From Evansella sp. LMS18 (GTDB lineage Bacteria; Bacillota; Bacilli; Bacillales; Salisediminibacteriaceae), in contig NZ_CP093301.1 in the NCBI RefSeq assembly GCF_024362785.1, forward strand, positions 1,860,001 to 1,924,000: a stretch of DNA of 64,000 nt, written 5' to 3'. A model generated the notes under the pieces. The model was not told where the DNA came from. It ran no database searches and worked only from the letters and a program-made list of their open reading frames with translations. Positions 1 to 64,000 of this stretch are shown here, piece after piece. The translations under genes were made by a program, and so were the position numbers. Each line of letters starts with the position of its first letter. The first letter of the stretch is position 1.

Positions 1-55
1 AAGGAATAACCAGCGCCATCTCTGCTAAAGCCTGGCCTTTTTCGTTCTTAATCAT
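1..55 (-). CDS. TadE-like pilus assembly protein, N-terminal fragment
   Basis: Only the first 18 codons are inside the window; the gene runs off the left edge. The readable residues, MIKNEKGQALAEMALVIP, match the start of TadE/TadG-type pseudopilins: a short basic leader, then Gly-Gln-Ala-x-x-Glu and a hydrophobic stretch, with the Glu at the +5 position after a processing-type site. The ATG overlaps the TGA of the upstream prepilin peptidase gene (ATGA), so the two are translationally coupled. The context (prepilin peptidase, Flp pilins) supports a role in Tad pilus assembly. The full product cannot be judged from this fragment. Confidence 0.65.
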   Translation of the reverse strand, partial: MIKNEKGQALAEMALVIP

Positions 56-570
56 ATAAATGTGCTCCCGTTAAGAAGGATGGCTGTAAAAGCTCCCCCG
101 GCAATCGCCACTCCGTAAGGAAATGTTTTTTTCAAAGATTCGTTGTCAATCGTGTCTGTAAGCTTCATTCCATATCTCATGCCGCATATTGCAAATACTA
201 ATGCTTTGAGTCGCTGGAAAAACCCTTTGCGGAAAAGGATAATCCCAAGCCCAATAGCTGCGCCGATTACCGCCATAAGAATTGCTGTGGCAAAAACAAA
301 TGACGCACCTTTCACTGCGCCTACTAAAGCAAGGAGTTTTACATCCCCTGCACCCATGCCGCCCATCAGATATGGAATTAACAGGATTCCTAACCCTGTT
401 ATAAATCCGAGCAGGCTGCCGGAAAAACCGGACCAGCCTTCAAGGATTCCATTTAAGAGGAAAGCCAGCAGCAGCGACGGGAAAATCACCTTATTATAAA
501 TTTTTCGGCTCTTTAGATCCGTAATAATACAGATGACCAATACAGTAAACAATAAGATATTAAGCAGCAT
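52..570 (-). CDS. A24-family prepilin peptidase (TadV/CpaA type)
   Basis: Membrane aspartyl protease that cleaves the leader of Flp pilins. The 172-residue product is short, as in the TadV/CpaA group that lacks the N-terminal methylase domain of PilD. It is built of about five to six hydrophobic segments. An N-terminal Asp in the IITDLKSRKIYN segment (around residue 18) and the GMGAGDVKL motif near residue 72 give the two catalytic Asp of the family (GxGD). It lies 86 nt downstream of two flp genes and overlaps the TadE-like gene, so it is one transcription unit with its likely substrates. The start at 570 follows a GGGGAGCT Shine-Dalgarno sequence. Confidence 0.88.
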   Translation of the reverse strand: MLLNILLFTVLVICIITDLKSRKIYNKVIFPSLLLAFLLNGILEGWSGFSGSLLGFITGLGILLIPYLMGGMGAGDVKLLALVGAVKGASFVFATAILMAVIGAAIGLGIILFRKGFFQRLKALVFAICGMRYGMKLTDTIDNESLKKTFPYGVAIAGGAFTAILLNGSTFI

Positions 571-656
571 GCTGAGCTCCCCTTTCGGTGTGTTTCTTAA
601 GAAAAAGCTTTACTGCAAGAGTAAAGCTTCTCATTCTGATTACATGTTAGATTTAA

Positions 657-827
657 TTACTCGCTAAACTGTCCGGTAATTCTTTCGAACATTCCCTGTA
701 ATGTAGTTCCAAACTGGGAAAGCAATGCTACCACTCCAACTGCAATTACTCCTAATACGATTGCGTACTCCGCCATACCTTGTCCTTCTTCTTCTCTTAC
801 TAAGCCCATTAATTTGTTCTTCATCAT
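657..827 (-). CDS. Flp-type pilin, copy 1
   Basis: 56-residue structural pilin, readable by hand on the minus strand. It has a short charged leader (MMKNKLMGLVREEEGQG), the Flp signature MAEYAIVLGVIAVG with Glu at position 5 and Tyr at position 6 after the predicted cleavage after Gly17, and one hydrophobic helix. The ribosome binding site AAGGAGAG lies 8 nt before the first of two tandem ATGs. The protein is identical to that of the neighbouring gene at 860-1030. The gene stands between that copy and the prepilin peptidase. The product should be exported, cleaved by the A24 peptidase and polymerised into a Tad pilus. Confidence 0.88.
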   Translation of the reverse strand: MMKNKLMGLVREEEGQGMAEYAIVLGVIAVGVVALLSQFGTTLQGMFERITGQFSE

Positions 828-859
828 ATTTATGCACTCTCCTTATAATTTAATTTTAA

Positions 860-1030
860 TTACTCGCTAAACTGTCCGGTGATTCTTTCGAACATTCCTT
901 GTAATGTAGTTCCAAACTGGGAAAGCAGTGCTACCACTCCAACTGCGATTACACCTAAAACGATTGCATACTCCGCCATACCTTGTCCTTCTTCTTCTCT
1001 TACTAATCCCATTAATTTGTTCTTCATCAT
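860..1030 (-). CDS. Flp-type pilin, copy 2
   Basis: Second 56-residue Flp pilin, 32 nt upstream of the other copy. Comparing the two genes base by base I count eight differences, all silent, so the proteins are identical residue for residue (leader, MAEYAIVLGV core, C-terminal FERITGQFSE). The intergenic part also carries a similar ribosome binding site (AAGGAGAGTGCAT). This is a tandem duplication with a unit of 203 nt. It is the first pilin gene after the DUF192 gene. Identical protein with diverged third positions points to strong selection on the protein or to partial gene conversion. Confidence 0.88.
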   Translation of the reverse strand: MMKNKLMGLVREEEGQGMAEYAIVLGVIAVGVVALLSQFGTTLQGMFERITGQFSE

Positions 1031-1051
1031 ATTGATGCACTCTCCTTCGAT

Positions 1052-1393
1052 TTATATAAAATTTAGTTTATGACCGACTTGAGTTTCGGACGCCTTGACT
1101 GAACCGACAGACAACTCTACTACTGCAGACGCTCCAGGGTAGCGGGCGCCTGCCTTTCCAGGCTGCAATGCTTCGTCGATGGCGACGACTACATTGTCTT
1201 TATTGATGTAAAGTACATCAATCGGGTATTTCATGAAGAAAGTGTGAATCGACGGGCACGGTTTAATGTGCAGCCCCTCGCCAGCGGGAAGCTCCTTCGT
1301 AAACATCAGCCCTTTTAACCTTTTAAAGAAGTTATAGGCTTTATTTACGTCTCCAGCAATTACCCTGTCATTGCTCAAATTTACAAGCTTCAT
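1052..1393 (-). CDS. DUF192 family protein
   Basis: 113 residues covering a complete DUF192 domain, a small beta-barrel family of unknown biochemical function. Recognisable parts are RLKGLMF near residue 25, PCPSIHTFFMKYPIDVLY in the middle (the family's H-T-x-x-M pattern) and the closing VVELSVGSV. There is no signal peptide, whereas many DUF192 proteins are exported. It is the first gene after the c-di-GMP riboswitch leader and precedes the two flp genes, a link also seen in other Tad clusters. The ATG at 1393 follows GGAGGTGAAGC. A role in pilus biogenesis is inferred from position only. Confidence 0.82.
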   Translation of the reverse strand: MKLVNLSNDRVIAGDVNKAYNFFKRLKGLMFTKELPAGEGLHIKPCPSIHTFFMKYPIDVLYINKDNVVVAIDEALQPGKAGARYPGASAVVELSVGSVKASETQVGHKLNFI

Positions 1394-1410
1394 GCTTCAC
1401 CTCCGCTCCA

Positions 1411-1446
1411 TAAAAATAACCCCTGCCTTTACCGTAAGGAGGGGTT
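1411..1446 (-). terminator. Intrinsic terminator at the end of the riboswitch leader
   Basis: On the minus strand AACCCCT pairs with AGGGGTT across a loop and is followed by ATTTTTAT. It ends only 18 nt before the DUF192 start codon. Lying after a ligand-binding aptamer and before the first gene, it is the natural expression platform for a transcriptional switch. Confidence 0.75.
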
Positions 1447-1479
1447 GTGTGATAACCAGATTTATACTTTATAAAACCT

Positions 1480-1524
1480 ATGGATTTACTCAGGTTTAGG
1501 TACACTCCTGCCGTGAAAATCCAT
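1480..1524 (-). other. Inverted repeat between aptamer and terminator
   Basis: ATGGATTT (minus strand) recurs as AAATCCAT 29 bases later, a perfect 8-bp stem between the c-di-GMP aptamer and the terminator. It may be part of the expression platform or an independent spacer hairpin. No function can be assigned from sequence alone. Confidence 0.4.
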
Positions 1525-1547
1525 CTGTTTAAGTATTTATCTGTTCC

Positions 1548-1645
1548 CTGATCCTTCGGTAACTGGCTGGCATCGTGCTTTCACACGGAAGCCCCTGTAG
1601 CTTTGCGTCACTGGTTTTCACCAGCTTTGCCTTTATCGAGATACA
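1548..1645 (-). ncRNA. Cyclic-di-GMP-I (GEMM-I) riboswitch aptamer
   Basis: On the minus strand the segment carries the hallmarks of the GEMM-I class in order: AAAGGCAAAGC, a short GAAA-capped hairpin (CTGGT-GAAA-ACCAG), the nearly invariant TGACGCAAAGCTACAGGG, a second hairpin arm with the GNRA-like GAAA loop, then GATGCCAGCCAGTTACCG closing the P1 region. The class binds c-di-GMP and usually controls motility, adhesion and pilus genes. Here it precedes DUF192, two flp pilins and a prepilin peptidase, and is followed by an intrinsic terminator. Whether ligand turns expression on or off cannot be read with confidence. Confidence 0.9.
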
Positions 1646-1679
1646 GTCGTTGTTCGGTTTGTCGAACTGTTCTCTGGGA

Positions 1680-1708
1680 TTAATAATAAGGCATGCTACA
1701 ACAAACAA
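1680..1708 (-). promoter_or_regulatory. Candidate promoter for the riboswitch-Tad transcript
   Basis: Minus strand TTGTTT and TATTAA are separated by 17 nt, about 35 nt upstream of the aptamer. Both hexamers are imperfect, so this is a plausible sigma-A promoter rather than a firm one. Confidence 0.4.
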
Positions 1709-2205
1709 GAATCCCCCATAATACCTATCTTTTCCAGTCTATTTTCTATATTCTTTTGTCGAATATTGTTGCCTAATGTTAAGTTTCTTTCAATCACCTG
1801 TATATACAGGTATATATACCTTTTAAAAGACCATTTAATTCCCATTTTTTTATTTCGTATAGTGATAAATGTCTAGACAAAATATTTAAAATTACCCTTA
1901 AAAATATACTTATTTGTATAAAAAAGAGATTTTTTTCTCCTTGTTTTACTGGAATTAAGCTATTTATGGACAACAAAATAAAGCTTGACTTCTACTAACC
2001 CGTGTTCCTTTTACAGGTAATAACGCTGCTTCATACAGGGGGGGCCATCGCCCTTCTCCCAGTAGAAAAATAATTTTTTCCAAATGATGTTTAATAGCCT
2101 TGCTTAACGTGGTACATCAAAATTACAACCTGATACAGAGCCAAAGCAATTCTGGTTCTGAAACTATCTTTAGTCATTCAAGAAAAGGCAAAAGGAGGAG
2201 ATAGG
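1709..2205. other. Gene-free stretch
   Basis: About 500 AT-rich bases between the divergent Tad leader and the DUF2512 gene. A 60-codon minus-strand reading frame (1794-1976) has no ribosome binding site, no recognisable domain and an implausible composition. I see no RNA gene or repeat here. It must contain the promoter of the DUF2512 gene, but no convincing -35/-10 pair stood out. Confidence 0.5.
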
Positions 2206-2598
2206 ATGGAACATGTGAAAGCATTGGCCATTAAAGCCGTAATGACACTTGCCGTGTTATTCATTGTATTAGGTTTAGGGTTCGGCGTTTCCTTTACGAA
2301 TGTTGTTCTGATCACAGTGGTGCTCGGAGCAGTTTCCTATCTGGCAGGAGACTTGTATATCCTTCCGAAGACTAATAACATGACTGCTACAGCCGCCGAT
2401 GCAGGCGTGGCTTTCCTTGTAGTCTGGCTCATGCTTTGGGCCATTGGCATGGCAGCCGGTACAGCGGCACTCGCAGCGCTCATATCAGCAGTAGTCATGG
2501 CAATTGGTGAATATTTCTTCCATCAGTATATTTCCGATAAAGATCTCGGCATGAATTCCGGAAGAAACCGCCGCTGGGAAACTAGTTCAGATCATTAA
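2206..2598 (+). CDS. DUF2512 (YndM-like) membrane protein
   Basis: 130 residues with four hydrophobic helices, the layout of the YndM/DUF2512 family of Bacillus membrane proteins of unknown function. Family features visible are the [17 protein letters not shown] segment around residues 45-60 and the hydrophilic C-terminal tail after the last helix. A strong AAAGGAGGAGA Shine-Dalgarno lies 7 nt before the ATG. It is a single-gene unit; the next gene has its own promoter. The family is often linked with sporulating Bacillaceae, but I see no regulatory element that tells when it is made. Confidence 0.75.
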
Positions 2599-2678
2599 AA
2601 ATTAACAGGCAGGGGTGCCATCTTGGCATCCCTGTTTTACTTGCCCCCTCTTTACATACTTTCCCACAAAATTAGTGT

Positions 2679-2715
2679 TTGCCAATTAAGCAAGCAAGGG
2701 TATAAAATTTTATAC
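2679..2715 (+). promoter_or_regulatory. Promoter of the dicarboxylate symporter gene, with a palindrome
   Basis: TTGCCA at 2679-2684 and TATAAA at 2701-2706 are 16 nt apart. The -10 lies inside a perfect 16-base palindrome, GTATAAAATTTTATAC (2700-2715), which could be an operator or chance in AT-rich DNA. Confidence 0.5.
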
Positions 2716-2746
2716 TTAAAGTATATTTTATTAAGCGGAGGATCCT

Positions 2747-3979
2747 ATGAAATTAACTAGAAATATAATTATTGCATTGATACTCGGTCTAATAACTGGT
2801 ATTGCATTCAATTTATTTGCGCCGGAAGCTTTTGAGATTGCTGATGCCTTCGTATTAAGCCCAGTAGGAACGTTATTCCTTAACGCTATTACCATGCTTG
2901 TTGTTCCTTTAGTGTTCCTGTCCATTGTAGTAGGTACAGCTGGAGTGAGCGACCCTAAAAAAATGGGACGTATCGGTGGAAAAACGGTTGCCTTTTATTT
3001 AGTGACAACTGCCATCGCACTCGTAATCGGCCTTTCGCTCGCATTTCTGATCCAGCCAGGCGCAGGAGGAGGTTTCGAAACACAAACTGCGGATTATGAA
3101 GCAGAAGAAGCACCACCTGTTACGGAAACCCTTCTGAACATCATTCCGGATAATCCGATAGCTGCCATGGCTGAAGGGGAAATGTTGCAGATTATCGCAT
3201 TCGCAGTTCTCGTAGGTTTTGCATTGGCACGGCTCGGGGATAAAACGAGCGGAATTTTAAGGCTTGTAGAACAAGGAAACGAGATTTTTATGTACCTTGT
3301 AAAGATAGTTATGTACATCGCTCCTTTTGGCGCCTTTGCATTGATTGCTTCCGCGATTGGCGAGCTGGGGCTTGACGCTCTCCAGGCCATGCTCATGTAC
3401 ATGCTTGCCGTTGTGCTTGGACTGCTGCTTCAAGCCATCATTGTATATGGTGGGGCAGTAAGCATTTTTGCTAAGATGAATCCAATTGAGTTTTTCAGAA
3501 ATTTCCTTCCTGCCATGGTAGTGGCCTTCAGTACTTCTAGCAGCAGTGCTACATTACCTGTATCTATGCGTACGGCTCAGGAAAGATTGAATGTTTCTAA
3601 GCCTGTAAGCAGTTTTGTCCAGCCCCTTGGCGCCACCATCAATATGGATGGTACTGCCATCATGCAGGCTGTAGCTACTGTTTTCATCGCTCAGGTATAT
3701 GCTGAAAACTTAGCTTTTGGAGATTTACTCACTATTATTCTGACAGCAACTCTCGCAAGTATTGGTACTGCCGGAGTGCCAGGTGTGGGCATGATCATGC
3801 TTGCTATGGTACTGACATCAGTGGGACTTCCTGTGGAAGGAATCGCACTAGTGCTTGGTGTAGACAGAATACTTGATATGCTCCGTACTGCGGTTAATAT
3901 CACAGGAGATGCTGCAGTGGCAAAAGTAGTATCCGCATCGGAAGAAAAGCGATTGGAAAAAGAAGATCAATCAGCATAA
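2747..3979 (+). CDS. Dicarboxylate/amino acid:cation symporter (DAACS family)
   Basis: 410-residue membrane carrier of the GltP/GltT/DctP family that brings in glutamate, aspartate or C4-dicarboxylates with H+ or Na+. The family signatures are present: the serine-rich re-entrant loop SSSSATLPVSM near residue 265, the NMDGTAIMQ motif of TM7 near 300, and GTAGVPGVGMIML of the second hairpin near 345. Eight membrane spans are expected. Length and start are typical; the ATG follows GCGGAGGATCCT. It stands alone between a clear promoter and a strong terminator. Substrate and coupling ion cannot be decided here, although Na+ coupling would suit an alkaliphile. Confidence 0.92.
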   Translation: MKLTRNIIIALILGLITGIAFNLFAPEAFEIADAFVLSPVGTLFLNAITMLVVPLVFLSIVVGTAGVSDPKKMGRIGGKTVAFYLVTTAIALVIGLSLAFLIQPGAGGGFETQTADYEAEEAPPVTETLLNIIPDNPIAAMAEGEMLQIIAFAVLVGFALARLGDKTSGILRLVEQGNEIFMYLVKIVMYIAPFGAFALIASAIGELGLDALQAMLMYMLAVVLGLLLQAIIVYGGAVSIFAKMNPIEFFRNFLPAMVVAFSTSSSSATLPVSMRTAQERLNVSKPVSSFVQPLGATINMDGTAIMQAVATVFIAQVYAENLAFGDLLTIILTATLASIGTAGVPGVGMIMLAMVLTSVGLPVEGIALVLGVDRILDMLRTAVNITGDAAVAKVVSASEEKRLEKEDQSA

Positions 3980-4006
3980 AAAAGCGCCCTTTCCGGGCGC
4001 TTTTTT
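3978..4006 (+). terminator. Terminator of the symporter gene
   Basis: AAAAAAGCGCCC, a 5-nt loop and GGGCGCTTTTTT form a strong GC stem with a T run directly at the stop codon. The A run on the other side lets it also stop transcripts of the facing gene at 4034-4306. Confidence 0.93.
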
Positions 4007-4033
4007 ACTGTTTACATATGTCATTTTCTTTCC

Positions 4034-4306
4034 TTATCCATTTCCTTCTTCCCCATTACCACCATCATTACCATCCATATTAAGGTCACCGTCTATATCT
4101 ATTTCCAAATTGCTGTCATTGTTATCAGTCCCGTTATTCACATCTCCGCCACCGCCGTCACCTGTAAACATAGGGAGTATATACGCGGCAAGGAACCAGA
4201 GGATGGCAATCGTGATCACAGCGATAAAGAAATATTTAATAAAGGTTGAACCTGTCCTGTCAGGTTCCTCTTTACGGTGTACATTTTCATTTCTGTTGTC
4301 TGCCAT
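4034..4306 (-). CDS. Small single-pass membrane protein with acidic Asn/Asp/Gly tail
   Basis: Not a family I recognise. The 90-residue product has a charged N-terminus (MADNRNENVHRKEEPDRTG), one hydrophobic helix at about residues 24-45, then a low-complexity tail rich in Asp, Asn and Gly (DGGGGDVNNGTDNNDSN and onward) that should lie outside the cell. A longer in-frame start at 4444 exists, but the ATG at 4306 has the good AGAGGTGGAAG ribosome binding site. The upstream extension would cross the terminator of the neighbouring 5'-nucleotidase gene. The acidic tail resembles surface proteins of salt- or alkali-tolerant Bacillaceae. Confidence 0.65.
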   Translation of the reverse strand: MADNRNENVHRKEEPDRTGSTFIKYFFIAVITIAILWFLAAYILPMFTGDGGGGDVNNGTDNNDSNLEIDIDGDLNMDGNDGGNGEEGNG

Positions 4307-4405
4307 TTTTCTTCCACCTCTTTCTGGTTTGTATATAAAACTATTTCCCGGAGTTTTCGTAAGACAAACAAACAGTGTCCTAAAAGCCTTTAATACCAGG
4401 ATAAA

Positions 4406-4437
4406 CAAAAAAGGCCCCGCATGTATTTTGCGGGACC
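4406..4437 (-). terminator. Terminator of the 5'-nucleotidase gene
   Basis: Minus strand GGTCCCGC pairs with GCGGGGCC and is followed by TTTTTT, just after the stop codon of the gene at 4446. Confidence 0.9.
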
Positions 4438-4445
4438 ATAACATT

Positions 4446-6365
4446 TTATTGGTTTAAGATAGTAATCCTTCCATCTGCCTCCGGAATAGGTTTACCTGCG
4501 GCAATATAGTCCATCATCACTGTACTTAGCAGTTCTCCAGTATCGGCTGCTAATGTTCCTTCCTGGAACATGGTATAACCATCACCGCCTGCTGCGAGGA
4601 AATCATTTGTTGCGACTGTATAAACCCTGTCAAGCTCCAGGGGCTCACCTGCTACGGTCACCTCGGTCACACGCTCTCCAGCAGGTTTAGACGGGTCAAA
4701 AGCAAACCTCATACCTGAAACCTGGAGGAAGCCCCCGTTCTGGCTTGGATACAATCTGACACTGTGCTCCAGGCTCCGTTTTATCTGGTCGCCTGTAAGC
4801 TCTAATTTTACAAGTGTATTATCGAACGGAAGAACGGTGTAGATATCTTCCATCTTTACTTCACCTGGTTCAATGCTTGCCCGGATATTGCCTCCGTTCG
4901 TAAACGCGATTTCCGTACCAAGGTACTCCCGCTGGGCATCGGAAACAAGATTTCCTAAGTTGGTCTCCTGTACCCGGACCTTCTCCCTTGCACCATCAAG
5001 GTAAACATCAACACTTCCGATTACCTGCTGAAGCGCTTCCTCCACTTCCTGCTTGTAAGGTTCTAACACAGTGGCTATCCCCTGGTGCTGATTAAGTTCA
5101 GCACTATCTCTCTTTAAATGACCATTAATCCCAACCAATTCGTCTTCATAAAAAAGCATTGTCGTAAACCCAACAGCTTTTCCATGTTCATATGCCTGGC
5201 TGACATACGTATCGCCAATAAGTTCCGGCACTTCAATTGTCGTATGGCTGTGACCGCCTAAAACAAGGTCGACACCATCCACTTCAGCAGCAATATTAAC
5301 CTCTGTATAATAGCCTGAGTGTGATAAAACAATGATGTGGTCCACTTCATCTCCAAGCATATCTACATACATCTGCGTATACTCCACTTCATCTTCAAAA
5401 GACAAACCACGGACACCGTCAGGATGAGTACTCACAGGAGTATTTGTTGCGACCATGCCAATCAAAGCTATTTGCTTTCCTCCGCTTTCGATAATTTCAT
5501 ACGGCGGCAGAAATTCTCCGTCTTCTTTCAGCACATTACCCGCCACAATTGGAAAATCAACTTCTTCAGCTATTTCAAGGAGCCTGTCCTGGCCATAGTT
5601 AAAGTCATGGTTACCTGGCACCATCGCATCGTATCCAATCCCATTCATTGCGTCGATTGCTGCCTTTCCTCTGTTAAAGTTCACATAATTCGTTCCATGG
5701 AAGGTGTCTCCCATATCAAACACCAGCGTATTATCATAATTTGCTCTGGCATTTTCTGCGATCGTTGCTATTTTGGCAAAACCCATCTCTCCGGTGGCCT
5801 CATTATAGAGGACACGTCCATGAAGGTCATTCGTATGCACAATAGCAATTTTCTCTATATCTGTTTCATAGTGATTAATAAGGTTATCAAGGTCCTGTTG
5901 CTTTAACGGAGCATTCGGGCGGATGACCTTTCCTTCTATAAATCCAAGTTCAGCCGCTGCTGCGAGTGGTTCTTGTGCAGTTTCACTGACAGCACGGTGG
6001 TCATTGAACTGGCTTAGTATGGAAGTGTCATAACCATCTGCAAGGTTCAAAGCTCTTACCAGAAAAATATAAGCTTCTTCCCGTGTAATTTTTTCATTAG
6101 GAGAAAAATCCCCTGCTTCATCTTCTTCTAATATGTTTACTTTTTGAGCAGCCTGTATGTAGTCTGACAAGTCTGCGGAACTATCAAAATCCATGTCCAG
6201 CATTTCTACTAAAGATTTAATGAATTCTGCCTGTGTAACATTCTTGTTGTCCTGTCCTTTTGCACTGACGCTGTCCGTTACGGATCCTGGCAGTGCGGGG
6301 GTTAAAGCTAAAGATAAAATCAGAAAAAGAGCTGTAAGCTTTTTTGCAGCCATACTTTTTAACAT
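4446..6365 (-). CDS. Surface 5'-nucleotidase/metallophosphatase with N-terminal SLH region
   Basis: 639 residues. The order is: signal peptide (about 1-35, ending near SVSAKG); two SLH-like repeats (about 38-160, with the ITREEAYIFLVRAL core); a calcineurin-type metallophosphatase domain; and the 5'-nucleotidase C-terminal substrate domain. Metal-binding motifs are all visible: HTNDLHGR, DMGDTFHG, PGNHDFNYG, VLSHSG and GGHSHT, then TNGGNIR and NDFLAAGGDGY for nucleotide binding. The enzyme should hydrolyse nucleotides or related phosphoesters outside the cell while held to wall polymers by the SLH repeats, supplying phosphate and nucleosides. The start at 6365 is chosen for its GGGAGG site and because it begins the signal peptide. 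A longer frame upstream lacks both. Confidence 0.9.
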   Translation of the reverse strand: MLKSMAAKKLTALFLILSLALTPALPGSVTDSVSAKGQDNKNVTQAEFIKSLVEMLDMDFDSSADLSDYIQAAQKVNILEEDEAGDFSPNEKITREEAYIFLVRALNLADGYDTSILSQFNDHRAVSETAQEPLAAAAELGFIEGKVIRPNAPLKQQDLDNLINHYETDIEKIAIVHTNDLHGRVLYNEATGEMGFAKIATIAENARANYDNTLVFDMGDTFHGTNYVNFNRGKAAIDAMNGIGYDAMVPGNHDFNYGQDRLLEIAEEVDFPIVAGNVLKEDGEFLPPYEIIESGGKQIALIGMVATNTPVSTHPDGVRGLSFEDEVEYTQMYVDMLGDEVDHIIVLSHSGYYTEVNIAAEVDGVDLVLGGHSHTTIEVPELIGDTYVSQAYEHGKAVGFTTMLFYEDELVGINGHLKRDSAELNQHQGIATVLEPYKQEVEEALQQVIGSVDVYLDGAREKVRVQETNLGNLVSDAQREYLGTEIAFTNGGNIRASIEPGEVKMEDIYTVLPFDNTLVKLELTGDQIKRSLEHSVRLYPSQNGGFLQVSGMRFAFDPSKPAGERVTEVTVAGEPLELDRVYTVATNDFLAAGGDGYTMFQEGTLAADTGELLSTVMMDYIAAGKPIPEADGRITILNQ

Positions 6366-6591
6366 TGTAGAACCTCCCATAGGTTTTTTTGGACAACTAA
6401 AGTATAGAGTGGGCTTTTCAATTGGGAAAGAGGAAGATATCACAACTTTCTCAAAATTTTATAACAACCTAAAGACCTAAATTCTTATCAACGAATGAAA
6501 CGCATTAGGAGTAATAAACTTAGTATTTGTTTAATTTATGGCAAATTTCAGGGACTATTTTGCATCAACTTATCTTATAACCTGCTTAAAC

Positions 6592-6629
6592 AAAAAAATA
6601 CCCTCCAGTTTAAACATCTGGGGGGTATT
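6592..6629 (-). terminator. Terminator of the ASCH-domain gene
   Basis: Minus strand AATACCCCCCAG pairs with CTGGAGGGTATT and is followed by a T run, 22 nt after the stop of the gene at 6651. Confidence 0.88.
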
Positions 6630-6650
6630 ATAAAAGCTAAAGTTATATAA

Positions 6651-6989
6651 TCAGTCTACAGCACTGAATTCATGAACCCATACCTTCATGGCTGGTTTCC
6701 ATTTCATACCTGGATGGATAGATAGAATTGCTTCTTTATATTGATCAAGATTTCCAAATCCTTCCTGTCTAGCCGTATCATCTGTCTGGTCGCCTAGAGT
6801 TTCCTGATAAACCCGGTCCACCTGAAAAGCTTTTCCCTCAAGCAGCATGATCTCCCCTGGATCCGCATACCTGCCATTTCGCCTTGTCGCCGTCTTCTTC
6901 CCTGCAAGTACTTTCTGAATATCTTCCGGCTTCGTAATCATCCGGTCTATTTCACACGTTTTTGGTGGTAACTGCTCATTTTGTGACAT
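6651..6989 (-). CDS. ASCH domain protein
   Basis: 112 residues consisting almost only of an ASCH domain, the PUA-like RNA- or nucleotide-binding fold. Visible features are the helix and K-rich stretch KVLAGKKTATRRNGRYADPG (the conserved GxKTxTxR pattern), the strand with VDRVYQETLGD, and the closing MKVWVHEF strand. Small ASCH proteins include the YqfB-type amidohydrolases of N4-acetylcytidine and RNA-associated regulators; which of these applies here is open. It is a single gene with its own terminator, and the ATG follows GGAGGAATCAAC. Confidence 0.75.
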   Translation of the reverse strand: MSQNEQLPPKTCEIDRMITKPEDIQKVLAGKKTATRRNGRYADPGEIMLLEGKAFQVDRVYQETLGDQTDDTARQEGFGNLDQYKEAILSIHPGMKWKPAMKVWVHEFSAVD

Positions 6990-7206
6990 GTTGATTCCTC
7001 CCCATCTGCCTGATTATATTCATCCTTACCCGTTTACAAAAAATTCTTTCTCTATAAGCATACAATATTTATTTTTTAAATTTAATATTTTTTGTGAAGC
7101 TTTTTCGACAGTGAATAGTCTAAAGACCAGAAAGTTTCGTCTCCATGTCGACAAAATCAAGTCAACAGGTCATCCCGTTGCCGCTGTTAGAAAGGGGGGA
7201 GTTTAA

Positions 7207-7962
7207 TCATGTGCGAGTATTACTGTCAGTAAAAAACTCCATCGCCTTACACATGAACTTTGCGAGGCCATCCCCATACTGGTCAATGTTCCTCGTGAAA
7301 CGCTCATCCGCCACATACATTTGTCCAAGTCCTTTAAACGCTTGCAGGGAATAATCTCCGAAGTTACTGTTCAGGTAATCGAACCATTTTTTTATGGCTG
7401 CCTGGGCTTCCGGGGAGGCGGGGCTTACTTTATCCTTTAAAGCCGCCAGATTTCTGTATATTTCATCTGCCTCATTGCCTAGCTCTTTTTTCCCTTCAGC
7501 TGTAAGTTTTTCCAGTTTTTTGTTTGCCTGGTCAACCGCTTGATCTCCCCACTTTTCTCTTGCTTCCTGTTCGTAAGGGTTCTTGCTGAAGTCAAAGCCT
7601 TCAAACTTCTCTCTGTCGGACATATTGATTTCCCCTCTCGTATATTTAATCGTTTTATCCAGAGTCTCAATCATATTCTCAAGCCTCCGCTTTTTCTCCT
7701 GAAGAAACTTTCTTTGCTGCAGCAAAGCTTCCTCCCTGTCAAAGTTCGGACTATTGATAATCTCCTTAATGTTTTTCAAAGAGAAACCAAGCTCCTTAAA
7801 AAACAAAATCTGCTGCAGCTGTTCCAGGTCTTCCTCCGAATAAAGTCTGTAGCCTGCTTCGGTGATCTTTGCAGGCGACAGAAGCCCTAATTCATCATAA
7901 TGGTGAAGCGTTCTGATACTGATTCCAACCAGATCGGCAACTTCTTTTACTTTATAATTCAC
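7207..7962 (-). CDS. MerR-family regulator with TipAS ligand-binding domain
   Basis: 251 residues. Residues 1-70 form a winged-helix MerR domain (VNYKVKEVADLVGISIRTLH, then YYDE-type HYDELGLLSP). A coiled-coil dimer helix follows to about residue 120, and residues 125-245 are a TipAS domain with the typical KNPYEQEAREKWG and FTRNIDQYGDGLAKFM segments. TipAS domains bind thiopeptide or other hydrophobic drugs and switch on efflux or resistance genes; Mta is a relative. The GTG at 7962 is preferred to an upstream in-frame start because of the GGGAGG site 8 nt before it and because it begins the MerR domain. Its own promoter has the long spacer expected for this family, so it is likely autoregulated. 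Confidence 0.88.
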   Translation of the reverse strand: MNYKVKEVADLVGISIRTLHHYDELGLLSPAKITEAGYRLYSEEDLEQLQQILFFKELGFSLKNIKEIINSPNFDREEALLQQRKFLQEKKRRLENMIETLDKTIKYTRGEINMSDREKFEGFDFSKNPYEQEAREKWGDQAVDQANKKLEKLTAEGKKELGNEADEIYRNLAALKDKVSPASPEAQAAIKKWFDYLNSNFGDYSLQAFKGLGQMYVADERFTRNIDQYGDGLAKFMCKAMEFFTDSNTRT

Positions 7963-7985
7963 CGGTTTGCCTCCCTTCTGACATA

Positions 7986-8016
7986 AATATAAGGTATAAC
8001 GTAACGTGAGGGTCAA
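7986..8016 (-). promoter_or_regulatory. MerR-type promoter with 19-bp spacer
   Basis: Minus strand TTGACC (8011-8016) and TATATT (7986-7991) are separated by 19 bp, the overlong spacer that MerR regulators untwist. The spacer contains ACGTTACGT with partial dyad symmetry, and GACCCTCACGT resembles the usual MerR half site. It lies 24 nt upstream of the regulator's GTG. Confidence 0.75.
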
Positions 8017-8075
8017 TATAAAAATTAAGTATAATTAAATGAAAAGGGTTAAAGCCTCTTTTCAACTCTCCCTTC

Positions 8076-8104
8076 TTACTATTCCGCCAAAAATCTTATA
8101 TAAT
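8076..8104 (+). promoter_or_regulatory. Promoter of the RocB-like gene
   Basis: TTACTA at 8076-8081 and a perfect TATAAT at 8099-8104, 17 bp apart, 52 nt before the start codon. Confidence 0.55.
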
Positions 8105-8156
8105 AATCCTATTAATATTGTTTTAGCACATTAGCCAGGTAAAGGAGATTTATATA

Positions 8157-9809
8157 ATGCTTAACTGCCGTGACGATGTTTTATTTTATACAAAACAGCT
8201 TGTAAATATAGAAAGTGTGGTAAATACAGATGGGGAAAAGGAAATCAGCCAGGCGGTCCATACGTTAATATCTTCGTTCCCGTACTTTCAGGAACATCCC
8301 GGCCAAATCATAAAACAGCAGACAATCGCAGACGAGCAGGAACGGTATAATGTGATTGCTTATGTCAAGGGGACGAAAAAGGAAAGCGATAAGACAATCA
8401 TTTTAATGGGCCATATGGATACTGTCGGTGTTGAAGATTTTAACCAGCTGAAGGATAAAGCATGCAACCCTGACGTATTAATGGAAGCTTTAAAAGAAGA
8501 GGAGCTTCCCTCCGGAGTAGCTGACCACCTCCATTCAGGGGATTATTTATTCGGCAGAGGGGTCCTCGATATGAAAAGCGGGATCGCCAGCCACTTATAT
8601 CTATTAAAATACTATTCAGAGCATCCTGATGAACTGGAGGGCAACCTTGTCGTAGTTATCGAATGTGACGAGGAAGACAGCTCCCATGGTATCTTATCCG
8701 CTTTAAAGGAACTTAAAGCATTTAAGGAACAGGAAAACTTTGACTATATTGCGGCCATTAATGCTGACTTTGTCTCCCCGAGATACGAAGGAGACGAAAA
8801 CCGCTATATTTATAAAGGAACCGTTGGCAAACTTTTACCTTCCTTTTTTATAACCGGTGCTGAAACTCATGTAGGTTCATGTTTTGAAGGAATCGATCCT
8901 AATTTTATCGCCGCTGAGCTTACAAAGCAGATCAGCTACAATCCGGAGTTATGCAATGAAGCATATGGAGAGACGACTGTCCCGCCCGTCTCGCTGAAAC
9001 AGACAGATTTAAAACCTGCATATACAGTACAAACAGCGCTGTCCGCATACGTTTATTATAATTTTTTCATACACTCATGGTCCCCAAAGGATGTTTTGGA
9101 GAAGTTGCAAAAACAGGCTGAGACAGCATTCAGTAATGCCTTGGCGGATTACAGGAAAAAATACGAAGCTTTCAGTAAAGCAAGCGGACAGCCGTTTACA
9201 GAAGTAGCATGGAAAACGAGAGTCATGACATACGAAGAGATGGATAAACTTTTAACCGAAGAGCACGGAGAAAGTTATACCATTCATATGAAACAATTTA
9301 AAGAACAGCTGATGCTCGATGAAACCCTGGATACGAGAATGTATGCAGCAAAAGTAGTCGAAGAAGCGTGGAAATGGATGACCGATAAAGACCCGGCTAT
9401 CATAATGTTCTATTCTTCCCTCTACTCCCCGAGGATTGAAGTTACCGGAAAAAATGAGAAAGAAGACAGATTAATTAGAGCACTTGAAAATGCGGTGGAA
9501 ACGGTGCAGCCTGAATACGAGCATAAGATTGTCACGAAAAGCTTCTTCCCATATATTTCAGATATGAGCTTCGTCGCTTTAAGCGATGACGAAGAAGGGC
9601 TTTCTGCTGTGTCCTCAAATAACCCTGCCTGGGGAACGAAACATTATGTGAATTACCAGGATATCCGCGACATTAATGTCCCGGTGATTAATATTGGGCC
9701 TTACGGGATGGATGCCCACAAACAATATGAGCGTATGGAGCTTAAGTACTCGTTAGAGGTAGTACCCGCATTGACGAATCACGTCATCCAGGATCTTTTA
9801 AAAGATTAA
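8157..9809 (+). CDS. M20-family peptidase, RocB-like
   Basis: 550-residue cytosolic zinc peptidase close in length and layout to RocB, the arginine-utilisation protein of Bacillus whose exact substrate is not settled. Metal-site motifs are in place: GHMDTVG near residue 86, GRGVLDMKSG near 137 (bridging Asp), ECDEEDSSHG near 172 (Glu pair as general base and ligand) and AETHVGS near 240. The lid domain is inserted in the middle and the C-terminal part has NIGPYGMDAHKQYERM with the last His ligand. No rocA/rocC neighbours are present, so a link to arginine catabolism is only by family. AAAGGAGATTTATATA precedes the ATG. Confidence 0.85.
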   Translation: MLNCRDDVLFYTKQLVNIESVVNTDGEKEISQAVHTLISSFPYFQEHPGQIIKQQTIADEQERYNVIAYVKGTKKESDKTIILMGHMDTVGVEDFNQLKDKACNPDVLMEALKEEELPSGVADHLHSGDYLFGRGVLDMKSGIASHLYLLKYYSEHPDELEGNLVVVIECDEEDSSHGILSALKELKAFKEQENFDYIAAINADFVSPRYEGDENRYIYKGTVGKLLPSFFITGAETHVGSCFEGIDPNFIAAELTKQISYNPELCNEAYGETTVPPVSLKQTDLKPAYTVQTALSAYVYYNFFIHSWSPKDVLEKLQKQAETAFSNALADYRKKYEAFSKASGQPFTEVAWKTRVMTYEEMDKLLTEEHGESYTIHMKQFKEQLMLDETLDTRMYAAKVVEEAWKWMTDKDPAIIMFYSSLYSPRIEVTGKNEKEDRLIRALENAVETVQPEYEHKIVTKSFFPYISDMSFVALSDDEEGLSAVSSNNPAWGTKHYVNYQDIRDINVPVINIGPYGMDAHKQYERMELKYSLEVVPALTNHVIQDLLKD

Positions 9810-9849
9810 TATTGTCCGTGGAGCAGAAAAATTTAAAACAGCAATCATT

Positions 9850-9889
9850 AACAGACCAAACCTCAGGATTTGGTCTGTTTGTTTTTTTT
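9850..9889 (+). terminator. Terminator of the RocB-like gene
   Basis: ACAGACCAAA pairs with TTTGGTCTGT, followed by TTGTTTTTTTT. Confidence 0.9.
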
Positions 9890-9953
9890 AATATATCCAC
9901 GGTTCACTAAAGCTTACTCTAATTTGATAAAAGTGTACTTCTGGAAATATTTT

Positions 9954-10002
9954 GCGGATGTTACGGTTCCTCATTCGACAATAATTAGTAAGGGACATCC
10001 GC
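9954..10002. other. Inverted repeat upstream of the lipoprotein gene
   Basis: GCGGATGT at 9954-9961 is matched by ACATCCGC at 9995-10002, with a 33-nt loop. It lies about 95 nt before the lipoprotein start and could be a regulatory site or leader hairpin. No known motif is recognised. Confidence 0.3.
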
Positions 10003-10096
10003 CGTTTTACAGAATATCATATGGGAAAAGGAGTTGTAACAGTCCGTTAATTGCGGAGTAATCTTTTGTAAAATATTTTAAAAGGAGGTAACGGGC

Positions 10097-11113
10097 GTGG
10101 CCCTAATCAGAAATCCAGTCAAGATCGCTGCAGTCTGTTTAACATCCATCCTGATGTTGAGCGCATGTGCCAACGGTAATAACCAGGCTGACGAAGACGA
10201 AAACAATAATTCGAATACTACGGACCAGGAGATAAACCAAACAGACGAGAATTTAAATACAGCTGAAGAAGAGCTGGAAGAAGTGTCAGAAGAACTGGAG
10301 GAAAAACGGGAGGAACTGAGAGCAAAAGAAGAAGAATTGCAGGAACTGGAACAGCGTATCAGCGAGAAGGAAGAGGAACTGAACACCGTCAAAGAGGACA
10401 TAGAAACAACGGAAGAAGAGCTTCAGGCTGTGCAAAATGAGTTAAATGAATTAGAAGAAGAGCTCTCTCAAAAAAGGAACGAGCTTGCCTCTGTGGAAGA
10501 GGAGCTGGAAGAAGCCCAGGGACGACAGGAGGATTCTGAGAGCGGCGACAATAACGACGAAGACCCTGCAGATAATGGAGATGGCGAAAATGCCGCAAAC
10601 GGGAACGGGGATACTGAACACGAACAAATTCAGGAAAAAGCTGATTCTGTAGTAATCGGACTTGAAAATGAAGACTTCGGGACTGTCGCGACACATGTCC
10701 ACCCTGAAAAAGGAGTTCGCTTTTCGCCTTACGGGCATGTTGATACGGAAGAACATCTTGTGTTTTCCAGGGAAGAAGTCCGGAACTTTATGGAGGATGA
10801 AGAAGAATATATGTGGGGAACCCAGGACGGCAGCGGGCACCCTATTGAGCTTACACCGGCGGAATACTATGAGGAATATATCTATATCCGGGATTTTTCC
10901 CGGTCTGCTGAAGAGATAAATTATAACGAGGTGGAAAGCCGTGGAAACACTATTGTAAACGTGGAAGAGGTATACCCTGATGCAAACTTTATGGAGTACT
11001 ATGTATCGGAGGAAGAGGAAGACCTGAATTGGGCAGCTCTCATACTGGCCTTTGAAAAACTTGATGGGGAATGGTATTTAACAGGCATTGCAGTAGACAG
11101 ATGGACCATTTAA
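10097..11113 (+). CDS. Coiled-coil lipoprotein with C-terminal globular domain
   Basis: 338 residues; GTG start 8 nt after AAAGGAGG. The signal peptide ends in the lipobox LSAC, so Cys24 should carry the lipid. Residues about 50-150 are a long Glu-rich heptad coiled coil with repeated EEELQE-like units. An Asp/Asn/Gly/Glu-rich linker follows (about 150-175), then a globular domain (about 178-338) with aromatic-rich motifs (HPEKGVRFSPYGHV, EYYEEYIYIRDF, LDGEWYLTGIAVDRW). That domain resembles an unnamed C-terminal domain of Bacillus lipoproteins; I cannot name its function. Anchor, rod and head architecture suggests an exposed sensor or wall-associated protein. Confidence 0.8.
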   Translation: MALIRNPVKIAAVCLTSILMLSACANGNNQADEDENNNSNTTDQEINQTDENLNTAEEELEEVSEELEEKREELRAKEEELQELEQRISEKEEELNTVKEDIETTEEELQAVQNELNELEEELSQKRNELASVEEELEEAQGRQEDSESGDNNDEDPADNGDGENAANGNGDTEHEQIQEKADSVVIGLENEDFGTVATHVHPEKGVRFSPYGHVDTEEHLVFSREEVRNFMEDEEEYMWGTQDGSGHPIELTPAEYYEEYIYIRDFSRSAEEINYNEVESRGNTIVNVEEVYPDANFMEYYVSEEEEDLNWAALILAFEKLDGEWYLTGIAVDRWTI

Positions 11114-11126
11114 AGGGCTATAATAA

Positions 11127-11156
11127 GCAGGCTGGTACATTACCAGCCTGCTATTC
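11127..11156. terminator. Bidirectional hairpin between convergent genes
   Basis: GCAGGCTGGT pairs with ACCAGCCTGC around a 5-nt loop. The T run is weak on both sides, but the site sits between the convergent lipoprotein and MBL-hydrolase genes. Confidence 0.6.
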
Positions 11157-11171
11157 TTACAGTGCATTTTA

Positions 11172-12023
11172 TTAATCTCCCTTTTTATTCTTCTCTACAT
11201 ATTTACCTTTTTCAGGTACTGCAATCCTGTCGAAATCATCTGCCAGCTTCTCAAGCCCCTCTGTGAGCTCCTCTCCAACCAAAGGCCAGCCATGGCCAGT
11301 AATAGCAGCTTCAGGCTTCAGCTCATTCAGTATTTTTACAGATTCCCGTGCAGACTTCCAGTCAGGCGTGAAATAAGGTGGCGGGCCGTTAATCTCCCTC
11401 TGCTGAGTGATCACTTTGTATATGGAATCCTGCCGTACATTCACGAAAGCGTCCCCTGCGATAAGCACTTTATCTGATTGCCTGAATAAGGAGATATGCC
11501 CTTTCGTATGTCCTGGGGTGTGCACCCATTCCCAGCCTGGCAGAAAAGGAACGGAATCGTTTTCTGGCAGAGGCTTCACGCTTCCACTAATATCGATTGG
11601 CTCATTTGGGAAATACTTTGATATTTTTGCCACCCCTCCCCCTTCAACACCAGGGTCCGGCTCAGGATAGCTTTCCTTTCCTGTTAAATACGGTAATTCC
11701 TCTTTATGAGCATAAACAGGCACTTGCCATTTCTCAAGGAGTTCATCTATGGCTCCCACATGATCGAAATGCCCATGGGTGAGGATTATTGCCTTCGGAG
11801 GATTATCGGTTCCGAACCTCTCTTCTGCTTCTTCTATTATTTTTTTCCCGGACTTCGCTACACCTGCGTCTATCAAAACCCAGTCCTTGCTGTCTGTGCC
11901 GCCAATAAAGCTGACGTTCACTATTTGAACGGGGAGGCAATAAACGTCGGGCAACACGGCATGGCCTGCGCCGCTTGCCAAGGATGTCATAGGCACAATT
12001 CTGCCAGTTGGCTTATCGGACAT
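11172..12023 (-). CDS. MBL-fold metallo-hydrolase
   Basis: 283 residues of a metallo-beta-lactamase fold enzyme. The metal motif THGHFDHVGA (about residue 81) is complete; a third His is in VHTPGHTKGH, the bridging Asp in LIAGDAF and the last His in ITGHGWPL. It is cytosolic, with no signal peptide. The sequence suits the large YflN/glyoxalase-II-like group of general hydrolases; the substrate (thioester, lactone or phosphoester) is unknown. The ATG follows AAAGGAGCTGGTAAA. It is a single gene, convergent with the lipoprotein gene. Confidence 0.85.
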   Translation of the reverse strand: MSDKPTGRIVPMTSLASGAGHAVLPDVYCLPVQIVNVSFIGGTDSKDWVLIDAGVAKSGKKIIEEAEERFGTDNPPKAIILTHGHFDHVGAIDELLEKWQVPVYAHKEELPYLTGKESYPEPDPGVEGGGVAKISKYFPNEPIDISGSVKPLPENDSVPFLPGWEWVHTPGHTKGHISLFRQSDKVLIAGDAFVNVRQDSIYKVITQQREINGPPPYFTPDWKSARESVKILNELKPEAAITGHGWPLVGEELTEGLEKLADDFDRIAVPEKGKYVEKNKKGD

Positions 12024-12141
12024 TTTACCAGCTCCTTTCTGCTATACGTAAGGTTTTCACTGTTTTACTTTTATGCAAACCAGCCGCGTGTACACTTTAA
12101 AGGGAATGCACAAAACTACCCCTGCCTATTCAACAAGACTA

Positions 12142-12522
12142 TTAATGGGCAGCCTCCTGCAGTTTCTTTTCCCGTTTCACGGAAAAAATGATCATAGCGA
12201 CACCGGCTATTACGAGAAGAGGTTCCAGTACGACAACTTCTGGTCCGTATGTGAGGCGGTGGAGCTGGAATACCCAGTGAATGACGATAATATCGAAGCT
12301 CGCGAAAAAACCGGAAGCAAAGATCACTCCATGAAAAAATGAAGGAGGGAAGAACTTATAGGAGATATAATAAACGAGCAGTGTCACTATCAGAACAAAG
12401 AAGAGTGCTCCCAGCCTCCCTGCCATGGTCGTTGCCTCGAATCCAAATCCGTGGGCGTATCCGCTGTGGAAAAGAAAGTCTATATATAAAGCGCCAGCAA
12501 GAAAGGCTATCCATCTTGCCAA
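12142..12522 (-). CDS. DUF2243-like integral membrane protein
   Basis: 126 residues with four predicted transmembrane helices. The segment ASGFFASFDIIVIHWVFQLHRL resembles the core of DUF2243 proteins, in which a Gly-Phe-Phe-Asp-Gly stretch precedes conserved His residues; here the His of HWVFQLH are kept. The protein is shorter than many members and the N-terminal FLFHSGYAHGFGFEA is less typical, so assignment is moderate. The function of the family is not known. AGGGGATCATTTGGCA precedes the ATG. It has no obvious partner gene. Confidence 0.6.
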   Translation of the reverse strand: MARWIAFLAGALYIDFLFHSGYAHGFGFEATTMAGRLGALFFVLIVTLLVYYISYKFFPPSFFHGVIFASGFFASFDIIVIHWVFQLHRLTYGPEVVVLEPLLVIAGVAMIIFSVKREKKLQEAAH

Positions 12523-12555
12523 ATGATCCCCTCCTCATTTTTGGGTTCAGCCATA

Positions 12556-12596
12556 TAAAAACAGCCAGGCATGGACTTATTTAATCCATACCTGGC
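12556..12596 (-). terminator. Terminator of substrate-binding protein gene 1
   Basis: Minus strand GCCAGGTATGGA pairs with TCCATGCCTGGC and runs into TGTTTTTAT, 22 nt after the stop at 12618. Confidence 0.85.
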
Positions 12597-12617
12597 ATAT
12601 AACATATTTAAACTAAT

Positions 12618-14237
12618 TTAGTTGTTCAGGGAAATTTCTTTAAGCTGGTACAAGCCTGATGGATCTGCCCAGAACCCTTCCACATTGTCGCTGACACCCA
12701 TTATATGCTGCGGGTGGTAAAGGAATGCTGCCGGAGCAGTCTCAAGCAAGTACTCTGTAATCTCTTCATACATTGCTAATCGTATATCTTCGTCCTGTTC
12801 GATCCTTGCTTCGTAAAGCATTTCGTCAAACTCCTCATCTTTCATGAATGAGGCGTTACCTAAACCTACGTTGTCCGAATGGAAGAGCATATGCATTGGG
12901 TAGTCTGCATCGCCAGTTCCAAGTGATAATCCCAGAATGTGCATTGGCGGTTCACCACTGTCAACAGCATCTAAGTAAGCACCCCACTCCACTACTTGGA
13001 TACTCGCCTCAACACCAATTTGCGCTAAGTCGGCCTGGGCAAGCTCTGCGATATCCTGTCGCTCCCGGCTGTCATTCGTCCAGATTTCTGTTTCAAACCC
13101 ATCTTCATACCCTGCTTCTGCAAGAAGCTGTTTCGCAGCCTCATAATCCTGCTGGACCGGCTCAATATTTTCACTATACCCGAAGTTTGTATTGTTCACT
13201 GGACCTGCAGCTGTTTCACCTGAGCCTTCTAATATACCATCGACCATTGCCTCTCTGTTCAGAGCCATAGAGACAGCTCTTCTTACTTTTGGATCATCGA
13301 ACGGTTCTTTTTCCATATTGAAACCGAGATAAGAAATATTTGCAGCATTTCTCTCATACACACCAATACCTTCCGTATTTTCAAGATGGGACATGTCGCT
13401 TGGGCTGACCGGATCAACTATATGCACCGTCCCTGTTTCCAATTCACCAATACGGGTCAGGTCTTCCGGAACTACTTTCAGCGTCACCGTATCTACCTTT
13501 GCATTTTCACCCCAGTAGTCTTCATTTTTCTCGAGTACAATCTTGTCTCCGCTGTCCCAGCTGACAAAAGTGAAGGCTCCGGTTCCCGCCGGATGTTCAC
13601 TGATGTAAGAGCCTGGGCGATCTCCGTCTTCCATTACTTCATAGTCTGCCTCAATAGCTTCCGGGCTGATCATCCCGATTGAATAATGAGCCAGGTGGGC
13701 CGGAAGCGGCGCAAAAGGCACCTCGGTAACAAACTGTACTGTATGGTCATCGACGACATTGACTTCTTCAATCACATTCACGAGAATTGCCCTAGGGGAC
13801 GCGACATCCTCATCCAAAATACGTTCAATATTCATTTTTACCACGTCAGCTGTAAACTCGCTTCCATCGTGGAAAGTAACATCTTCTCTGAGCTTAAACT
13901 CCCATACATTGTCTTCCACTGCTTCCCACTCTTCCGCAAGCAGGGGCTCGAGCTCCATGTCTGTATCGTATTTTACCAGCGTCTCATAAATACTAGAATT
14001 AACCTGGCCGGAAGGAATGTCACTCGCCGAGTGAGGGTCGATAAGACTAATGTCCGACTGCACTCCAATAATTAAGTTATCTCCTGCTTCACCGTCCTGG
14101 TTAACATTGCTGTCCGTGCCTGAGTTAAGATTCCCCTCTGCTGTTGCTCCCTCTTCCGGTTCACTTGCACATCCTGCCAATCCTATTGTCACTGCTGCTG
14201 TAAATATTCCTGTTTTTAAAAATTTACTTTTAACCAT
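12618..14237 (-). CDS. Peptide/glutathione-type ABC substrate-binding lipoprotein 1
   Basis: 539 residues, SBP_bac_5 family (OppA/DppA/GsiB). The lipobox LAGC puts the lipidated Cys near residue 23; an Asp/Asn/Gly-rich linker follows to about 60. The mature part has the family segments DPHSASDIPSGQ, ERILDEDVASPRA, DPVSPSDMSHLE and RRAVSMALNREAMV. The start at 14237 is chosen because the upstream GTG frame overlaps the GAGGAG ribosome binding site itself. It belongs to a set of three closely similar genes in this window (also 14641 and 21492), none with permease or ATPase genes beside it, so it must dock with a transporter encoded elsewhere. Confidence 0.9.
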   Translation of the reverse strand: MVKSKFLKTGIFTAAVTIGLAGCASEPEEGATAEGNLNSGTDSNVNQDGEAGDNLIIGVQSDISLIDPHSASDIPSGQVNSSIYETLVKYDTDMELEPLLAEEWEAVEDNVWEFKLREDVTFHDGSEFTADVVKMNIERILDEDVASPRAILVNVIEEVNVVDDHTVQFVTEVPFAPLPAHLAHYSIGMISPEAIEADYEVMEDGDRPGSYISEHPAGTGAFTFVSWDSGDKIVLEKNEDYWGENAKVDTVTLKVVPEDLTRIGELETGTVHIVDPVSPSDMSHLENTEGIGVYERNAANISYLGFNMEKEPFDDPKVRRAVSMALNREAMVDGILEGSGETAAGPVNNTNFGYSENIEPVQQDYEAAKQLLAEAGYEDGFETEIWTNDSRERQDIAELAQADLAQIGVEASIQVVEWGAYLDAVDSGEPPMHILGLSLGTGDADYPMHMLFHSDNVGLGNASFMKDEEFDEMLYEARIEQDEDIRLAMYEEITEYLLETAPAAFLYHPQHIMGVSDNVEGFWADPSGLYQLKEISLNN

Positions 14238-14586
14238 CGTCAATTTTCTCCTCACTAATGTTAATTCTATTTTTATTCTTTAATTAAGTTTACTTAAAGA
14301 TTCAAATTGCATAGTCTATGTATAAAAAATGCAATTACGAGTGAAAAAACTAAACTTTATTATTTATATCACGTTAATATTATTCAACTATATGAATTAA
14401 TATTAGTAGCACACTTATAAATTACTATACTAATAAACTTATGTAAAGGGTTTTGGTTAATTTTTATACCTGAAAATTTATTTTTATAAGAAAAATCGTT
14501 ATGTTCCTATTGCTTTATGCATTATTTATACATTCCCTTCTCCTCACCATTAGATGAATACCATACTCACACCAATCTGCTAAACA
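14238..14586. other. AT-rich gene-free stretch
   Basis: About 350 bases between two tandem substrate-binding protein genes. It must hold the promoter of gene 1; minus strand TTGCAT and TATGCA at about 14307-14333 are 15 nt apart and also form an inverted repeat (TTGCAT/ATGCAA). No ORF or RNA gene is seen. Confidence 0.4.
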
Positions 14587-14626
14587 CAAAAAAACACCGG
14601 GAAGGATAATCCTCCTTCCCGGCGTT
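14587..14626 (-). terminator. Terminator of substrate-binding protein gene 2
   Basis: Minus strand AACGCCGGGAAGG pairs with CCTTCCCGGTGTT and is followed by TTTTT. It separates the two tandem paralogues into independent transcripts. Confidence 0.92.
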
Positions 14627-14640
14627 CCCCGCTAAATTAA

Positions 14641-16299
14641 TTAGTTATTCAGCTGAATATCTTTCAGCTGGTACAGTCCGGATGGATCTGCCCAGAAGCC
14701 CTCTACATTATCAGCAACACCCATGATATGGTCCGGGTGATAGAGGAAGGCCATCGGGGACTGCTCGTTCAGATAGTTAACGATATCTTCGTAAAGCGCT
14801 AAACGAGTATCTTCATCCTGCTCAATTCTGGCCTCATGAAGCATTTGGTCAAACTCCTCATCTCTCATGAACGAACGGTTACCCTGCGGGCCGGCGTTCT
14901 CAGAATGGAAGAGCATGTGGAGCGGATAGTCAGCGTCTCCTGTACCAAGGGATAAACCAAGGATAAAGATATCATGGTCCCCTGCACCGGTGGCGTCAAG
15001 ATATGCTCCCCACTCTACTACATTAATTTCTGCGTTAACGCCAATTTGCGCTAAATCAGCCTGAGCCAGTTCAGCAATATCCTGTCGTTCCCTGCTGTCG
15101 TTCGTCCAGATGACCGTGTCGAAGCCATCTTCGTAACCAGCTTCAGCAAGCAGCGCTCTCGCTTCTTCGTAGTCCTGCTCAACAGCATCCACATTTTCAC
15201 TAAACCCAAACTGAGTATCGTTAATTGGTCCTACTGCTCTTACACCAGTACCTTCAAGAATACCGTCTACCATGGACGCCCTGTCGAGAGCAAGAGCTAC
15301 TGCTCTTCTTACCCTTTCATCATCAAACGGTTCTTTTTCCATGTTAAAGCCCATGTAAGTAATACTTGCGGCACTTCGCTGGTATACATCGATTCCTTCG
15401 CTGTTTTCCACCTGAGACATATCACTTGGTGTTAATGGATCGATTACATGAGCCGCTCCTGTTTCCAGTTCACCTACACGAGTTAAATCTTCAGGAACAA
15501 CTTTTAAAGTTACACTATCCAGGTGAGCTGGCTCTCCCCAGTAGTCTTCATTTTTTACCATAACAAGCTGATCGCCTGTATCCCAGCTCTCAAATTTGAA
15601 AGCTCCAGTTCCAATTGGGTTTTCATTAATATACTGGCCATACTGATCTCCGTCTTCCACTCTTGCATAATCTTCCTCAATTACTTCCGGGCTGATCATA
15701 CTTATAGAATAATGAGCCAGGTGAGCCGGCAGCGGAGCGAAAGGATCTTCCGTTCTGAATTGAACAGTATGGTCGTCCACTACAATAACTTCATCGATAA
15801 TATCAACAAGAATGGCCCTTGGTGATGCGAGCTCCGGGTCTAAGATTCTCTCAATATTCATTTTAACGACATCCGCATTAAACTCTGAGCCGTCATGGAA
15901 TGTTACTCCCTCGACTAATTTGAACTCCCACACATCTTCTTCTACCGCTTCCCATTCTTCCGCAAGAAGTGGCTCAAGCTCCATATCCGTATCGTACTTC
16001 GTTAACGTTTCGAAAATATTGGAGTTTGCCTGTCCTGAAGGAATATCACTTGCTGAATGAGGATCGAGCATATTAGCGTCGGAAAGTGTCGCTATAACAA
16101 GGTCTCCACCTTCTCCTCCACCTGCTGCCTCATCTCCATTATTATTTCCATCTTCCCCGTTAGCCGCATTATCATTGGCTCCACCGTCGTTATTTGCGTT
16201 ACCCACTGCCCCTTCATCCGGTTCCTGGGCACATCCGGCAAGAACAACTGTTAATGCTGCCGAAAAAATACCTGCTTTTAATGCCTTACTTTTAAACAT
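14641..16299 (-). CDS. Peptide/glutathione-type ABC substrate-binding lipoprotein 2
   Basis: 552 residues, the nearest relative of the gene downstream. The lipobox LAGC is followed by an unusually long Asn/Gly/Asp/Glu linker (about 27-65). It shares with copy 1 the segments DPHSASDIPSGQ, EPLLAEEWEAVE, ERILD.E.ASPRAILV and RQDIAELAQADLAQIGV. It differs mainly in the linker and in scattered surface positions, suggesting a gene duplication with possible change in ligand preference. GGAGGATTCC precedes the ATG. The family captures oligopeptides, glutathione or nickel complexes for import. The distinct linker length may set how far the domain stands from the membrane. Confidence 0.9.
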   Translation of the reverse strand: MFKSKALKAGIFSAALTVVLAGCAQEPDEGAVGNANNDGGANDNAANGEDGNNNGDEAAGGGEGGDLVIATLSDANMLDPHSASDIPSGQANSNIFETLTKYDTDMELEPLLAEEWEAVEEDVWEFKLVEGVTFHDGSEFNADVVKMNIERILDPELASPRAILVDIIDEVIVVDDHTVQFRTEDPFAPLPAHLAHYSISMISPEVIEEDYARVEDGDQYGQYINENPIGTGAFKFESWDTGDQLVMVKNEDYWGEPAHLDSVTLKVVPEDLTRVGELETGAAHVIDPLTPSDMSQVENSEGIDVYQRSAASITYMGFNMEKEPFDDERVRRAVALALDRASMVDGILEGTGVRAVGPINDTQFGFSENVDAVEQDYEEARALLAEAGYEDGFDTVIWTNDSRERQDIAELAQADLAQIGVNAEINVVEWGAYLDATGAGDHDIFILGLSLGTGDADYPLHMLFHSENAGPQGNRSFMRDEEFDQMLHEARIEQDEDTRLALYEDIVNYLNEQSPMAFLYHPDHIMGVADNVEGFWADPSGLYQLKDIQLNN

Positions 16300-16716
16300 G
16301 GAATCCTCCTCTGACTAAAAATTATTTTCCCCCACCGTAAAGTACAGTTTTTTCTGAAAATTCATATTCCACTTATTTACAATATTAGAATACTTTTCTC
16401 TTAAATTATTTATCTAGTATGTAAGTAACAACCGTAGTTAAGGCAGGAGGACGTGGTTACTGCTCACCCGTATTTTAAAGAATCGTGCAGGTACCACAAA
16501 CATTACATACAAAACTACTATAAATTACACAGGATGTAAAGGACTTAACAGAAAATTATTTGTTTTTTAAACATTATAGTTAAATAGAAAATTACATTTT
16601 TTAGTCTTTGTATTTTACTTCTTTACTCATTCGGAACTGAAAAATGACTTTCCGGTTGATTATGCAGCTTACAGCAGGGGTAAAGGAAAGAGATAATGTT
16701 TTAAAGGGATGATTTT
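16300..16716. other. Gene-free divergent regulatory stretch
   Basis: About 415 AT-rich bases between substrate-binding gene 2 (leftward) and the mscS-type gene (rightward). It must contain both promoters. I find no strong -35/-10 pair, repeat or RNA structure. Confidence 0.4.
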
Positions 16717-17631
16717 ATGGATGAATCACTTGATACTCTTATAACTAACACAACTCTGGCTAATTTTCTTGTGGCTCTGACGGGCTTATTAATTATTACG
16801 ATAATCATCCGGCTTATCAGAAGGAGCATCCACCGTTACATAAAAGACCAGGATAACTGGTACAGAGCAAGAAAGGCAGTTAATATACTGGGGTACATTA
16901 CAGCAGTGATTTTTTTAGCTGTCCTTTACAGTGATATGATTGGGGGCATTACAGTAGTTCTTGGAATGGCGAGCGCAGGAATTGCTTTTTCCCTGAGGGA
17001 AGTAATTATCAGTATTGCAGGCTGGCTTACTATTTTAGCAGGGGGAATGTTTAAAAGCGGCGACCGTGTCGAACTGGGTGGAGTTACAGGTGATGTCATT
17101 GATCTTGGCATTTTAAGGACGACAATTATGGAAACTGGCCAGTGGGTAGACGGCGATTTATATAACGGAAGGATTGTGAAGGTAGCAAACAGCTTCGTTT
17201 TTCAGCAGCCTGTTTATAATTATTCTACCGATTTCCCGTTTTTGTGGGACGAAATTAAAATCCCCGTAAAGTTTGGAAGTGATTATACACTGGCCCGTGA
17301 GATTATAAATCGGGCAGCGAATAATACAGTAGGCAGGTATGCAGAAGAAACCCAGCAGCACTGGGACACCATGGTGAGAAAGTTCAGGATCGAAAATGCG
17401 ACTACCAAACCTATGGTAACTCTGGCAGTATCTGACAACTGGGCTGAATTCACCTTACGGTACGTCGTTGAATATAAATTCAGAAGGATTATTAAAGACC
17501 AGCTTTTCACAGAAATACTACAGGATATTGAAACCCATTCAGACAAAGTTAATCTTGCATCTGCCACGTTTGAGGTAGTTGATGCCCCACCGGTTAAGGT
17601 TCACCTAAAAGACCATAAGGAAAAAAACTGA
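16717..17631 (+). CDS. MscS-family mechanosensitive channel
   Basis: 304 residues: three N-terminal helices (about 15-35, 55-72, 76-98), then the MscS pore helix and beta domain. The glycine/alanine-rich pore line appears as VVLGMASAGIAFSLREVI, followed by the hydrophilic FKSGDRVELGGVTGDVIDLG motif that defines the family. The C-terminal cage domain is somewhat longer than in small MscS proteins and includes IKIPVKFGSDYTLAREI. Its role is likely to be release of osmolytes on hypo-osmotic shock, valuable for a salt-adapted cell. GGGATGATTTT precedes the ATG; the Shine-Dalgarno is modest. It is a single gene with its own terminator. Confidence 0.88.
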   Translation: MDESLDTLITNTTLANFLVALTGLLIITIIIRLIRRSIHRYIKDQDNWYRARKAVNILGYITAVIFLAVLYSDMIGGITVVLGMASAGIAFSLREVIISIAGWLTILAGGMFKSGDRVELGGVTGDVIDLGILRTTIMETGQWVDGDLYNGRIVKVANSFVFQQPVYNYSTDFPFLWDEIKIPVKFGSDYTLAREIINRAANNTVGRYAEETQQHWDTMVRKFRIENATTKPMVTLAVSDNWAEFTLRYVVEYKFRRIIKDQLFTEILQDIETHSDKVNLASATFEVVDAPPVKVHLKDHKEKN

Positions 17632-17656
17632 GTTTACTTACGGACTCAGTTTTTTC
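17621..17656 (+). terminator. Terminator of the MscS-type gene
   Basis: AAAAACTGAGT pairs with ACTCAGTTTTT and overlaps the stop codon. Confidence 0.88.
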
Positions 17657-17687
17657 CCTTACACTACATTATTTTCCCCTGCTGTTA

Positions 17688-18443
17688 TTATCTAAATGAT
17701 GATAACGCCTGCAGCCCCGCTTCTGCGAGCACTCTCTGGCCTGCCAGGGTAGGATGAATGTCACCGGCTATCACATATTCAGCCTGGTTGTTGCCGAATG
17801 CTGTGAAAGCATCAACCACAGCCACATCTCCATACCTTCTATTTAGGGATAGCGCCTGGGCGTCCAGCATCGGATTAATTTCAGAAAGAACTAAGTTCCC
17901 TACACTATGAAGCGGATCGTATGTCTGGAACGGGTTGTAAATATTATAAAAAACTATAGGGGCACTGGTAAGGCTTCGCACTTTGCCGACTATTGCATCT
18001 AAATTGTCATATACATTAATGTTTTCAATTTGTTCCTTCAGATGATATAAGAATAACTCAGAATTGCCTCCGCTCAATTGCTGAGCCTTCGCCAATGCCT
18101 GCAGAAGGTCATTATTTCCAATACTCAGAGTAATATAATCCGCATGCCTTACAGCCTGCCGGAACTTCTGGTCTGTTTCCAGGGCAGTAAGCAGCTGATC
18201 GGTTCTCCACCCTGGTACCCCAAGATTTCTCACCCGCATATCTGCTTCCTTTCCTACTATGTAAGGATAGGCCTCCCGGTACGGAGCAGCATTGTTATTT
18301 TCCCCTAGATTATATCCAAATGGGATGGAGTCACCCAGTGCCACTAGTGAATTTTTTGCCTGATCACTCTTGGCAAAAGCATCTGTGGCGAAAAAGAGAG
18401 AGACAATTAACATTAAAATAAAAGTTTTAAATATACATCGCAT
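17688..18443 (-). CDS. Secreted SGNH/GDSL hydrolase
   Basis: 251 residues with a signal peptide (about 1-24, ending TDAFA). The four SGNH blocks are visible: ALGDSIPFGY (nucleophile Ser, block I), LGVPGWRTDQL (Gly, block II), LSIGNNDLL (Asn, block III) and GDIHPTLAGQ (Asp and His, block V). The enzyme should be an exported esterase or lipase; a role in trimming acyl groups from peptidoglycan or lipids is possible, but the substrate cannot be inferred. GGAGGAATAATC precedes the ATG. It is convergent with the MscS-type gene and a single transcription unit. Confidence 0.9.
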   Translation of the reverse strand: MRCIFKTFILMLIVSLFFATDAFAKSDQAKNSLVALGDSIPFGYNLGENNNAAPYREAYPYIVGKEADMRVRNLGVPGWRTDQLLTALETDQKFRQAVRHADYITLSIGNNDLLQALAKAQQLSGGNSELFLYHLKEQIENINVYDNLDAIVGKVRSLTSAPIVFYNIYNPFQTYDPLHSVGNLVLSEINPMLDAQALSLNRRYGDVAVVDAFTAFGNNQAEYVIAGDIHPTLAGQRVLAEAGLQALSSFR

Positions 18444-18560
18444 GATTATTCCTCCTCTGTTTTTTTAATTAATTCATTATAACGAAGAGGGTCTGAGAAG
18501 GCTGTCGAACACTGGGGACAAACCAATGATTTTAAATGAATGGTAAAAGACCCTTAATAA

Positions 18561-18593
18561 TAAATAACCGCCAGAGAGTATCTCCCTGACGGC
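18561..18593 (-). terminator. Terminator of the TolB-amidohydrolase gene
   Basis: Minus strand AGCCGTCAGGGAGA pairs with TCTCTGGCGGTT and continues into ATTTATTATT. Confidence 0.75.
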
Positions 18594-18601
18594 TGCTTAA
18601 T

Positions 18602-21016
18602 TTAAAATTCACTTCTTATTGTTTTCCCTGGTAAGATTCCATCCCGAATGCCTGACTGATCTTTAACAATTTTTCCATCAACAAGTACGTATTCTATCCC
18701 TTCTGAATAGCTGGCTACTTTTTCAGGAGTGGCTGTATCCCTTAGTTTTTCATAATCGATTACGTTAATGTCCGCATCCATACCTTCCTGCAGCCTGCCT
18801 TTATTTCTCAGATCTGGGGCCGCTTCCTGAAGTCTTTCTACTGGATTCACAGTCATCATTTGCAGCGCCTTCATGAAAGGAATTGTTTCTGTCTCTTTAA
18901 CATATTTACTGTATGTCCGGGCAAAAGTCCCTGAGCCTCGGGGATGATTATTAAAATCAGGAGGAACCATGATTGTATCACTGCCAATCATTGCATAGTC
19001 AGGCTTCATGGCAAGCTTTACATCTTCTTCTGGAATCCCGTATGCAATTAATAATGTGCGCTGGTTTCTGTACTGCGCGAAAGAATCTTCCGTCAGCCTT
19101 TCCGTTGAATTAGCAACCTGAAGATCCCCATAGTCGATTTGAAACCTCTCTTTAAACCCTTCATCAAACCTTGCTGTATTCGCCCATGTAGCCCAGTAAT
19201 CATAAGGGTACAGATCAATTGTTATATCCAGCCCTTCCGAACGCGCTTCGTCAATCATCTTTAATGACTCCGCCATTGAGAAGGTGCCCCCTGTACTGTT
19301 TATATGCTGGATTTGTACAGGAACCTGTAATTCCCGGGCATAACCGATAACTTCTTCAATTGCATCAAGATTCGTTTTTTCATCATACATCGTGGAATAA
19401 CGCACATGGAAGAAGGACACTAAATTATACTTTTTTCCCGCTTCCATAACAGCGAGTATTTCCTCCCCGGTCATACCAGGATAATACTCAGGGCTGAAGG
19501 AAATGCCGATTGCGCCTTCTTCAGCAGCCCTCTTCGTCATAGCCCTCATCTGGTCAATTTGTGCTTCCGATGCAGGATCGTATCTCCCAATATTGAGCCT
19601 TGTTCTCATATGCGAGTGCTGTATTGCCCCGCCAAAATGGTTAATCATCCCTCTTTTTTCAAGGTTATTAAACATGCTTTTAAATTCAATTCCTGCCCCG
19701 TGCATACCGAGGTGCGTAGTGACACCATCCATCACTTTAAAATGCTCTCCTGCGCCATTTGGGTTAAACGAAAGGATATCGATAAAACCAGGTGTTACAA
19801 GCTTCCCGTCTGCATTAATCGTTTCCTCGCCATTAATTTCTTCCTTAGTGATCACGGCGATAACTCCGTCTTTAATTCCAATATTATAGCCAAACTTATA
19901 TGTTTCCGACTCAGGATCGATGACCGTCCCATTAAGAATGACCGAGTCATAGAGTGTACCTGCGTAGCCCGTAACTGGTGTTTGTTTTTCACCCGATTCC
20001 TTTTTGTATGCTTTTGCAATGTCAACTTTATATATTTGATAATTGCCTTCTGCTTTACTGGAAAGAATCAACTCCCCACTGTCCAGCCATACTGGATTAG
20101 AACTCAGACCTTCCGATTTTGTAATCTGCCAGACTTCTGCAGATGAGAGATTATAAATATATATTGCCTTGCTTCCCTCTTTGTCTTTCTGTGTGTACGC
20201 TAACAAGTTCCCATCTTTCGACCATGCTGGTTCTCCCGTATCCTTCCCCTGTTCGGAAATAGTAATTTCAGCAGCAGCAGATGTATCAAATACCCGAAGA
20301 GAATGGGCCCCGCTCTCTTCATCAACTACAGTATAGGCAAACTTATTATTATCGAGAGAAACATCGATTTCAGTCATGTAGTCAATATCCGGAACAGGAC
20401 CATTCATTTGGAAAATATCCAGCGGGCCATCAAAAAGAAAGTTGTTCATCCGCAGCGTTGTCATTGAACTTTCACCAGGCAAAGGCTGAGTGTAAAAGAA
20501 TCGGTCTTTGTCATCAGCAAATACAGGACTGCTCCGTAACTCTCCTGAACCAAAACTGGCGATACTCTCTTTAGTATTTTGTTCCATACTGTATTTATCA
20601 ACATTCCATCTCTCATCAGAAAAATATGTTATTAAAAAATCGTCCGCAGAAGGAATCCAGGTAATATAACCATTTGCTCCTCCCTCACCAGAAAACTTAT
20701 CGACTAACTTAACATCCTGCAGGTTGTCAGCCAGATTTCCGTATCCTGCTTCTAAATTTTCCGTCTGTTCATTATAAAATAATAATGCGGCCTGATTACC
20801 CTTTATTGATATATCCACTAGCGGATTTTCGGAATATGCTAACACCTCTGCGTAAACCGGGTCTATTATCGGATCAAACCCCTTCTCGGCATACATTCCT
20901 GCTGCTGATTCTTCTGTAGCACCTGTATTTATCAGTAACCCTGCAATAACTGCTAATACTGCCAAAGGAACAAGGATAATGGCTGTATGTCTCAAATGAA
21001 ATTTTTCCGGAAGCAT
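18602..21016 (-). CDS. Membrane-anchored TolB-propeller / D-aminoacylase-like amidohydrolase fusion
   Basis: 804 residues: an N-terminal membrane helix (about 11-31); a beta-propeller region with TolB/PD40-type repeats (about 60-340; EPAWSKDGNLLAYTQ and NPVWLDSGELILSSK are typical); then an amidohydrolase-3 domain (about 360-804) like N-acyl-D-amino-acid deacylases. The fold motifs VTPGFIDI, YYPGMTGEEIL, FHVRYST, VQIQHIN, AMIGSD and VNPVERL are there. The canonical metal-binding HxH that should follow PGFID is missing (residues read LSFNPN), and the metal-ligand Cys of the GNCG loop is absent (GMHGAG). So the protein has altered metal chemistry, a different substrate, or is not an enzyme. It is read divergently from substrate-binding gene 3. 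The start at 21016 follows AGAAGGAGAAAAAA. Confidence 0.8.
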   Translation of the reverse strand: MLPEKFHLRHTAIILVPLAVLAVIAGLLINTGATEESAAGMYAEKGFDPIIDPVYAEVLAYSENPLVDISIKGNQAALLFYNEQTENLEAGYGNLADNLQDVKLVDKFSGEGGANGYITWIPSADDFLITYFSDERWNVDKYSMEQNTKESIASFGSGELRSSPVFADDKDRFFYTQPLPGESSMTTLRMNNFLFDGPLDIFQMNGPVPDIDYMTEIDVSLDNNKFAYTVVDEESGAHSLRVFDTSAAAEITISEQGKDTGEPAWSKDGNLLAYTQKDKEGSKAIYIYNLSSAEVWQITKSEGLSSNPVWLDSGELILSSKAEGNYQIYKVDIAKAYKKESGEKQTPVTGYAGTLYDSVILNGTVIDPESETYKFGYNIGIKDGVIAVITKEEINGEETINADGKLVTPGFIDILSFNPNGAGEHFKVMDGVTTHLGMHGAGIEFKSMFNNLEKRGMINHFGGAIQHSHMRTRLNIGRYDPASEAQIDQMRAMTKRAAEEGAIGISFSPEYYPGMTGEEILAVMEAGKKYNLVSFFHVRYSTMYDEKTNLDAIEEVIGYARELQVPVQIQHINSTGGTFSMAESLKMIDEARSEGLDITIDLYPYDYWATWANTARFDEGFKERFQIDYGDLQVANSTERLTEDSFAQYRNQRTLLIAYGIPEEDVKLAMKPDYAMIGSDTIMVPPDFNNHPRGSGTFARTYSKYVKETETIPFMKALQMMTVNPVERLQEAAPDLRNKGRLQEGMDADINVIDYEKLRDTATPEKVASYSEGIEYVLVDGKIVKDQSGIRDGILPGKTIRSEF

Positions 21017-21491
21017 TTTTTTCTCCTTCTATGAGATTTTACGATATTTTCCTACTAAATCCTTATTCCAGTATTATATATTTATTGGAGATTTATGTAT
21101 ATACGCCTGTTGGCCAGATCACCTGGCGATGGAAGACATTACCCTGCCAAAAAAGATATATTACGGAATTCTTCCATAAGTCCCCTTTTTTGTCACCTCC
21201 CTCACCTTCAAAAAAACCTAATATATTAGACTTCCCCTTCACTTCATAACTAGGTTCAGCATTTATCCTTTACAAATGTCCGAAAATAAATTAAATTCAT
21301 TAGAGACGGATTTTTTATTTTCAGTATTTTATAATCGCTTAATTTACAGAAGATTGTAAAATAGATTGCTTTCTATATAAAATACCTGGCAATGAAAACT
21401 TCCTGTACATAACAAGGGGACATTTTACCGCCGGTAATATCAGAAAATTCCCTACATTCAAGGAAAGAATACTAGTTTAGGAGGAATAAAA
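21017..21491. other. Divergent intergenic region
   Basis: 475 bases between the amidohydrolase and substrate-binding gene 3. Apart from the promoter at 21354-21381 I see no ORF with a ribosome binding site, repeat or RNA motif. Confidence 0.4.
21354..21381 (+). promoter_or_regulatory. Candidate promoter of substrate-binding gene 3
   Basis: TTGTAA at 21354-21359 and TATAAA at 21376-21381, 16 nt apart. The start codon is 110 nt further on, leaving a long leader without recognised structure. Confidence 0.45.
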
Positions 21492-23090
21492 ATGAAAAAG
21501 TTTAGTTTGAAGGCCGGTCTGCTGACACTTTCACTCTCTGCGTTGGTAGCAGGCTGTGCAAGTGAACCTGATGATCAGGTAACCAGCAATGCAAACAATA
21601 ATGCAGGAAACGGAGGAGCAGAAGGAGGCAACCTGATATTGAGTGTTCTATCGGACGCTCAGAACCTCGATCCTCATAACTCAAATGATGTTCCGTCCTG
21701 GAATGTTCAATATAATATTTATGAAACACTGGTTAAACACGATGAAAATATGGACCTCCAGCCAAACCTGGCTTCGTCCTGGGAACAAACAGACGACCTT
21801 ACCTGGGAATTTCACCTGCAGGAGGGCGTTCAGTTTCATGATGGCACAGAGTTCAACGCAGAGGTTGTAAAAGCAAACATTGACCGTGTTCTCGATGAGG
21901 AGATTGGTTCTCCAAATGCTTTTTTATTTGAGTCTATCGAGGAAGTCAATGTGGCTGATGAATATACCGTTGAAATTGTGACTGAATACCCTTATGCTGC
22001 CCTTCCCGCTCATTTAGCACACAACGGATCGTCTATGATCAGCCTCGATGTACTCGAAGCTGACTATGAAAGCTTTCAGGATGGCGGCCAGCCGGGGGAT
22101 TATATAAATGAAAACCCTGTTGGTACAGGTTATTTTACGTTTGAAGAGTGGAACTCCGGCGACAGCATCGTCTTGTCCCGTAACGATAATTACTGGGGAG
22201 AAAAAGCTAAAGTAGAACAAGTAACATTCTCCGTTGTTTCAGAGGATTTGACACGTGTTGGGGAACTTGAATCAGGAGCTGCACATATCATTTATCCTGT
22301 TTCACCAAGCGATGTGAGCCGTATAGAAGGTACAGAAGGAATAGGAATGCACCAGAGTGACAGCGTAAGTATTTCTTATATTGGATTTAATACAAAAAAA
22401 GCACCTTTTGATAATAAACTTGTCCGCCAGGCTATCAACAAAGCAGTAGATAAGGATGTTATCATGGATGGAATTCTGGAAGGTTTCGGTGTACAGGCAT
22501 TCGGCCCTCTGAGCGAGGCTGTATTTGGGCACAGTGATAATGTGGAACCACTGGAATATGACCCGGAAGCAGCAAAAGAACTCCTGGCAGAAGCGGGTTA
22601 TGAGAATGGCTTTGAGACTACTCTCTGGACGAATGACAACCGCGAAAGACAGGATATCGCAGAGTTGGTTCAGGCGCAGCTGGCTGAAATAAATATTGAT
22701 GTTGAAATTGAAGTCTTTGAATGGGGAGCGTATTTAGACAGAACAGCTGGAGGAGAACATGATATGTTTATGCTCGGCCTCTCTGCTGCTACTGCAGATG
22801 CGGATTATCCTATGTCCATGCTTTACCACTCCGACAATATTGGCGCACCAGGAAACCGTACACAGATGGATAATGAAGAACTCGACAGCTTAATTGAAGA
22901 GGCCCGAAGAGAAAGCGACGAGGATCAGCGGCTTGCTCTATATGAAGAAGCTATGGAGCTTTTAATCGAAGAATCTCCAATGCTTTATATTTACCACCAG
23001 GCGTATCTCACTGGTGTCAGCGACCAAATCAGCGGCTTTGACATGTATCCAAATGGACTTTATCAGTTACAAAATGTCACAATCAACTAA
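21492..23090 (+). CDS. Peptide/glutathione-type ABC substrate-binding lipoprotein 3
   Basis: 532 residues, third member of the set and the most diverged. The lipobox VAGC (Cys near 22) is followed by a shorter Asn-rich linker. It keeps the shared segments DPHNSNDVPSWN, DGTEFNAEVVKANIDRVLD, RERQDIAELVQAQLAEI and MFMLGLSAATADADYPMS. Strand is opposite to the other two and the amidohydrolase lies between, so it is not a simple tandem copy. AGGAGGAATAAAA precedes the ATG. It may serve the same remote ABC permease as the other two; peptide or D-amino-acid compounds would fit the amidohydrolase next door, but this is inference. Confidence 0.9.
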   Translation: MKKFSLKAGLLTLSLSALVAGCASEPDDQVTSNANNNAGNGGAEGGNLILSVLSDAQNLDPHNSNDVPSWNVQYNIYETLVKHDENMDLQPNLASSWEQTDDLTWEFHLQEGVQFHDGTEFNAEVVKANIDRVLDEEIGSPNAFLFESIEEVNVADEYTVEIVTEYPYAALPAHLAHNGSSMISLDVLEADYESFQDGGQPGDYINENPVGTGYFTFEEWNSGDSIVLSRNDNYWGEKAKVEQVTFSVVSEDLTRVGELESGAAHIIYPVSPSDVSRIEGTEGIGMHQSDSVSISYIGFNTKKAPFDNKLVRQAINKAVDKDVIMDGILEGFGVQAFGPLSEAVFGHSDNVEPLEYDPEAAKELLAEAGYENGFETTLWTNDNRERQDIAELVQAQLAEINIDVEIEVFEWGAYLDRTAGGEHDMFMLGLSAATADADYPMSMLYHSDNIGAPGNRTQMDNEELDSLIEEARRESDEDQRLALYEEAMELLIEESPMLYIYHQAYLTGVSDQISGFDMYPNGLYQLQNVTIN

Positions 23091-23096
23091 ATTAAA

Positions 23097-23134
23097 AGGG
23101 GTATGGAAAGGGAATCCTTCCATACCTCTTTTTT
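23097..23134 (+). terminator. Terminator of substrate-binding gene 3
   Basis: AGGGGTATGGAAAGG pairs with CCTTCCATACCTCT and is followed by TTTTTTT. Confidence 0.92.
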
Positions 23135-23146
23135 TCTCTTACTGCG

Positions 23147-23188
23147 GAAAAAGATAAAAGGGGAAGGGACACAGGTCCCTCCCCTTTC
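23147..23188 (-). terminator. Terminator of mqo
   Basis: Minus strand GGAAAGGGGAGGGACC pairs with GTCCCTTCCCCTTTT and continues into a T-rich tract. It faces the terminator of the convergent gene. Confidence 0.85.
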
Positions 23189-23209
23189 CATTAACAAGCC
23201 ATCTTGAGT

Positions 23210-24721
23210 TTAACTATAGACTCGTGCTCTTTCTTCCGTTTTCTTACTAAGGCCGAGCGTTTCCGCTGTGTCAGTACTAATTTTGTGGAAAAGCTCCGGA
23301 TTATCTGAAAGTGAAACACCATATGAAGGAATCATGTTTTTTATTTTCGGCTCCCACGCTTCCATTTGTTCCGGGAAACATCTTTCTAATACTTCCAGCA
23401 TTACGTGAACCGCAGTAGACGCTCCCGGGGAAGCCCCCAGTAATGCAGCTATGGATCCGTCAGCTGCACTGACCACTTCTGTACCAAATTGGAGTGTTCC
23501 CTTCCCGGCGTCAGTATCTTTGATAACCTGTACGCGCTGGCCTGCCACTACTATCTCCCAATCTTCGCTTTTAGCAGCAGGAATAAATTCACGCAGCTCT
23601 TCCATACGTTTTTCTTTCGATGCCATTACCTGCTGGATAAGGTATTTTGTCAGCGACATTTCCTTAACTCCGGCAGCAAGCATTGTAACTACGTTAGTTG
23701 GTTTTACAGAACCTATTAAATCCATATTCGAACCGGTCTTCAAGAATTTGGGCGAAAATCCGGCGAACGGACCAAACAGCAAAGATTTTTTATTGTCAAT
23801 ATATCTTGTATCGAGATGAGGAACAGACATAGGCGGAGCACCGACCTTAGCTTTTCCGTATACTTTTGCCTCGTGTTTTTCAACAACTTCCTGATTTTTG
23901 CAAGCCATAAACAAGCCGCTTACAGGGAAACCCCCAATATTTCTTGATTCAGGAATCCCAGTTTTCTGAAGCAGTGGGAGGCTTCCTCCACCTGCCCCTA
24001 TAAAGACGAACTTTGCCGTGTGGTTCTCCAGCTGATTTGTCTTCAGATTCCTGATTTTCAAATCCCACTCCCCGTCACTTGTCCGCTTAAAATCTTCTAC
24101 ACTATGTTCATAGTTCACCTCAACATTTTGCTTTTTCAGATGACCAAAAAGCATACGTGTTAAAGCGCCAAAGTTAACATCCGTTCCCGAGTCAATCTTC
24201 GTTGCAGCTATGTGCTCGTCCCTGGAACGGCCTTCCATAATAAGCGGTATCCATTCCTTCAGTTTTAATGGATCATCAGAAAACTCCATCCCCTCAAACA
24301 GCGGGTTTCCTGAAAGCGCTTTAAAACGTTTCTTCAAAAATGTTACGTTATCCTTTCCTTGTACAAAACTCATATGAGGTATCGACATAATAAAATCTTC
24401 CGGATTGCGAATCAGATTGCTGTCAACAAGATAAGACCAGAACTGCCTTGAAAGCTGGAATTGTTCATTCACTTTCACAGCCTTGGTAATATCTATTGAC
24501 CCGTCAGTTTTTTCAGGTGTATAGTTAAGCTCGCATAATGCAGCATGGCCCGTACCTGCATTATTCCATTCGTTAGAGCTTTCTTCCCCTGCGCTTTCGA
24601 GTTTCTCAAAAACTTTAATTTCCCATTCAGGTGCCAGCTCTTTCAGCAGCGCTCCCAAAGTCGCACTCATAACCCCGGCACCAATTAAGATAACGTCTGT
24701 TTTTTTCTGTGTGCTACTCAT
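23210..24721 (-). CDS. mqo: Malate:quinone oxidoreductase
   Basis: 503 residues. This peripheral membrane FAD enzyme oxidises malate to oxaloacetate and passes electrons to quinone, an irreversible alternative to malate dehydrogenase. The N-terminal FAD fold is clear ([18 protein letters not shown]), followed by [18 protein letters not shown], the family's hallmark, and the C-terminal [18 protein letters not shown]. The start at 24721 (MSSTQKK) is preferred over a longer frame because AAGGAAGGTTATA lies just before it and it begins at the usual family position. Upstream sequence contains a PerR/Fur-like palindrome, and the next gene to the right is ahpC. The long gene-free space between them suggests separate regulation. 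Confidence 0.95.
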
Positions 24722-25313
24722 TATAACCTTCCTTATCCTAATATTTGAATAAAAGACAGGCACTCATGCTCAGAAGTCCAAAAAGCAGGCGCCACCCAGG
24801 AACATCTCTTTATCGTTTCTACTATAATTATATCATAATCTATTATAATTATTTTTATAGTGAAATATCTACTATTTATCTGATAATTATAAACTATTTA
24901 ACGCTCGTAAAAAAGAGAAAAGGCCCCGTCCTTCTTCATAACAGGAAATATCAGTATAATATTCCCGGCAATTCACAGAAATTTTTACTATACACCCAGA
25001 GTGAGTGGGTAATTATGTTGCACATGTTCTTACTTCATTAAAATGGTATCCTGTCTGCCCCCTCTTTCCCATCCATCAATATCTTGCAAGTCAGTTTTCT
25101 TGAATTATTTTGTATTTCCGCTATCATATTCAAATGAGAAAATTAATTAATTAATTGAGAAAACTGGTACTTAGAAGCCCTCCCAGCCAGAAAGGCTTTA
25201 TTATTCAAAACCAGTGCTGTACATCAGAATTGTCGTTTTTCTTCTGCAAAAACCCTGTGTTTTAACTCGGTTCAACAATATGTGATAATTTTAACTAAAG
25301 TAGCCCTGTTTAC
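24722..25313. other. Long divergent region between mqo and ahpC
   Basis: About 590 bases with no supported gene. It is very AT-rich near mqo, where several ATAATTAT-type words recur (24831-24895). Further right, CAGTTTTCTT near 25095 and AGAAAACTG near 25158 form a distant inverted repeat of 9 bp of unknown meaning. Confidence 0.4.
24843..24857. promoter_or_regulatory. PerR/Fur-like box upstream of mqo
   Basis: TTATAATTATTTTTA agrees with the PerR consensus TTATAATNATTATAA at all but two defined positions. It lies about 120 nt upstream of mqo. The surrounding DNA is so AT-rich that chance is a real alternative. Confidence 0.35.
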
Positions 25314-25341
25314 TTGACAAAAAATACACACTATATAATAA
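25314..25341 (+). promoter_or_regulatory. Promoter of ahpCF
   Basis: A perfect TTGACA at 25314-25319 and TAATAA at 25336-25341 (16-nt spacer) within a run of overlapping TATA-like hexamers, just upstream of the PerR-type box. Confidence 0.65.
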
Positions 25342-25352
25342 TAAATATCGAA

Positions 25353-25367
25353 TTATAATTATTACAA
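25353..25367 (+). promoter_or_regulatory. PerR-type operator of ahpCF
   Basis: TTATAATTATTACAA differs from the PerR consensus TTATAATNATTATAA at one position. It lies directly after the -10 region, where a bound repressor would block initiation or escape. ahp genes are classic PerR targets, so peroxide induction is expected. Confidence 0.75.
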
Positions 25368-25384
25368 CAAAACATTATTGTTGT
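25364..25384 (+). other. Leader hairpin of ahpC mRNA
   Basis: ACAACAA pairs with TTGTTGT around a 7-nt loop close to the likely transcription start. It partly overlaps the PerR box. It may protect the 5' end of the message or extend the operator. Confidence 0.35.
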
Positions 25385-25418
25385 ATTTTAAATAACACTA
25401 TTATCGGGAGGAATTTAC

Positions 25419-25982
25419 ATGTCTATTATCGGAACAGAAGTACAACCATTCACAGCACAAGCTTTTAAAAATGGTGAATTCATCGAGGTATCAGAAGAAA
25501 GCTTTAAAGGCCAGTGGAGCGTTCTTTGTTTCTACCCTGCAGACTTCACTTTTGTCTGCCCAACTGAGCTTGAAGACCTTCAAAATGAGTATGCTGCTTT
25601 GAAAGAACTTGGAGTGGAAGTATTCTCAGCTTCTACAGATACTCACTTCACTCATAAAGGCTGGCATGACAGCTCTGAAACAATCGGAAAAATCACTTAC
25701 GCTATGATCGGTGATCCATCTCAGACACTTTCCCGTAACTTTGATGTACTGAACGAAGAGTCCGGTCTTGCTGATCGCGGTACTTTCATCATCGATCCAG
25801 ACGGTGTAGTGCAAGCTGCGGAAATTAACGCTGAAGGCATCGGTCGTGATGCAAGTACTCTTGTAAATAAAATTAAAGCAGCACAATATGTAAGAAACAA
25901 CCCTGGTGAAGTTTGCCCGGCTAAATGGCAAGAGGGAGACGAAACACTTAAGCCTAGCCTGGACCTGGTAGGGAAAATCTAA
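25419..25982 (+). CDS. ahpC: Alkyl hydroperoxide reductase subunit C (peroxiredoxin)
   Basis: 187 residues, full-length typical 2-Cys peroxiredoxin. The peroxidatic Cys is in [13 protein letters not shown] (about residue 47) and the resolving Cys in [10 protein letters not shown] (about 166), with the C-terminal helix after it. The protein reduces H2O2 and organic peroxides and is re-reduced by AhpF, encoded 12 nt downstream. A strong GGGAGGAATTTAC site precedes the ATG. The operator and promoter upstream point to peroxide control through PerR. Codon use is that of a highly expressed gene (many preferred codons compared with neighbours). Confidence 0.97.
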
Positions 25983-25994
25983 GGAGTGCTATAA

Positions 25995-27554
25995 ATGGTA
26001 CTTGAACCGCAAATTAAATCACAATTAAACCAATACTTGGAGCTTATGGAAGGCGACGTCCTTCTTAAAGTAAGCGCAGGAAATGATAAAGTTTCTGAGG
26101 ATATGCTCTCTCTTGTCGACGAGCTTGCTTCTATGTCTTCCAGGATTACTGTTGAAAAAACTAATCTGGAAAGAACTCCAAGCTTTAGTGTAAACCGTCC
26201 AGGGGAAGATACTGGTATTGTATTTGCTGGTATTCCTTTAGGGCATGAGTTCACTTCGCTTGTTTTAGCGTTGCTGCAGGTGAGCGGAAGAGCTCCTAAA
26301 GCAGAACAGAATGTTATCGACCAGATCAAAAATATCCAAGGCGAGTATCATTTTGAGTCTTATATCAGCCTGAGCTGCCAAAACTGCCCTGATGTAGTAC
26401 AGGCACTTAACTTAATGAGTGTCCTTAACCCTGGCATCAGCCATACTATGATTGACGGTGCTGCCTTTAAAGATGAGGTAGAAAGCAAAGACATTATGGC
26501 TGTGCCAACTGTTTACCTTAACGGGGAATCATTCAGCAGCGGCAGAATGACTGTGGAAGAGATTCTTGCACAGCTGGGAAGCGGCCCTGATGCTTCAGAA
26601 TTAGCTGATAAAGACCCATTCGATGTACTCGTTGTCGGCGGCGGTCCTGCTGGTGCAAGTTCTGCTATCTATGCTGCCCGTAAAGGGATTCGCACAGGTA
26701 TCGTAGCTGACCGTTTCGGCGGCCAGATTATGGATACGCTGAGCATTGAAAACTTTATCAGCCAGAAGTACACAGAAGGACCAAAACTTGCAGCAAGTCT
26801 GGAAGAGCACGTGAAAGAATACAATATCGATGTAATGAAACTTCAGCGTGCTAAACGCCTGGAGAAAAAAGATTTAATTGAGATCGAGCTTGAAAACGGT
26901 GCTGTTCTGAAAAGCAAGAGCGTGATTCTTTCTACTGGAGCACGCTGGCGCAATGTAGGAGTACCTGGAGAACAGGAGTTTAAAAACAAAGGGGTAGCAT
27001 ACTGCCCTCATTGTGATGGTCCTCTGTTTGAAGGAAAAGACGTTGCAGTTATCGGTGGAGGTAACTCTGGTGTAGAAGCTGCAATCGACCTTGCAGGTAT
27101 TGTAAACCATGTGACGGTTCTTGAATTTATGCCTGAGCTGAAGGCTGACGAAGTGCTGCAGGAACGCTTAAACAGCCTGCCAAACGTCACTGTAATCAAA
27201 AATGCTCAGACGAAAGAAATTACCGGCGATGACAAAGTAAACGGTATTTCTTACATGGACCGCGAAACGGAAGAAGTACACCATATTGAATTAGCCGGGG
27301 TATTCGTTCAGATCGGTCTTGTACCTAACACTGACTGGTTAGACGGAACTCTTGAACGTAATCGTTTCGGTGAAATTGTGGTTGATTCTCATGGTGCTAC
27401 AAATGTACCTGGAGTATTTGCGGCAGGGGACTGTACTAACAGTGCCTACAAGCAAATCATTATTTCTATGGGATCCGGCGCTACAGCTGCATTAGGTGCA
27501 TTCGATTACCTGATTAGAAATACAACGCCTGCAGAAAGTGCTGCGACTAAATAA
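25995..27554 (+). CDS. ahpF: Alkyl hydroperoxide reductase subunit F (NADH:AhpC reductase)
   Basis: 519 residues. The N-terminal tandem thioredoxin-fold domain (about 1-200) carries the CxxC pair [10 protein letters not shown]. The rest is a thioredoxin-reductase-like flavoprotein with FAD motif [19 protein letters not shown], active-site disulfide [11 protein letters not shown] and NAD(P)-binding [14 protein letters not shown]; the C-terminal FAD segment [10 protein letters not shown] is also complete. Electrons move from NADH through FAD and the two CxxC pairs to AhpC. AAGGAGTGCTATAA precedes the ATG, and the gene is cotranscribed with ahpC up to a strong terminator. Confidence 0.97.
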
Positions 27555-27575
27555 TTTAAAGATAACGCAATTTAT

Positions 27576-27625
27576 GAAAGAAGCCACTTCCTATCAAAAC
27601 GATAGTGAGGCGGCTTCTTTTTTTT
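27576..27625 (+). terminator. Terminator of the ahpCF operon
   Basis: GAAGCCACTTCCTATC pairs with GATAGTGAGGCGGCTTC and is followed by eight T. Confidence 0.95.
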
Positions 27626-27818
27626 CGTCTTATAACATATTTTATCAAGAGAGAACTCGATTGCAGTAAGACAAAGCCTGCAGGCCTCGCGCGAAGGCCT
27701 CCTGGATGCCTCCTGGCTAGCTTTTTTCACTCCGGGCAGTCATTACAACTAACTGCCTGTTCAGTTCCCATCAGAGCAATGCTTTGAAGCCATATCAGAA
27801 AAGGAGATTATAAATCAA

Positions 27819-28451
27819 ATGAACTGGTGTTTCAAAATAGCTGCAGGCTTCGTTTTTTTGTCTGCCATAGTTCTTGGCTTAGCCTCTCTTATAAGGTATT
27901 TTGTTTTAGACCCCGTAGCAGGAAATCAAATTATAATAGACCAAGGTCTTGAGATGTACACCATGGAATATAAGCCGTGGAAGTATGCTTTATACATTCA
28001 TATTATTACTGCATCTATTGCCATTCTCATTGGGCCCATTCAGTTCCTTCTGAATAAAACAGGGACCCGCAGACTTTCCATACATCGATCCCTGGGTAAA
28101 TTATATGTTATAGCTATAGCTATAAGTGGGTTGGCTGGTGTTTATTTATCCATGTATGCCTTCGGTGGTTTTCTGTCTAAGCTCGGTTTTTTTGCGCTAT
28201 CCATCTCCTGGCTGGTTACTACTTATCTTGCTTATTACTATATCAGGCAGAAAAACATCCCCCTTCATCAGGAATGGATGTACAGGAGTTATGCAGTAAC
28301 CTTAGCCGCTGTGACCTTTCGAATCTGGTCCGCATTGATAGGATACACTTTAGATAATTTTACAGTTGGTTATGTTGGAGCCATTTGGCTTGCTCTCACA
28401 GGGAATCTCATACTTGCCGAAATGTGGATTAGAAAGAAGAGGAACAACTAG
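27819..28451 (+). CDS. DUF2306 family membrane protein
   Basis: 210 residues with about six transmembrane helices. The DUF2306 core is visible: HIITASIAILIGPIQF near residue 65, RRLSIHRSLGKLYVIAI near 90 (the conserved His-Arg pattern) and IPLHQEWMYRSYAVTLAAVTFRIW (conserved His, Arg and Trp) near 150. The family's function is unknown; conserved His residues inside helices have led to suggestions of metal or heme binding, which is speculation here. AAAGGAGATTATAAATCAA precedes the ATG. The DUF421 gene follows after a 66-nt gap on the same strand, without a terminator between, so they may share a message. Confidence 0.8.
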   Translation: MNWCFKIAAGFVFLSAIVLGLASLIRYFVLDPVAGNQIIIDQGLEMYTMEYKPWKYALYIHIITASIAILIGPIQFLLNKTGTRRLSIHRSLGKLYVIAIAISGLAGVYLSMYAFGGFLSKLGFFALSISWLVTTYLAYYYIRQKNIPLHQEWMYRSYAVTLAAVTFRIWSALIGYTLDNFTVGYVGAIWLALTGNLILAEMWIRKKRNN

Positions 28452-28517
28452 TATTTATCCAGTCTTTATGGAAAAAATGTTATAAATACTGTTTTATCTT
28501 AATCAATACTGAAAGCG

Positions 28518-29249
28518 GTGAAAAAGTTGGAGTTACTAAAGGATTCCCTCCTGGTTACCGGCAGAATAATTACTATTATTCCTTTATTATTGTTTATAAC
28601 TCTTTTTATGGGGAAGCGTGCGATCGGAGAATTACCTGTATTTGATTTTCTCATTATAGTTACATTAGGAGCTGTAGTTGGTGCCGATATAGCTGATCCT
28701 TCTATTCACCACTTCCCAACCGCTGTTGCCATAATCATTCTTGGTATTTTTCAAAGAATTATTGCAAACTGGAAGTTATCTAAACGAAAATTTGGCAAGT
28801 TGATTACCTTTGAACCCACTGTTGTTATACAAAATGGAAAGTTCATTACTGCTAACTTAAAAGAGATCCGTTACTCCGTAGATAATATACTGCAGATGCT
28901 AAGAGAAAAGAATGTTTTTGATATAAAGGAAGTTGAAACAGCAATCATTGAGCCGAACGGTGCACTGAGCGTACTGAAAAAACCCCAAAAAAGATTAGTG
29001 ACATTAGAAGACCTGGAACTGAAAGCAAAATCCTCCTCAATATCTTTTCCTGTCATTATAGAAGGAAAAGTATATAATAATGTGCTTCAGGACTTTAATG
29101 TGGATGAGAACTGGCTTAAACGGCAGCTTGCAATTCAGGGATATCATAATATAAAAAGAATCTTTTTTGCCTCTGTTACAAGAGACCTTGAACTACATGT
29201 TTCTTTACTGAATGAAAGGGACATAATTATCCCGCCTGTCAGACATTAA
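28518..29249 (+). CDS. DUF421 (YetF-like) membrane protein
   Basis: 243 residues. Three N-terminal helices (about 15-85) include the family pattern FMGKRAIGELPVFDFLIIVTLGAVVGADIAD. The cytosolic C-terminal part has the two DUF421 subdomains with PTVVIQNGKF and VIIEGKVYNNVLQDFN. In Bacillus the YetF/YrbG group occurs in spore and vegetative membranes; the function is not defined. The reading frame opens with GTG at 28518, but a TTG at 28527 with GCGGTG as Shine-Dalgarno is also possible. Neither site is strong. It ends in a bidirectional terminator shared with the partition cassette. Confidence 0.82.
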   Translation: MKKLELLKDSLLVTGRIITIIPLLLFITLFMGKRAIGELPVFDFLIIVTLGAVVGADIADPSIHHFPTAVAIIILGIFQRIIANWKLSKRKFGKLITFEPTVVIQNGKFITANLKEIRYSVDNILQMLREKNVFDIKEVETAIIEPNGALSVLKKPQKRLVTLEDLELKAKSSSISFPVIIEGKVYNNVLQDFNVDENWLKRQLAIQGYHNIKRIFFASVTRDLELHVSLLNERDIIIPPVRH

Positions 29250-29251
29250 CG

Positions 29252-29284
29252 AAAAAAAATGACACTTAAAACAGTGTCATTTTG
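29252..29284. terminator. Bidirectional terminator between DUF421 gene and parR-like gene
   Basis: AAATGACACT pairs with AGTGTCATTT, with A/T runs on both sides, exactly between the convergent stop codons. Confidence 0.85.
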
Positions 29285-29286
29285 AT

Positions 29287-29892
29287 TTACTTATTCATTT
29301 GAGCAAGAAAGTCACCCAGTAAGTCATCAGAACTTTCCTCTTTCTCGGCTTCATTATCTGATGTGGCGGCTTGTTCTTCTCTTACCTTGTTCCAGTCGAA
29401 GTTTTCCAGATCCTCATCAATCTTATCAACCTGGTTGAGCTGAGGAGAGAGAACTTGTCCTTCATTATTTCTGGCAGGAGTGGTTTGATGGTCTTCCGCC
29501 GCCTCTCCGGCTTCATCCTCCTGCAAAAAAAGAGCCTCTTCTATACTTAGAGCATTACTGTTGAGGGAAGCTAATACAGAAGCTGCCCGAACAGGATCCG
29601 CCAATAAATGATAAACCACATTTCCCAGCAGTGCTTCCGAGTGTGTATGCTTCAGCCAGTTACGCTGTTCTTTACTTAGCTGCTTTGGAAGAGGAATTGT
29701 TACTGTTTCCCTCTCCTTTCCTAAGGAATCACTGACTCCTTCTAAAACAAACTGGGCGATTTTACTCGAAAAGTTTCTCCGCTCTGTTTCTTTCAGCCTT
29801 TGCAGCTTTTGGAGGATGTGGTCAGGTGTATCAGAAGGAAGTCGGAATGTTATTGCCTGGCCTCTCTGAATTCCGGTCTCCTGCTTTTTCAT
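29287..29892 (-). CDS. ParR-like centromere-binding protein of a type II partition cassette
   Basis: 201 residues, 12 nt downstream of the ParM-like actin gene. The N-terminal 50 residues (QAITFRLPSDTPDHILQKLQ onward) have the strand-helix-helix pattern of a ribbon-helix-helix DNA-binding domain as in ParR proteins. A second helical part (about 65-125) may aid dimerisation. The remainder is an acidic disordered linker ending in a short amphipathic helix, DDLLGDFLAQMNK, a plausible filament-binding tail like that of ParR. It should bind the iterated site upstream of the operon and both repress the promoter and recruit the actin filament. Assignment rests on the gene pair and architecture, not on strong sequence identity. 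GGGTGATGAT precedes the ATG. Confidence 0.7.
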   Translation of the reverse strand: MKKQETGIQRGQAITFRLPSDTPDHILQKLQRLKETERRNFSSKIAQFVLEGVSDSLGKERETVTIPLPKQLSKEQRNWLKHTHSEALLGNVVYHLLADPVRAASVLASLNSNALSIEEALFLQEDEAGEAAEDHQTTPARNNEGQVLSPQLNQVDKIDEDLENFDWNKVREEQAATSDNEAEKEESSDDLLGDFLAQMNK

Positions 29893-29904
29893 ATCATCAC
29901 CCTT

Positions 29905-31089
29905 TTAACTTTTAACAGCCTTTTTATTTGTGTCTTTAACTGGTTCCTCATGGATATTTTTTCTGTAAAAATCATAGATTAATTTATAATAAGCATTTGC
30001 CATCATCCAGATACTTTCTTTTTCATCTTCGAAAAATCCAATATTATATCCGTCTAAATTATTGTTCAGCGTTTTCAGGTAATCTTTTAGCACAGTTGCT
30101 CCTCCACCTACAAAATAGCAGATTTCAGTCTGTGAATTTTTTTGCCACATATTTCTTAAATGGCGGTATTGTTTCTTGGCAAGCTCCAGTAAAATACGGT
30201 CGGTAATATCATGGACGCTTGTACGGCTACCTTTAACCATAATATGATTCCTGTCCTGCTTTTTAGTGATAATATCCGCAACATCCCGCCGGCTGTCTAA
30301 TTCGACGCCATGCTTTGTTCTGATTTCTTCCCTGATCGCCTCCAGAGCTTCAGATACACCAAGATTAAATCCTTGTGCCTTATCATCATCCACATTACGG
30401 TTTTTAATTACAGCAATATCCGTCGATAAGCCGCCAATATCCTGGATAAGAATTCTTTTATCTATTAAATCTTTATTGATAATGTTTAATTCTTTATCCA
30501 TTACCAGGTTTATATAAGCCGCAAAGCCCTCCGGATATACCTTCAGCTCATCAAACTTAATATTTACCTTCTTTCCCTGATATTTCGGGGTAACGAGGAA
30601 CTCTACCTGATGGACAGAGCTTAACAACTGGGATCGGTAACCTACGTCCTTTCCTTCTTTTACTTCACGAAGAGGAAGTCCTGTCCCTAAAACATAGTTA
30701 GCATCAATGACACCATTATTCTGCTTAAAAATATCTGAGTTTTCTTCTCTTACTGCATCCAGCGCTAATGATGCAAAAAGCATAACTAGTGTCTGGTCTT
30801 CTTCCGATTTGCTGCTTCCTGGATCTAGCTCTGCAGCATTATCACTCTTAGCAGCAAGGTTACCAACACGGTAAATGGCATTATTTTCTTTCAGAGCAGG
30901 GGAGTGGACCTTTATATGTATTCCGTCCAGGGGATCTTTATCATTAAGTTCTTCTATACCAATTACAGGCCTGTCCTCTCTGTCCCGAGCAATAACGTTA
31001 GGTATATTAAGTTCATATTCCGCTTTTCCGAAAAGTCCTTTCAGCGAATCATTTCCTACATCAACCGCAGCGATTCTGCTTTTACTCAT
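29905..31089 (-). CDS. ParM/StbA-like actin-family ATPase
   Basis: 394 residues with the actin-fold motifs: phosphate-1 IAAVDVGNDSLKGLFG (about 6-20), phosphate-2 ILIQDIGGLSTDIAVI (about 215-230) and the adenosine motif ICYFVGGGATVLKDYL (about 335-350). It is of the ParM/Alp type used to push plasmids apart by filament growth. The start at 31089 (MSKSRIAAVD) has the GGAAGG site; a TTG three codons upstream overlaps that site. With the ParR-like gene downstream and an iterated operator/centromere region upstream it forms a complete type II partition operon, unexpected beside chromosomal housekeeping genes. The rest of this window holds no plasmid replication gene. Confidence 0.87.
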   Translation of the reverse strand: MSKSRIAAVDVGNDSLKGLFGKAEYELNIPNVIARDREDRPVIGIEELNDKDPLDGIHIKVHSPALKENNAIYRVGNLAAKSDNAAELDPGSSKSEEDQTLVMLFASLALDAVREENSDIFKQNNGVIDANYVLGTGLPLREVKEGKDVGYRSQLLSSVHQVEFLVTPKYQGKKVNIKFDELKVYPEGFAAYINLVMDKELNIINKDLIDKRILIQDIGGLSTDIAVIKNRNVDDDKAQGFNLGVSEALEAIREEIRTKHGVELDSRRDVADIITKKQDRNHIMVKGSRTSVHDITDRILLELAKKQYRHLRNMWQKNSQTEICYFVGGGATVLKDYLKTLNNNLDGYNIGFFEDEKESIWMMANAYYKLIYDFYRKNIHEEPVKDTNKKAVKS

Positions 31090-31139
31090 TGTAATCAAAC
31101 CTTCCTATTAAAATATCATGGCTATTATTCCCCCATGTA

Positions 31140-31171
31140 TTAAAAGGTTACCTAAAATAAAATATTCAGTC
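31140..31171 (-). promoter_or_regulatory. Candidate promoter of the parMR-like operon
   Basis: Minus strand TTGACT with TAACCT 17 nt later, between the iterated motifs and the ParM-like gene. The -10 is weak. Position next to the iterons fits repression by the ParR-like protein. Confidence 0.4.
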
Positions 31172-31198
31172 AATGAATCTAAAGTCGTGTTCAAAAAA

Positions 31199-31341
31199 GA
31201 ATACAAGTTTACATTATTGTATACTTCGGTTATGGGTTAAAAACCCTTGCCAAATCAACATGTAAACGCATTTGTATACAAGAACACGTTTTTGAATACA
31301 AATGAATACGTTTCTGTTTACTTGTTTACATTTTTGTAAAC
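31199..31341. repeat. Iterated GNNNAC-type motifs: putative parC centromere/operator
   Basis: Ten copies of a six-base word of the form G(A/T)(A/T)(A/T)AC occur in 143 bases: GAATAC 31199, GTTTAC 31207, GTATAC 31219, GTAAAC 31262, GTATAC 31274, GAATAC 31294 and 31304, GTTTAC 31316 and 31324, GTAAAC 31336. Four pairs are exactly 12 bases apart (31207/31219, 31262/31274, 31304/31316, 31324/31336). The last pair is a perfect palindrome, GTTTACA-4 nt-TGTAAAC. The 37-base gap in the middle holds a small dyad, GGGTT/AACCC (31234-31246). Position upstream of parMR-like genes and phasing near one helical turn are what a ParR-bound centromere shows. Confidence 0.7.
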
Positions 31342-31495
31342 ATACAAAATTAACTGGTTACTCCCCTATATTTTCCTTCTTTTTTTCTCATAAACTACTA
31401 ATTCATGAACACTGCCCCACTCCCCCATTGTTCCAGAACAAAGCATAGTAATAATTTTATAAATTGAACATTTCTTACAGTAAGATGCACAGCGA

Positions 31496-31876
31496 ATGCC
31501 TGCATTAAGAAATGCACAAATTATCTATATAGCAGTCTGGGTTATTTTTTACACCATAATTGAGACATTATTTGCTCAAAAAATAATGTTTGTATATGGA
31601 AATCACTGGAATAACTGGCATAATATTTGGCTGAACGCAACCTTATTTATTTTTCTGGTCATTCATTACAGAAAACCTGTTTGGGCCCTTATTCTTGCAC
31701 TACCAGCAGGTCCACTGTTCTATTTTATGTTCCCTGTACCGCTCTATTTATTAAATATTACAGAGGTGAGATTCCTGATGTTGTCCACTCCAGTTTTTTT
31801 ATTGCTCCTATTTTTAACTTATCTGTTAATGACGTTCTATTTATACAGAAATAGTGAAAGAAAGTCAAAAGAATAA
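31496..31876 (+). CDS. Small membrane protein, CBO0543-like
   Basis: 126 residues with four hydrophobic helices. The pattern E-T-x-x-x-x-K near residue 22, followed by WNNWHNIWLNATLF and HYRKPVWALILALPAG, resembles the CBO0543 family of Firmicute membrane proteins of unknown function, though I hold this as a resemblance. The ribosome binding site before the ATG is poor, so the true start is uncertain. It is followed by a long hairpin. The gene lies between the partition cassette and an SDR gene without clear link to either. Confidence 0.55.
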   Translation: MPALRNAQIIYIAVWVIFYTIIETLFAQKIMFVYGNHWNNWHNIWLNATLFIFLVIHYRKPVWALILALPAGPLFYFMFPVPLYLLNITEVRFLMLSTPVFLLLLFLTYLLMTFYLYRNSERKSKE

Positions 31877-31894
31877 TGAGCAAAATAATAAAAC

Positions 31895-31946
31895 AACAAG
31901 CCGGAATATGCAAGTTTTATTTATAACTTGGTATTCCGGCTTGTTT
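31895..31946. terminator. Long bidirectional terminator
   Basis: AACAAGCCGGAATATGCAAG and its near-perfect complement form a stem of about 20 bp with A and T runs at its ends, between two convergent genes. Confidence 0.88.
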
Positions 31947-31978
31947 TAAATGAAGTTGTTTTTTCTTTCTAAATCTAT

Positions 31979-32728
31979 TTACTTCGTATTTGTAAAACCA
32001 CCGTCAATACGAATTACTTCCCCATTAATGTATTGTGCTTTAGAGGTTAATAAAAATGTTACAAGTTCCGCTACTTCTTCTGGAGTACCTAAACGTTTTT
32101 GTGGAATTCCGCCAGTGGCATTTGCTTTCATTTCCGGATTTGCTTTATAGAATTCTTTTACCATAGGGGTTTCAGTCGGCCCAGGTGCAATCGCATTTAC
32201 CCGCAATCCATCTTTAGCATATTCTGCAACCATACTTTTGGTTATACCAACAATACCGTGCTTAGTAGCAGAATAAGTCACAACTGAGTCCTGCCCTATG
32301 ACCCCAGCACTTGAAGCTGTGTTTACAATAGAACCTCCACCATTTTTCAGCATGACATCAGCTACATAACGAACACCATACAATGCCCCCAATAGGTTGA
32401 TGCCTACGATCGTGTCTATTTCCTCGACTTCTGTATCCAAAAAGAACTTTCCACTCCCTGAAATGCCTGCATTGTTAAAGAAATAATCAATTGTTCCAAA
32501 CTGTTCAACTGTTTTATCGACATAGTTTTTCACTTCTTCTTTTTTTGAAACATCCGCTTTGACAAAAAAAGAGTCAACTCCCTGCTCCTTAACCAGATTG
32601 ACTGTTTCCTGTCCACCTTGTTCATTTACATCTACTACTGCAATATTTACTCCCTCTTTAGCTAACCGAATAGCAGTAGACTGTCCTAAACCACTGCCAG
32701 CACCAGTTATAATAGCAACCTTATTCAT
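31979..32728 (-). CDS. SDR-family NAD(P)-dependent oxidoreductase
   Basis: 249 residues, classical short-chain dehydrogenase. Cofactor motif TGAGSGLGQS (residues 8-17); an acidic residue after the second strand (VAVVDVNEQG) favours NAD over NADP; NNAGISGSG; the catalytic Ser in NTASSAG and Tyr-x-x-x-Lys in TYSATKHG; and a C-terminal INGEVIRIDGG loop. It resembles acetoin/glucose dehydrogenase-type SDRs; the substrate is unknown. The start at 32728 follows TTGGAGGGAAATAC. A longer upstream frame adds residues with no SDR counterpart. Likely a single-gene unit. Confidence 0.9.
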   Translation of the reverse strand: MNKVAIITGAGSGLGQSTAIRLAKEGVNIAVVDVNEQGGQETVNLVKEQGVDSFFVKADVSKKEEVKNYVDKTVEQFGTIDYFFNNAGISGSGKFFLDTEVEEIDTIVGINLLGALYGVRYVADVMLKNGGGSIVNTASSAGVIGQDSVVTYSATKHGIVGITKSMVAEYAKDGLRVNAIAPGPTETPMVKEFYKANPEMKANATGGIPQKRLGTPEEVAELVTFLLTSKAQYINGEVIRIDGGFTNTK

Positions 32729-32812
32729 GTATTTCCCTCCAAAAATTATAATTAACAGCACAAGAAATATTAGTATTTCATATTAAATCCTGATGATGCA
32801 AATAAACTACCA

Positions 32813-33292
32813 CTATTTGTGGTAAGGTTCTCCTCTGTTTATTTTAAATGCACGGTAAACCTGCTCCATTAATATGAGGCGCATCAGCTGATGAGGAAAG
32901 GTCATATCTGAGAAAGATAAATGTATATTTGCTCTTTTTAATACTTTATCGCTAAGTCCAAGGGAGCCCCCGATAATAAAGGTAATCTTGCTCCTTCCGT
33001 ATAAAGCTGAGTCGTTTAACTCCTTAGCCAGCTGCTCTGACGTCCACTTCTTTCCTTTAATCGCCAGAGCAATTACATGGGCATCATCAGGTACCTTGCT
33101 AAGGATTCTTTCCCCTTCCTTTTCTTTAACTTGAGATGCTTCTGCATCACTCATATTTTCAGGTGCTTTTTCATCAGCTAATTCAATGACTTGTATATTT
33201 GCATATGCTGAAAGTCTCTTCCTGTATTCGTCAATACCCTGTTTCAGGTATTTTTCTTTTAATTTACCCACAGCAATAATATTAATATTCAC
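32813..33292 (-). CDS. rlmH: 23S rRNA (pseudouridine-1915-N3)-methyltransferase
   Basis: 159 residues, the exact family length. SPOUT-class enzyme that methylates pseudouridine 1915 in helix 69 of 23S rRNA. The SAM-binding knot is seen in [11 protein letters not shown], and the strongly conserved C-terminus [15 protein letters not shown] is intact. The GTG at 33292 ([15 protein letters not shown]) is chosen because the B. subtilis protein begins with the same residues. A TTG five codons earlier overlaps the GGGAG site. Gene order with the CxxH/CxxC gene and the HtrA gene is as in other Bacillaceae. Confidence 0.96.
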
Positions 33293-33361
33293 AGCTAAAA
33301 CTCCCAATTAATAATAGTTATCCACAGAACTTATCCACATATACACAGGAATTTTGTGGAA

Positions 33362-33520
33362 TTACTCTTTCACTGCGTACACCGCTGGTTTCTCACAAAA
33401 AGAACAGGTTGTGGACAACTCTGTATTTTGTTCTATTTTCTCTAATTCAGGTGGCATCCCTGAATCATCAACTTGTTCATCAAGAGCAATATCGACATGC
33501 TCTTCACAGCTGTAATACAT
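33362..33520 (-). CDS. CxxH/CxxC small protein (YyzF-like)
   Basis: A 52-residue gene that is easily missed. Read on the minus strand from the ATG at 33520: MYYSCEEHVDIALDEQVDDS, then a middle part, then TCSFCEKPAVYAVKE. The paired CxxH near the N-terminus and CxxC near the C-terminus define a small Bacillales family that probably binds zinc. AAGGAGTGGATAGT gives a good ribosome binding site. It sits between rlmH and the HtrA gene, the same place as yyzF in B. subtilis. Function unknown. Both metal motifs are intact, which argues that this is a real gene. Confidence 0.88.
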   Translation of the reverse strand: MYYSCEEHVDIALDEQVDDSGMPPELEKIEQNTELSTTCSFCEKPAVYAVKE

Positions 33521-33683
33521 ACTATCCACTCCTTCAGCAAACTCTTCTCTGTTTTACTCATTTGATAGTATACCATACCCTTCGCATGTGATATGCACAC
33601 CGAGTTGTGGATAAGTTGTTTTATCTTCAACCACCGGAATCAATCCACCACAAAAAAAGGAGAGACAAATGTCTCCCCTTCCT

Positions 33684-34907
33684 TCAAAATACCTGCTGTT
33701 CCAAAGTAAGTTCTGATTCCTGTAATTCTCCCTGACGGTAATAACCGACTGTTACACTATCTCCGATAGATTTTTCTGTATATAGAAACTTACGAAGGTC
33801 ATGAGTATCCCTGATTTCTTGTCCGTCAAGCTCCACCATGACATCTCCTTCCTGAAGACCGGCATTATCAGCAGGAGCTCCCGGCTCTACATCTTCTATA
33901 TACACTCCTCCGCTAACGTCCTCTGGCAATCCAAGTGTCTGCTGCCAGTGGAAGCTTGGGATTTCCTGAAGAGAACGGATCATGACTCCCATCTGAGGGC
34001 GGCGTACTTCGCCATATTGCTCCAGGTCCTCGATTACAGGCAAGGCAATGGCTGATGGGATAGCAAATCCAATTCCTTCTACTGCCTGCTGGGCGATTTT
34101 CATGGAGTTAATACCAATTACTTCTCCCTGTATATTAAGTAAAGCACCGCCGCTGTTACCCGGGTTAATCGCGGCATCTGTCTGGAGCACCTCAGCTTCC
34201 CAGTCAGGCCGGCCATCCTGGGTAGTATCAACAGGAATACTCCTCTCAGTGGCACTTATAATACCCAGCGTTACAGACCCTTCAAAAGATAATGGGTTTC
34301 CTATTGCAATCGCAGGTTCGCCTGCCCTTAAATTGTCAGAATCTCCAAAGTCCGCCACAGTATCTATTTCATCAGCGCTTATAGTCAAGACAGCAAGATC
34401 AGTAAGTATATCTCCACCTACTAATTCGGCTGGAACTCTTGAACCATCACTTAACGTAACTTCAATTTCATTCGCACCGGCAATTACATGCTGGTTCGTC
34501 ACTACAAAGGCATGGTCACCTTCAACTTTATAAATCACACCAGAGCCCGTTCCTTCTCCGCCAGGCGTAAAGAATCCTGTTGAATCACGCATATTAATAA
34601 CCCCAACTACAGCATCCGACACTGTATCGACAGCTTCTATTACTTCTGAACTCATCGCTATGTTCACTGTATTTGCAGGCTGGTCTTCTGCAGAATCTTC
34701 TAATTCGTCATTTGCTGTATCCAGCACCTGCGACCCTTGCGGTACTATATCATATGGGAGTACCCCATTATTAGCAAGTACAGGAATGGTAAAAACAACG
34801 ATTAACGCACCTATTACAGCACCCACAAAAGCAAAGAGAGCAGACCTCTTGGCCCCTTGCTTTTCCTTCGCAGATGTCCGCTGATAATGACTGTCATAAT
34901 AGCCCAT
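33684..34907 (-). CDS. yyxA: HtrA-like membrane serine protease (YyxA)
   Basis: 407 residues. A short cytosolic N-terminus, a membrane helix at about 25-45, an acidic linker, then a trypsin-like domain with the full catalytic triad: His in VTNQHVIAGA, Asp in LTDLAVL and Ser in NPGNSGGALL. A PDZ domain closes the protein (about 310-400; GAPADNAGLQEGDVMVELDG). It should act outside the membrane in quality control of exported proteins. It follows walJ, as in B. subtilis where yyxA ends the walRKHIJ region. AGGAGGAGGGTTTGG precedes the ATG. A 180-base gap to walJ allows a separate promoter. Confidence 0.93.
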   Translation of the reverse strand: MGYYDSHYQRTSAKEKQGAKRSALFAFVGAVIGALIVVFTIPVLANNGVLPYDIVPQGSQVLDTANDELEDSAEDQPANTVNIAMSSEVIEAVDTVSDAVVGVINMRDSTGFFTPGGEGTGSGVIYKVEGDHAFVVTNQHVIAGANEIEVTLSDGSRVPAELVGGDILTDLAVLTISADEIDTVADFGDSDNLRAGEPAIAIGNPLSFEGSVTLGIISATERSIPVDTTQDGRPDWEAEVLQTDAAINPGNSGGALLNIQGEVIGINSMKIAQQAVEGIGFAIPSAIALPVIEDLEQYGEVRRPQMGVMIRSLQEIPSFHWQQTLGLPEDVSGGVYIEDVEPGAPADNAGLQEGDVMVELDGQEIRDTHDLRKFLYTEKSIGDSVTVGYYRQGELQESELTLEQQVF

Positions 34908-35087
34908 CCAAACCCTCCTCCTTCTGTCTCTTTATGAGAAAAGTCGTGTAATTAGCCCACGGTAGATTTATTTTACTAATTCAAAAGGTGAGCCGTCTAT
35001 CATTCTGTACATTTTTCGGAAATTTTTCACATACATTCGGATATATTTCATTATAATTACATTTATTTTTTCTTAAATTACATAAAT

Positions 35088-35882
35088 TTAAACATCAGTC
35101 AGGCCAGTGGGGCTGTATGGGTCAGTATCATATAGCTTTATTTGCCTGCCTATTTCAAACCCTTTATCCTCCAAGGTCTGCTGAACTGTCATTCTCGCAA
35201 TATCCTTCATATTATTATCCAGGCTCAAATGAGCAAGATAAACGTCAGCAGGCTCATCTGTTAAAATATCAGCCAGAGCCAGGCCTGCATCTTCGTTTGA
35301 TACATGTCCTTCGTCACCGAGTATTCTCCTTTTAACATTCCAAGGATATCTCCCCATACGGAGCATATTCATATCATGATTTGACTCGAAAACGAAAGAC
35401 TGTGCCCCCTTAGTTATACCTTTTATTCGCTCACTTACATAACCTGTATCGGTTACAATCGCAAGCTTTCGTCCATCCTTAAGGAAGGTAAAGAACATAG
35501 GCTCCGCTGCATCGTGAGATACCCCGAAAGATTCCACATCCATGTCTGCGAATGTTTTCACTACACCCGTTTCAAAATGGAATTTCTGATCTAATGGCAG
35601 TTCCCCAACATGTTTCTCCATAGCTTTCCAGGTTCGGTCGTTGGCATAAATGGGAATACTATACCTTCTGGCCATTATACCAGCCCCTTTAATATGGTCG
35701 CTATGCTCATGAGTAATCAGAATGCCATCAAGTTTTTCCGGAAAAAGGCCTGCTTTTGTAAAGCACTCTTCAAGTTTCTTCCCGCTTAAACCAGCATCTA
35801 TTAACAGACGCTGGTTATCGGTCTCCACATATATTGCATTTCCCGTACTGCCGCTCGCCAGCACACTGAAACGTAAACTCAT
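35088..35882 (-). CDS. walJ: MBL-fold hydrolase WalJ (YycJ)
   Basis: 264 residues of the metallo-beta-lactamase/exonuclease-like fold with [12 protein letters not shown] as metal motif (about residue 57), [17 protein letters not shown] and a late His in YLAHLSLDN. WalJ proteins are conserved with the WalRK system; a role in coordinating division or DNA repair has been proposed, but the activity is not settled. The gene is last of the walRKHIJ cluster and starts 16 nt after walI (GGGGTGGAATTTTA before ATG). Confidence 0.93.
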
Positions 35883-35898
35883 TAAAATTCCACCCCGG

Positions 35899-36681
35899 CT
35901 AATCTATTGGTTGTACTTCTCCTTCAATGGCACTTACATAAAAAAACTCGTCATTAACCCTGATTCTCCACATAGGGATATAGAACCTGAAATCCCCTCT
36001 TGTTTCCAGTAAGCTGTAATACCCAAGCATTGCTTCACTAATCACTGCATTATCAAGTTCAGAAATATAATTATTATCTATGAGTATCTCAATTACCTGC
36101 TGAGGGGTGAGGAGATCTTCCTCCTGCCCTTCTTCATTAAAGACCATATATGTCTGGTAATAATCCGTTATTTGTAATTCTTCATTCACCATTAGCCTCA
36201 TATGATCCGGACCATCTTCATAATGCCCTATCGGCCTGCCTTCATAGGTTTGATGGAGGCCCAGAAATCCTTCTTCAACATTGAACCTGGCAAGGTGATA
36301 TTCAGGGCCACTGTATACATACTCCTCAAGAAAATCATTTATACTTCCGCTAATGTCATTCTCCGTAAGCTGATATGGGGTTTCAAGCACTGAATGAAGC
36401 GTCCCGTTAATTAATTCTGCTGTCTGGGAAGCATATTCTTCTTCCAGAACATTTAACGGTACGCCCCTTGTTATCCCGCTTATCGGCGAGCCTCTGAGCG
36501 TTTCTTCAGCCTCTTCTATTTCGATTTCTATATTATACTCCTCCAGGAGATCCTGAAAGGTACTTTCTGTCTGGACTCCTATATCTTCAGCTGATCTAAT
36601 CTCTGCAAATTGATAACCGAGAAAGACATTTAACAACAGGAAAGTAATTATAAAGATAGTTTTAGTCCTACTCCAGTCCAC
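35899..36681 (-). CDS. walI: WalK regulator WalI (YycI)
   Basis: 260 residues, with a single N-terminal helix (about 9-26) and a large extracytoplasmic YycI domain. The family opening [24 protein letters not shown] is clear (quoted in part), and the C-terminal repeat [12 protein letters not shown] is typical. WalI and WalH form a complex with the sensor WalK and restrain its activity. The gene overlaps walH by 14 nt, consistent with coupled, balanced synthesis. Many acidic residues in the outer domain fit a salt-loving host. Confidence 0.92.
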
Positions 36682-38044
36682 TTGGTTCCGCCTCCCTGTC
36701 GATCAATTCTCCAGTTCCACCGTCACGAATATTTATTTGCTGCCATGTCCCACGCTGTTTAACAAACCATGACGGTTCGAAGGAAAAGTAAGACTGACGC
36801 TGAATCATATAATGGCCAATCCTTATGTCCTCTATAAGATCAAAAACCAGTGTGTTATCTTCTTCAATATATCCCACCACTTCTTCAAATGATGGAAGGC
36901 TTATTTCCGACTGGGAAAGTTCCTCATGAAGTTCAAACAACGGACGGACATATTCGGTAATCTGGTTCCCTGTCCTGCTCATTTGAATCGTATGATACTC
37001 TTCACGGTTTGCCCCAGAACGTATTACCGGAAGACCATTAACGTGCATCCGATAAAAAACACGATCGTTATTTCCATTCTCCCGCCAGTCTTCTAATATA
37101 TATTTATCCGTCCAGCCAGAATGGCCGTTCACAAATTCGAGACTTGTTTGTACAGCTGACCGGTCGCTTTGTTCATTCTGGGCACCAGGATGATGGTAGT
37201 AATCAAGTATCTGAATTCTGTTTCTATCACTTTCACTCTGCAGTATATTAATCATTCGGTTCCCATCGGTGTACTGCTGCTCTCCATTTCCGGGGAAATA
37301 CATTTTCACATTTCTGGGATCACTGAAGAGAAGCTGTATCAGGGAGTCCGGGCTTATATCCTTCGTTTGATAAACATACCCTGTCATATTCATAGCTTCT
37401 GAAGGCACATAGTGAATCTCCGGAAACGCTTCGGAAGATGTATCAAGGAGCAGCGACTCTACAGCAGTTCTATCATTATTAAAACTGGAAAACAACTGGT
37501 TCAATTCGTTAAGAGACAATCTTGTGCCTGCCTGATAAACCTCTTCTTCCTCAAAAGAATACAGTCTGATTGAAACATCAGAGTCAGCAGATGAGGGATT
37601 TACAAAGAATAATATCCGGTCCACCGTGGATAGAGGTATTGCCGGATCCTTAAACTCCATCATTTCTAATAACCAGTCTGCCTGAATCCTCCCTGGGAAT
37701 GTAAGTTCAAGACCTTCATAGGTGTTTTCCTGCTGAGGTCTTGCTGAATTACCTGCTTTAATAAGGGTACTTACTTCAACACTTCCCAGTATTTCCATGA
37801 TATTCTCATAGTTCTCATTAAAAGGGTGAATCCAATACCTGTTCTCTTCCTCATGAATGATTATCTGGTCAGGCATAATAATATCGGAAAGGGATCGCTC
37901 TTCCCCTATTTCTTCTGTTTCAATATACTCAGACTCCCCTAAATCTGTATAAGCCGGCTCATAATTCCAGATCAGCCAGGTGAGTAATATACTGGTAAGA
38001 ATCAGTGCCCACAAAATGACCGTTTTAACATGTTCTATAATCAT
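36668..38044 (-). CDS. walH: WalK regulator WalH (YycH)
   Basis: 458 residues: one N-terminal transmembrane helix (about 7-26) and a three-domain YycH extracellular part. Family segments include SLSDIIMPDQIIIH, the central GYVYQTKDISPDSLIQLLF and the late FEPSWFVKQRGTW. It acts with WalI on WalK to adjust wall-hydrolase expression. It overlaps walK by four bases (ATGA) and walI by 14, so the five genes are one tightly packed operon. The sequence is poorly conserved between species in general, so residue-level inference is limited. Confidence 0.92.
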   Translation of the reverse strand: MIIEHVKTVILWALILTSILLTWLIWNYEPAYTDLGESEYIETEEIGEERSLSDIIMPDQIIIHEEENRYWIHPFNENYENIMEILGSVEVSTLIKAGNSARPQQENTYEGLELTFPGRIQADWLLEMMEFKDPAIPLSTVDRILFFVNPSSADSDVSIRLYSFEEEEVYQAGTRLSLNELNQLFSSFNNDRTAVESLLLDTSSEAFPEIHYVPSEAMNMTGYVYQTKDISPDSLIQLLFSDPRNVKMYFPGNGEQQYTDGNRMINILQSESDRNRIQILDYYHHPGAQNEQSDRSAVQTSLEFVNGHSGWTDKYILEDWRENGNNDRVFYRMHVNGLPVIRSGANREEYHTIQMSRTGNQITEYVRPLFELHEELSQSEISLPSFEEVVGYIEEDNTLVFDLIEDIRIGHYMIQRQSYFSFEPSWFVKQRGTWQQINIRDGGTGELIDREAEPSGLE

Positions 38045-39861
38045 TCTTCACTCACCGCCTCACTAGGAAGACTAAAGGAAAAGGTCGTTCCTTTACCCCA
38101 TTCACTGCTTACCCAGATTGAACCTCCATGAGCATGTACAATTTCCTTCGCGATGGCCAGTCCAAGCCCTGTACCCCCTAAGTTTCTGGCACGAGCCTTG
38201 TCCACTCTGTAAAACCTGTCGAATACATGCTGAAGATTCTCTTTAGGAATGCCGACACCTTCATCTTTAATACTGACAACCACCCTCTTTTTTTCTTCTT
38301 TCAGTGAACAGGTAATTGCCCCTCCTTCAGGGGAATATTTAACAGCGTTAGAGATAATATTATCCATAAGCTGAGTAAGCTTATCCCTGTCCCCATAAAC
38401 AGCAACTTCTCTGTCCGGAAGCTTCGTTTTAAAATTTATTGAAGCATTCTTTGTGGACATTTCAAATCTCTCAATAATCTGCTCAGTGAAAGACGTTAAA
38501 TCTACTGTATCCATATTCATCAGATAATCTTTATTATCCATTTTTGATAACTGGAGGAGATCGTTTACAAGACGTATCATACGTTCCGTTTCATTTTGGG
38601 TAACATTAATGAATCTCGGTGCGATTTCCGGGTCGTCTAAGGCTCCATCTGCTAAAGCCTCCAGGTAACTCTTCATTGAAGTAAGCGGTGTTCTTAACTC
38701 ATGGGAGACATTTGCGACAAAGTTCCGACGTTCTTCTTCTATCTTTTCCTGCTCCGTGACATCATGCAACACTGCAATCAAACCATTTTTATCCCCGTTC
38801 TCTCTTTCAATAACTGAGAAGTGGGCCTCCAGAATAATTTCTTCATCTTCATTATCGAAATCGAGTAATATAGGGTCACTAATTTCATACAAGTTATCCA
38901 AGGTCATAAATTTATCGAGATTAAGGATTCTAGTAATTTCTGTGTTAAGAACATCTTCCTGTTTACGCTCGAGCATTTCTTCGGCTCTTTTATTCATTAA
39001 AATAATCTTGCCGAATTTGTCAGTAGCAACTACTCCGTCTGTCATATGTGTCAGCACAGAAGAAAGCTTTCTTTTTTCCCCTTCCGTCGTTGCATTTGCC
39101 TCCTGCAGCTTGCTGGTTAAATCGTTAAATGCTACTGCCAGTTGTCCAATTTCGTCATTACCATATACCTTTACTTTCCTGGAAAAGTTCCCCTGTCCCA
39201 TGACGATTGCCTGCCTTCTCATATCAACAATCGGCCGTGTTATGGTGCGGGCGAGAAAAATTCCAAGTAAGGCTGTTAATACTAAAGCTATAGAGGTTCC
39301 TGTAAAAAGAATTTGGTTTATTTGCCGTGTCTGACCGTATATCTCTTCCATAGAAGCTTCTATATAAATAGCTCCAATGATTTCCTCACTATCTGACTCA
39401 ACTGGAACAGCCATAACTTTTGTCCTATGTCCAGTTTCGCTGTCCCTCACAATCTGTTTTTGCTCGTTTCCGAAAAGTGCTCTTTTAATCCTTACATTTG
39501 TTGTCCGCTGTCCTTCTTTATCGCTATGAAGTATTAGAGGATGAACGTAAATAACTGTATTATTTTGGTCGACTATCTGGACTTCGGTATTCTCCATCAT
39601 AAAGACATTCGAAAATAAGTCATGAAGGCGCCGGGAAAGGGCACGCTCTGCTTCTTCTTCGTCTCGCTCTAACTCTTGAGCCACATTATAGGCCAATACT
39701 TCTGCCCGATCACTCAGAGTTTCCCGGAAATTACTTACCAATTGGTCTTCCAGCTGCCTTGTAAAGTAAACTCCTATAACCTGCATTGCAATTAAAATTA
39801 AAAGCACATATATGATCACAATTTTAACATGTATCGATTGATGAAACTTAATTTTGTCCAT
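38041..39861 (-). CDS. walK: Essential cell-wall sensor histidine kinase WalK (YycG)
   Basis: 606 residues: TM1 (about 12-32), an extracellular Cache/PAS-like domain, TM2 (about 183-203), HAMP (about 205-257; ARTITRPIVDMRRQA), a PAS domain (about 265-370), HisKA with the phospho-acceptor His near residue 386 in NVSHELRTPLT, and a HATPase domain with N-box DNIISNAVKYSP, G1 DEGVGIP and G2 GTGLGLAI. It senses the state of wall synthesis or lipid II products and phosphorylates WalR. It starts 4 nt after walR; the AGGAG site lies within the end of walR. No missing domain. Confidence 0.97.
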   Translation of the reverse strand: MDKIKFHQSIHVKIVIIYVLLILIAMQVIGVYFTRQLEDQLVSNFRETLSDRAEVLAYNVAQELERDEEEAERALSRRLHDLFSNVFMMENTEVQIVDQNNTVIYVHPLILHSDKEGQRTTNVRIKRALFGNEQKQIVRDSETGHRTKVMAVPVESDSEEIIGAIYIEASMEEIYGQTRQINQILFTGTSIALVLTALLGIFLARTITRPIVDMRRQAIVMGQGNFSRKVKVYGNDEIGQLAVAFNDLTSKLQEANATTEGEKRKLSSVLTHMTDGVVATDKFGKIILMNKRAEEMLERKQEDVLNTEITRILNLDKFMTLDNLYEISDPILLDFDNEDEEIILEAHFSVIERENGDKNGLIAVLHDVTEQEKIEEERRNFVANVSHELRTPLTSMKSYLEALADGALDDPEIAPRFINVTQNETERMIRLVNDLLQLSKMDNKDYLMNMDTVDLTSFTEQIIERFEMSTKNASINFKTKLPDREVAVYGDRDKLTQLMDNIISNAVKYSPEGGAITCSLKEEKKRVVVSIKDEGVGIPKENLQHVFDRFYRVDKARARNLGGTGLGLAIAKEIVHAHGGSIWVSSEWGKGTTFSFSLPSEAVSEE

Positions 39862-39865
39862 TCAT

Positions 39866-40576
39866 TTAATTCTCCTGATCTGTGTTCCTTAAATAATATC
39901 CTACACCTCTTCTTGTAATTATCCATGCAGGATGGCTTGGATTATCTTCTACCTTTTCCCTGAGTCTGCGTACTGTTACGTCTACGGTTCTTACATCCCC
40001 GAAATAGTCATAACCCCAGACTGATTGAAGAAGGTGCTCCCTTGTCATAACTTGTCCAATATGTCTCGCTAAATAATAAATTAATTCAAACTCTCTGTGG
40101 GTAAGTTCAATAGGTTCTCCACGCTTTGTAACCAGGTAAGCATCAGGCTGAATAAGCAGCGGTCCTACTTCAATGTCTTTTTTATCCTGGTCAGCTGGTT
40201 CTTTAGCACGCTGGTTCCTCCTGAGGTTTGCCTTCACACGGGCGACTAGTTCCCTTGTACTGAATGGTTTTGTTACATAATCGTCTGCCCCGAATTCAAG
40301 CCCCAGCACTTTGTCGATTTCAGAATCTTTTGCTGTAAGCATAATAATAGGCATATCATATGTTTTTCTTACTTCACGGCATACTTCCATACCATCCATG
40401 TAAGGAAGCATTATATCAAGAAGAATTAAATCAGGAACATGCTGCTTCGTTTTTTCAACAGCCTCATTACCGTCATTGGCTACAATTACTTCAAAGCCTT
40501 CCTTTTCGAGCCCAAACTTTAAAATATCTGCAATTGGCTGTTCGTCGTCTACAACCAGTATTTTTTGTTTATCCAT
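39866..40576 (-). CDS. walR: Essential response regulator WalR (YycF)
   Basis: 236 residues, OmpR family. Receiver domain with acidic pocket DDE (residues 9-11 region, [11 protein letters not shown]) and phospho-acceptor Asp near 53 in [13 protein letters not shown], Lys near 102 in [12 protein letters not shown]. The C-terminal winged helix ends in [13 protein letters not shown] and [10 protein letters not shown]. It controls autolysins and wall homeostasis. It is first gene of the cluster and follows AGGAGTGGTATAA. Nearly every signature residue matches the Bacillus protein. Confidence 0.97.
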
Positions 40577-40639
40577 TTATACCACTCCTGTAGTCATTAC
40601 AGACCAGATTGTTCTGTTTCTTACCTTATATTCTACCAT

Positions 40640-40668
40640 ATTAAAAAAATCCTGCTCCATCATGTAAA
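40640..40668 (-). promoter_or_regulatory. Candidate promoter of the walRKHIJ operon
   Basis: Minus strand TTTACA (40663-40668) and TTTAAT (40640-40645) with an exact 17-nt spacer, 64 nt upstream of the walR start. Confidence 0.5.
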
Positions 40669-40721
40669 CCTTATTTAGCGTCTCATATTAAATTGCGTTG
40701 AAATGATAATGGAGAGTTTAT

Positions 40722-40750
40722 AAAAAAACCTATCCAGTGTATGGATAGGT
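40722..40750 (-). terminator. Terminator of the tRNA operon
   Basis: Minus strand ACCTATCCA pairs with TGGATAGGT and is followed by seven T, 13 nt after the 3' CCA of tRNA-Thr. Confidence 0.92.
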
Positions 40751-40762
40751 GATTTTATGTAT

Positions 40763-40838
<76 letters not shown>

Positions 40839-40853
40839 GTATTAAGTTAAAAG

Positions 40854-40929
<76 letters not shown>

Positions 40930-41002
40930 ATACATTATTTGTGATTTTATTTAGACTGCCAGGTGTTCTCTTTAAGCTTGTCTTACTGAGGGCAGACAAA
41001 AA

Positions 41003-41078
41003 TGGCGGTCCCGACGGGAATCGAACCCGCGATCTCCTGCGTGACAGGCAGGCATGTTAACCGCTACACCACGGGACC
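41003..41078 (-). tRNA. tRNA-Asp (GTC)
   Basis: 76 nt with encoded CCA and discriminator G, as expected for Asp. The acceptor stem is GGTCCCG/CGGGACC and the anticodon loop CTGTCACG contains GTC. Confidence 0.97.
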
Positions 41079-41079
41079 T

Positions 41080-41156
<77 letters not shown>

Positions 41157-41236
41157 ACGATATGAAAGTTTCGGATGATAATTACGAAAACAAGCGATAG
41201 ATGTAATTATATACTATCTATAATAATTTGTAAAGT

Positions 41237-41311
41237 TGGTGACCCGTACGGGATTCGAACCCGTGTTACCGCCGTGAAAGGGCGGTGTCTTAACCACTTG
41301 ACCAACGGGCC
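41237..41311 (-). tRNA. tRNA-Glu (TTC)
   Basis: 75 nt with encoded CCA. The acceptor stem pairs GGCCCGT with ACGGGTC, with one G-T pair. The anticodon loop CTTTCAC holds TTC. First gene of the Glu-fMet-Asp-Phe-Thr cluster. Confidence 0.97.
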
Positions 41312-41345
41312 AGTAAAACTGTTTCATTTCTTGGCGACATGTAAT

Positions 41346-41374
41346 ATCATAACATTATAATTAAATAGATACAA
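41346..41374 (-). promoter_or_regulatory. Promoter of the tRNA operon
   Basis: Minus strand TTGTAT (41369-41374) and TATGAT (41346-41351) with a 17-nt spacer, about 35 nt upstream of tRNA-Glu. One of the best sigma-A matches in the window. Confidence 0.75.
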
Positions 41375-41415
41375 TAGTTTTTTAAAAAAATCTAAAAAAG
41401 TTATTAAAAGATATT

Positions 41416-41453
41416 CAGGGAACAAAGCGATTTAAAATGCTCCGTCCCCTGAT
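41416..41453 (-). terminator. Probable terminator of purA
   Basis: Minus strand TCAGGGGACGGAGC pairs imperfectly with GCTTTGTTCCCTGA just after the purA stop. The T run is short and delayed. Confidence 0.55.
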
Positions 41454-41462
41454 TTTTGTATC

Positions 41463-42779
<1,317 letters not shown>

Positions 42780-42826
42780 TTATTTTAGTATTTAATATTA
42801 ACCAGCTAAACATGAAAACCACAGTA

Positions 42827-42855
42827 AGTTTATCAATAAAAAATGCTTAAGTCAA
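42827..42855 (-). promoter_or_regulatory. Promoter of purA
   Basis: Minus strand TTGACT (42850-42855) and TAAACT (42827-42832), 17-nt spacer, close to consensus. Confidence 0.75.
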
Positions 42856-42857
42856 TA

Positions 42858-42902
42858 AAACACGAACATTAAATTGATATTCGCCATATTTCGTTCGTGG
42901 AT
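42858..42902. promoter_or_regulatory. PurBox-like pair upstream of the purA -35
   Basis: Plus strand AAACACGAACATT (42858-42870) carries the CGAAC core of the PurR box. A second CGAAC core is found in opposite orientation (GTTCG at 42893-42897). B. subtilis PurR sites are paired inverted boxes of this kind near the -35. The first box fits well, the second only in its core. Confidence 0.55.
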
Positions 42903-42929
42903 GTTATCCCGCTATACTTGTCAGAAAAC

Positions 42930-42957
42930 AAAAAAAAGAAGCCTGTCTTACTCAGGC
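42930..42957 (-). terminator. Terminator of dnaB
   Basis: Minus strand AGCCTG pairs with CAGGCT, followed by TCTTTTTTTT. The stop codon TGA lies within the stem. Confidence 0.88.
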
Positions 42958-44316
42958 TCCCGGTGGCATATCCTGTTCGTCAAACCGCCGTTCAAGGTTA
43001 ACGAACTTATTGTATTCTTTTACAAAAGCTAACTCTACCGTCCCAACAGGACCATTACGCTGTTTAGCAATGATAATTTCGATAATATCCTTTTTCTCAC
43101 TTTCTCTGTCGTAATAGTCATCACGGTAAAGGAAGGCGACGATATCGGCGTCCTGCTCAATACTTCCTGACTCACGAATGTCGGACATCATTGGACGTTT
43201 ATCCTGGCGTGACTCTACTCCACGGGATAGCTGGGATAAGGCGATTACTGGCACTTCCAGTTCCCTCGCGAGCCCTTTTAAAGAACGTGAAATCTCGGAA
43301 ACTTCCTGCTGACGCCCTTCACTGCTTCTCGCATCACCCTGAATAAGCTGGAGATAGTCTATCATGATCATTCCCAGGCCACGCTCTTGTTTAAGCCGGC
43401 GGCACTTTGCCCGAATCTCATTAACCTTTACACCAGGCGTATCATCAATATATATACCAGCTTTTGAGAGAGATCCCATAGCCATGGTAAGCTTCTCCCA
43501 GTCCTCGTCCTCCAGCTTTCCTGTTCTCAGCCTCTGGGCATCTATATTTCCTTCAGCGCAAAGCATACGCATAACGAGCTGATCTGCCCCCATCTCAAGA
43601 CTGAAGATAGCGACATTTTCATCTGTTTTTGTCGCGACGTTTTGCGATATATTCAGCGCAAACGCTGTTTTACCAACAGATGGCCTTGCCGCAACAATAA
43701 TCAGGTCGTTCCTCTGGAATCCTGCTGTTATTCTGTCCAGTTCATTAAAACCGGTTGGTATCCCTGTAATTTCCCCTGCACTGTTTTGCAGCATTTCTAT
43801 TTTATCAAAGGCTTCAACTAAAACATCCTTGATCGGTATGAACGCACCTGAGTTTTTTTTCTGTGAAACTTCTAAAATAGTTTTTTCTGCATCATTGAGT
43901 ATAGCATCTACATCTTCATCTGCGGCATAACCGTCAGTAGCTATGTTTGTCGCGACTCGTATAAGCCTGCGAAGGAGAGACTTCTCCTCAACGATCTGAC
44001 TGTAATACCCTATATTTGCTGCTGTTGGCACTGAATTTGCCAAGTCACTTAAATAAGAAACCCCGCCCACTTCTTCCAGCCATTTCTTTGTCTGCAGCTC
44101 TGATGTCACTGTCACTAGGTCTACCGGCTCGCCTCTTTGGGATAATGTCAGCATCACTGTGAAGATTCGCTGATGGGCGGCCCGGTAAAAATCCTCCGGA
44201 GCAAGGCGTTCAGAAGCAGTGACAAGAGCCTGGTCATCAATAAATATTGCTCCGATCACCGCCTGCTCTGCCTCGATGTTCTGCGGTGGAGTACGATCAG
44301 CAAATAAATCACTCAT
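42952..44316 (-). CDS. dnaB: Replicative DNA helicase DnaB (B. subtilis DnaC)
   Basis: 454 residues. The N-terminal DnaB helical domain (AEQAVIGAIFIDDQAL) is followed by the RecA-like ATPase domain with Walker A ARPSVGKTAFALN (about residue 205), Walker B MIMIDYLQLI (about 310) and ALSQLSRGVE with the sensor residues. The hexamer unwinds DNA at the fork. It follows rplI by 25 nt on the same strand and ends in a terminator. No intein or insertion is present. Confidence 0.97.
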   Translation of the reverse strand: MSDLFADRTPPQNIEAEQAVIGAIFIDDQALVTASERLAPEDFYRAAHQRIFTVMLTLSQRGEPVDLVTVTSELQTKKWLEEVGGVSYLSDLANSVPTAANIGYYSQIVEEKSLLRRLIRVATNIATDGYAADEDVDAILNDAEKTILEVSQKKNSGAFIPIKDVLVEAFDKIEMLQNSAGEITGIPTGFNELDRITAGFQRNDLIIVAARPSVGKTAFALNISQNVATKTDENVAIFSLEMGADQLVMRMLCAEGNIDAQRLRTGKLEDEDWEKLTMAMGSLSKAGIYIDDTPGVKVNEIRAKCRRLKQERGLGMIMIDYLQLIQGDARSSEGRQQEVSEISRSLKGLARELEVPVIALSQLSRGVESRQDKRPMMSDIRESGSIEQDADIVAFLYRDDYYDRESEKKDIIEIIIAKQRNGPVGTVELAFVKEYNKFVNLERRFDEQDMPPGA

Positions 44317-44341
44317 GATCCTCTTTCCCTCTTTTCCTTAA

Positions 44342-44785
44342 TTACTCTTCAGTTACGTGCACTTTTAAAGTTCCTGTTACATTTGGATGCAGTTTTACAT
44401 TTACGTTTGTGTATCCCAGACTGCGGATTGGTTCGTCCATTTCAATCTTCCGCTTGTCGATCTTTATTTTCATCTTTTTCAGTCGTTCTGCGATTTGCTT
44501 ATTAGTAATAGCGCCAAAGAGTCTGCCGTTATCGCCGGCTTTTGCTTTCATTTCAATCGTAAGCTTTTCAAGTTCCTCTTTTAGCTTTTCAGCTTCTTCC
44601 TGTTCACGTTCAGCTTTTTTCTGTTCACTTTCCTGCTTTTTTTCAAGTGTCTTCATATTGCCCTGGTTCGCTTCAATAGCAAGGTTGTTTTTTAACAGGA
44701 AATTTCTTGCATACCCTTCAGAAACATTCTTAACATCGCCTTTTTTTCCCTGGCCTTTTACATCTTTTAAAAGGATTACTTTCAT
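44342..44785 (-). CDS. rplI: 50S ribosomal protein L9
   Basis: 147 residues. The N-terminal rRNA-binding domain has the signature [16 protein letters not shown], a long connecting helix rich in Glu/Lys/Gln follows (about 42-75) and a C-terminal globular domain ends [16 protein letters not shown]. Its start codon overlaps the gdpP stop (ATGA), so translation is coupled. The arrangement gdpP-rplI-dnaB is standard for Bacillaceae. Confidence 0.97.
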
Positions 44786-46752
44786 GACGACTGATCCCCC
44801 TTAAAATAATTATCTATTTTATCTTTCAATAAATCTTCCGCTTCTTCAATAGTAATATCATCCAGCTGTGTTGCTGCATTGGTGAGATGACCTCCGCCGC
44901 CCAGCATTTCCATTATAACCTGCACATTAACTTCGCCAAGAGACCTGGCACTTATACTGATTCTTCCGTCCTTCAGCCTTGAAATGACGAAAGAAGCCAC
45001 TATATTATTCATTGTCAGGAGTGTATCGGCAGCCTGGGCGATAAGAACCTGGTTGTAAGACTCTTCTTCATTCCCTTTTGCAATTGCCATTCCTCCCGTA
45101 TATATGGAGGCTCTCTCAACAAGTTTCGACCTTTTAACATACTGGTCAAGATCTTCCTTCATTAACTTCTGTACAAGAGTAGTGTCCGCACCTTTGCTCT
45201 TGAGGTACGATGCTGCATCAAAAGTTCTTGAACCGGTTCGAATAGCAAAGCTCTTTGTATCAATGATTATTCCTGATAGTAAGGCGGTTGCTTCCAGCAC
45301 TCCAAGCTTCGGAGGAACTGGCTGATACTCAAGCAATTCAGTTACCAGTTCAGCAGTCGAAGAGGCATATGGTTCCATATAAACAAGGACAGCGTCCTGG
45401 ATAAAGTCTTCTCCCCTTCTGTGATGGTCAATGACTATAACTCTCTCTATATCTTCTAAAAGACTCGGTTCAATAACAAGCGACGGTTTATGCGTGTCTA
45501 CAACGACAAGAAGCGTGTCTTCAGTCGCTTCTTCAAGTGCTTCCTCTGGTGATATAAAATGAGCCCATAGATCTTCATGATTCTCAATCTCTTCCAGAAG
45601 TTTACTGACGCTCTGGTTTATTTCATCCGGGTCGAGGACCACATAGCCTTCCTTACCGTTTGCCTGAGCGATTTTAAGCATCCCTATCGCTGATCCTATA
45701 GAGTCCATATCAGGGTTTTTATGGCCCATCACCATAACCTTATCACTTTCAGATATAAAATCTCTCACAGCGTGGGAGATAACCCTTGCTCTGACACGGG
45801 TTCGTTTTTCTACAGCATTTGATTTTCCTCCGTAAAAACGGACTTTACCGTTAATCTGTTTAATGGCAACCTGATCTCCTCCGCGCCCGAGCGCAAGATC
45901 CAGACTGGACTGGGCAAGGTTCCCCAGCTCCCGGAGGGTGGTTTCACCGCTGCCTATACCAATGCTTAAAGTCAATGACACGCTTTCTTTGCCAGTTGCT
46001 TCCCTCACTGTGTCAAGGATAGTAAACCGGTCTTCTTCAAGCTGCTGTAAGGCCGCTTCATTAAAAACGGCAATAAAACGATCTGAAGCTGTTCTCCGAA
46101 GCAATATATCATGCTCTTTTGACCAGCGGTTTAATGTATCAGTTACATTTGTCAAGAGTTTACTCCGCAGCTGGTCATCCATCCCCTGAGTTACCTCATC
46201 GTAATTATCAAGGTAAATTAAACCAATGGCCGTTCTGTCCCTCTCAAACAAACTTTTTATTTCCTGCTCTTTTGTTACATTAAAAAAATAGAGGAGACGT
46301 TCATTAGGCTCGTGCACTACCCGGTATGTTTTATCTTTTATTGAAAATAAAAACTGATTACCTGATTCCTCCAGCTTTTCTGATAAAGAATCTCCAAGGA
46401 AATCCAGCGGCTCCCCCGCACAATCCTTTTCCTGCAGACCGGTAATATACGGGTTAGCCCATTGAATCTGTCCTTCTTCATTATAAAGGACGATGCCTAT
46501 AGGAAGGTTGGTTACCGCTTCCTCCCCCGCCTTATTTACCCTGTAGCTGAGGGTGGAGATATAGGAGGATAAATCTTCCTCGAAATGGGATTTTGCCCGT
46601 ATCATAAAGTAAAATACTACGGCTAAGCTGAAAAAGCCTAAAAGACCAATCTGCCATTGGTAATAAGTTAATATTCCGGTGAATAGCACAGCAACACTTA
46701 ACAGAGCTATAACATGATAGCCATGCCATCTTTTTAAAAGGAAATTAGGCAT
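44782..46752 (-). CDS. gdpP: c-di-AMP phosphodiesterase GdpP (YybT)
   Basis: 656 residues: two N-terminal helices (about 12-52), a PAS domain that binds heme in homologues (about 80-150), a degenerate GGDEF domain (about 170-300; no GGDEF motif) and the DHH-DHHA1 phosphodiesterase. Catalytic motifs are [35 protein letters not shown] and [10 protein letters not shown]. It hydrolyses c-di-AMP to pApA and so affects potassium and osmotic balance. It lies 12 nt after the yybS gene. Start and length match the family. Confidence 0.95.
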
Positions 46753-46764
46753 TTTTCACAACTC

Positions 46765-47703
46765 CTACTTCTGTGAGTTCATACGCTTTCTTAAATCAAA
46801 CCCTAGGTCAATTATACCTAATATGCGAACCACCGTAAGCAACAATGGCAGCAGAAAGCTTACTATCATAATTATAATTGGAAAAGCTACACTTCTCCCC
46901 TTTTTATGGAAAAAGAAGAAAATAAAGGCGAATCCCTGGATAATCATGACCGCTTCCAGAATAGGCATTAAGTTTGCTGCTGCAATAAACAGAGCTGTAC
47001 CTTCTTCCGGATCTGTGAAAACTAAAATGAAAGTTAACAGATAGTACCAAATAAACGACCTAGGAAAGCTCCATTCTCTGAATGGCGGAAACCTTTCAGT
47101 GAGATAGCCGCTTTTTTTTCTCATCCATAATGATGAGATCCACTGGACTAAAAAAGCGTAGCCTGTCCCGAACATAACAAACATTACAGGGGCTATATAT
47201 CCAAGGTGGTTAATAAACTGGTATGCTGCTTCGAACGCTTCTTCATTCTGCGGTCCCATGAAACCTAGCATATCTTCAGAAGCAGCCACAGAATCCCTAA
47301 GTACGTTTTGTATCTCATCCACTGGATTAATGCCTAAAAGTACTATAGATCCAATATAATTAATTAAAATCGCAGCTATAAATGCAAGAGATCCCCCAAG
47401 CAATACTCCAAAAGCATGCTTTTTTCTTCTCAGCAGCTCCCCTGTAACAATACCACCTGCAGCGGTACTGAGAATAAGCGGGAGCGCAAATGGCCCGGTT
47501 ATGATAAAAAGAACAGCCAGGGAAAACAGTGCTAAAAAGATGGCTGGCCTGAGACCATGCCTGTTGGTGAATAGTAAAAAAGGAACCGGAAGTAAAAGCA
47601 ATGTAAATGTACCCAGAACCGGCACGAGCAAAGTAATCAAAATAAAAAGCAGATATGCTCCTAAAGAGATTGCTCCTTCTTTTATAAGCTGGGAGCGTTC
47701 CAT
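46765..47703 (-). CDS. YybS-like DUF2232 membrane protein
   Basis: 312 residues with about eight to nine transmembrane helices and no soluble domain. The family opening EGAISLGAYLLFILITL and the central LLRRKKHAFGVLLGGSLAF region match YybS/DUF2232. Function unknown; the fold has been compared with ECF transporter S components. It is upstream of gdpP and probably cotranscribed, since only 12 nt separate them. GAGGGAACATCT precedes the ATG. Confidence 0.88.
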   Translation of the reverse strand: MERSQLIKEGAISLGAYLLFILITLLVPVLGTFTLLLLPVPFLLFTNRHGLRPAIFLALFSLAVLFIITGPFALPLILSTAAGGIVTGELLRRKKHAFGVLLGGSLAFIAAILINYIGSIVLLGINPVDEIQNVLRDSVAASEDMLGFMGPQNEEAFEAAYQFINHLGYIAPVMFVMFGTGYAFLVQWISSLWMRKKSGYLTERFPPFREWSFPRSFIWYYLLTFILVFTDPEEGTALFIAAANLMPILEAVMIIQGFAFIFFFFHKKGRSVAFPIIIMIVSFLLPLLLTVVRILGIIDLGFDLRKRMNSQK

Positions 47704-47833
47704 AGATGTTCCCTCGTTTCCTGTGTGTTCAAATTAATGTTTCGCTCACTATTGTAGCATGATAGTAATTGAAAGAACAAAACTTCTAAGAGTGTTTACT
47801 GTAATAATTGTCTGTCCGGAATCTTTTAAGTGA

Positions 47834-47870
47834 ATAAAAGAAACACAGCAGGTCCGTCACTGCTGTGCTT
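47834..47870 (-). terminator. Terminator of the rpsF-ssb-rpsR operon
   Basis: Minus strand AGCACAGCAG pairs with CTGCTGTGT and leads into TTCTTTTATT. Confidence 0.82.
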
Positions 47871-47885
47871 CTTTTAATTACTATA

Positions 47886-48113
47886 TTATTCACTCACGTA
47901 AGGAAGCAATGCTACCGTACGTGCACGCTTAATTGCGCGAGTTAACTGACGCTGATACTTAGCGGAAGTACCAGTTACACGGCGAGGAAGAATTTTTCCA
48001 CGTTCAGAAATAAACTTCTTCAGTAAGTCAGTGTCCTTGTAGTCAATTTTTTCAATCTTGTTTACTGTAAAGTAACATACCTTACGGCGTTTTGGACGAC
48101 CACGACGTGCCAT
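47886..48113 (-). CDS. rpsR: 30S ribosomal protein S18
   Basis: 75 residues, the normal length. The core motif [18 protein letters not shown], followed by [19 protein letters not shown] and [11 protein letters not shown], is nearly invariant. It binds 16S rRNA with S6. AAGGAGGGGTTCCT precedes the ATG. Last gene of rpsF-ssb-rpsR. Confidence 0.98.
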
Positions 48114-48160
48114 AGGAACCCCTCCTTCTTATTTATTTTTTATATTAAAACATTATTTTT

Positions 48161-48679
48161 TTAAAATGGCAGATCATCATCATTAATGTCGATAGGTTTG
48201 CCGTCGTTGGCAAACGGATCGTCATTACTGTTTCCTGATGAACCGCCTTGCTGGCCAAATCCTTGTCCAGATCCCTGGTTCGGAGTATTTTGATAACCGC
48301 TGCCGCCCTGACCCTGCTCATAAGAACCATACTGCTCACGGTTTCCGCCGCCAGATGCTCCACGCGGCTCCAGGAACTGCACGCTTTCTGCTACAACTTC
48401 TGTCATAAATACACGGCGACCTTCGTTATTATCAAAGCTTCGTGTCTGAATGCGGCCATCTACACCTGCCAAACTTCCCTTTTTCAGGTAGTTTGCCACG
48501 TTTTCAGCCTGCTTCCTCCAAATCACACAGTTAATAAAATCGGCTTCCCGGTTTCCCTGCTGATTGGAAAAAGGACGGTTAACAGCCAAAGTGAAAGTTG
48601 CAACAGCAATGCCATTAGCAGTATACCGTAATTCTGGATCCTTCGTTAAGCGGCCGACTAAAACAACTCGGTTAATCAT
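48161..48679 (-). CDS. ssb: Single-stranded DNA-binding protein
   Basis: 172 residues. N-terminal OB-fold (about 1-105) starting [20 protein letters not shown], then a disordered Gly/Gln/Asn-rich linker (about 108-160; several GQGSGQG-like units) and the acidic partner-binding tip DINDDDLPF. This is the essential SsbA-type protein between rpsF and rpsR. The linker is typical in length. GGGGAGGAGTTCGG precedes the ATG. Confidence 0.97.
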
Positions 48680-48721
48680 CCGAACTCCTCCCCGGAATTA
48701 AAAATAGTACTTATTTATGAT

Positions 48722-49009
48722 CTATTCGTCATCACGAACAACTAAAGTACGAATAACGTTGTCGTTGATTTTGATCAGACGGTTGAATTCGTCAATAGCT
48801 TCAGATGGAGCGTTTACGTGTAAAAGCACGTAGTAGCCTTCTTTGAAGTCATCGATTTCGTAAGCTAAACGACGCTTACCTTTTTCCTCAACGTTTTCGA
48901 CTTCTGCGCCATTGTCCGCTAATACCTTGTTAAAACGTTCAACAACTTCTTTTGTTGCAGATTCTTCAAGATTTGGACGTACAATATACATGATTTCATA
49001 CTTGCGCAT
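48722..49009 (-). CDS. rpsF: 30S ribosomal protein S6
   Basis: 95 residues. [16 protein letters not shown] opens the ferredoxin-like fold, and [20 protein letters not shown] is the conserved centre. First gene of the rpsF-ssb-rpsR operon. AAAGGAGGTGACGAGAC precedes the ATG. The leader (49010-49075) contains a CTTAT/ATAAG hairpin that may belong to an S6:S18-type autoregulatory structure, but I cannot confirm the motif. Confidence 0.97.
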
Positions 49010-49261
49010 GTCTCGTCACCTCCTTTTGGTCTAAGGCCCTTATTCGCTGATAAGAGCAAGGAGCAAATAAAATACAGTTATTGCTCGCAATTGTCAATTA
49101 TAGCAGAAGCTTATCTTTTATACAAGTTTCTTTTATTATTTATTTAGTGTTTACTTCATTAGGATTCTTCTAAAAAAGACTCTGTTAAATTTGTTATTGA
49201 TTACGATTTCGTTTCTTTAAATAAGCCTTTTTAACCTGCAACACGTAATAAAGAAAAGTAA

Positions 49262-49450
49262 AATAAGCGGAGATTATCCGGTTATCTGCTGACTGGAGGT
49301 GGTTTCAGGGGTAAATAAGAGGAATTTTTCCGCTTATGAAAAGAAAAATCCCCCATTTTTGAATTATTTAAGTTAATAGGCGGAATCTCTCCGTTTATTT
49401 AGCTGTTTTTACCTGCTTATTACGAATTAAGGGAAGTTTTTCCGCCTATT
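49262..49450. repeat. Four spaced imperfect palindromes between rpsF and ychF
   Basis: Four copies of a ~25-base imperfect palindrome lie at 49262-49285 (AATAAGCGGAGATTATCCGG), 49314-49337 (AATAAGAGGAATTTTTCCGC), 49375-49399 (AATAGGCGGAATCTCTCCGT) and 49425-49450 (AATTAAGGGAAGTTTTTCCG); each sequence is given for its first 20 bases and each ends in TTAT or TATT. Start-to-start distances are 52, 61 and 50 bases. The consensus is AATARGCGGAAnnnnTCCGCYTATT. The copies differ from each other, so they are not a recent amplification. This is the only notable content of the 586-base gap. They could be protein-binding sites or small extragenic palindromes. Confidence 0.75.
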
Positions 49451-49545
49451 TATTAATCGGCTTCATAAACTTCCTCAACCGATAAGTGCAAGCTTTAAAA
49501 TTATACGAAAAACTCCTTGGTCAATCCGAAAAAAACGTGCAACCC

Positions 49546-49588
49546 AAAAAGGGGCAGAACAGGCTGTACTAACCCTTCTGTCCCCTTT
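49546..49588 (-). terminator. Terminator of ychF
   Basis: Minus strand GAAAGGGGACAGAA pairs with TTCTGCCCCTTT and is followed by TTGGG; the stem is long, the T run short. Confidence 0.75.
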
Positions 49589-49595
49589 CACTAAA

Positions 49596-50696
49596 TTACA
49601 CGTTAAAACGGAAGTGAATAACATCGCCGTCTTTTACCACATAATCTTTACCTTCAAGGCGTACTTTACCATTTTCTTTCGCAACAGCCATGGATCCCGC
49701 TGAAACGAGGTCTTCATAGGAGACTACTTCCGCACGGATAAACCCACGTTCAAAGTCTGTATGGATTACTCCTGCAGCCTGGGGAGCTTTAGTGCCCTGG
49801 CGGATTGTCCAGGCGCGTACTTCCTGTTTGCCTGCGGTGAAGTAAGTTTCCAGTCCAAGGAGGTTGTAAGCAGCTTTAATGAGCTTGTCGAGACCTGATT
49901 CTTCAATACCAAGATCATTGAGGAACTCTTCTTTTTCATCCCCTTCAAGCTCTGCTATCTCTTCTTCAATTTTTGCGCAGACTACAATTACTTCGGAATT
50001 TTCAGCTGCAGCAAATTCTCTTACTCTTTGTACATAAGGATTGGAGTCCGCGTCAAGCAGCTCTTCCTCACTGACATTTGCTGCATAAAGCACAGGTTTC
50101 ATAGTCAGTAAATGAAGTCCTTTAGCAATTTTCTCCTGTTCCTTCGTAAGTTCCACACTGCGGGCCGGTTTCTCATCTTCAAAGGCTCCCCTTAGTTTTG
50201 AAAGCACTTCGAATTCAATCATTGACTCTTTATCTTTTTGTTTAGCCTGCTTTTCAACTTTACCAATTCGTTTTTCAACGGTTTCCAAATCAGCAAGTAT
50301 AAGTTCAAGGTTTATTACTTCAATATCCCTGATTGGGTCAACGCTGCCGGAAACGTGAGTAATATTGTCATCATTGAAACAACGAACGACATGAGAGATA
50401 GCATCTACTTGCCTGATATGGGACAGGAACTTATTTCCCAGCCCTTCCCCTTTACTGGCCCCCTCAACGATACCAGCAATGTCAGTGAATTCAAACGCAG
50501 TTGGCACTGTTTTTTCCGGTTCTACTAATTCCGTAAGTTTGTCCAGACGGTGATCTGGCACTTCTACAATACCTACGTTTGGGTCGATTGTGCAAAACGG
50601 ATAGTTGGCAGACTCTGCCCCTGCCTGTGTAATTGCATTAAATAACGTTGACTTGCCTACGTTAGGCAGACCGACGATTCCAGTTGTTAACGCCAT
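49596..50696 (-). CDS. ychF: Redox-regulated ATPase/GTPase YchF (EngD)
   Basis: 366 residues, full length. The Obg-like P-loop domain begins GIVGLPNVGKSTLFNAI, with FTDIAGIVEGASKGEGLG as switch/G3 and the altered G4 (YAANVSEEE), which favours ATP over GTP in this family. A coiled-coil insert (about 130-200) and the C-terminal TGS domain with FTAGKQEVRAWT follow. It binds ribosomes and is linked with stress responses. AAAGGAGTATGAATT precedes the ATG. It is a single-gene unit between two repeat-bearing non-coding regions. Confidence 0.97.
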   Translation of the reverse strand: MALTTGIVGLPNVGKSTLFNAITQAGAESANYPFCTIDPNVGIVEVPDHRLDKLTELVEPEKTVPTAFEFTDIAGIVEGASKGEGLGNKFLSHIRQVDAISHVVRCFNDDNITHVSGSVDPIRDIEVINLELILADLETVEKRIGKVEKQAKQKDKESMIEFEVLSKLRGAFEDEKPARSVELTKEQEKIAKGLHLLTMKPVLYAANVSEEELLDADSNPYVQRVREFAAAENSEVIVVCAKIEEEIAELEGDEKEEFLNDLGIEESGLDKLIKAAYNLLGLETYFTAGKQEVRAWTIRQGTKAPQAAGVIHTDFERGFIRAEVVSYEDLVSAGSMAVAKENGKVRLEGKDYVVKDGDVIHFRFNV

Positions 50697-50857
50697 AATT
50701 CATACTCCTTTATATTAAGCTGTTTAATTTCTCTTTATAATCAAAATAAACGGCAATTTAAATTTTTTATTTAGTCTTAAATGAATCAATTTCATAATTC
50801 AAGATTTTCAACTTTAACGCGAACATTATCTTAAAAGTTACTTTGTTGTTCGATTTA

Positions 50858-51091
50858 CGCTTCAGACGGACGCGTTCTGCGGGCACGGCTTCAACTAATT
50901 TTTGCCGGCTGAACGACGTCAAAAATGGATTTTCAGCTCGCTCTGTTCCCGCAAGAACGAGCATCTTCTTCACCGCAAATACATCGAGTTGTCTCGACGG
51001 ATATTCTATGGAGCTAAGCTGGCAAAACTCTTTTTGCGACGAGTAACCGCAGGAGCAGAGGAAGAGACAGTCACCGCCGTCTTACGCTGCA
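50858..51091. repeat. GC-richer palindromic element upstream of ychF
   Basis: A block of about 235 bases, clearly more GC-rich than its flanks, with nested inverted repeats. Outer arms are GCTTCAGACGGACGCG (50859-) and, inverted, ACCGCCGTCTTACGCTG (51072-). The left inner arm CGTTCTGCGGGCACGGCTTC (50873-) is matched by CGCTCTGTTCCCGCAAGAAC (50939-). Another dyad CGAG/CTCG is at about 50985. ORFs across it have no ribosome binding site. Structure and composition are like large intergenic palindromic repeats of Bacillus genomes, probably a non-coding mobile or REP-like element. Confidence 0.6.
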
Positions 51092-51213
51092 ATCGAAAAG
51101 TAATATTCATCTTTTTTTATTCTAACCCTATATTTGAATTCATTCAAAGAACAAATTAATTTGTTCCATTTCAGTTATGTTACCGCATCCTTACCAATTA
51201 TAGAGATACTTAA

Positions 51214-51281
51214 TAAAAAAAACAAGGCTTCCTCCAGGTACTGGGAGCTATTTTGCTCCCCATGCTTTGAAGGAATCCTTG
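51214..51281 (-). terminator. Terminator of the molybdopterin oxidoreductase gene
   Basis: Minus strand CAAGGATTCCTTC, an inner GGGAGC/GCTCCC stem and GGAGGAAGCCTTG make a long compound hairpin followed by eight T. Confidence 0.9.
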
Positions 51282-51314
51282 AACTTGGAATCTTTTAATC
51301 TATTATCTGTGTTT

Positions 51315-53330
51315 TCAGGCCTTTTCTATACTAACCCGGCAGTCGTATAAGATGCTTCCTTGCCCCATATCCGATTCTCCATGCGGGGTAAGGACATTCA
51401 CACTGCCTCCGAACCTCTTCCCTCTTCCTTCGTCTATATTGATTGTCGAGCTGTGAAGGCCAGGCTGTATTTTTATCTTGCCGGTTAATTCTCCTCGTTC
51501 ATTCCAGACTCTGACATTATCGTCATTCGTCAAATCTATGTTTTCGGCAATGTTGCTGGCAACCTCGATCACATTATAGTCTCTCGTATTAATGTGTAAA
51601 TAATGCTGGGAGTGGTTGGACCTTAAGGGATGAAGAGAAAGAAGCAAATACGGATATTTCTCAGTCAGTTCCTTATCTGTATCTCCTGCTTCAGAAGGGT
51701 GCAGGAGCTGGACTGCTCCTTCTTCTTTCATATATTCCGCTCTCTTTGAATAAAATTCATATTTACCCGTAGGTGTCTGGAACTTTAAGCTGCTCCATGG
51801 GATCTCCTTTACAGGAAGCTTTAAAAAACCTTGCTCTTTTAAATGTTCTACAGACCAGCCTTTTTTTCTTAAACTTTCTGTACCTATAGCCAGCCATTCA
51901 TTTAAGGTGTAATCAAAGTATTCTCCGAAGCCTAGTTTTTCGGCAAGCTGTGTCCAAATCCACAAATCGGACTTAGCTTGTCCTGGCGGCTCTGAGAGCT
52001 TGGGGCCATAATTCGCATAGCTGTGGTACATGGAAGCATAGTAAATATCCTCTTCCTCAAATACGGAAGTGACTGGTAGAACATAATCAGCCAGCTCTGC
52101 GGTATCTGTCATATACTGATCCATTACCACTACTGTCCCTGCTTTTTTAAATGCTTTCTCTGCAAGATTAGTATTTGGAAGCTGTGTGAGGGGATTGCTT
52201 CTGCTCACCACAATCATTTCCACCGGAGGCTCTGTGGCTGTAAGAATTTTCTCCGCCTGGTTCATTCGTGTAAAAGTCCTGATTTCCGCTTCTTTGCTGC
52301 GCAGGGCGAGCTCTGCTGTATCAAAGCTTTGGCCTGCCGCCAGATTGCCATAGTTTACTCCGCCGCCTGGAATCCCAATATTGCCGCTTATTGCCCCAAG
52401 AGCGTCGATCAGCCTTATGGTATTCCCTCCGTTTTTATACCTTTGCATCCCAAGGCCTGCGTAGGTTGTAACAGGACCCTCGGTGTATACCTCAGCCAGT
52501 CTGTTTATATCTTTAAAACTTACACCTGTAGTCGTCTCAATGAATTCAAAACTTACGCTATCCAGTTCCTTCTGAAGTGTATCAAAACCATAAGTTGCTT
52601 CTTTGATAAATGTTTTATCTTCTCTTCCATTCTTTAGAATAGCCTTTATAATTCCTGCAGCCAGGAAACCATCACTTCCGGGCTTAACAGAAATAAATTG
52701 ATCGGCCATCTCCGCTGTCTGGTTTCTGTAAGGGTCTATAACTGTAAGTTTAATTCCTTTTTTCTTTGCTTTTTTCAAGTATCCAAGAAGGTGCATGTTT
52801 GTTCTGGCTACGTTTCTTCCCCAGATAACCACATGTCTGCTGTTCAGGATATCTTCCGGGGCATGGGCAAGACTGTTTCCAAAGTCTCTGACCTGTGCTT
52901 CAATCCCAGCTCCCCAGCATAAACTCCCCTCTACTTTCGTCCAGCCTCCGAATGCTCTGAAAAACCGCTCATCAATATTTTTAAGCAACCCATTATTTGA
53001 ATAATCATGGCTGTGTAAAACAGACGTAGGACCATACAGCTCTTTAGCATACTCCAGTTTACCTGCTATTTCCTGAAGAGCCTTTTCCCAGGTTATCTCT
53101 TCCCAGGTTCCATTAACCTTTTTTAAAGGAACAGTCAGCCGCTCCTGATGGTTCGACCTCTCAGCCAGCATTCTTCCTCTGCCGCATATTTTCCCTTCTG
53201 TTACAGGGTGTTCTTTATTGCCTTCTACTTTGCTTACTTTTCCATTTACAACGGTTACTTTAAAACTGCAGGCATCCCAGCAGTTTAGTGGGCATGCTGA
53301 TATATGTTCAGTTGTGATATTGTTATCCAT
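51315..53330 (-). CDS. Molybdopterin-dependent oxidoreductase (YyaE-like)
   Basis: 671 residues of the DMSO-reductase/formate-dehydrogenase superfamily. The N-terminal 4Fe-4S site is HISACPLNCWDACSF with a fourth Cys in KICGRGR; the metal-near Cys is in GSLCWGAG (about residue 145). Cofactor-binding IDPYRNQTAEMAD, NIGIPGGGVNYGN and RSNPLTQLPNT follow, and the molydopterin-dinucleotide-binding domain closes the protein. Cytosolic, with no twin-Arg signal. Electron donor and acceptor are unknown. The ATG at 53330 overlaps the end of the DUF951 gene by 8 nt; a TTG three codons earlier is less likely. YyaE is at the same place in B. subtilis. Confidence 0.88.
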   Translation of the reverse strand: MDNNITTEHISACPLNCWDACSFKVTVVNGKVSKVEGNKEHPVTEGKICGRGRMLAERSNHQERLTVPLKKVNGTWEEITWEKALQEIAGKLEYAKELYGPTSVLHSHDYSNNGLLKNIDERFFRAFGGWTKVEGSLCWGAGIEAQVRDFGNSLAHAPEDILNSRHVVIWGRNVARTNMHLLGYLKKAKKKGIKLTVIDPYRNQTAEMADQFISVKPGSDGFLAAGIIKAILKNGREDKTFIKEATYGFDTLQKELDSVSFEFIETTTGVSFKDINRLAEVYTEGPVTTYAGLGMQRYKNGGNTIRLIDALGAISGNIGIPGGGVNYGNLAAGQSFDTAELALRSKEAEIRTFTRMNQAEKILTATEPPVEMIVVSRSNPLTQLPNTNLAEKAFKKAGTVVVMDQYMTDTAELADYVLPVTSVFEEEDIYYASMYHSYANYGPKLSEPPGQAKSDLWIWTQLAEKLGFGEYFDYTLNEWLAIGTESLRKKGWSVEHLKEQGFLKLPVKEIPWSSLKFQTPTGKYEFYSKRAEYMKEEGAVQLLHPSEAGDTDKELTEKYPYLLLSLHPLRSNHSQHYLHINTRDYNVIEVASNIAENIDLTNDDNVRVWNERGELTGKIKIQPGLHSSTINIDEGRGKRFGGSVNVLTPHGESDMGQGSILYDCRVSIEKA

Positions 53331-53517
53331 GATGCTCAATTACCCGTTTCATTTTTTTCGTGAATTCTCTTCTCGGAAGCATTACACTATGATCGCATCC
53401 AAGACACTTAATCCGGATGTCCATCCCCATACGGATTATTTTCCATCGGTTTTCCCCACAAGGATGAGGCTTTTTCATTTCTACTACATCATTTAACACA
53501 TAAGCGCCCTCTCCCAT
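53323..53517 (-). CDS. DUF951 family protein (YyzM-like)
   Basis: 64 residues, the complete small DUF951 domain: VVEMKKPHPCGENRWKIIR, then GMDIRIKCLGC and VMLPRREF. The Cys of PCG and the CLGC pair suggest zinc binding. The fold is a small beta barrel of unknown function conserved in Firmicutes near ychF. It overlaps the following oxidoreductase gene by 8 nt. GGGAGAGGGCG-type site lies near the start. Confidence 0.9.
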   Translation of the reverse strand: MGEGAYVLNDVVEMKKPHPCGENRWKIIRMGMDIRIKCLGCDHSVMLPRREFTKKMKRVIEHHG

Positions 53518-53616
53518 GATCGTACACTTCCCTTCTTCTTCAAAACCATATTTCTGAAATTATACTACAGCACTGCACTGATGTGCTAACAGAATTATTG
53601 TATTTTCATATTCTGT

Positions 53617-54645
53617 TCAGCTAAGTGGCTTATCCTCAAATCTGTGTGTAATAGGATAAAGTAGAATAGCTGCCAGGATATAGAGATTCAGGATGCCATA
53701 CAGCGGGTATAAAATTCCAATGAGTTTCGCGAATCCTATTGTTGTCAGGGGAATCATTAATAACAAAAGTAAGAAGGAAAGCTGCCAGAACGGCATTTTC
53801 ACATACTCAGATATTCTGGTGCAGAGGCCAAGGAGACCTGAGGCCGCAGTTGTGTAAATTGCCGCCCATAACAGACCTGACATCACCAGCACCATGAAGT
53901 ACGGGTAATGTTTCAAAATAGCAAACAAGGGAATCTCATAAAGCATCACCTCGTTAGCTACAGTCAGCAAAGACTCGTTATACAGAAACGATATAAATCC
54001 AAGGAGCAGAGCACTTCCCAGACTGGCAATCCATAACTCCCCTTTATGGTTAATTTTATGGCCAATAGCTGCAAGTACGGCTACCAAAGGAAGGATGTTT
54101 AAGGCAGTGAATGTAAAGGCTGAAGGCCAGTTACTCTGTTTACCTGCATCTATATGAAGCTGGAATCCGGAAGTCCACTGAAAAACAAATAAAGTGCCCA
54201 ATAAAAAAGTAATCAGGATTGGAATAATCATGGCATTCATGGAAGTCATCCCATTTATCCCCCAGATAAACAGAATAACGAGTAACCCCGAGATAATTAA
54301 TACACCATACCAGTACGGTATATGAAGCACTTCCAGTGTCGCACCACCGCCTGCAATCATAATTACAGTCGTGGAGAATAAATACAGAACAATCATCCCA
54401 TCATAAAGCCCTGTTAACCTGGCACCCATAAATTCTCTTAAAACTGGTATGTAATGCTTCGTTTTTCGCTGTCTGCTTACATCCATAATGACGTACGTGC
54501 AAATAAAGAAAAGAATGGAAAACAGAATGATAGCTAAAGTACTTTCCGTACCAAAAAATTGCCATAATTCTCTCCCTGAAGCATATCCGGCACCTATCAT
54601 CGTACCAATAATCAGAAACATCCACTTTAACCCTGCTAACAACAT
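53617..54645 (-). CDS. YkvI-like integral membrane protein
   Basis: 342 residues with ten or more transmembrane helices. The N-terminal GTMIGAGYASGRELWQFFG motif matches the YkvI family, distantly related to the amino acid/sodium transporters of the LeuT fold (unwound helix GxGxxSG). Further family hints are IAGGGATLEV and AAIGHKINHKGELW. Substrate unknown. AAAGAGGGGAAAGCT precedes the ATG. It is read divergently from yyaC. Confidence 0.82.
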   Translation of the reverse strand: MLLAGLKWMFLIIGTMIGAGYASGRELWQFFGTESTLAIILFSILFFICTYVIMDVSRQRKTKHYIPVLREFMGARLTGLYDGMIVLYLFSTTVIMIAGGGATLEVLHIPYWYGVLIISGLLVILFIWGINGMTSMNAMIIPILITFLLGTLFVFQWTSGFQLHIDAGKQSNWPSAFTFTALNILPLVAVLAAIGHKINHKGELWIASLGSALLLGFISFLYNESLLTVANEVMLYEIPLFAILKHYPYFMVLVMSGLLWAAIYTTAASGLLGLCTRISEYVKMPFWQLSFLLLLLMIPLTTIGFAKLIGILYPLYGILNLYILAAILLYPITHRFEDKPLS

Positions 54646-54732
54646 AGCTTTCCCCTCTTTTTCTTTTATTTGACGTATAGATTAATAATTTTATCCGTAT
54701 ACTGTTATTACTATTTATGAAATGAGGGTTGT

Positions 54733-55353
54733 ATGATGTTTTATGGACAACTTTTTCCGCAAAAGAAAAATAACTCATTTCGTTTCCATATTGAAGAACC
54801 TTTAGCGATCAGTGATATGGCTAAGAAAATATATTCGTTCTTTCCTAAAGATCCTTCCAGGGAAATTGTTGTTGTTTGTATTGGTACGGACAGATCAACC
54901 GGTGATAGTCTTGGTCCCCTTGTAGGGACGAAACTGGAGGAAAGAAGGTTTAATTCCTTTACTGTCTATGGGACTCTGAAACAGCCTGTCCATGCAAAAA
55001 ACCTGCAGGAAACTATTGATAACATCGAAAACAACCACGTAAATCCTTTTATTATTGCTATTGATGCCTGTCTCGGGCGTTCTTCCAGTGTTGGTTATAT
55101 GACAGTGGCTGATGGACCGGTCCGGCCAGGTGCAGCCGTTCAGAAACAGCTCCCGAGCGTTGGCAATATGCATATTACCGGCATAGTGAACGTTAATGGC
55201 TTTATGGAAATTATGGTTCTCCAGAACACAAGGCTATCCTTCGTAATGGAAATGGCGGAAATTATCTCGAGAGCTATTGCACGCAGTGCCCGTTGGCGTG
55301 ACAGCACCCCCGGGTGGCTGACTACACTAATACAGCGGGAAAATTTCAGTTGA
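54733..55353 (+). CDS. yyaC: Sporulation-associated YyaC family protein
   Basis: 206 residues. The central motif VVVCIGTDRSTGDSLGPLVG, followed by IIAIDACLGRSSSVGYMTVA and VGNMHITGIVNVNGFM, defines the YyaC family, related in fold to the GPR germination protease and HybD-type maturation proteases. Asp residues in GTDRS and AIDACLG correspond to the likely active site. Found in endospore formers, so this supports a sporulating host. It is the only plus-strand gene in the right half, and convergent with the DUF554 gene. GAGGGTTGT precedes a tandem ATGATG; the first is used here. Confidence 0.9.
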   Translation: MMFYGQLFPQKKNNSFRFHIEEPLAISDMAKKIYSFFPKDPSREIVVVCIGTDRSTGDSLGPLVGTKLEERRFNSFTVYGTLKQPVHAKNLQETIDNIENNHVNPFIIAIDACLGRSSSVGYMTVADGPVRPGAAVQKQLPSVGNMHITGIVNVNGFMEIMVLQNTRLSFVMEMAEIISRAIARSARWRDSTPGWLTTLIQRENFS

Positions 55354-55404
55354 GCTATGTGAAAATAATATGAGTGAAGCTGGGTAGTCACTCCTCTAGC
55401 CAAT

Positions 55405-55446
55405 TAAAAAAGTGTTCCCATTAATCCATATTGGGAACACTTTTAT
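55405..55446. terminator. Bidirectional terminator between yyaC and DUF554 gene
   Basis: AAAAGTGTTCCCA pairs with TGGGAACACTTTT around an 11-nt loop. Confidence 0.92.
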
Positions 55447-55457
55447 TATGAACGCTG

Positions 55458-56162
55458 TTAAAACCACAAACTAATTACCGTCACTCCAATAATTGTTATT
55501 AAAATGGCAGGAAGTAAATTAGCAATCCTTATTTTAGGAATCCCTAAAATATTGAGCCCTATACCTATAATCATAATTCCGCCTACAGCGGTTATTTCAC
55601 TAATAAACAAGTTCAGTGACTCTTGCGGGACCCATTGGACAATCAATGTTGCCGATAGTGCGATTGCCCCTTGATAAAGAACTACGGGAATAGCCGAAAA
55701 CATTACTCCTATCCCTAATGTAGCCGCAAAAACAACCGCTGAAAAACCATCCATAACTGATTTAGTAAACAAGACAGAATGATCCTGCCTGAATCCGCTG
55801 TCCAGTGCTCCAATAATAGCCATTGCGCCTACTACATATAATAAAGTCGCTGCTACAAAACCTTCCGTAATTTTGCTGTCTCCACTCTTGCTCATTTTAC
55901 GCTCAATCAACTGGCCCAGTTCATTAAGTTTTCCTTCAATATTCCATCTTTCCCCAAGCAACGCGCCTATAGCAAGGCTTAAAATTACTAAAAGAAAATA
56001 CTGCCCTTCCATCGCCATCGTGACACCAAGCACGATGACTGCCAGCCCGATAGCCTTCATGATCGTATCTTTCATATCTGCTGGAAAGCGCCTCAGCTTC
56101 ACTCCTATCCAGGCGCCTAAAACTATTGCTATACCATTTACTATGGTTCCAGTTAAGACCAT
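55458..56162 (-). CDS. DUF554 family membrane protein
   Basis: 234 residues with about six to seven transmembrane helices. The DUF554 signature GTIVNGIAIVLGAWIGVKLR opens the protein, and GALLGERWNIEGKLNELGQ follows near residue 70. Related to YdfK/YqgA; transport function is suspected but not shown. AGGGGAGAAGAGTA precedes the ATG. It is 12 nt downstream of the class-V aminotransferase gene, so both are probably on one message. Confidence 0.88.
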   Translation of the reverse strand: MVLTGTIVNGIAIVLGAWIGVKLRRFPADMKDTIMKAIGLAVIVLGVTMAMEGQYFLLVILSLAIGALLGERWNIEGKLNELGQLIERKMSKSGDSKITEGFVAATLLYVVGAMAIIGALDSGFRQDHSVLFTKSVMDGFSAVVFAATLGIGVMFSAIPVVLYQGAIALSATLIVQWVPQESLNLFISEITAVGGIMIIGIGLNILGIPKIRIANLLPAILITIIGVTVISLWF

Positions 56163-56174
56163 TACTCTTCTCCC

Positions 56175-57332
56175 CTAACCTAATAACCCTTCTTTTATCT
56201 CTCTTACTGCATTTATAAATGTATCAATTTCCTCTTCTGTGTTATAAGTCCCAAAGCTTACTCTGACTAACCCCGTCTCTCCTGTACCACACGAGTCATG
56301 GGCTAATGGAGAACAATGAAGGCCCGCCCGGACAGCTATCCCATAATGTTCATCAAGTATCATTGCCATTTCATGTACGTCGATTCCTGGTATTCGAAAC
56401 GCTACTACACCTAGCCGCTCTTCTTCCTTACCTGGACCGAAAAGTTCCGTTTCATTTATTCCTTCCAATTTTTCAATACAATAGGCTGCCAGTTTCCTTT
56501 CATGCTCATAAATCAATGTTGTACCTTTGCTTAAGACCTCTTCTATTCCTTTTAACAGCCCAGCAATTCCGGGAGTATTCAATGTTCCGCTCTCCCAGCC
56601 TGCCGGCCACTCCTCAGGCTGTTTTACATCCTCGGAATGGCTGCCTGTACCACCGGTGATTAATGGCCTCAGGGAAGTGACTGAAGACTGTACAATCAAA
56701 ACCCCTGTCCCCTGAGGCCCCATCAGCCCTTTATGACCTGGAAAGGCCAGCATATCAATATGGCACTCCTTCATATTAATTGATAATACACCTGCTGTCT
56801 GAGAAGCATCTACCAGAAAATAAGCAGGGTGGTCCTTCAGCACCTCCCCCCAGTTTTCTATAGGCAGTATTGTTCCTGTAAGATTAGAGCCATGGGTAAC
56901 CGCTACCAGCTTAGTTTGACTTGTTAATGCTGAAGCCAGCTGTTCTGTTGAAATGCGGCCATCTCCATCCCCATTCAGGTATATGATTTTGACGCCTTTT
57001 TCTTCTGCTAATCTTTCCAGCGGCCTGCGCACCGAGTTGTGCTCATAACTCGTGGTTATTACCTCATCACCCTCGGAAAACTCCAGTCCTTGTATTGCCT
57101 GGTTTAAAGCTGTTGTAGCATTTTGCGAAAACAGAACTCGTTCGTGCCGGTCAGCATGAAACATATCAGCCAGTTGCTTTCGTGTTTTTTCTATGACTGC
57201 TGCAGCCTGCCTTGATAAGGCATGACCGCCCCTCCCCGGGTTAGCTCCATAATTACTAACGGCTTCAGCCATAGCTTTGGCAACTCCCTCAGGTTTTGGA
57301 AAACTGGAAGCTGCCTGGTCAAAATAAATCAT
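56175..57332 (-). CDS. Class V aminotransferase, cysteine desulfurase-like
   Basis: 385 residues. PLP fold type I: MIYFDQAASSFPKPEGV opening, TTALNQAI and TSYEHNS for phosphate binding, the PLP Asp in YFLVDASQTAG, and the Schiff-base Lys in AFPGHKGLMGPQG. The candidate catalytic Cys is in GLHCSPLAH, on a short loop as in SufS-type enzymes. It likely takes sulfur from cysteine, but the protein stands apart from suf and isc genes, so the acceptor is unknown. Found in this neighbourhood in several Bacilli. GGAAGTGATAAA precedes the ATG. Confidence 0.88.
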   Translation of the reverse strand: MIYFDQAASSFPKPEGVAKAMAEAVSNYGANPGRGGHALSRQAAAVIEKTRKQLADMFHADRHERVLFSQNATTALNQAIQGLEFSEGDEVITTSYEHNSVRRPLERLAEEKGVKIIYLNGDGDGRISTEQLASALTSQTKLVAVTHGSNLTGTILPIENWGEVLKDHPAYFLVDASQTAGVLSINMKECHIDMLAFPGHKGLMGPQGTGVLIVQSSVTSLRPLITGGTGSHSEDVKQPEEWPAGWESGTLNTPGIAGLLKGIEEVLSKGTTLIYEHERKLAAYCIEKLEGINETELFGPGKEEERLGVVAFRIPGIDVHEMAMILDEHYGIAVRAGLHCSPLAHDSCGTGETGLVRVSFGTYNTEEEIDTFINAVREIKEGLLG

Positions 57333-57430
57333 TTTATCACTTCCTGACTACGTCTTCCCCCTACTTTAGTTACGCGGGAAAAACGATGTTGTTAAAAAGG
57401 CGACCATCGTGTTGGATGGTCACCAGCTTC

Positions 57431-58279
57431 TTAGTCTTCTTCCTTTTCCAGAAGCTCTAAAATTCGCTCCAGGTCTTCATCAGAGAAAAATTCTATTTCA
57501 ATCTTCCCCTTCTTCTTCCCCTTTTTTATCTGGACATTTGTGCCAAAAAAGTTTTTCAGGTTTGATTCTCTTTCACGGAGAAATGGAGAAAGGTTTTTCT
57601 TCTCTTTTGTTTCACGTGGAACATCCTTGTTCATTTGCTGGACCATTTCTTCCAGCTGCCTTACACTCAGTCTCTCATTGATAACCTTTTGGATAAGAGA
57701 CGTCAGTTTTTCTTTCTTTTTTAAACCCAGTAAAGCGCGGCCGTGCCCCATTGACAGCTTGCCATCCCCGATAAACTCCTGTGCAATCTGGGGAAGCTGC
57801 AATAAGCGGACATGATTCGCTACATGTGGTCTGCTTTTTCCGAGTTTTCTAGCCAGTTCTTCCTGCGTCACCTGCAAGTGTTCCATCAACTTCTGATAAG
57901 CTCTGGCTTCTTCAAGAGGGTTTAAATCTTCCCGCTGTAAGTTTTCGATTAAAGCAATTTCCATCATCTGATTTTCCGTTAATTCTCTAACAACGGCCGG
58001 AACCGTTTTAAGCTTAGCAGCTTTAGCTGCCCTGAATCTTCTTTCTCCTGTGACAATTTCATATCCCTTTATACTTTTCCGTACGATGAGAGGCTGAAGT
58101 ATACCATGCTGCTCTATGGAAACTTTCAGTTCTTCGATAGCCTCCTGCTCGAATACTTTTCTCGGCTGGTAAGGATTTGGCCTCATCTCAGATATTTTAA
58201 TTTCCTGGACCTGTCCTTCTTTGTCATTGGAAGCTTCCGGAAAAAGGGCACCGATGCCTTTCCCTAAACCTCTAGCCAT
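57431..58279 (-). CDS. parB: Chromosome partitioning protein ParB (Spo0J)
   Basis: 282 residues. N-terminal extension, CTP-binding ParB/Srx domain with GERRFRAAK (about residue 80), IENLQREDLNPLEEA, then a helix-turn-helix (TQEELARKLGKSRPHVANH), and a C-terminal dimer domain. It loads at parS sites, spreads as a CTP-driven clamp and recruits SMC; with Soj it controls initiation. An in-gene parS is at 57608. The gene overlaps soj by 8 nt. The start ATG follows GGAAGTGATAAGCC. Confidence 0.96.
   Translation of the reverse strand: MARGLGKGIGALFPEASNDKEGQVQEIKISEMRPNPYQPRKVFEQEAIEELKVSIEQHGILQPLIVRKSIKGYEIVTGERRFRAAKAAKLKTVPAVVRELTENQMMEIALIENLQREDLNPLEEARAYQKLMEHLQVTQEELARKLGKSRPHVANHVRLLQLPQIAQEFIGDGKLSMGHGRALLGLKKKEKLTSLIQKVINERLSVRQLEEMVQQMNKDVPRETKEKKNLSPFLRERESNLKNFFGTNVQIKKGKKKGKIEIEFFSDEDLERILELLEKEED
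57608..57623. other. parS site inside parB
   Basis: TGTTTCACGTGGAACA has one mismatch to the palindromic parS consensus TGTTTCACGTGAAACA. The opposite strand reads TGTTCCACGTGAAACA, the form I recall from within B. subtilis spo0J. Its position inside the coding frame is conserved. Confidence 0.93.
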
Positions 58280-59033
58280 GGCTTATCACTTCCTTTGCTA
58301 ACTCAGAGTATACCTCAGCTCCACGGGACTTAGGATCATATGTAATGATCGGTTCACCATGGCTCGGAGCTTCACCGAGCCGGACATTTCGGGGGATAAT
58401 AGTGTTAAGCACCTTCTCCCGAAAGTACTTTTTAACTTCCTCTATAACCTGAATGCCCAGATTCGTCCTGGCATCAAGCATAGTCAGTAATACACCTTCA
58501 ATTTCAAGTTCATGATTTAAATGTTTTTGCACGAGTCGGACCGTATTCAATAATTGACTTAAACCTTCCAGAGCGTAGTATTCACATTGTACGGGAATTA
58601 ATACTGCATCTGATGCTGTGAGAGAATTAATTGTCAATAATCCAAGTGACGGCGGGCAATCAATGACTATATAATCAAACTCGTCTTTCACTTGTTCAAT
58701 AGCCCTTTTCAGCCTGACTTCCCTGGAAATGGTAGGAACAAGTTCAATTTCCGCGCCAGCCAGCTGTATCGTCGAAGGCAGCAAAAATAAGTTTTCCACA
58801 TTGGTCGGCAGGATAACATTTTTTGCTTTTTCATCTTCTACAAGGACATTATAAATACAGAGGTCTACATCTCCTTTATCAATTCCGACTCCGCTTGTAG
58901 TGTTCCCCTGCGGGTCGATATCAATGATAAGAGTTCTCTTTCCAATATCAGCGAGACACGCACTTAGATTTACGGCAGTTGTAGTTTTCCCCACTCCTCC
59001 CTTTTGATTTGCTATGGCGATAACTCTTCCCAT
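58272..59033 (-). CDS. soj: Chromosome partitioning ATPase ParA (Soj)
   Basis: 253 residues. Deviant Walker A KGGVGKTTT at the N-terminus (residues 11-19), switch I region DIDPQGN, Walker B-type VIDCPPSLG, and DNA-binding basic residues near the C-terminus. The ATP-bound dimer sits on DNA and interacts with DnaA and ParB. First gene of the soj-parB pair; GGTAGGTGAGAAA precedes the ATG. Preceded by a long gene-free stretch rather than directly by noc. Confidence 0.97.
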   Translation of the reverse strand: MGRVIAIANQKGGVGKTTTAVNLSACLADIGKRTLIIDIDPQGNTTSGVGIDKGDVDLCIYNVLVEDEKAKNVILPTNVENLFLLPSTIQLAGAEIELVPTISREVRLKRAIEQVKDEFDYIVIDCPPSLGLLTINSLTASDAVLIPVQCEYYALEGLSQLLNTVRLVQKHLNHELEIEGVLLTMLDARTNLGIQVIEEVKKYFREKVLNTIIPRNVRLGEAPSHGEPIITYDPKSRGAEVYSELAKEVISHG

Positions 59034-59580
59034 TTTCTCACCTACCTGCTTTCTTGTATCTTCTATGTTTACTTTTAAACTGCTAAACTATTGTTTTTTT
59101 ATTATGTTTCTTTCTGACTGAAAATTCAGGACTGCTATTTATTTTACCATGAAAAAGCCAATCGGACCTGCTGGAAAAGCAATTTTTAACTAAATTGTCC
59201 TTTTGTCTTAGATTTATGGCTTACTCCATGCCTGACGGATACCAGCCCATACCTCCGGCAGCTGTTTCCCACAGCCAGGGGTGGTAAAACCTTTATGTTG
59301 TCCAATTGAAGATATGTTCTTACTTTTATCTCATAAAGAAAACCCGCCAATTGGCGAGCCTTATTAATAGGTATCTTCGGCAAAGTTTCTCAAACCCTTG
59401 GAGAATGCTTACTTTTTAAGAAAACAGCCAATCAAGTATTTAGACGGAAAAATACCGGTTAATTAATACCCGAAAACTTCCCCTTATCCAATTTCAACTG
59501 TGTCAAATCAGCTTCTTTGCAAAAATTATAAAATAATGCATTCACTGTGATGAGTGAATGCATGAATTATGTTATGTTAA
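59034..59580. other. Gene-free stretch between soj and noc
   Basis: 547 bases. The part 59200-59300 is more GC-rich and patterned than its flanks, and has local dyads such as CTGT/ACAG (in GCTGTTTCCCACAGC). A 65-codon minus-strand frame (59186-59383) crosses it without a ribosome binding site. A hairpin CTCGCCAATTGGCGGG with T-rich tail lies at about 59344-59362. It may be a relic or a structured transcript; I cannot identify it. Confidence 0.4.
59521..59562 (-). terminator. Terminator of noc
   Basis: Minus strand TGCATTCACT pairs with AGTGAATGCA around a 6-nt loop, then TTATTTTATAATTTTT, 19 nt after the stop. Confidence 0.88.
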
Positions 59581-60426
59581 TTATGATTTCGGAATACGTA
59601 TTGTAAATTGATAATAGTCGTCATGCTCTTCTTCAGCCGTATCGATATCAAGCCCTGTCTGAACTACCATATCAACAGATTTTCGAATTGTATTCATTGC
59701 AAGCCTGGTATCCTTTGAAACACTTTTACGTATAGGCTTCTTTTTCTTAGGCTTGTCTTCTTTTAGTTTTTTAATGAATTCCTCTGTTTGTTTTACGTTC
59801 AACTCATCAGTAAGGATTTTATTTAATACCTTCTCCTGCTGTTCCGCTTCTTTTAATCCGATCAGCGCCCGGGCATGCCTTTCTGTTATCGACCTGTCAA
59901 GAAGCGCCTCCTGAACAGACTGCGGAAGGTTCAGCAGTCTTAATTTATTGGCTATAGTTGATTGTCCTTTCCCAAGCCGCTGAGCTAAGCTTTCCTGAGT
60001 AAGGTTATGGATTTCAATAAGTTTTGCATATGCTGCTGCTTCTTCTATAGAGGTTAACCCTTCACGCTGCAGGTTTTCAATTAGGGCAACAGAGGCTGTC
60101 TGGGAATCGTTAAAATTTTTAATTATAGCTGGTATATTTTCCCATCCGAGCGTCTGGACTGCCCTCCATCTTCTCTCCCCTGCAATTATTTCATACTGGC
60201 CATCCTGCTCCCTGACAACAATTGGCTGAATAATGCCATGTGTCTTAATTGTCTGTGCCAGTTCTTCAATTTTTTCCTCCTGGAACACTGTCCTGGGCTG
60301 GAAACGGTTTGGTTTGATTTCGGAAACTGGAATTTCATGGACCTGCTCTTTATCTATATCCAGCTTTTCTTCGTTTTCTCCAGCTTTATCATTAAACCCA
60401 AATAGTCTTGAGATAGATTGTTTCAT
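59581..60426 (-). CDS. noc: Nucleoid occlusion protein Noc
   Basis: 281 residues. It begins [14 protein letters not shown], the amphipathic membrane-binding helix of Noc that is absent from ParB. CTP-binding domain with GERRWRAVQ (about residue 85), [15 protein letters not shown], then HTH with [14 protein letters not shown], and a C-terminal dimer domain ending [11 protein letters not shown]. It binds NBS sites over the chromosome and stops Z-ring assembly there. Start at 60426 chosen for AGGTGG spacing of 7 nt; a GTG two codons earlier is too close. Its leader holds the structured RNA at 60457-60615. Confidence 0.95.
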
Positions 60427-60456
60427 TGCCACACCACCTTAGGAAAATGCCTCTGT

Positions 60457-60501
60457 ATAAAAATCCTGCTTTAGCAGAATGAACCCACTGATTGAAGCAG
60501 G
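60457..60501 (-). terminator. Terminator between the structured RNA and noc
   Basis: Minus strand CCTGCTT pairs with AAGCAGG across a 23-nt loop and is followed by ATTTTTATA. It lies 31 nt before the noc start codon, so it would end the upstream RNA or attenuate noc. Confidence 0.7.
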
Positions 60502-60525
60502 AAATTTGGGAGTCTTACTTATTTA

Positions 60526-60615
60526 TAGCACTGGTAAGCTTCAACGGGTGTTGCACCTGGCTGGGGAGTAAAGCCCCCTTACTTCGCCCGTCCCTCTCCT
60601 GCTTTTACAGTGCTA
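60526..60615 (-). ncRNA. Strongly structured RNA in the noc leader, class unknown
   Basis: A 90-base minus-strand segment closed by an 8-bp stem TAGCACTG/CAGTGCTA. Inside it a second helix GTAAAAGC/GCTTAC continues the stem, then ACGGG pairs with CCCGT, enclosing two hairpins: AGTAA-GGGGGC-TTTACT (or the alternative GGGG/CCCC) and GGTG-CAA-CACC. This nested multi-branch design, followed by a terminator and then noc, is what a riboswitch or attenuator looks like. I do not recognise c-di-AMP, T-box, ZTP, THF, preQ1, glycine or cobalamin motifs in it. It may also be an independent small RNA. No binding partner can be inferred. Confidence 0.6.
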
Positions 60616-60699
60616 TATTTCTGGCAGTATTATATTAATTACCTATATTATACTATACACCAATGAAGTAAGAGGCTTTAAATAATAAATTTTAAAAAT

Positions 60700-60715
60700 T
60701 GTTTCACGTGAAACA
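60700..60715. other. parS site between rsmG and noc
   Basis: TGTTTCACGTGAAACA is a perfect 16-base palindrome and exact match to the parS consensus. It lies just after the rsmG stop codon, upstream of the noc leader RNA. Confidence 0.96.
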
Positions 60716-60720
60716 GATAT

Positions 60721-61434
60721 TTATAAAGGTTCTTTATTTGGTGTTCCTGCTTTTCTTGGATATTGCTTTGGAGTTTTTCTCACTTTAGCAACTTTAACGA
60801 TCGAGCGTTCACTGTTTTCAGAAGGTAAGCGAAAGGTGTCGACTGTCTTCAGTTCTCCTCCCAGTAATTCAAAGGCATTTCCAGCATCATTAATTTCTTC
60901 CTGTGCCCCTGCGCCTTTCATTGCTATGAAGTACCCTTCCTTTTTCACGAGAGGAAGACATAACTCTGAAAGGACAGGCAGTCTTGCTACAGCTCTGGCC
61001 ATGGCAATATCATAATGTTCACGATGGCTTTTATTTTTACCAAACAACTCCGCCCGGTCATGAATAAACGCTACTCCTTTTAAATTCAACACGGAAGCAA
61101 GCTCATTTAAAAAAGTAATCCGCTTATTTAAGGAGTCCACAATTGTTACATGGAGATCCGGAAACGCTATTTTAAGCGGGATACTCGGAAAGCCGGCTCC
61201 CGCTCCTACGTCTACAATATTTAGCGGCTTGTTAAAGTCATAATAAAAAGCTACAGAAACAGAATCATAAAAATGTTTTAAATATACTTCATTTTTTTCT
61301 GTTATTGCCGTTAGGTTCATTTTCTGATTCCATTCTGTTAATGTTCTGTAATAGCTGTTGTATTGCTCCATCTGCTTTTCTGATAACTCAATCCCTTTTT
61401 CTGCAAGGGCTTCTCTGAATTGATTTTCTTCCAT
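60721..61434 (-). CDS. rsmG: 16S rRNA (guanine-527-N7)-methyltransferase
   Basis: 237 residues, family-typical. SAM-binding motif [16 protein letters not shown] (about residue 70), [14 protein letters not shown], and [15 protein letters not shown] (RsmG signature) are complete. It methylates G527 of 16S rRNA; loss confers low-level streptomycin resistance in other bacteria. It lies 16 nt after mnmG. AAGGTGGTAAAAATTCT precedes the ATG. Confidence 0.97.
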
Positions 61435-61450
61435 AGAATTTTTACCACCT

Positions 61451-63367
61451 TTATTCAGCTAAGGAAGAAGAAGATTCTTCACTGGAGTTGATTTTTTTAA
61501 GTCTTCCCTGCTCCAAATAAACAAGCAGAACAGAAACGTCTGAAGGATTAACTCCGGAAACCCGGGAAGCCTGAGCTACTGATAATGGCTTTACCTCTGC
61601 TAATTTTTGTCTGGCTTCAATTGCCAGTCCGTTTATAGCCGAGTAATCGAGATCCTCAGGCAATTTCTTATTTTCCATTTTTTGCAGTTTCTCTACTTGT
61701 TCCATCTGCTTTGCGATATATCCCTCATATTTTATCTGTATTTCCACTTGTTCCGCAACATCTTCGTTTACAGGTGTTTCCGGCGGCACAAGCTTAGCTA
61801 CATGCTCGTAAGTAATTTCGGGTCTTTTAAGCAGAACAGCCGCATTGATGGCGTCCTTTAGTGCGGCAGTGCCCGCTTCTTCCATAACCTTCTGCGCTTC
61901 ATCGGTCATTTTAATAAATGTATTTTTTAAGCGTTTGATCTCTTTATCGATTTCCCTGTTCTTTTCAAGGAAACGCTCATAGCGGTCTTCGCTTATTAAG
62001 CCAATCTTATGACCAGTTTCGGTCAGCCGGAGGTCCGCATTGTCGTGGCGTAAAAGTAAGCGATACTCCGCTCTCGAAGTTAACAGGCGATATGGTTCGT
62101 TAGTTCCTTTAGTGACAAGGTCATCAATCAGTACGCCAATATAGGCTTCCGATCGGTCTAAAATAAGCGGGTCTTTCCCTTGTACGGAAAGCGCAGCATT
62201 TATGCCAGCCATAACTCCCTGTCCAGCAGCTTCTTCATAGCCGCTTGTACCATTAATCTGTCCTGCTGTAAACAGCCCTTTTATTTTCTTCGTTTCAAGG
62301 GACGGCCAGAGCTGTGTTGGCACCATCGCATCATACTCGATTGCATAGCCGGCACGCATCATCCGGGCATTTTCCAGACCAGGCACGGTTTTTAAAATTT
62401 TCATCTGCACATCTTCCGGCAGACTTGTAGAGAGCCCCTGTACATAAACTTCCTGCGTATTTCTTCCCTCCGGCTCCAGGAACACCTGATGCCGTGGTTT
62501 GTCATTAAACCGGACAATTTTATCCTCAATAGACGGGCAGTAACGTGGGCCTGTTCCTTCAATCATACCTGAATACATTGGGGACCGGTCAAGGTTATTA
62601 TTTATTAAATGATGTGTTTCTTCATTCGTATACGTCAGCCAGCAAGGAAGCTGGTCTGTAATATATTTAGTTGTCTCATAGGAAAATGCCCTCGGAACAT
62701 CATCTCCAGGCTGAATCTCTGTTTTACTGTAATCAATCGTATTGCTATTGACTCTCGGAGGTGTCCCTGTCTTAAAACGAACCATCTCAAAACCAAGGTC
62801 CTGAAGGTGATAGGAAAGATTCACAGAAGGCTGCATATTATTTGGCCCGCTCTCATAAGACAGGTCGCCAATTATTACCTTCCCCCGCAGATAGGTACCA
62901 GTAGTAATAATTACCGTCCTGGCGTTATATTTAGCTCCCGTCTGTGTCACTACCCCTTTTACCTGGCCGTCTTCCACGATAAGTTCTTCCACCATTCCCT
63001 GGCGGAGCATAAGATTTTCCGTTTCTTCAATTGTCTTCTTCATTTCATGCTGATATAAATATTTGTCTGCCTGTGCCCGCAGCGCGCGTACCGCTGGCCC
63101 TTTCCCTGTATTAAGCATTCTCATCTGAATATGAGTCTTATCGATGTTCCGTCCCATTTCACCGCCAAGTGCGTCTATTTCCCGTACTACAATTCCCTTG
63201 GCCGGTCCACCTACGGAAGGGTTGCATGGCATATATGCTACGGCATCCAGATTAAGTGTCAGCATTAAAGTGTCCGCTCCCATTCTGGCTGCGGCAAGGC
63301 CCGCCTCTACACCGGCATGGCCGGCTCCAATCACAATAACGTCGTAGTCTCCGCCGTGATAACTCAT
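61451..63367 (-). CDS. mnmG: tRNA uridine-34 5-carboxymethylaminomethyl modification enzyme MnmG (GidA)
   Basis: 638 residues. FAD fold [21 protein letters not shown] at the start (quoted in part: [12 protein letters not shown]), [11 protein letters not shown], then [32 protein letters not shown]-type motif, and a C-terminal helical domain that contacts MnmE and tRNA. With MnmE it modifies the wobble uridine of several tRNAs. Start ATG at 63367 (MSYHGGDYD) has AAAAGGAG 8 nt before it; a GTG three codons earlier overlaps that site. Confidence 0.97.
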
Positions 63368-63463
63368 GAAAATCACTCCTTTTACCCATATGTTGCCCAG
63401 TTTCTACTCACCAGACATTTACTTTCAGCTAGCCTGGGAACCAGCTTATCTGTACTGATTAAT

Positions 63464-64000
63464 TTATTTTCCTAAACAGAATTGAGAAAACAGTTGATCG
63501 ATTAGGCTTTCATGAACACTGTCACCGATAACTTCACCGAGAAGGTCCCATGTTTTCGTAATATCAATTTGAACCATATCCACTGGCATACCTGATTCAA
63601 TAGCCTCAAGAGCGTCGCTTATTGTGTTATGTGCCTGGTTTAGCAAAGCAATATGCCGTGAATTTGATACATACGTTAAATCGCCTGATTCAATACTTCC
63701 AGAGAAAAACAGCTGTTTTATAGCTTCTTCCAATTCCTCCAGACCCTCGTCTTTTAATAAAGAAGTTGTAACTAGCGGCTGTCCCTCTTTTAATTCTTTT
63801 ACTCTGTCCATATCGATGTTCTGAGTCAAATCGGTTTTATTAATAATGATTATCCTGTCCCTGCCTTCACTGATCTTAAATAATTCTTCATCGGCAGGAG
63901 TAAGTTCTTCATTGAAATTCAAAACAAGAAGAACAAGCTCAGCTTCATTTACAAGTTTCCTGGATCTTTCTACCCCTATTTTTTCTACTACATCTTCTGT
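63464..64000 (-). CDS. mnmE: tRNA modification GTPase MnmE, C-terminal part
   Basis: The gene runs off the right edge; 178 residues of the C-terminus are inside. Reading from the edge: [37 protein letters not shown], then the G4 motif NKTD, and the helical C-terminus with [16 protein letters not shown]. The final FCLGK carries the Cys of the C-x-G-K motif needed for the modification reaction. An internal ATG at 63922 is not the true start. The partner MnmG gene follows 96 nt downstream, as in most Firmicutes. Confidence 0.97.

What the first reader, a model, noticed from the sequence alone, without database searches (positions are those of the whole stretch)
60457..60615. Unrecognised structured RNA in the leader of noc, next to a parS
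A 90-base domain with nested, mutually consistent helices (8-bp closing stem, second stem, ACGGG/CCCGT, two internal hairpins) is followed by an intrinsic terminator and then noc. Noc and ParB are CTP-dependent, so a leader RNA that senses a metabolite, growth phase or Noc itself would be interesting. No riboswitch family known to me fits. The parts are seen in the sequence; the regulatory role is inference. It could equally be a free small RNA.
Basis: partly seen in the sequence, partly recalled or inferred. Interest (0 to 1): 0.8.

Follow-up and report, generated by a model that had tools for sequence, protein, structure and literature searches.

The report
Candidate noc attenuator in two Evansella
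The stretch before the cell-division gene noc folds into a hairpin domain and a terminator-like hairpin that may act as a simple on/off transcription switch, but it was found in only two sister species, is probably not a riboswitch, and its trigger and even its use are unproven.

Summary
The window is from an Evansella-like genome; noc and its leader are on the minus strand. The closing stem (60608-60617/60524-60533), a terminator-like hairpin and a parS are there. Rfam has no match. The domain was found only here and in E. clarkii (full-length in 2 of 9 genus and 2 of 35 family genomes; two further order hits lie inside ORFs). The interior drifts like fourfold synonymous sites, against a ligand-binding core. 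AAGCAGGA occurs twice (A, C) with one complement (B). B:C makes the terminator, A:B prevents that larger hairpin, and the two folds lie within 1-2.5 kcal/mol in both species. C sits on the -35 of a sigma-H-type promoter seen in other Bacillaceae noc leaders; here its -10 is gone, so noc transcription probably passes the hairpin. Best reading: a lineage-specific attenuator, trigger unknown. Substitution tests are at most suggestive and the promoter scan found no minus-strand promoter. A non-switching leader is the main rival. Modest interest.

The parts
59581..60432 (-). noc (ParB-family nucleoid occlusion gene); start codon probably ATG at 60426
   Evidence: ORF; closest relative 98% identical in E. 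clarkii; ribosome site AAGGTGG 60434-60440; name from its ParB-like sequence and place between rsmG and the soj/spo0J-like ORFs (recalled synteny, no family search made)
60700..60715 (.). parS TGTTTCACGTGAAACA
   Evidence: sequence; parS consensus recalled; exact copy within 700 nt upstream of noc in 18 of 27 loci printed
60629..60634 (-). candidate sigma-A -10 (TATAAT; TATACT in E. clarkii); a second TATAAT lies at 60647-60652
   Evidence: sequence only; no good -35, and the consensus scan reports no minus-strand promoter here (its 4 sites are all on the plus strand); start site not mapped
60608..60617 (-). closing stem P1, 5' arm TATAGCACTG
   Evidence: pair 60617-60524 is U-A here and A-U in E. 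clarkii
60597..60604 (-). segment A, AAGCAGGA (possible antiterminator arm; its AAGC can also pair with GCUU 60536-60539)
   Evidence: exact complement of B (I6); conserved in E. clarkii
60563..60589 (-). inner hairpin P2, GGG..AGTAA/TTACT..CCC
   Evidence: all 8 pairs unchanged in E. clarkii, changes fall in loop and bulge; no covariation
   Evidence: 9 substitutions in 52 aligned bases and 4 indel columns
60524..60533 (-). closing stem P1, 3' arm CAGTGCTATA
60495..60502 (-). segment B, TCCTGCTT (TCCTGTTT in E. clarkii): 5' arm of the large terminator hairpin, or partner of A
60464..60471 (-). segment C, AAGCAGGA: 3' arm of the terminator hairpin; with the next TTT it matches a sigma-H -35 (GCAGGATTT, 60461-60469)
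60456..60463 (-). T-run TTTTTATA after the hairpin
60721..61434 (-). upstream gene rsmG (gidB)
   Evidence: ORF; name recalled from sequence and synteny

Best explanation
A lineage-specific transcription attenuator in the 5' leader of noc. RNA starts near 60620 (inferred from the -10), so the P1 domain forms first. If P1 stays closed, segment A is held in the domain, B is free to pair with C, and the B:C hairpin followed by UUUUUAUA stops transcription before noc. If P1 opens, A pairs with B and RNA polymerase is more likely to read into noc, although a weaker small hairpin over C remains. Shown: the segments, the two near-equal predicted folds, their presence in both species, and the missing sigma-H -10. 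Inferred: promoter, termination, switching. What tips the balance is unknown; a protein, a pause, temperature or salt fits better than a small-molecule aptamer because the interior drifts.
For: A is an exact repeat of C and an exact complement of B; a set like this next to a T-run occurs in 3 of 400 shuffles (window) and 9 of 400 (E. clarkii) (test devised after seeing the set, G-U allowed). Folds P1+B:C and A:B: -48.7 and -49.6 kcal/mol here, -47.4 and -44.9 in E. clarkii; B:C hairpin -13.8 and -11.4. Closing pair changed on both sides, U-A to A-U, and the U.C next to the stem became U-A. E. clarkii domain z -4.4. The four substitutions in 60457-60524 are the compensated stem position, one C-to-U kept as a G-U pair, one loop base and one unpaired base. 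The sigma-H-type promoter of other noc leaders (36 of 80 loci, E. clarkii counted among the misses, at 1 mismatch or fewer in the 150 nt upstream; 31 of 1600 mononucleotide shuffles; 2 of 80 reversed) has no -10 here, so noc is probably read from upstream through the hairpin.
Against: Only two sequences, one double change. Permuting substitutions does not show significant protection: P 0.23 and 0.07 for the P1+B:C fold, 0.21 and 0.51 for the A:B fold. The pair-shuffle control reached the observed score in 264 of 500. The window copy is not exceptionally stable for this window and terminator-like sites are no more frequent than in shuffles. The two species favour opposite folds (A:B probability 0.80 here, 0.26 in E. 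clarkii). No minus-strand promoter in the consensus scan. The small hairpin over C (-6.4) can still form in the A:B fold, so A:B is not a clean antiterminator. Hairpins before a T-rich stretch within 60 nt of noc are in 2 of 80 loci in a strict scan but 8 of 80 in a laxer one, so having one is not very special. C's sequence is explained by descent from a sigma-H -35. No RNA data.
Confidence: 0.4

Rival explanations
1. Ordinary 5' UTR: a stable 5' hairpin plus a weak or partial terminator, perhaps only ending rsmG read-through, with no regulated switching. A and C resemble each other because the sigma-H -35 region was duplicated.
For: C is at the sigma-H -35 of relatives; the A and C regions match over 12 of 14 bases; window domain stability is at about the 5th percentile of the window; protection tests not significant; terminator-like sites at shuffle level.
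Against: P1 double change, E. clarkii z -4.4, both folds possible at near-equal energy in both species.
Confidence: 0.35
2. A free small RNA of about 165 nt (about 60620 to 60456) that acts in trans, its terminator being constitutive.
For: 5' stem and 3' terminator-like hairpin are what a stable small RNA needs.
Against: Then noc would need its own promoter after the hairpin, and the sigma-H -10 there is missing; one match in the own genome and no wider family found.
Confidence: 0.1
3. A DNA element: the inverted repeat or the A/C repeats bind a regulator near parS, and RNA folding is incidental.
For: Both strands of the 91-nt domain fold about equally well (z -1.40 and -1.58); the adjacent 60631-60720 has no substitution against E. 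clarkii.
Against: Arms lie 74 bases apart; the C-to-U change in B is tolerated as G-U, which fits RNA, though one such change proves little.
Confidence: 0.1
4. A new riboswitch class sensing a metabolite such as CTP.
For: Leader position, nested stems, terminator-like hairpin; no Rfam match.
Against: Interior evolves like fourfold synonymous sites and has indels; found in no other species in the searches made.
Confidence: 0.04

Closest known systems
Transcription attenuators (mutually exclusive antiterminator/terminator leaders; general class, recalled)
   Same: Repeated segment A/C competing for B, near-equal energies, T-run before the gene
   Different: No ATG leader peptide (no ATG in 60427-60622), no T-box match, no known regulator site recognised; only two species; switching untested
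Rfam riboswitch and leader families
   Same: Structured leader ahead of a gene
   Different: No match at E up to 10 in 4227 families; variable interior
Sigma-H promoters (RNAGGAWWW / RNNGAATWW, consensus as printed in one passage seen of PMC8510167)
   Same: GCAGGATTT at the expected place before noc
   Different: No -10 in this lineage

Membership tests
Transcription attenuator | Terminator hairpin plus U-run upstream of the gene | tested here: met
   predicted B:C hairpin -13.8 kcal/mol then UUUUUAUA; termination itself not tested; number of terminator-like sites not above shuffles
Transcription attenuator | Mutually exclusive antiterminator kept in relatives | tested here: inconclusive
   A:B possible in both species at near-equal energy; substitution tests P 0.21 and 0.51; small hairpin over C remains possible
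Transcription attenuator | Condition-dependent read-through | not testable with these tools
   needs RNA data
Riboswitch (new class) | Conserved ligand-binding core | tested here: not met
   interior changes at the rate of fourfold sites; two species only, so a small core cannot be strictly excluded
Known Rfam family | Match to a covariance model | tested here: not met
Sigma-H promoter | -35 RNAGGAWWW and -10 RNNGAATWW, 10-13 apart | tested here: not met
   -35 matches fully, the -10 at that site has 4 mismatches; over 300 nt the best site anywhere has 3 mismatches, at the AT-rich promoter region
T-box / leader-peptide attenuator | T-box match in Rfam, or a leader ORF | tested here: not met
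   no Rfam match; no ATG in the leader; GTG/TTG starts not scanned systematically, one GTG reading in the interior is shorter in E. clarkii (by eye)

The most novel reading that the evidence does not exclude
In one Evansella lineage, sigma-H control of the nucleoid occlusion gene was lost and replaced by an RNA switch in its leader that gates noc, and perhaps soj-spo0J behind it, in response to a cell signal, built by duplicating the old -35 element into the two competing arms.
Probability: 0.1. Interest if true: 0.65.

Novelty: new member of a known kind. Interest (0 to 1): 0.33.

Why it matters
If the switch is real it would show RNA-level control of a chromosome-segregation and division checkpoint gene, and a case of a promoter element being turned into attenuator arms. 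As it stands it is a two-species candidate. The broader result is that noc carries a sigma-H-type promoter motif in many of the Bacillaceae-type loci examined (36 of 80), which suggests how nucleoid occlusion could be tied to stationary phase and sporulation; whether this is already known for noc could not be checked here.

Tried and rejected
Rfam at both thresholds and on 20 of the 80 relatives' loci (one hit, Bacillaceae-1 in L007 on the other strand, not this element). Structure-model search R1: 2 of 35 family genomes (own and E. clarkii) and 3 of 397 order genomes (stricter filters). Of those 3, two (L120, L121) lie inside long ORFs and were rejected as chance. Phage and plasmid collections: 4 and 6 records with short weak matches; viral contigs: none for one 19-base pattern. 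Mobile element: one match in the own genome at E 0.001 or better; two further short matches at E 0.25 and 0.46. Search for a noc leader switch in print: searches listed nothing on point in the held library. Of papers I saw only search listings and the passages returned. Britton 2002 on the sigma-H regulon is not held, so whether noc is listed there is not known to me. E. caseinilytica (L003) also has a long noc leader with a T-run, but its sequence is unrelated and its hairpin is not a clean terminator. The rarity of a hairpin before noc was first taken (2 of 80); a laxer rescan gave 8 of 80 within 60 nt and 11 of 80 at 61-110 nt, so I dropped it as support and lowered the best explanation from 0.42 to 0.40 and raised the non-switching rival from 0.33 to 0.35; the empty promoter scan also counts there.

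Full report
Setting. The window lies in a 4.9 Mb genome whose Noc is 98% identical to that of Evansella clarkii. The noc ORF is 59581-60432 on the minus strand, with the probable start ATG at 60426 and ribosome site AAGGTGG at 60434-60440. rsmG lies upstream at 60721-61434 and the parS at 60700-60715 (gene names recalled from sequence and synteny). The finding is therefore the reverse complement of 60457-60615.

What is there. The closing stem is exact: TATAGCACTG at 60608-60617 against CAGTGCTATA at 60524-60533. A perfect stem of 10 bp or more occurs in 27 of 2000 shuffles of this leader and 21 of 2000 of the E. clarkii leader. The 99-nt domain folds at -33.5 kcal/mol, z -2.4, with 11 of 500 shuffles as stable; the E. 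clarkii domain is at -34.6, z -4.4, 0 of 500. As a yardstick, 136 of 2558 stretches of 99 bases across the window, both strands, reach z -2.4 and 26 reach -4.4, so the window copy alone is not remarkable. The whole 213-nt leader has z -0.69, and the two strands of a 91-nt cut of the domain fold alike (z -1.40 and -1.58). Rfam gives no match in 60400-60740 even at E 10. The consensus scan of 59800-61700 finds 3 terminator-like sites (2.1 in shuffles) and 4 promoter-like sites (3.6 in shuffles), none of the promoter-like ones on the minus strand.

Distribution. By DNA the domain is in 2 of 100 genomes (own and G003). With a longer query at E up to 1, 8 of 9 genus genomes show something, but only own and G003 match along the length; the rest are stretches of at most about 37 bases. 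G003 matches E. clarkii (L002) in position and sequence. A covariance model of the two copies (R1) finds 2 of 35 family genomes and 3 of 397 order genomes. The two extra order hits lie inside long ORFs and I count them as chance. So the element was found in two sister species only.

Conservation. Fourfold sites differ at 19 of 108 (noc) and 23 of 90 (rsmG). The domain interior 60537-60591 differs at 9 of 52 aligned bases plus 4 indel columns, that is, at about the same rate. The flanks are far more alike: 2 of 133 upstream (including the rsmG tail and parS), 4 of 68 in 60457-60524, 0 of 24 next to the start. The GGGGG/CCCC hairpin loses three bases, and GGTGCAACACC loses its match (by eye). 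One inner hairpin, GGG..AGTAA/TTACT..CCC, is kept, with the changes in its loop and bulge. A ligand-binding core would be expected to be the best-kept part, and here it is the worst, so I reject the riboswitch reading.

Switch anatomy. AAGCAGGA occurs at 60597-60604 (A) and 60464-60471 (C), and its exact complement TCCTGCTT at 60495-60502 (B). The fold with P1 and B:C is -48.7 against -49.6 for A:B here, and -47.4 against -44.9 in E. clarkii, so the two species favour opposite folds (A:B probability 0.80 and 0.26). A set like A-B-C beside a T-run occurs in 3 of 400 and 9 of 400 shuffles; this test was devised after seeing the set. Against this: permuting the 16 substitutions gives P 0.23 and 0.07 for the P1+B:C fold and 0.21 and 0.51 for the A:B fold, and the shuffle control on two sequences is uninformative (264 of 500). 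The small hairpin over C can form together with A:B, so the antiterminator is not clean.

Why C is there. In 36 of 80 noc loci a sigma-H-type promoter (RNAGGAWWW, 10-13 bases, RNNGAATWW) is present with at most one mismatch in the 150 nt upstream, against 31 of 1600 mononucleotide shuffles and 2 of 80 reversed leaders. Many of the 80 are close relatives, so they are not independent; E. clarkii is one of the misses, and L003 has a site outside the 150 nt. The consensus is as printed in a passage of PMC8510167 that I saw. A stricter form of the motif is in 17 of 40 relatives' genomes (none in the own genome, 0 in the backward control), and in 8 of the 19 loci it fetched it stands before a comGA-like ORF (comGA named from recall). 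In the window and E. clarkii the -35 (GCAGGATTT) survives as segment C plus the start of the T-run, but the -10 at that site has 4 mismatches (window; the sequence is identical in E. clarkii). If so, noc is probably read from upstream, perhaps from the TATAAT at 60629-60634 or 60647-60652 (no good -35, start not mapped, not reported by the scan), through the hairpin. A full terminator would silence noc, so it is either weak or regulated. A terminator-like hairpin within 60 nt of noc is in 2 of 80 loci (L002, L003) in a strict scan and in 8 of 80 in a laxer one, so its presence alone says little.

Verdict. The best-supported reading is a lineage-specific attenuator (0.40), with a non-switching leader close behind (0.35). 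It is a candidate new member of a known kind, of modest interest. In the library searches made nothing on a noc leader switch was listed; the sigma-H regulon paper that would tell whether noc is a known member is not held.

Noticed in passing
60631-60720: From the rsmG stop through parS to the candidate -10 there is no substitution against E. clarkii although fourfold sites differ by 18-26%: a stronger constraint than on the RNA domain itself.
   Followed up: partly
noc leaders L002-L081; L083-L101: Sigma-H-type promoter motif ahead of noc in 36 of 80 Bacillaceae-type loci at 1 mismatch or fewer, and the same motif ahead of comGA-like ORFs in 8 of 19 loci (comGA recalled).
   Followed up: partly
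1555-1641 (-): c-di-GMP-I riboswitch by Rfam, 79.7 bits.
   Followed up: no
31851-31999: Among the most stable local folds of the window, z below -6 on both strands; not examined.
   Followed up: no
L003 1800-2000: E. caseinilytica has an unrelated long noc leader: a sigma-H-like promoter about 185 nt upstream, hairpin GCCGTGTC/GACACGGC and a run of seven T before the ribosome site.
   Followed up: partly
60464-60477 and 60597-60610: 12-of-14 direct repeat, 133 bases apart, which could mark an insertion or duplication at the old sigma-H -35.
   Followed up: no
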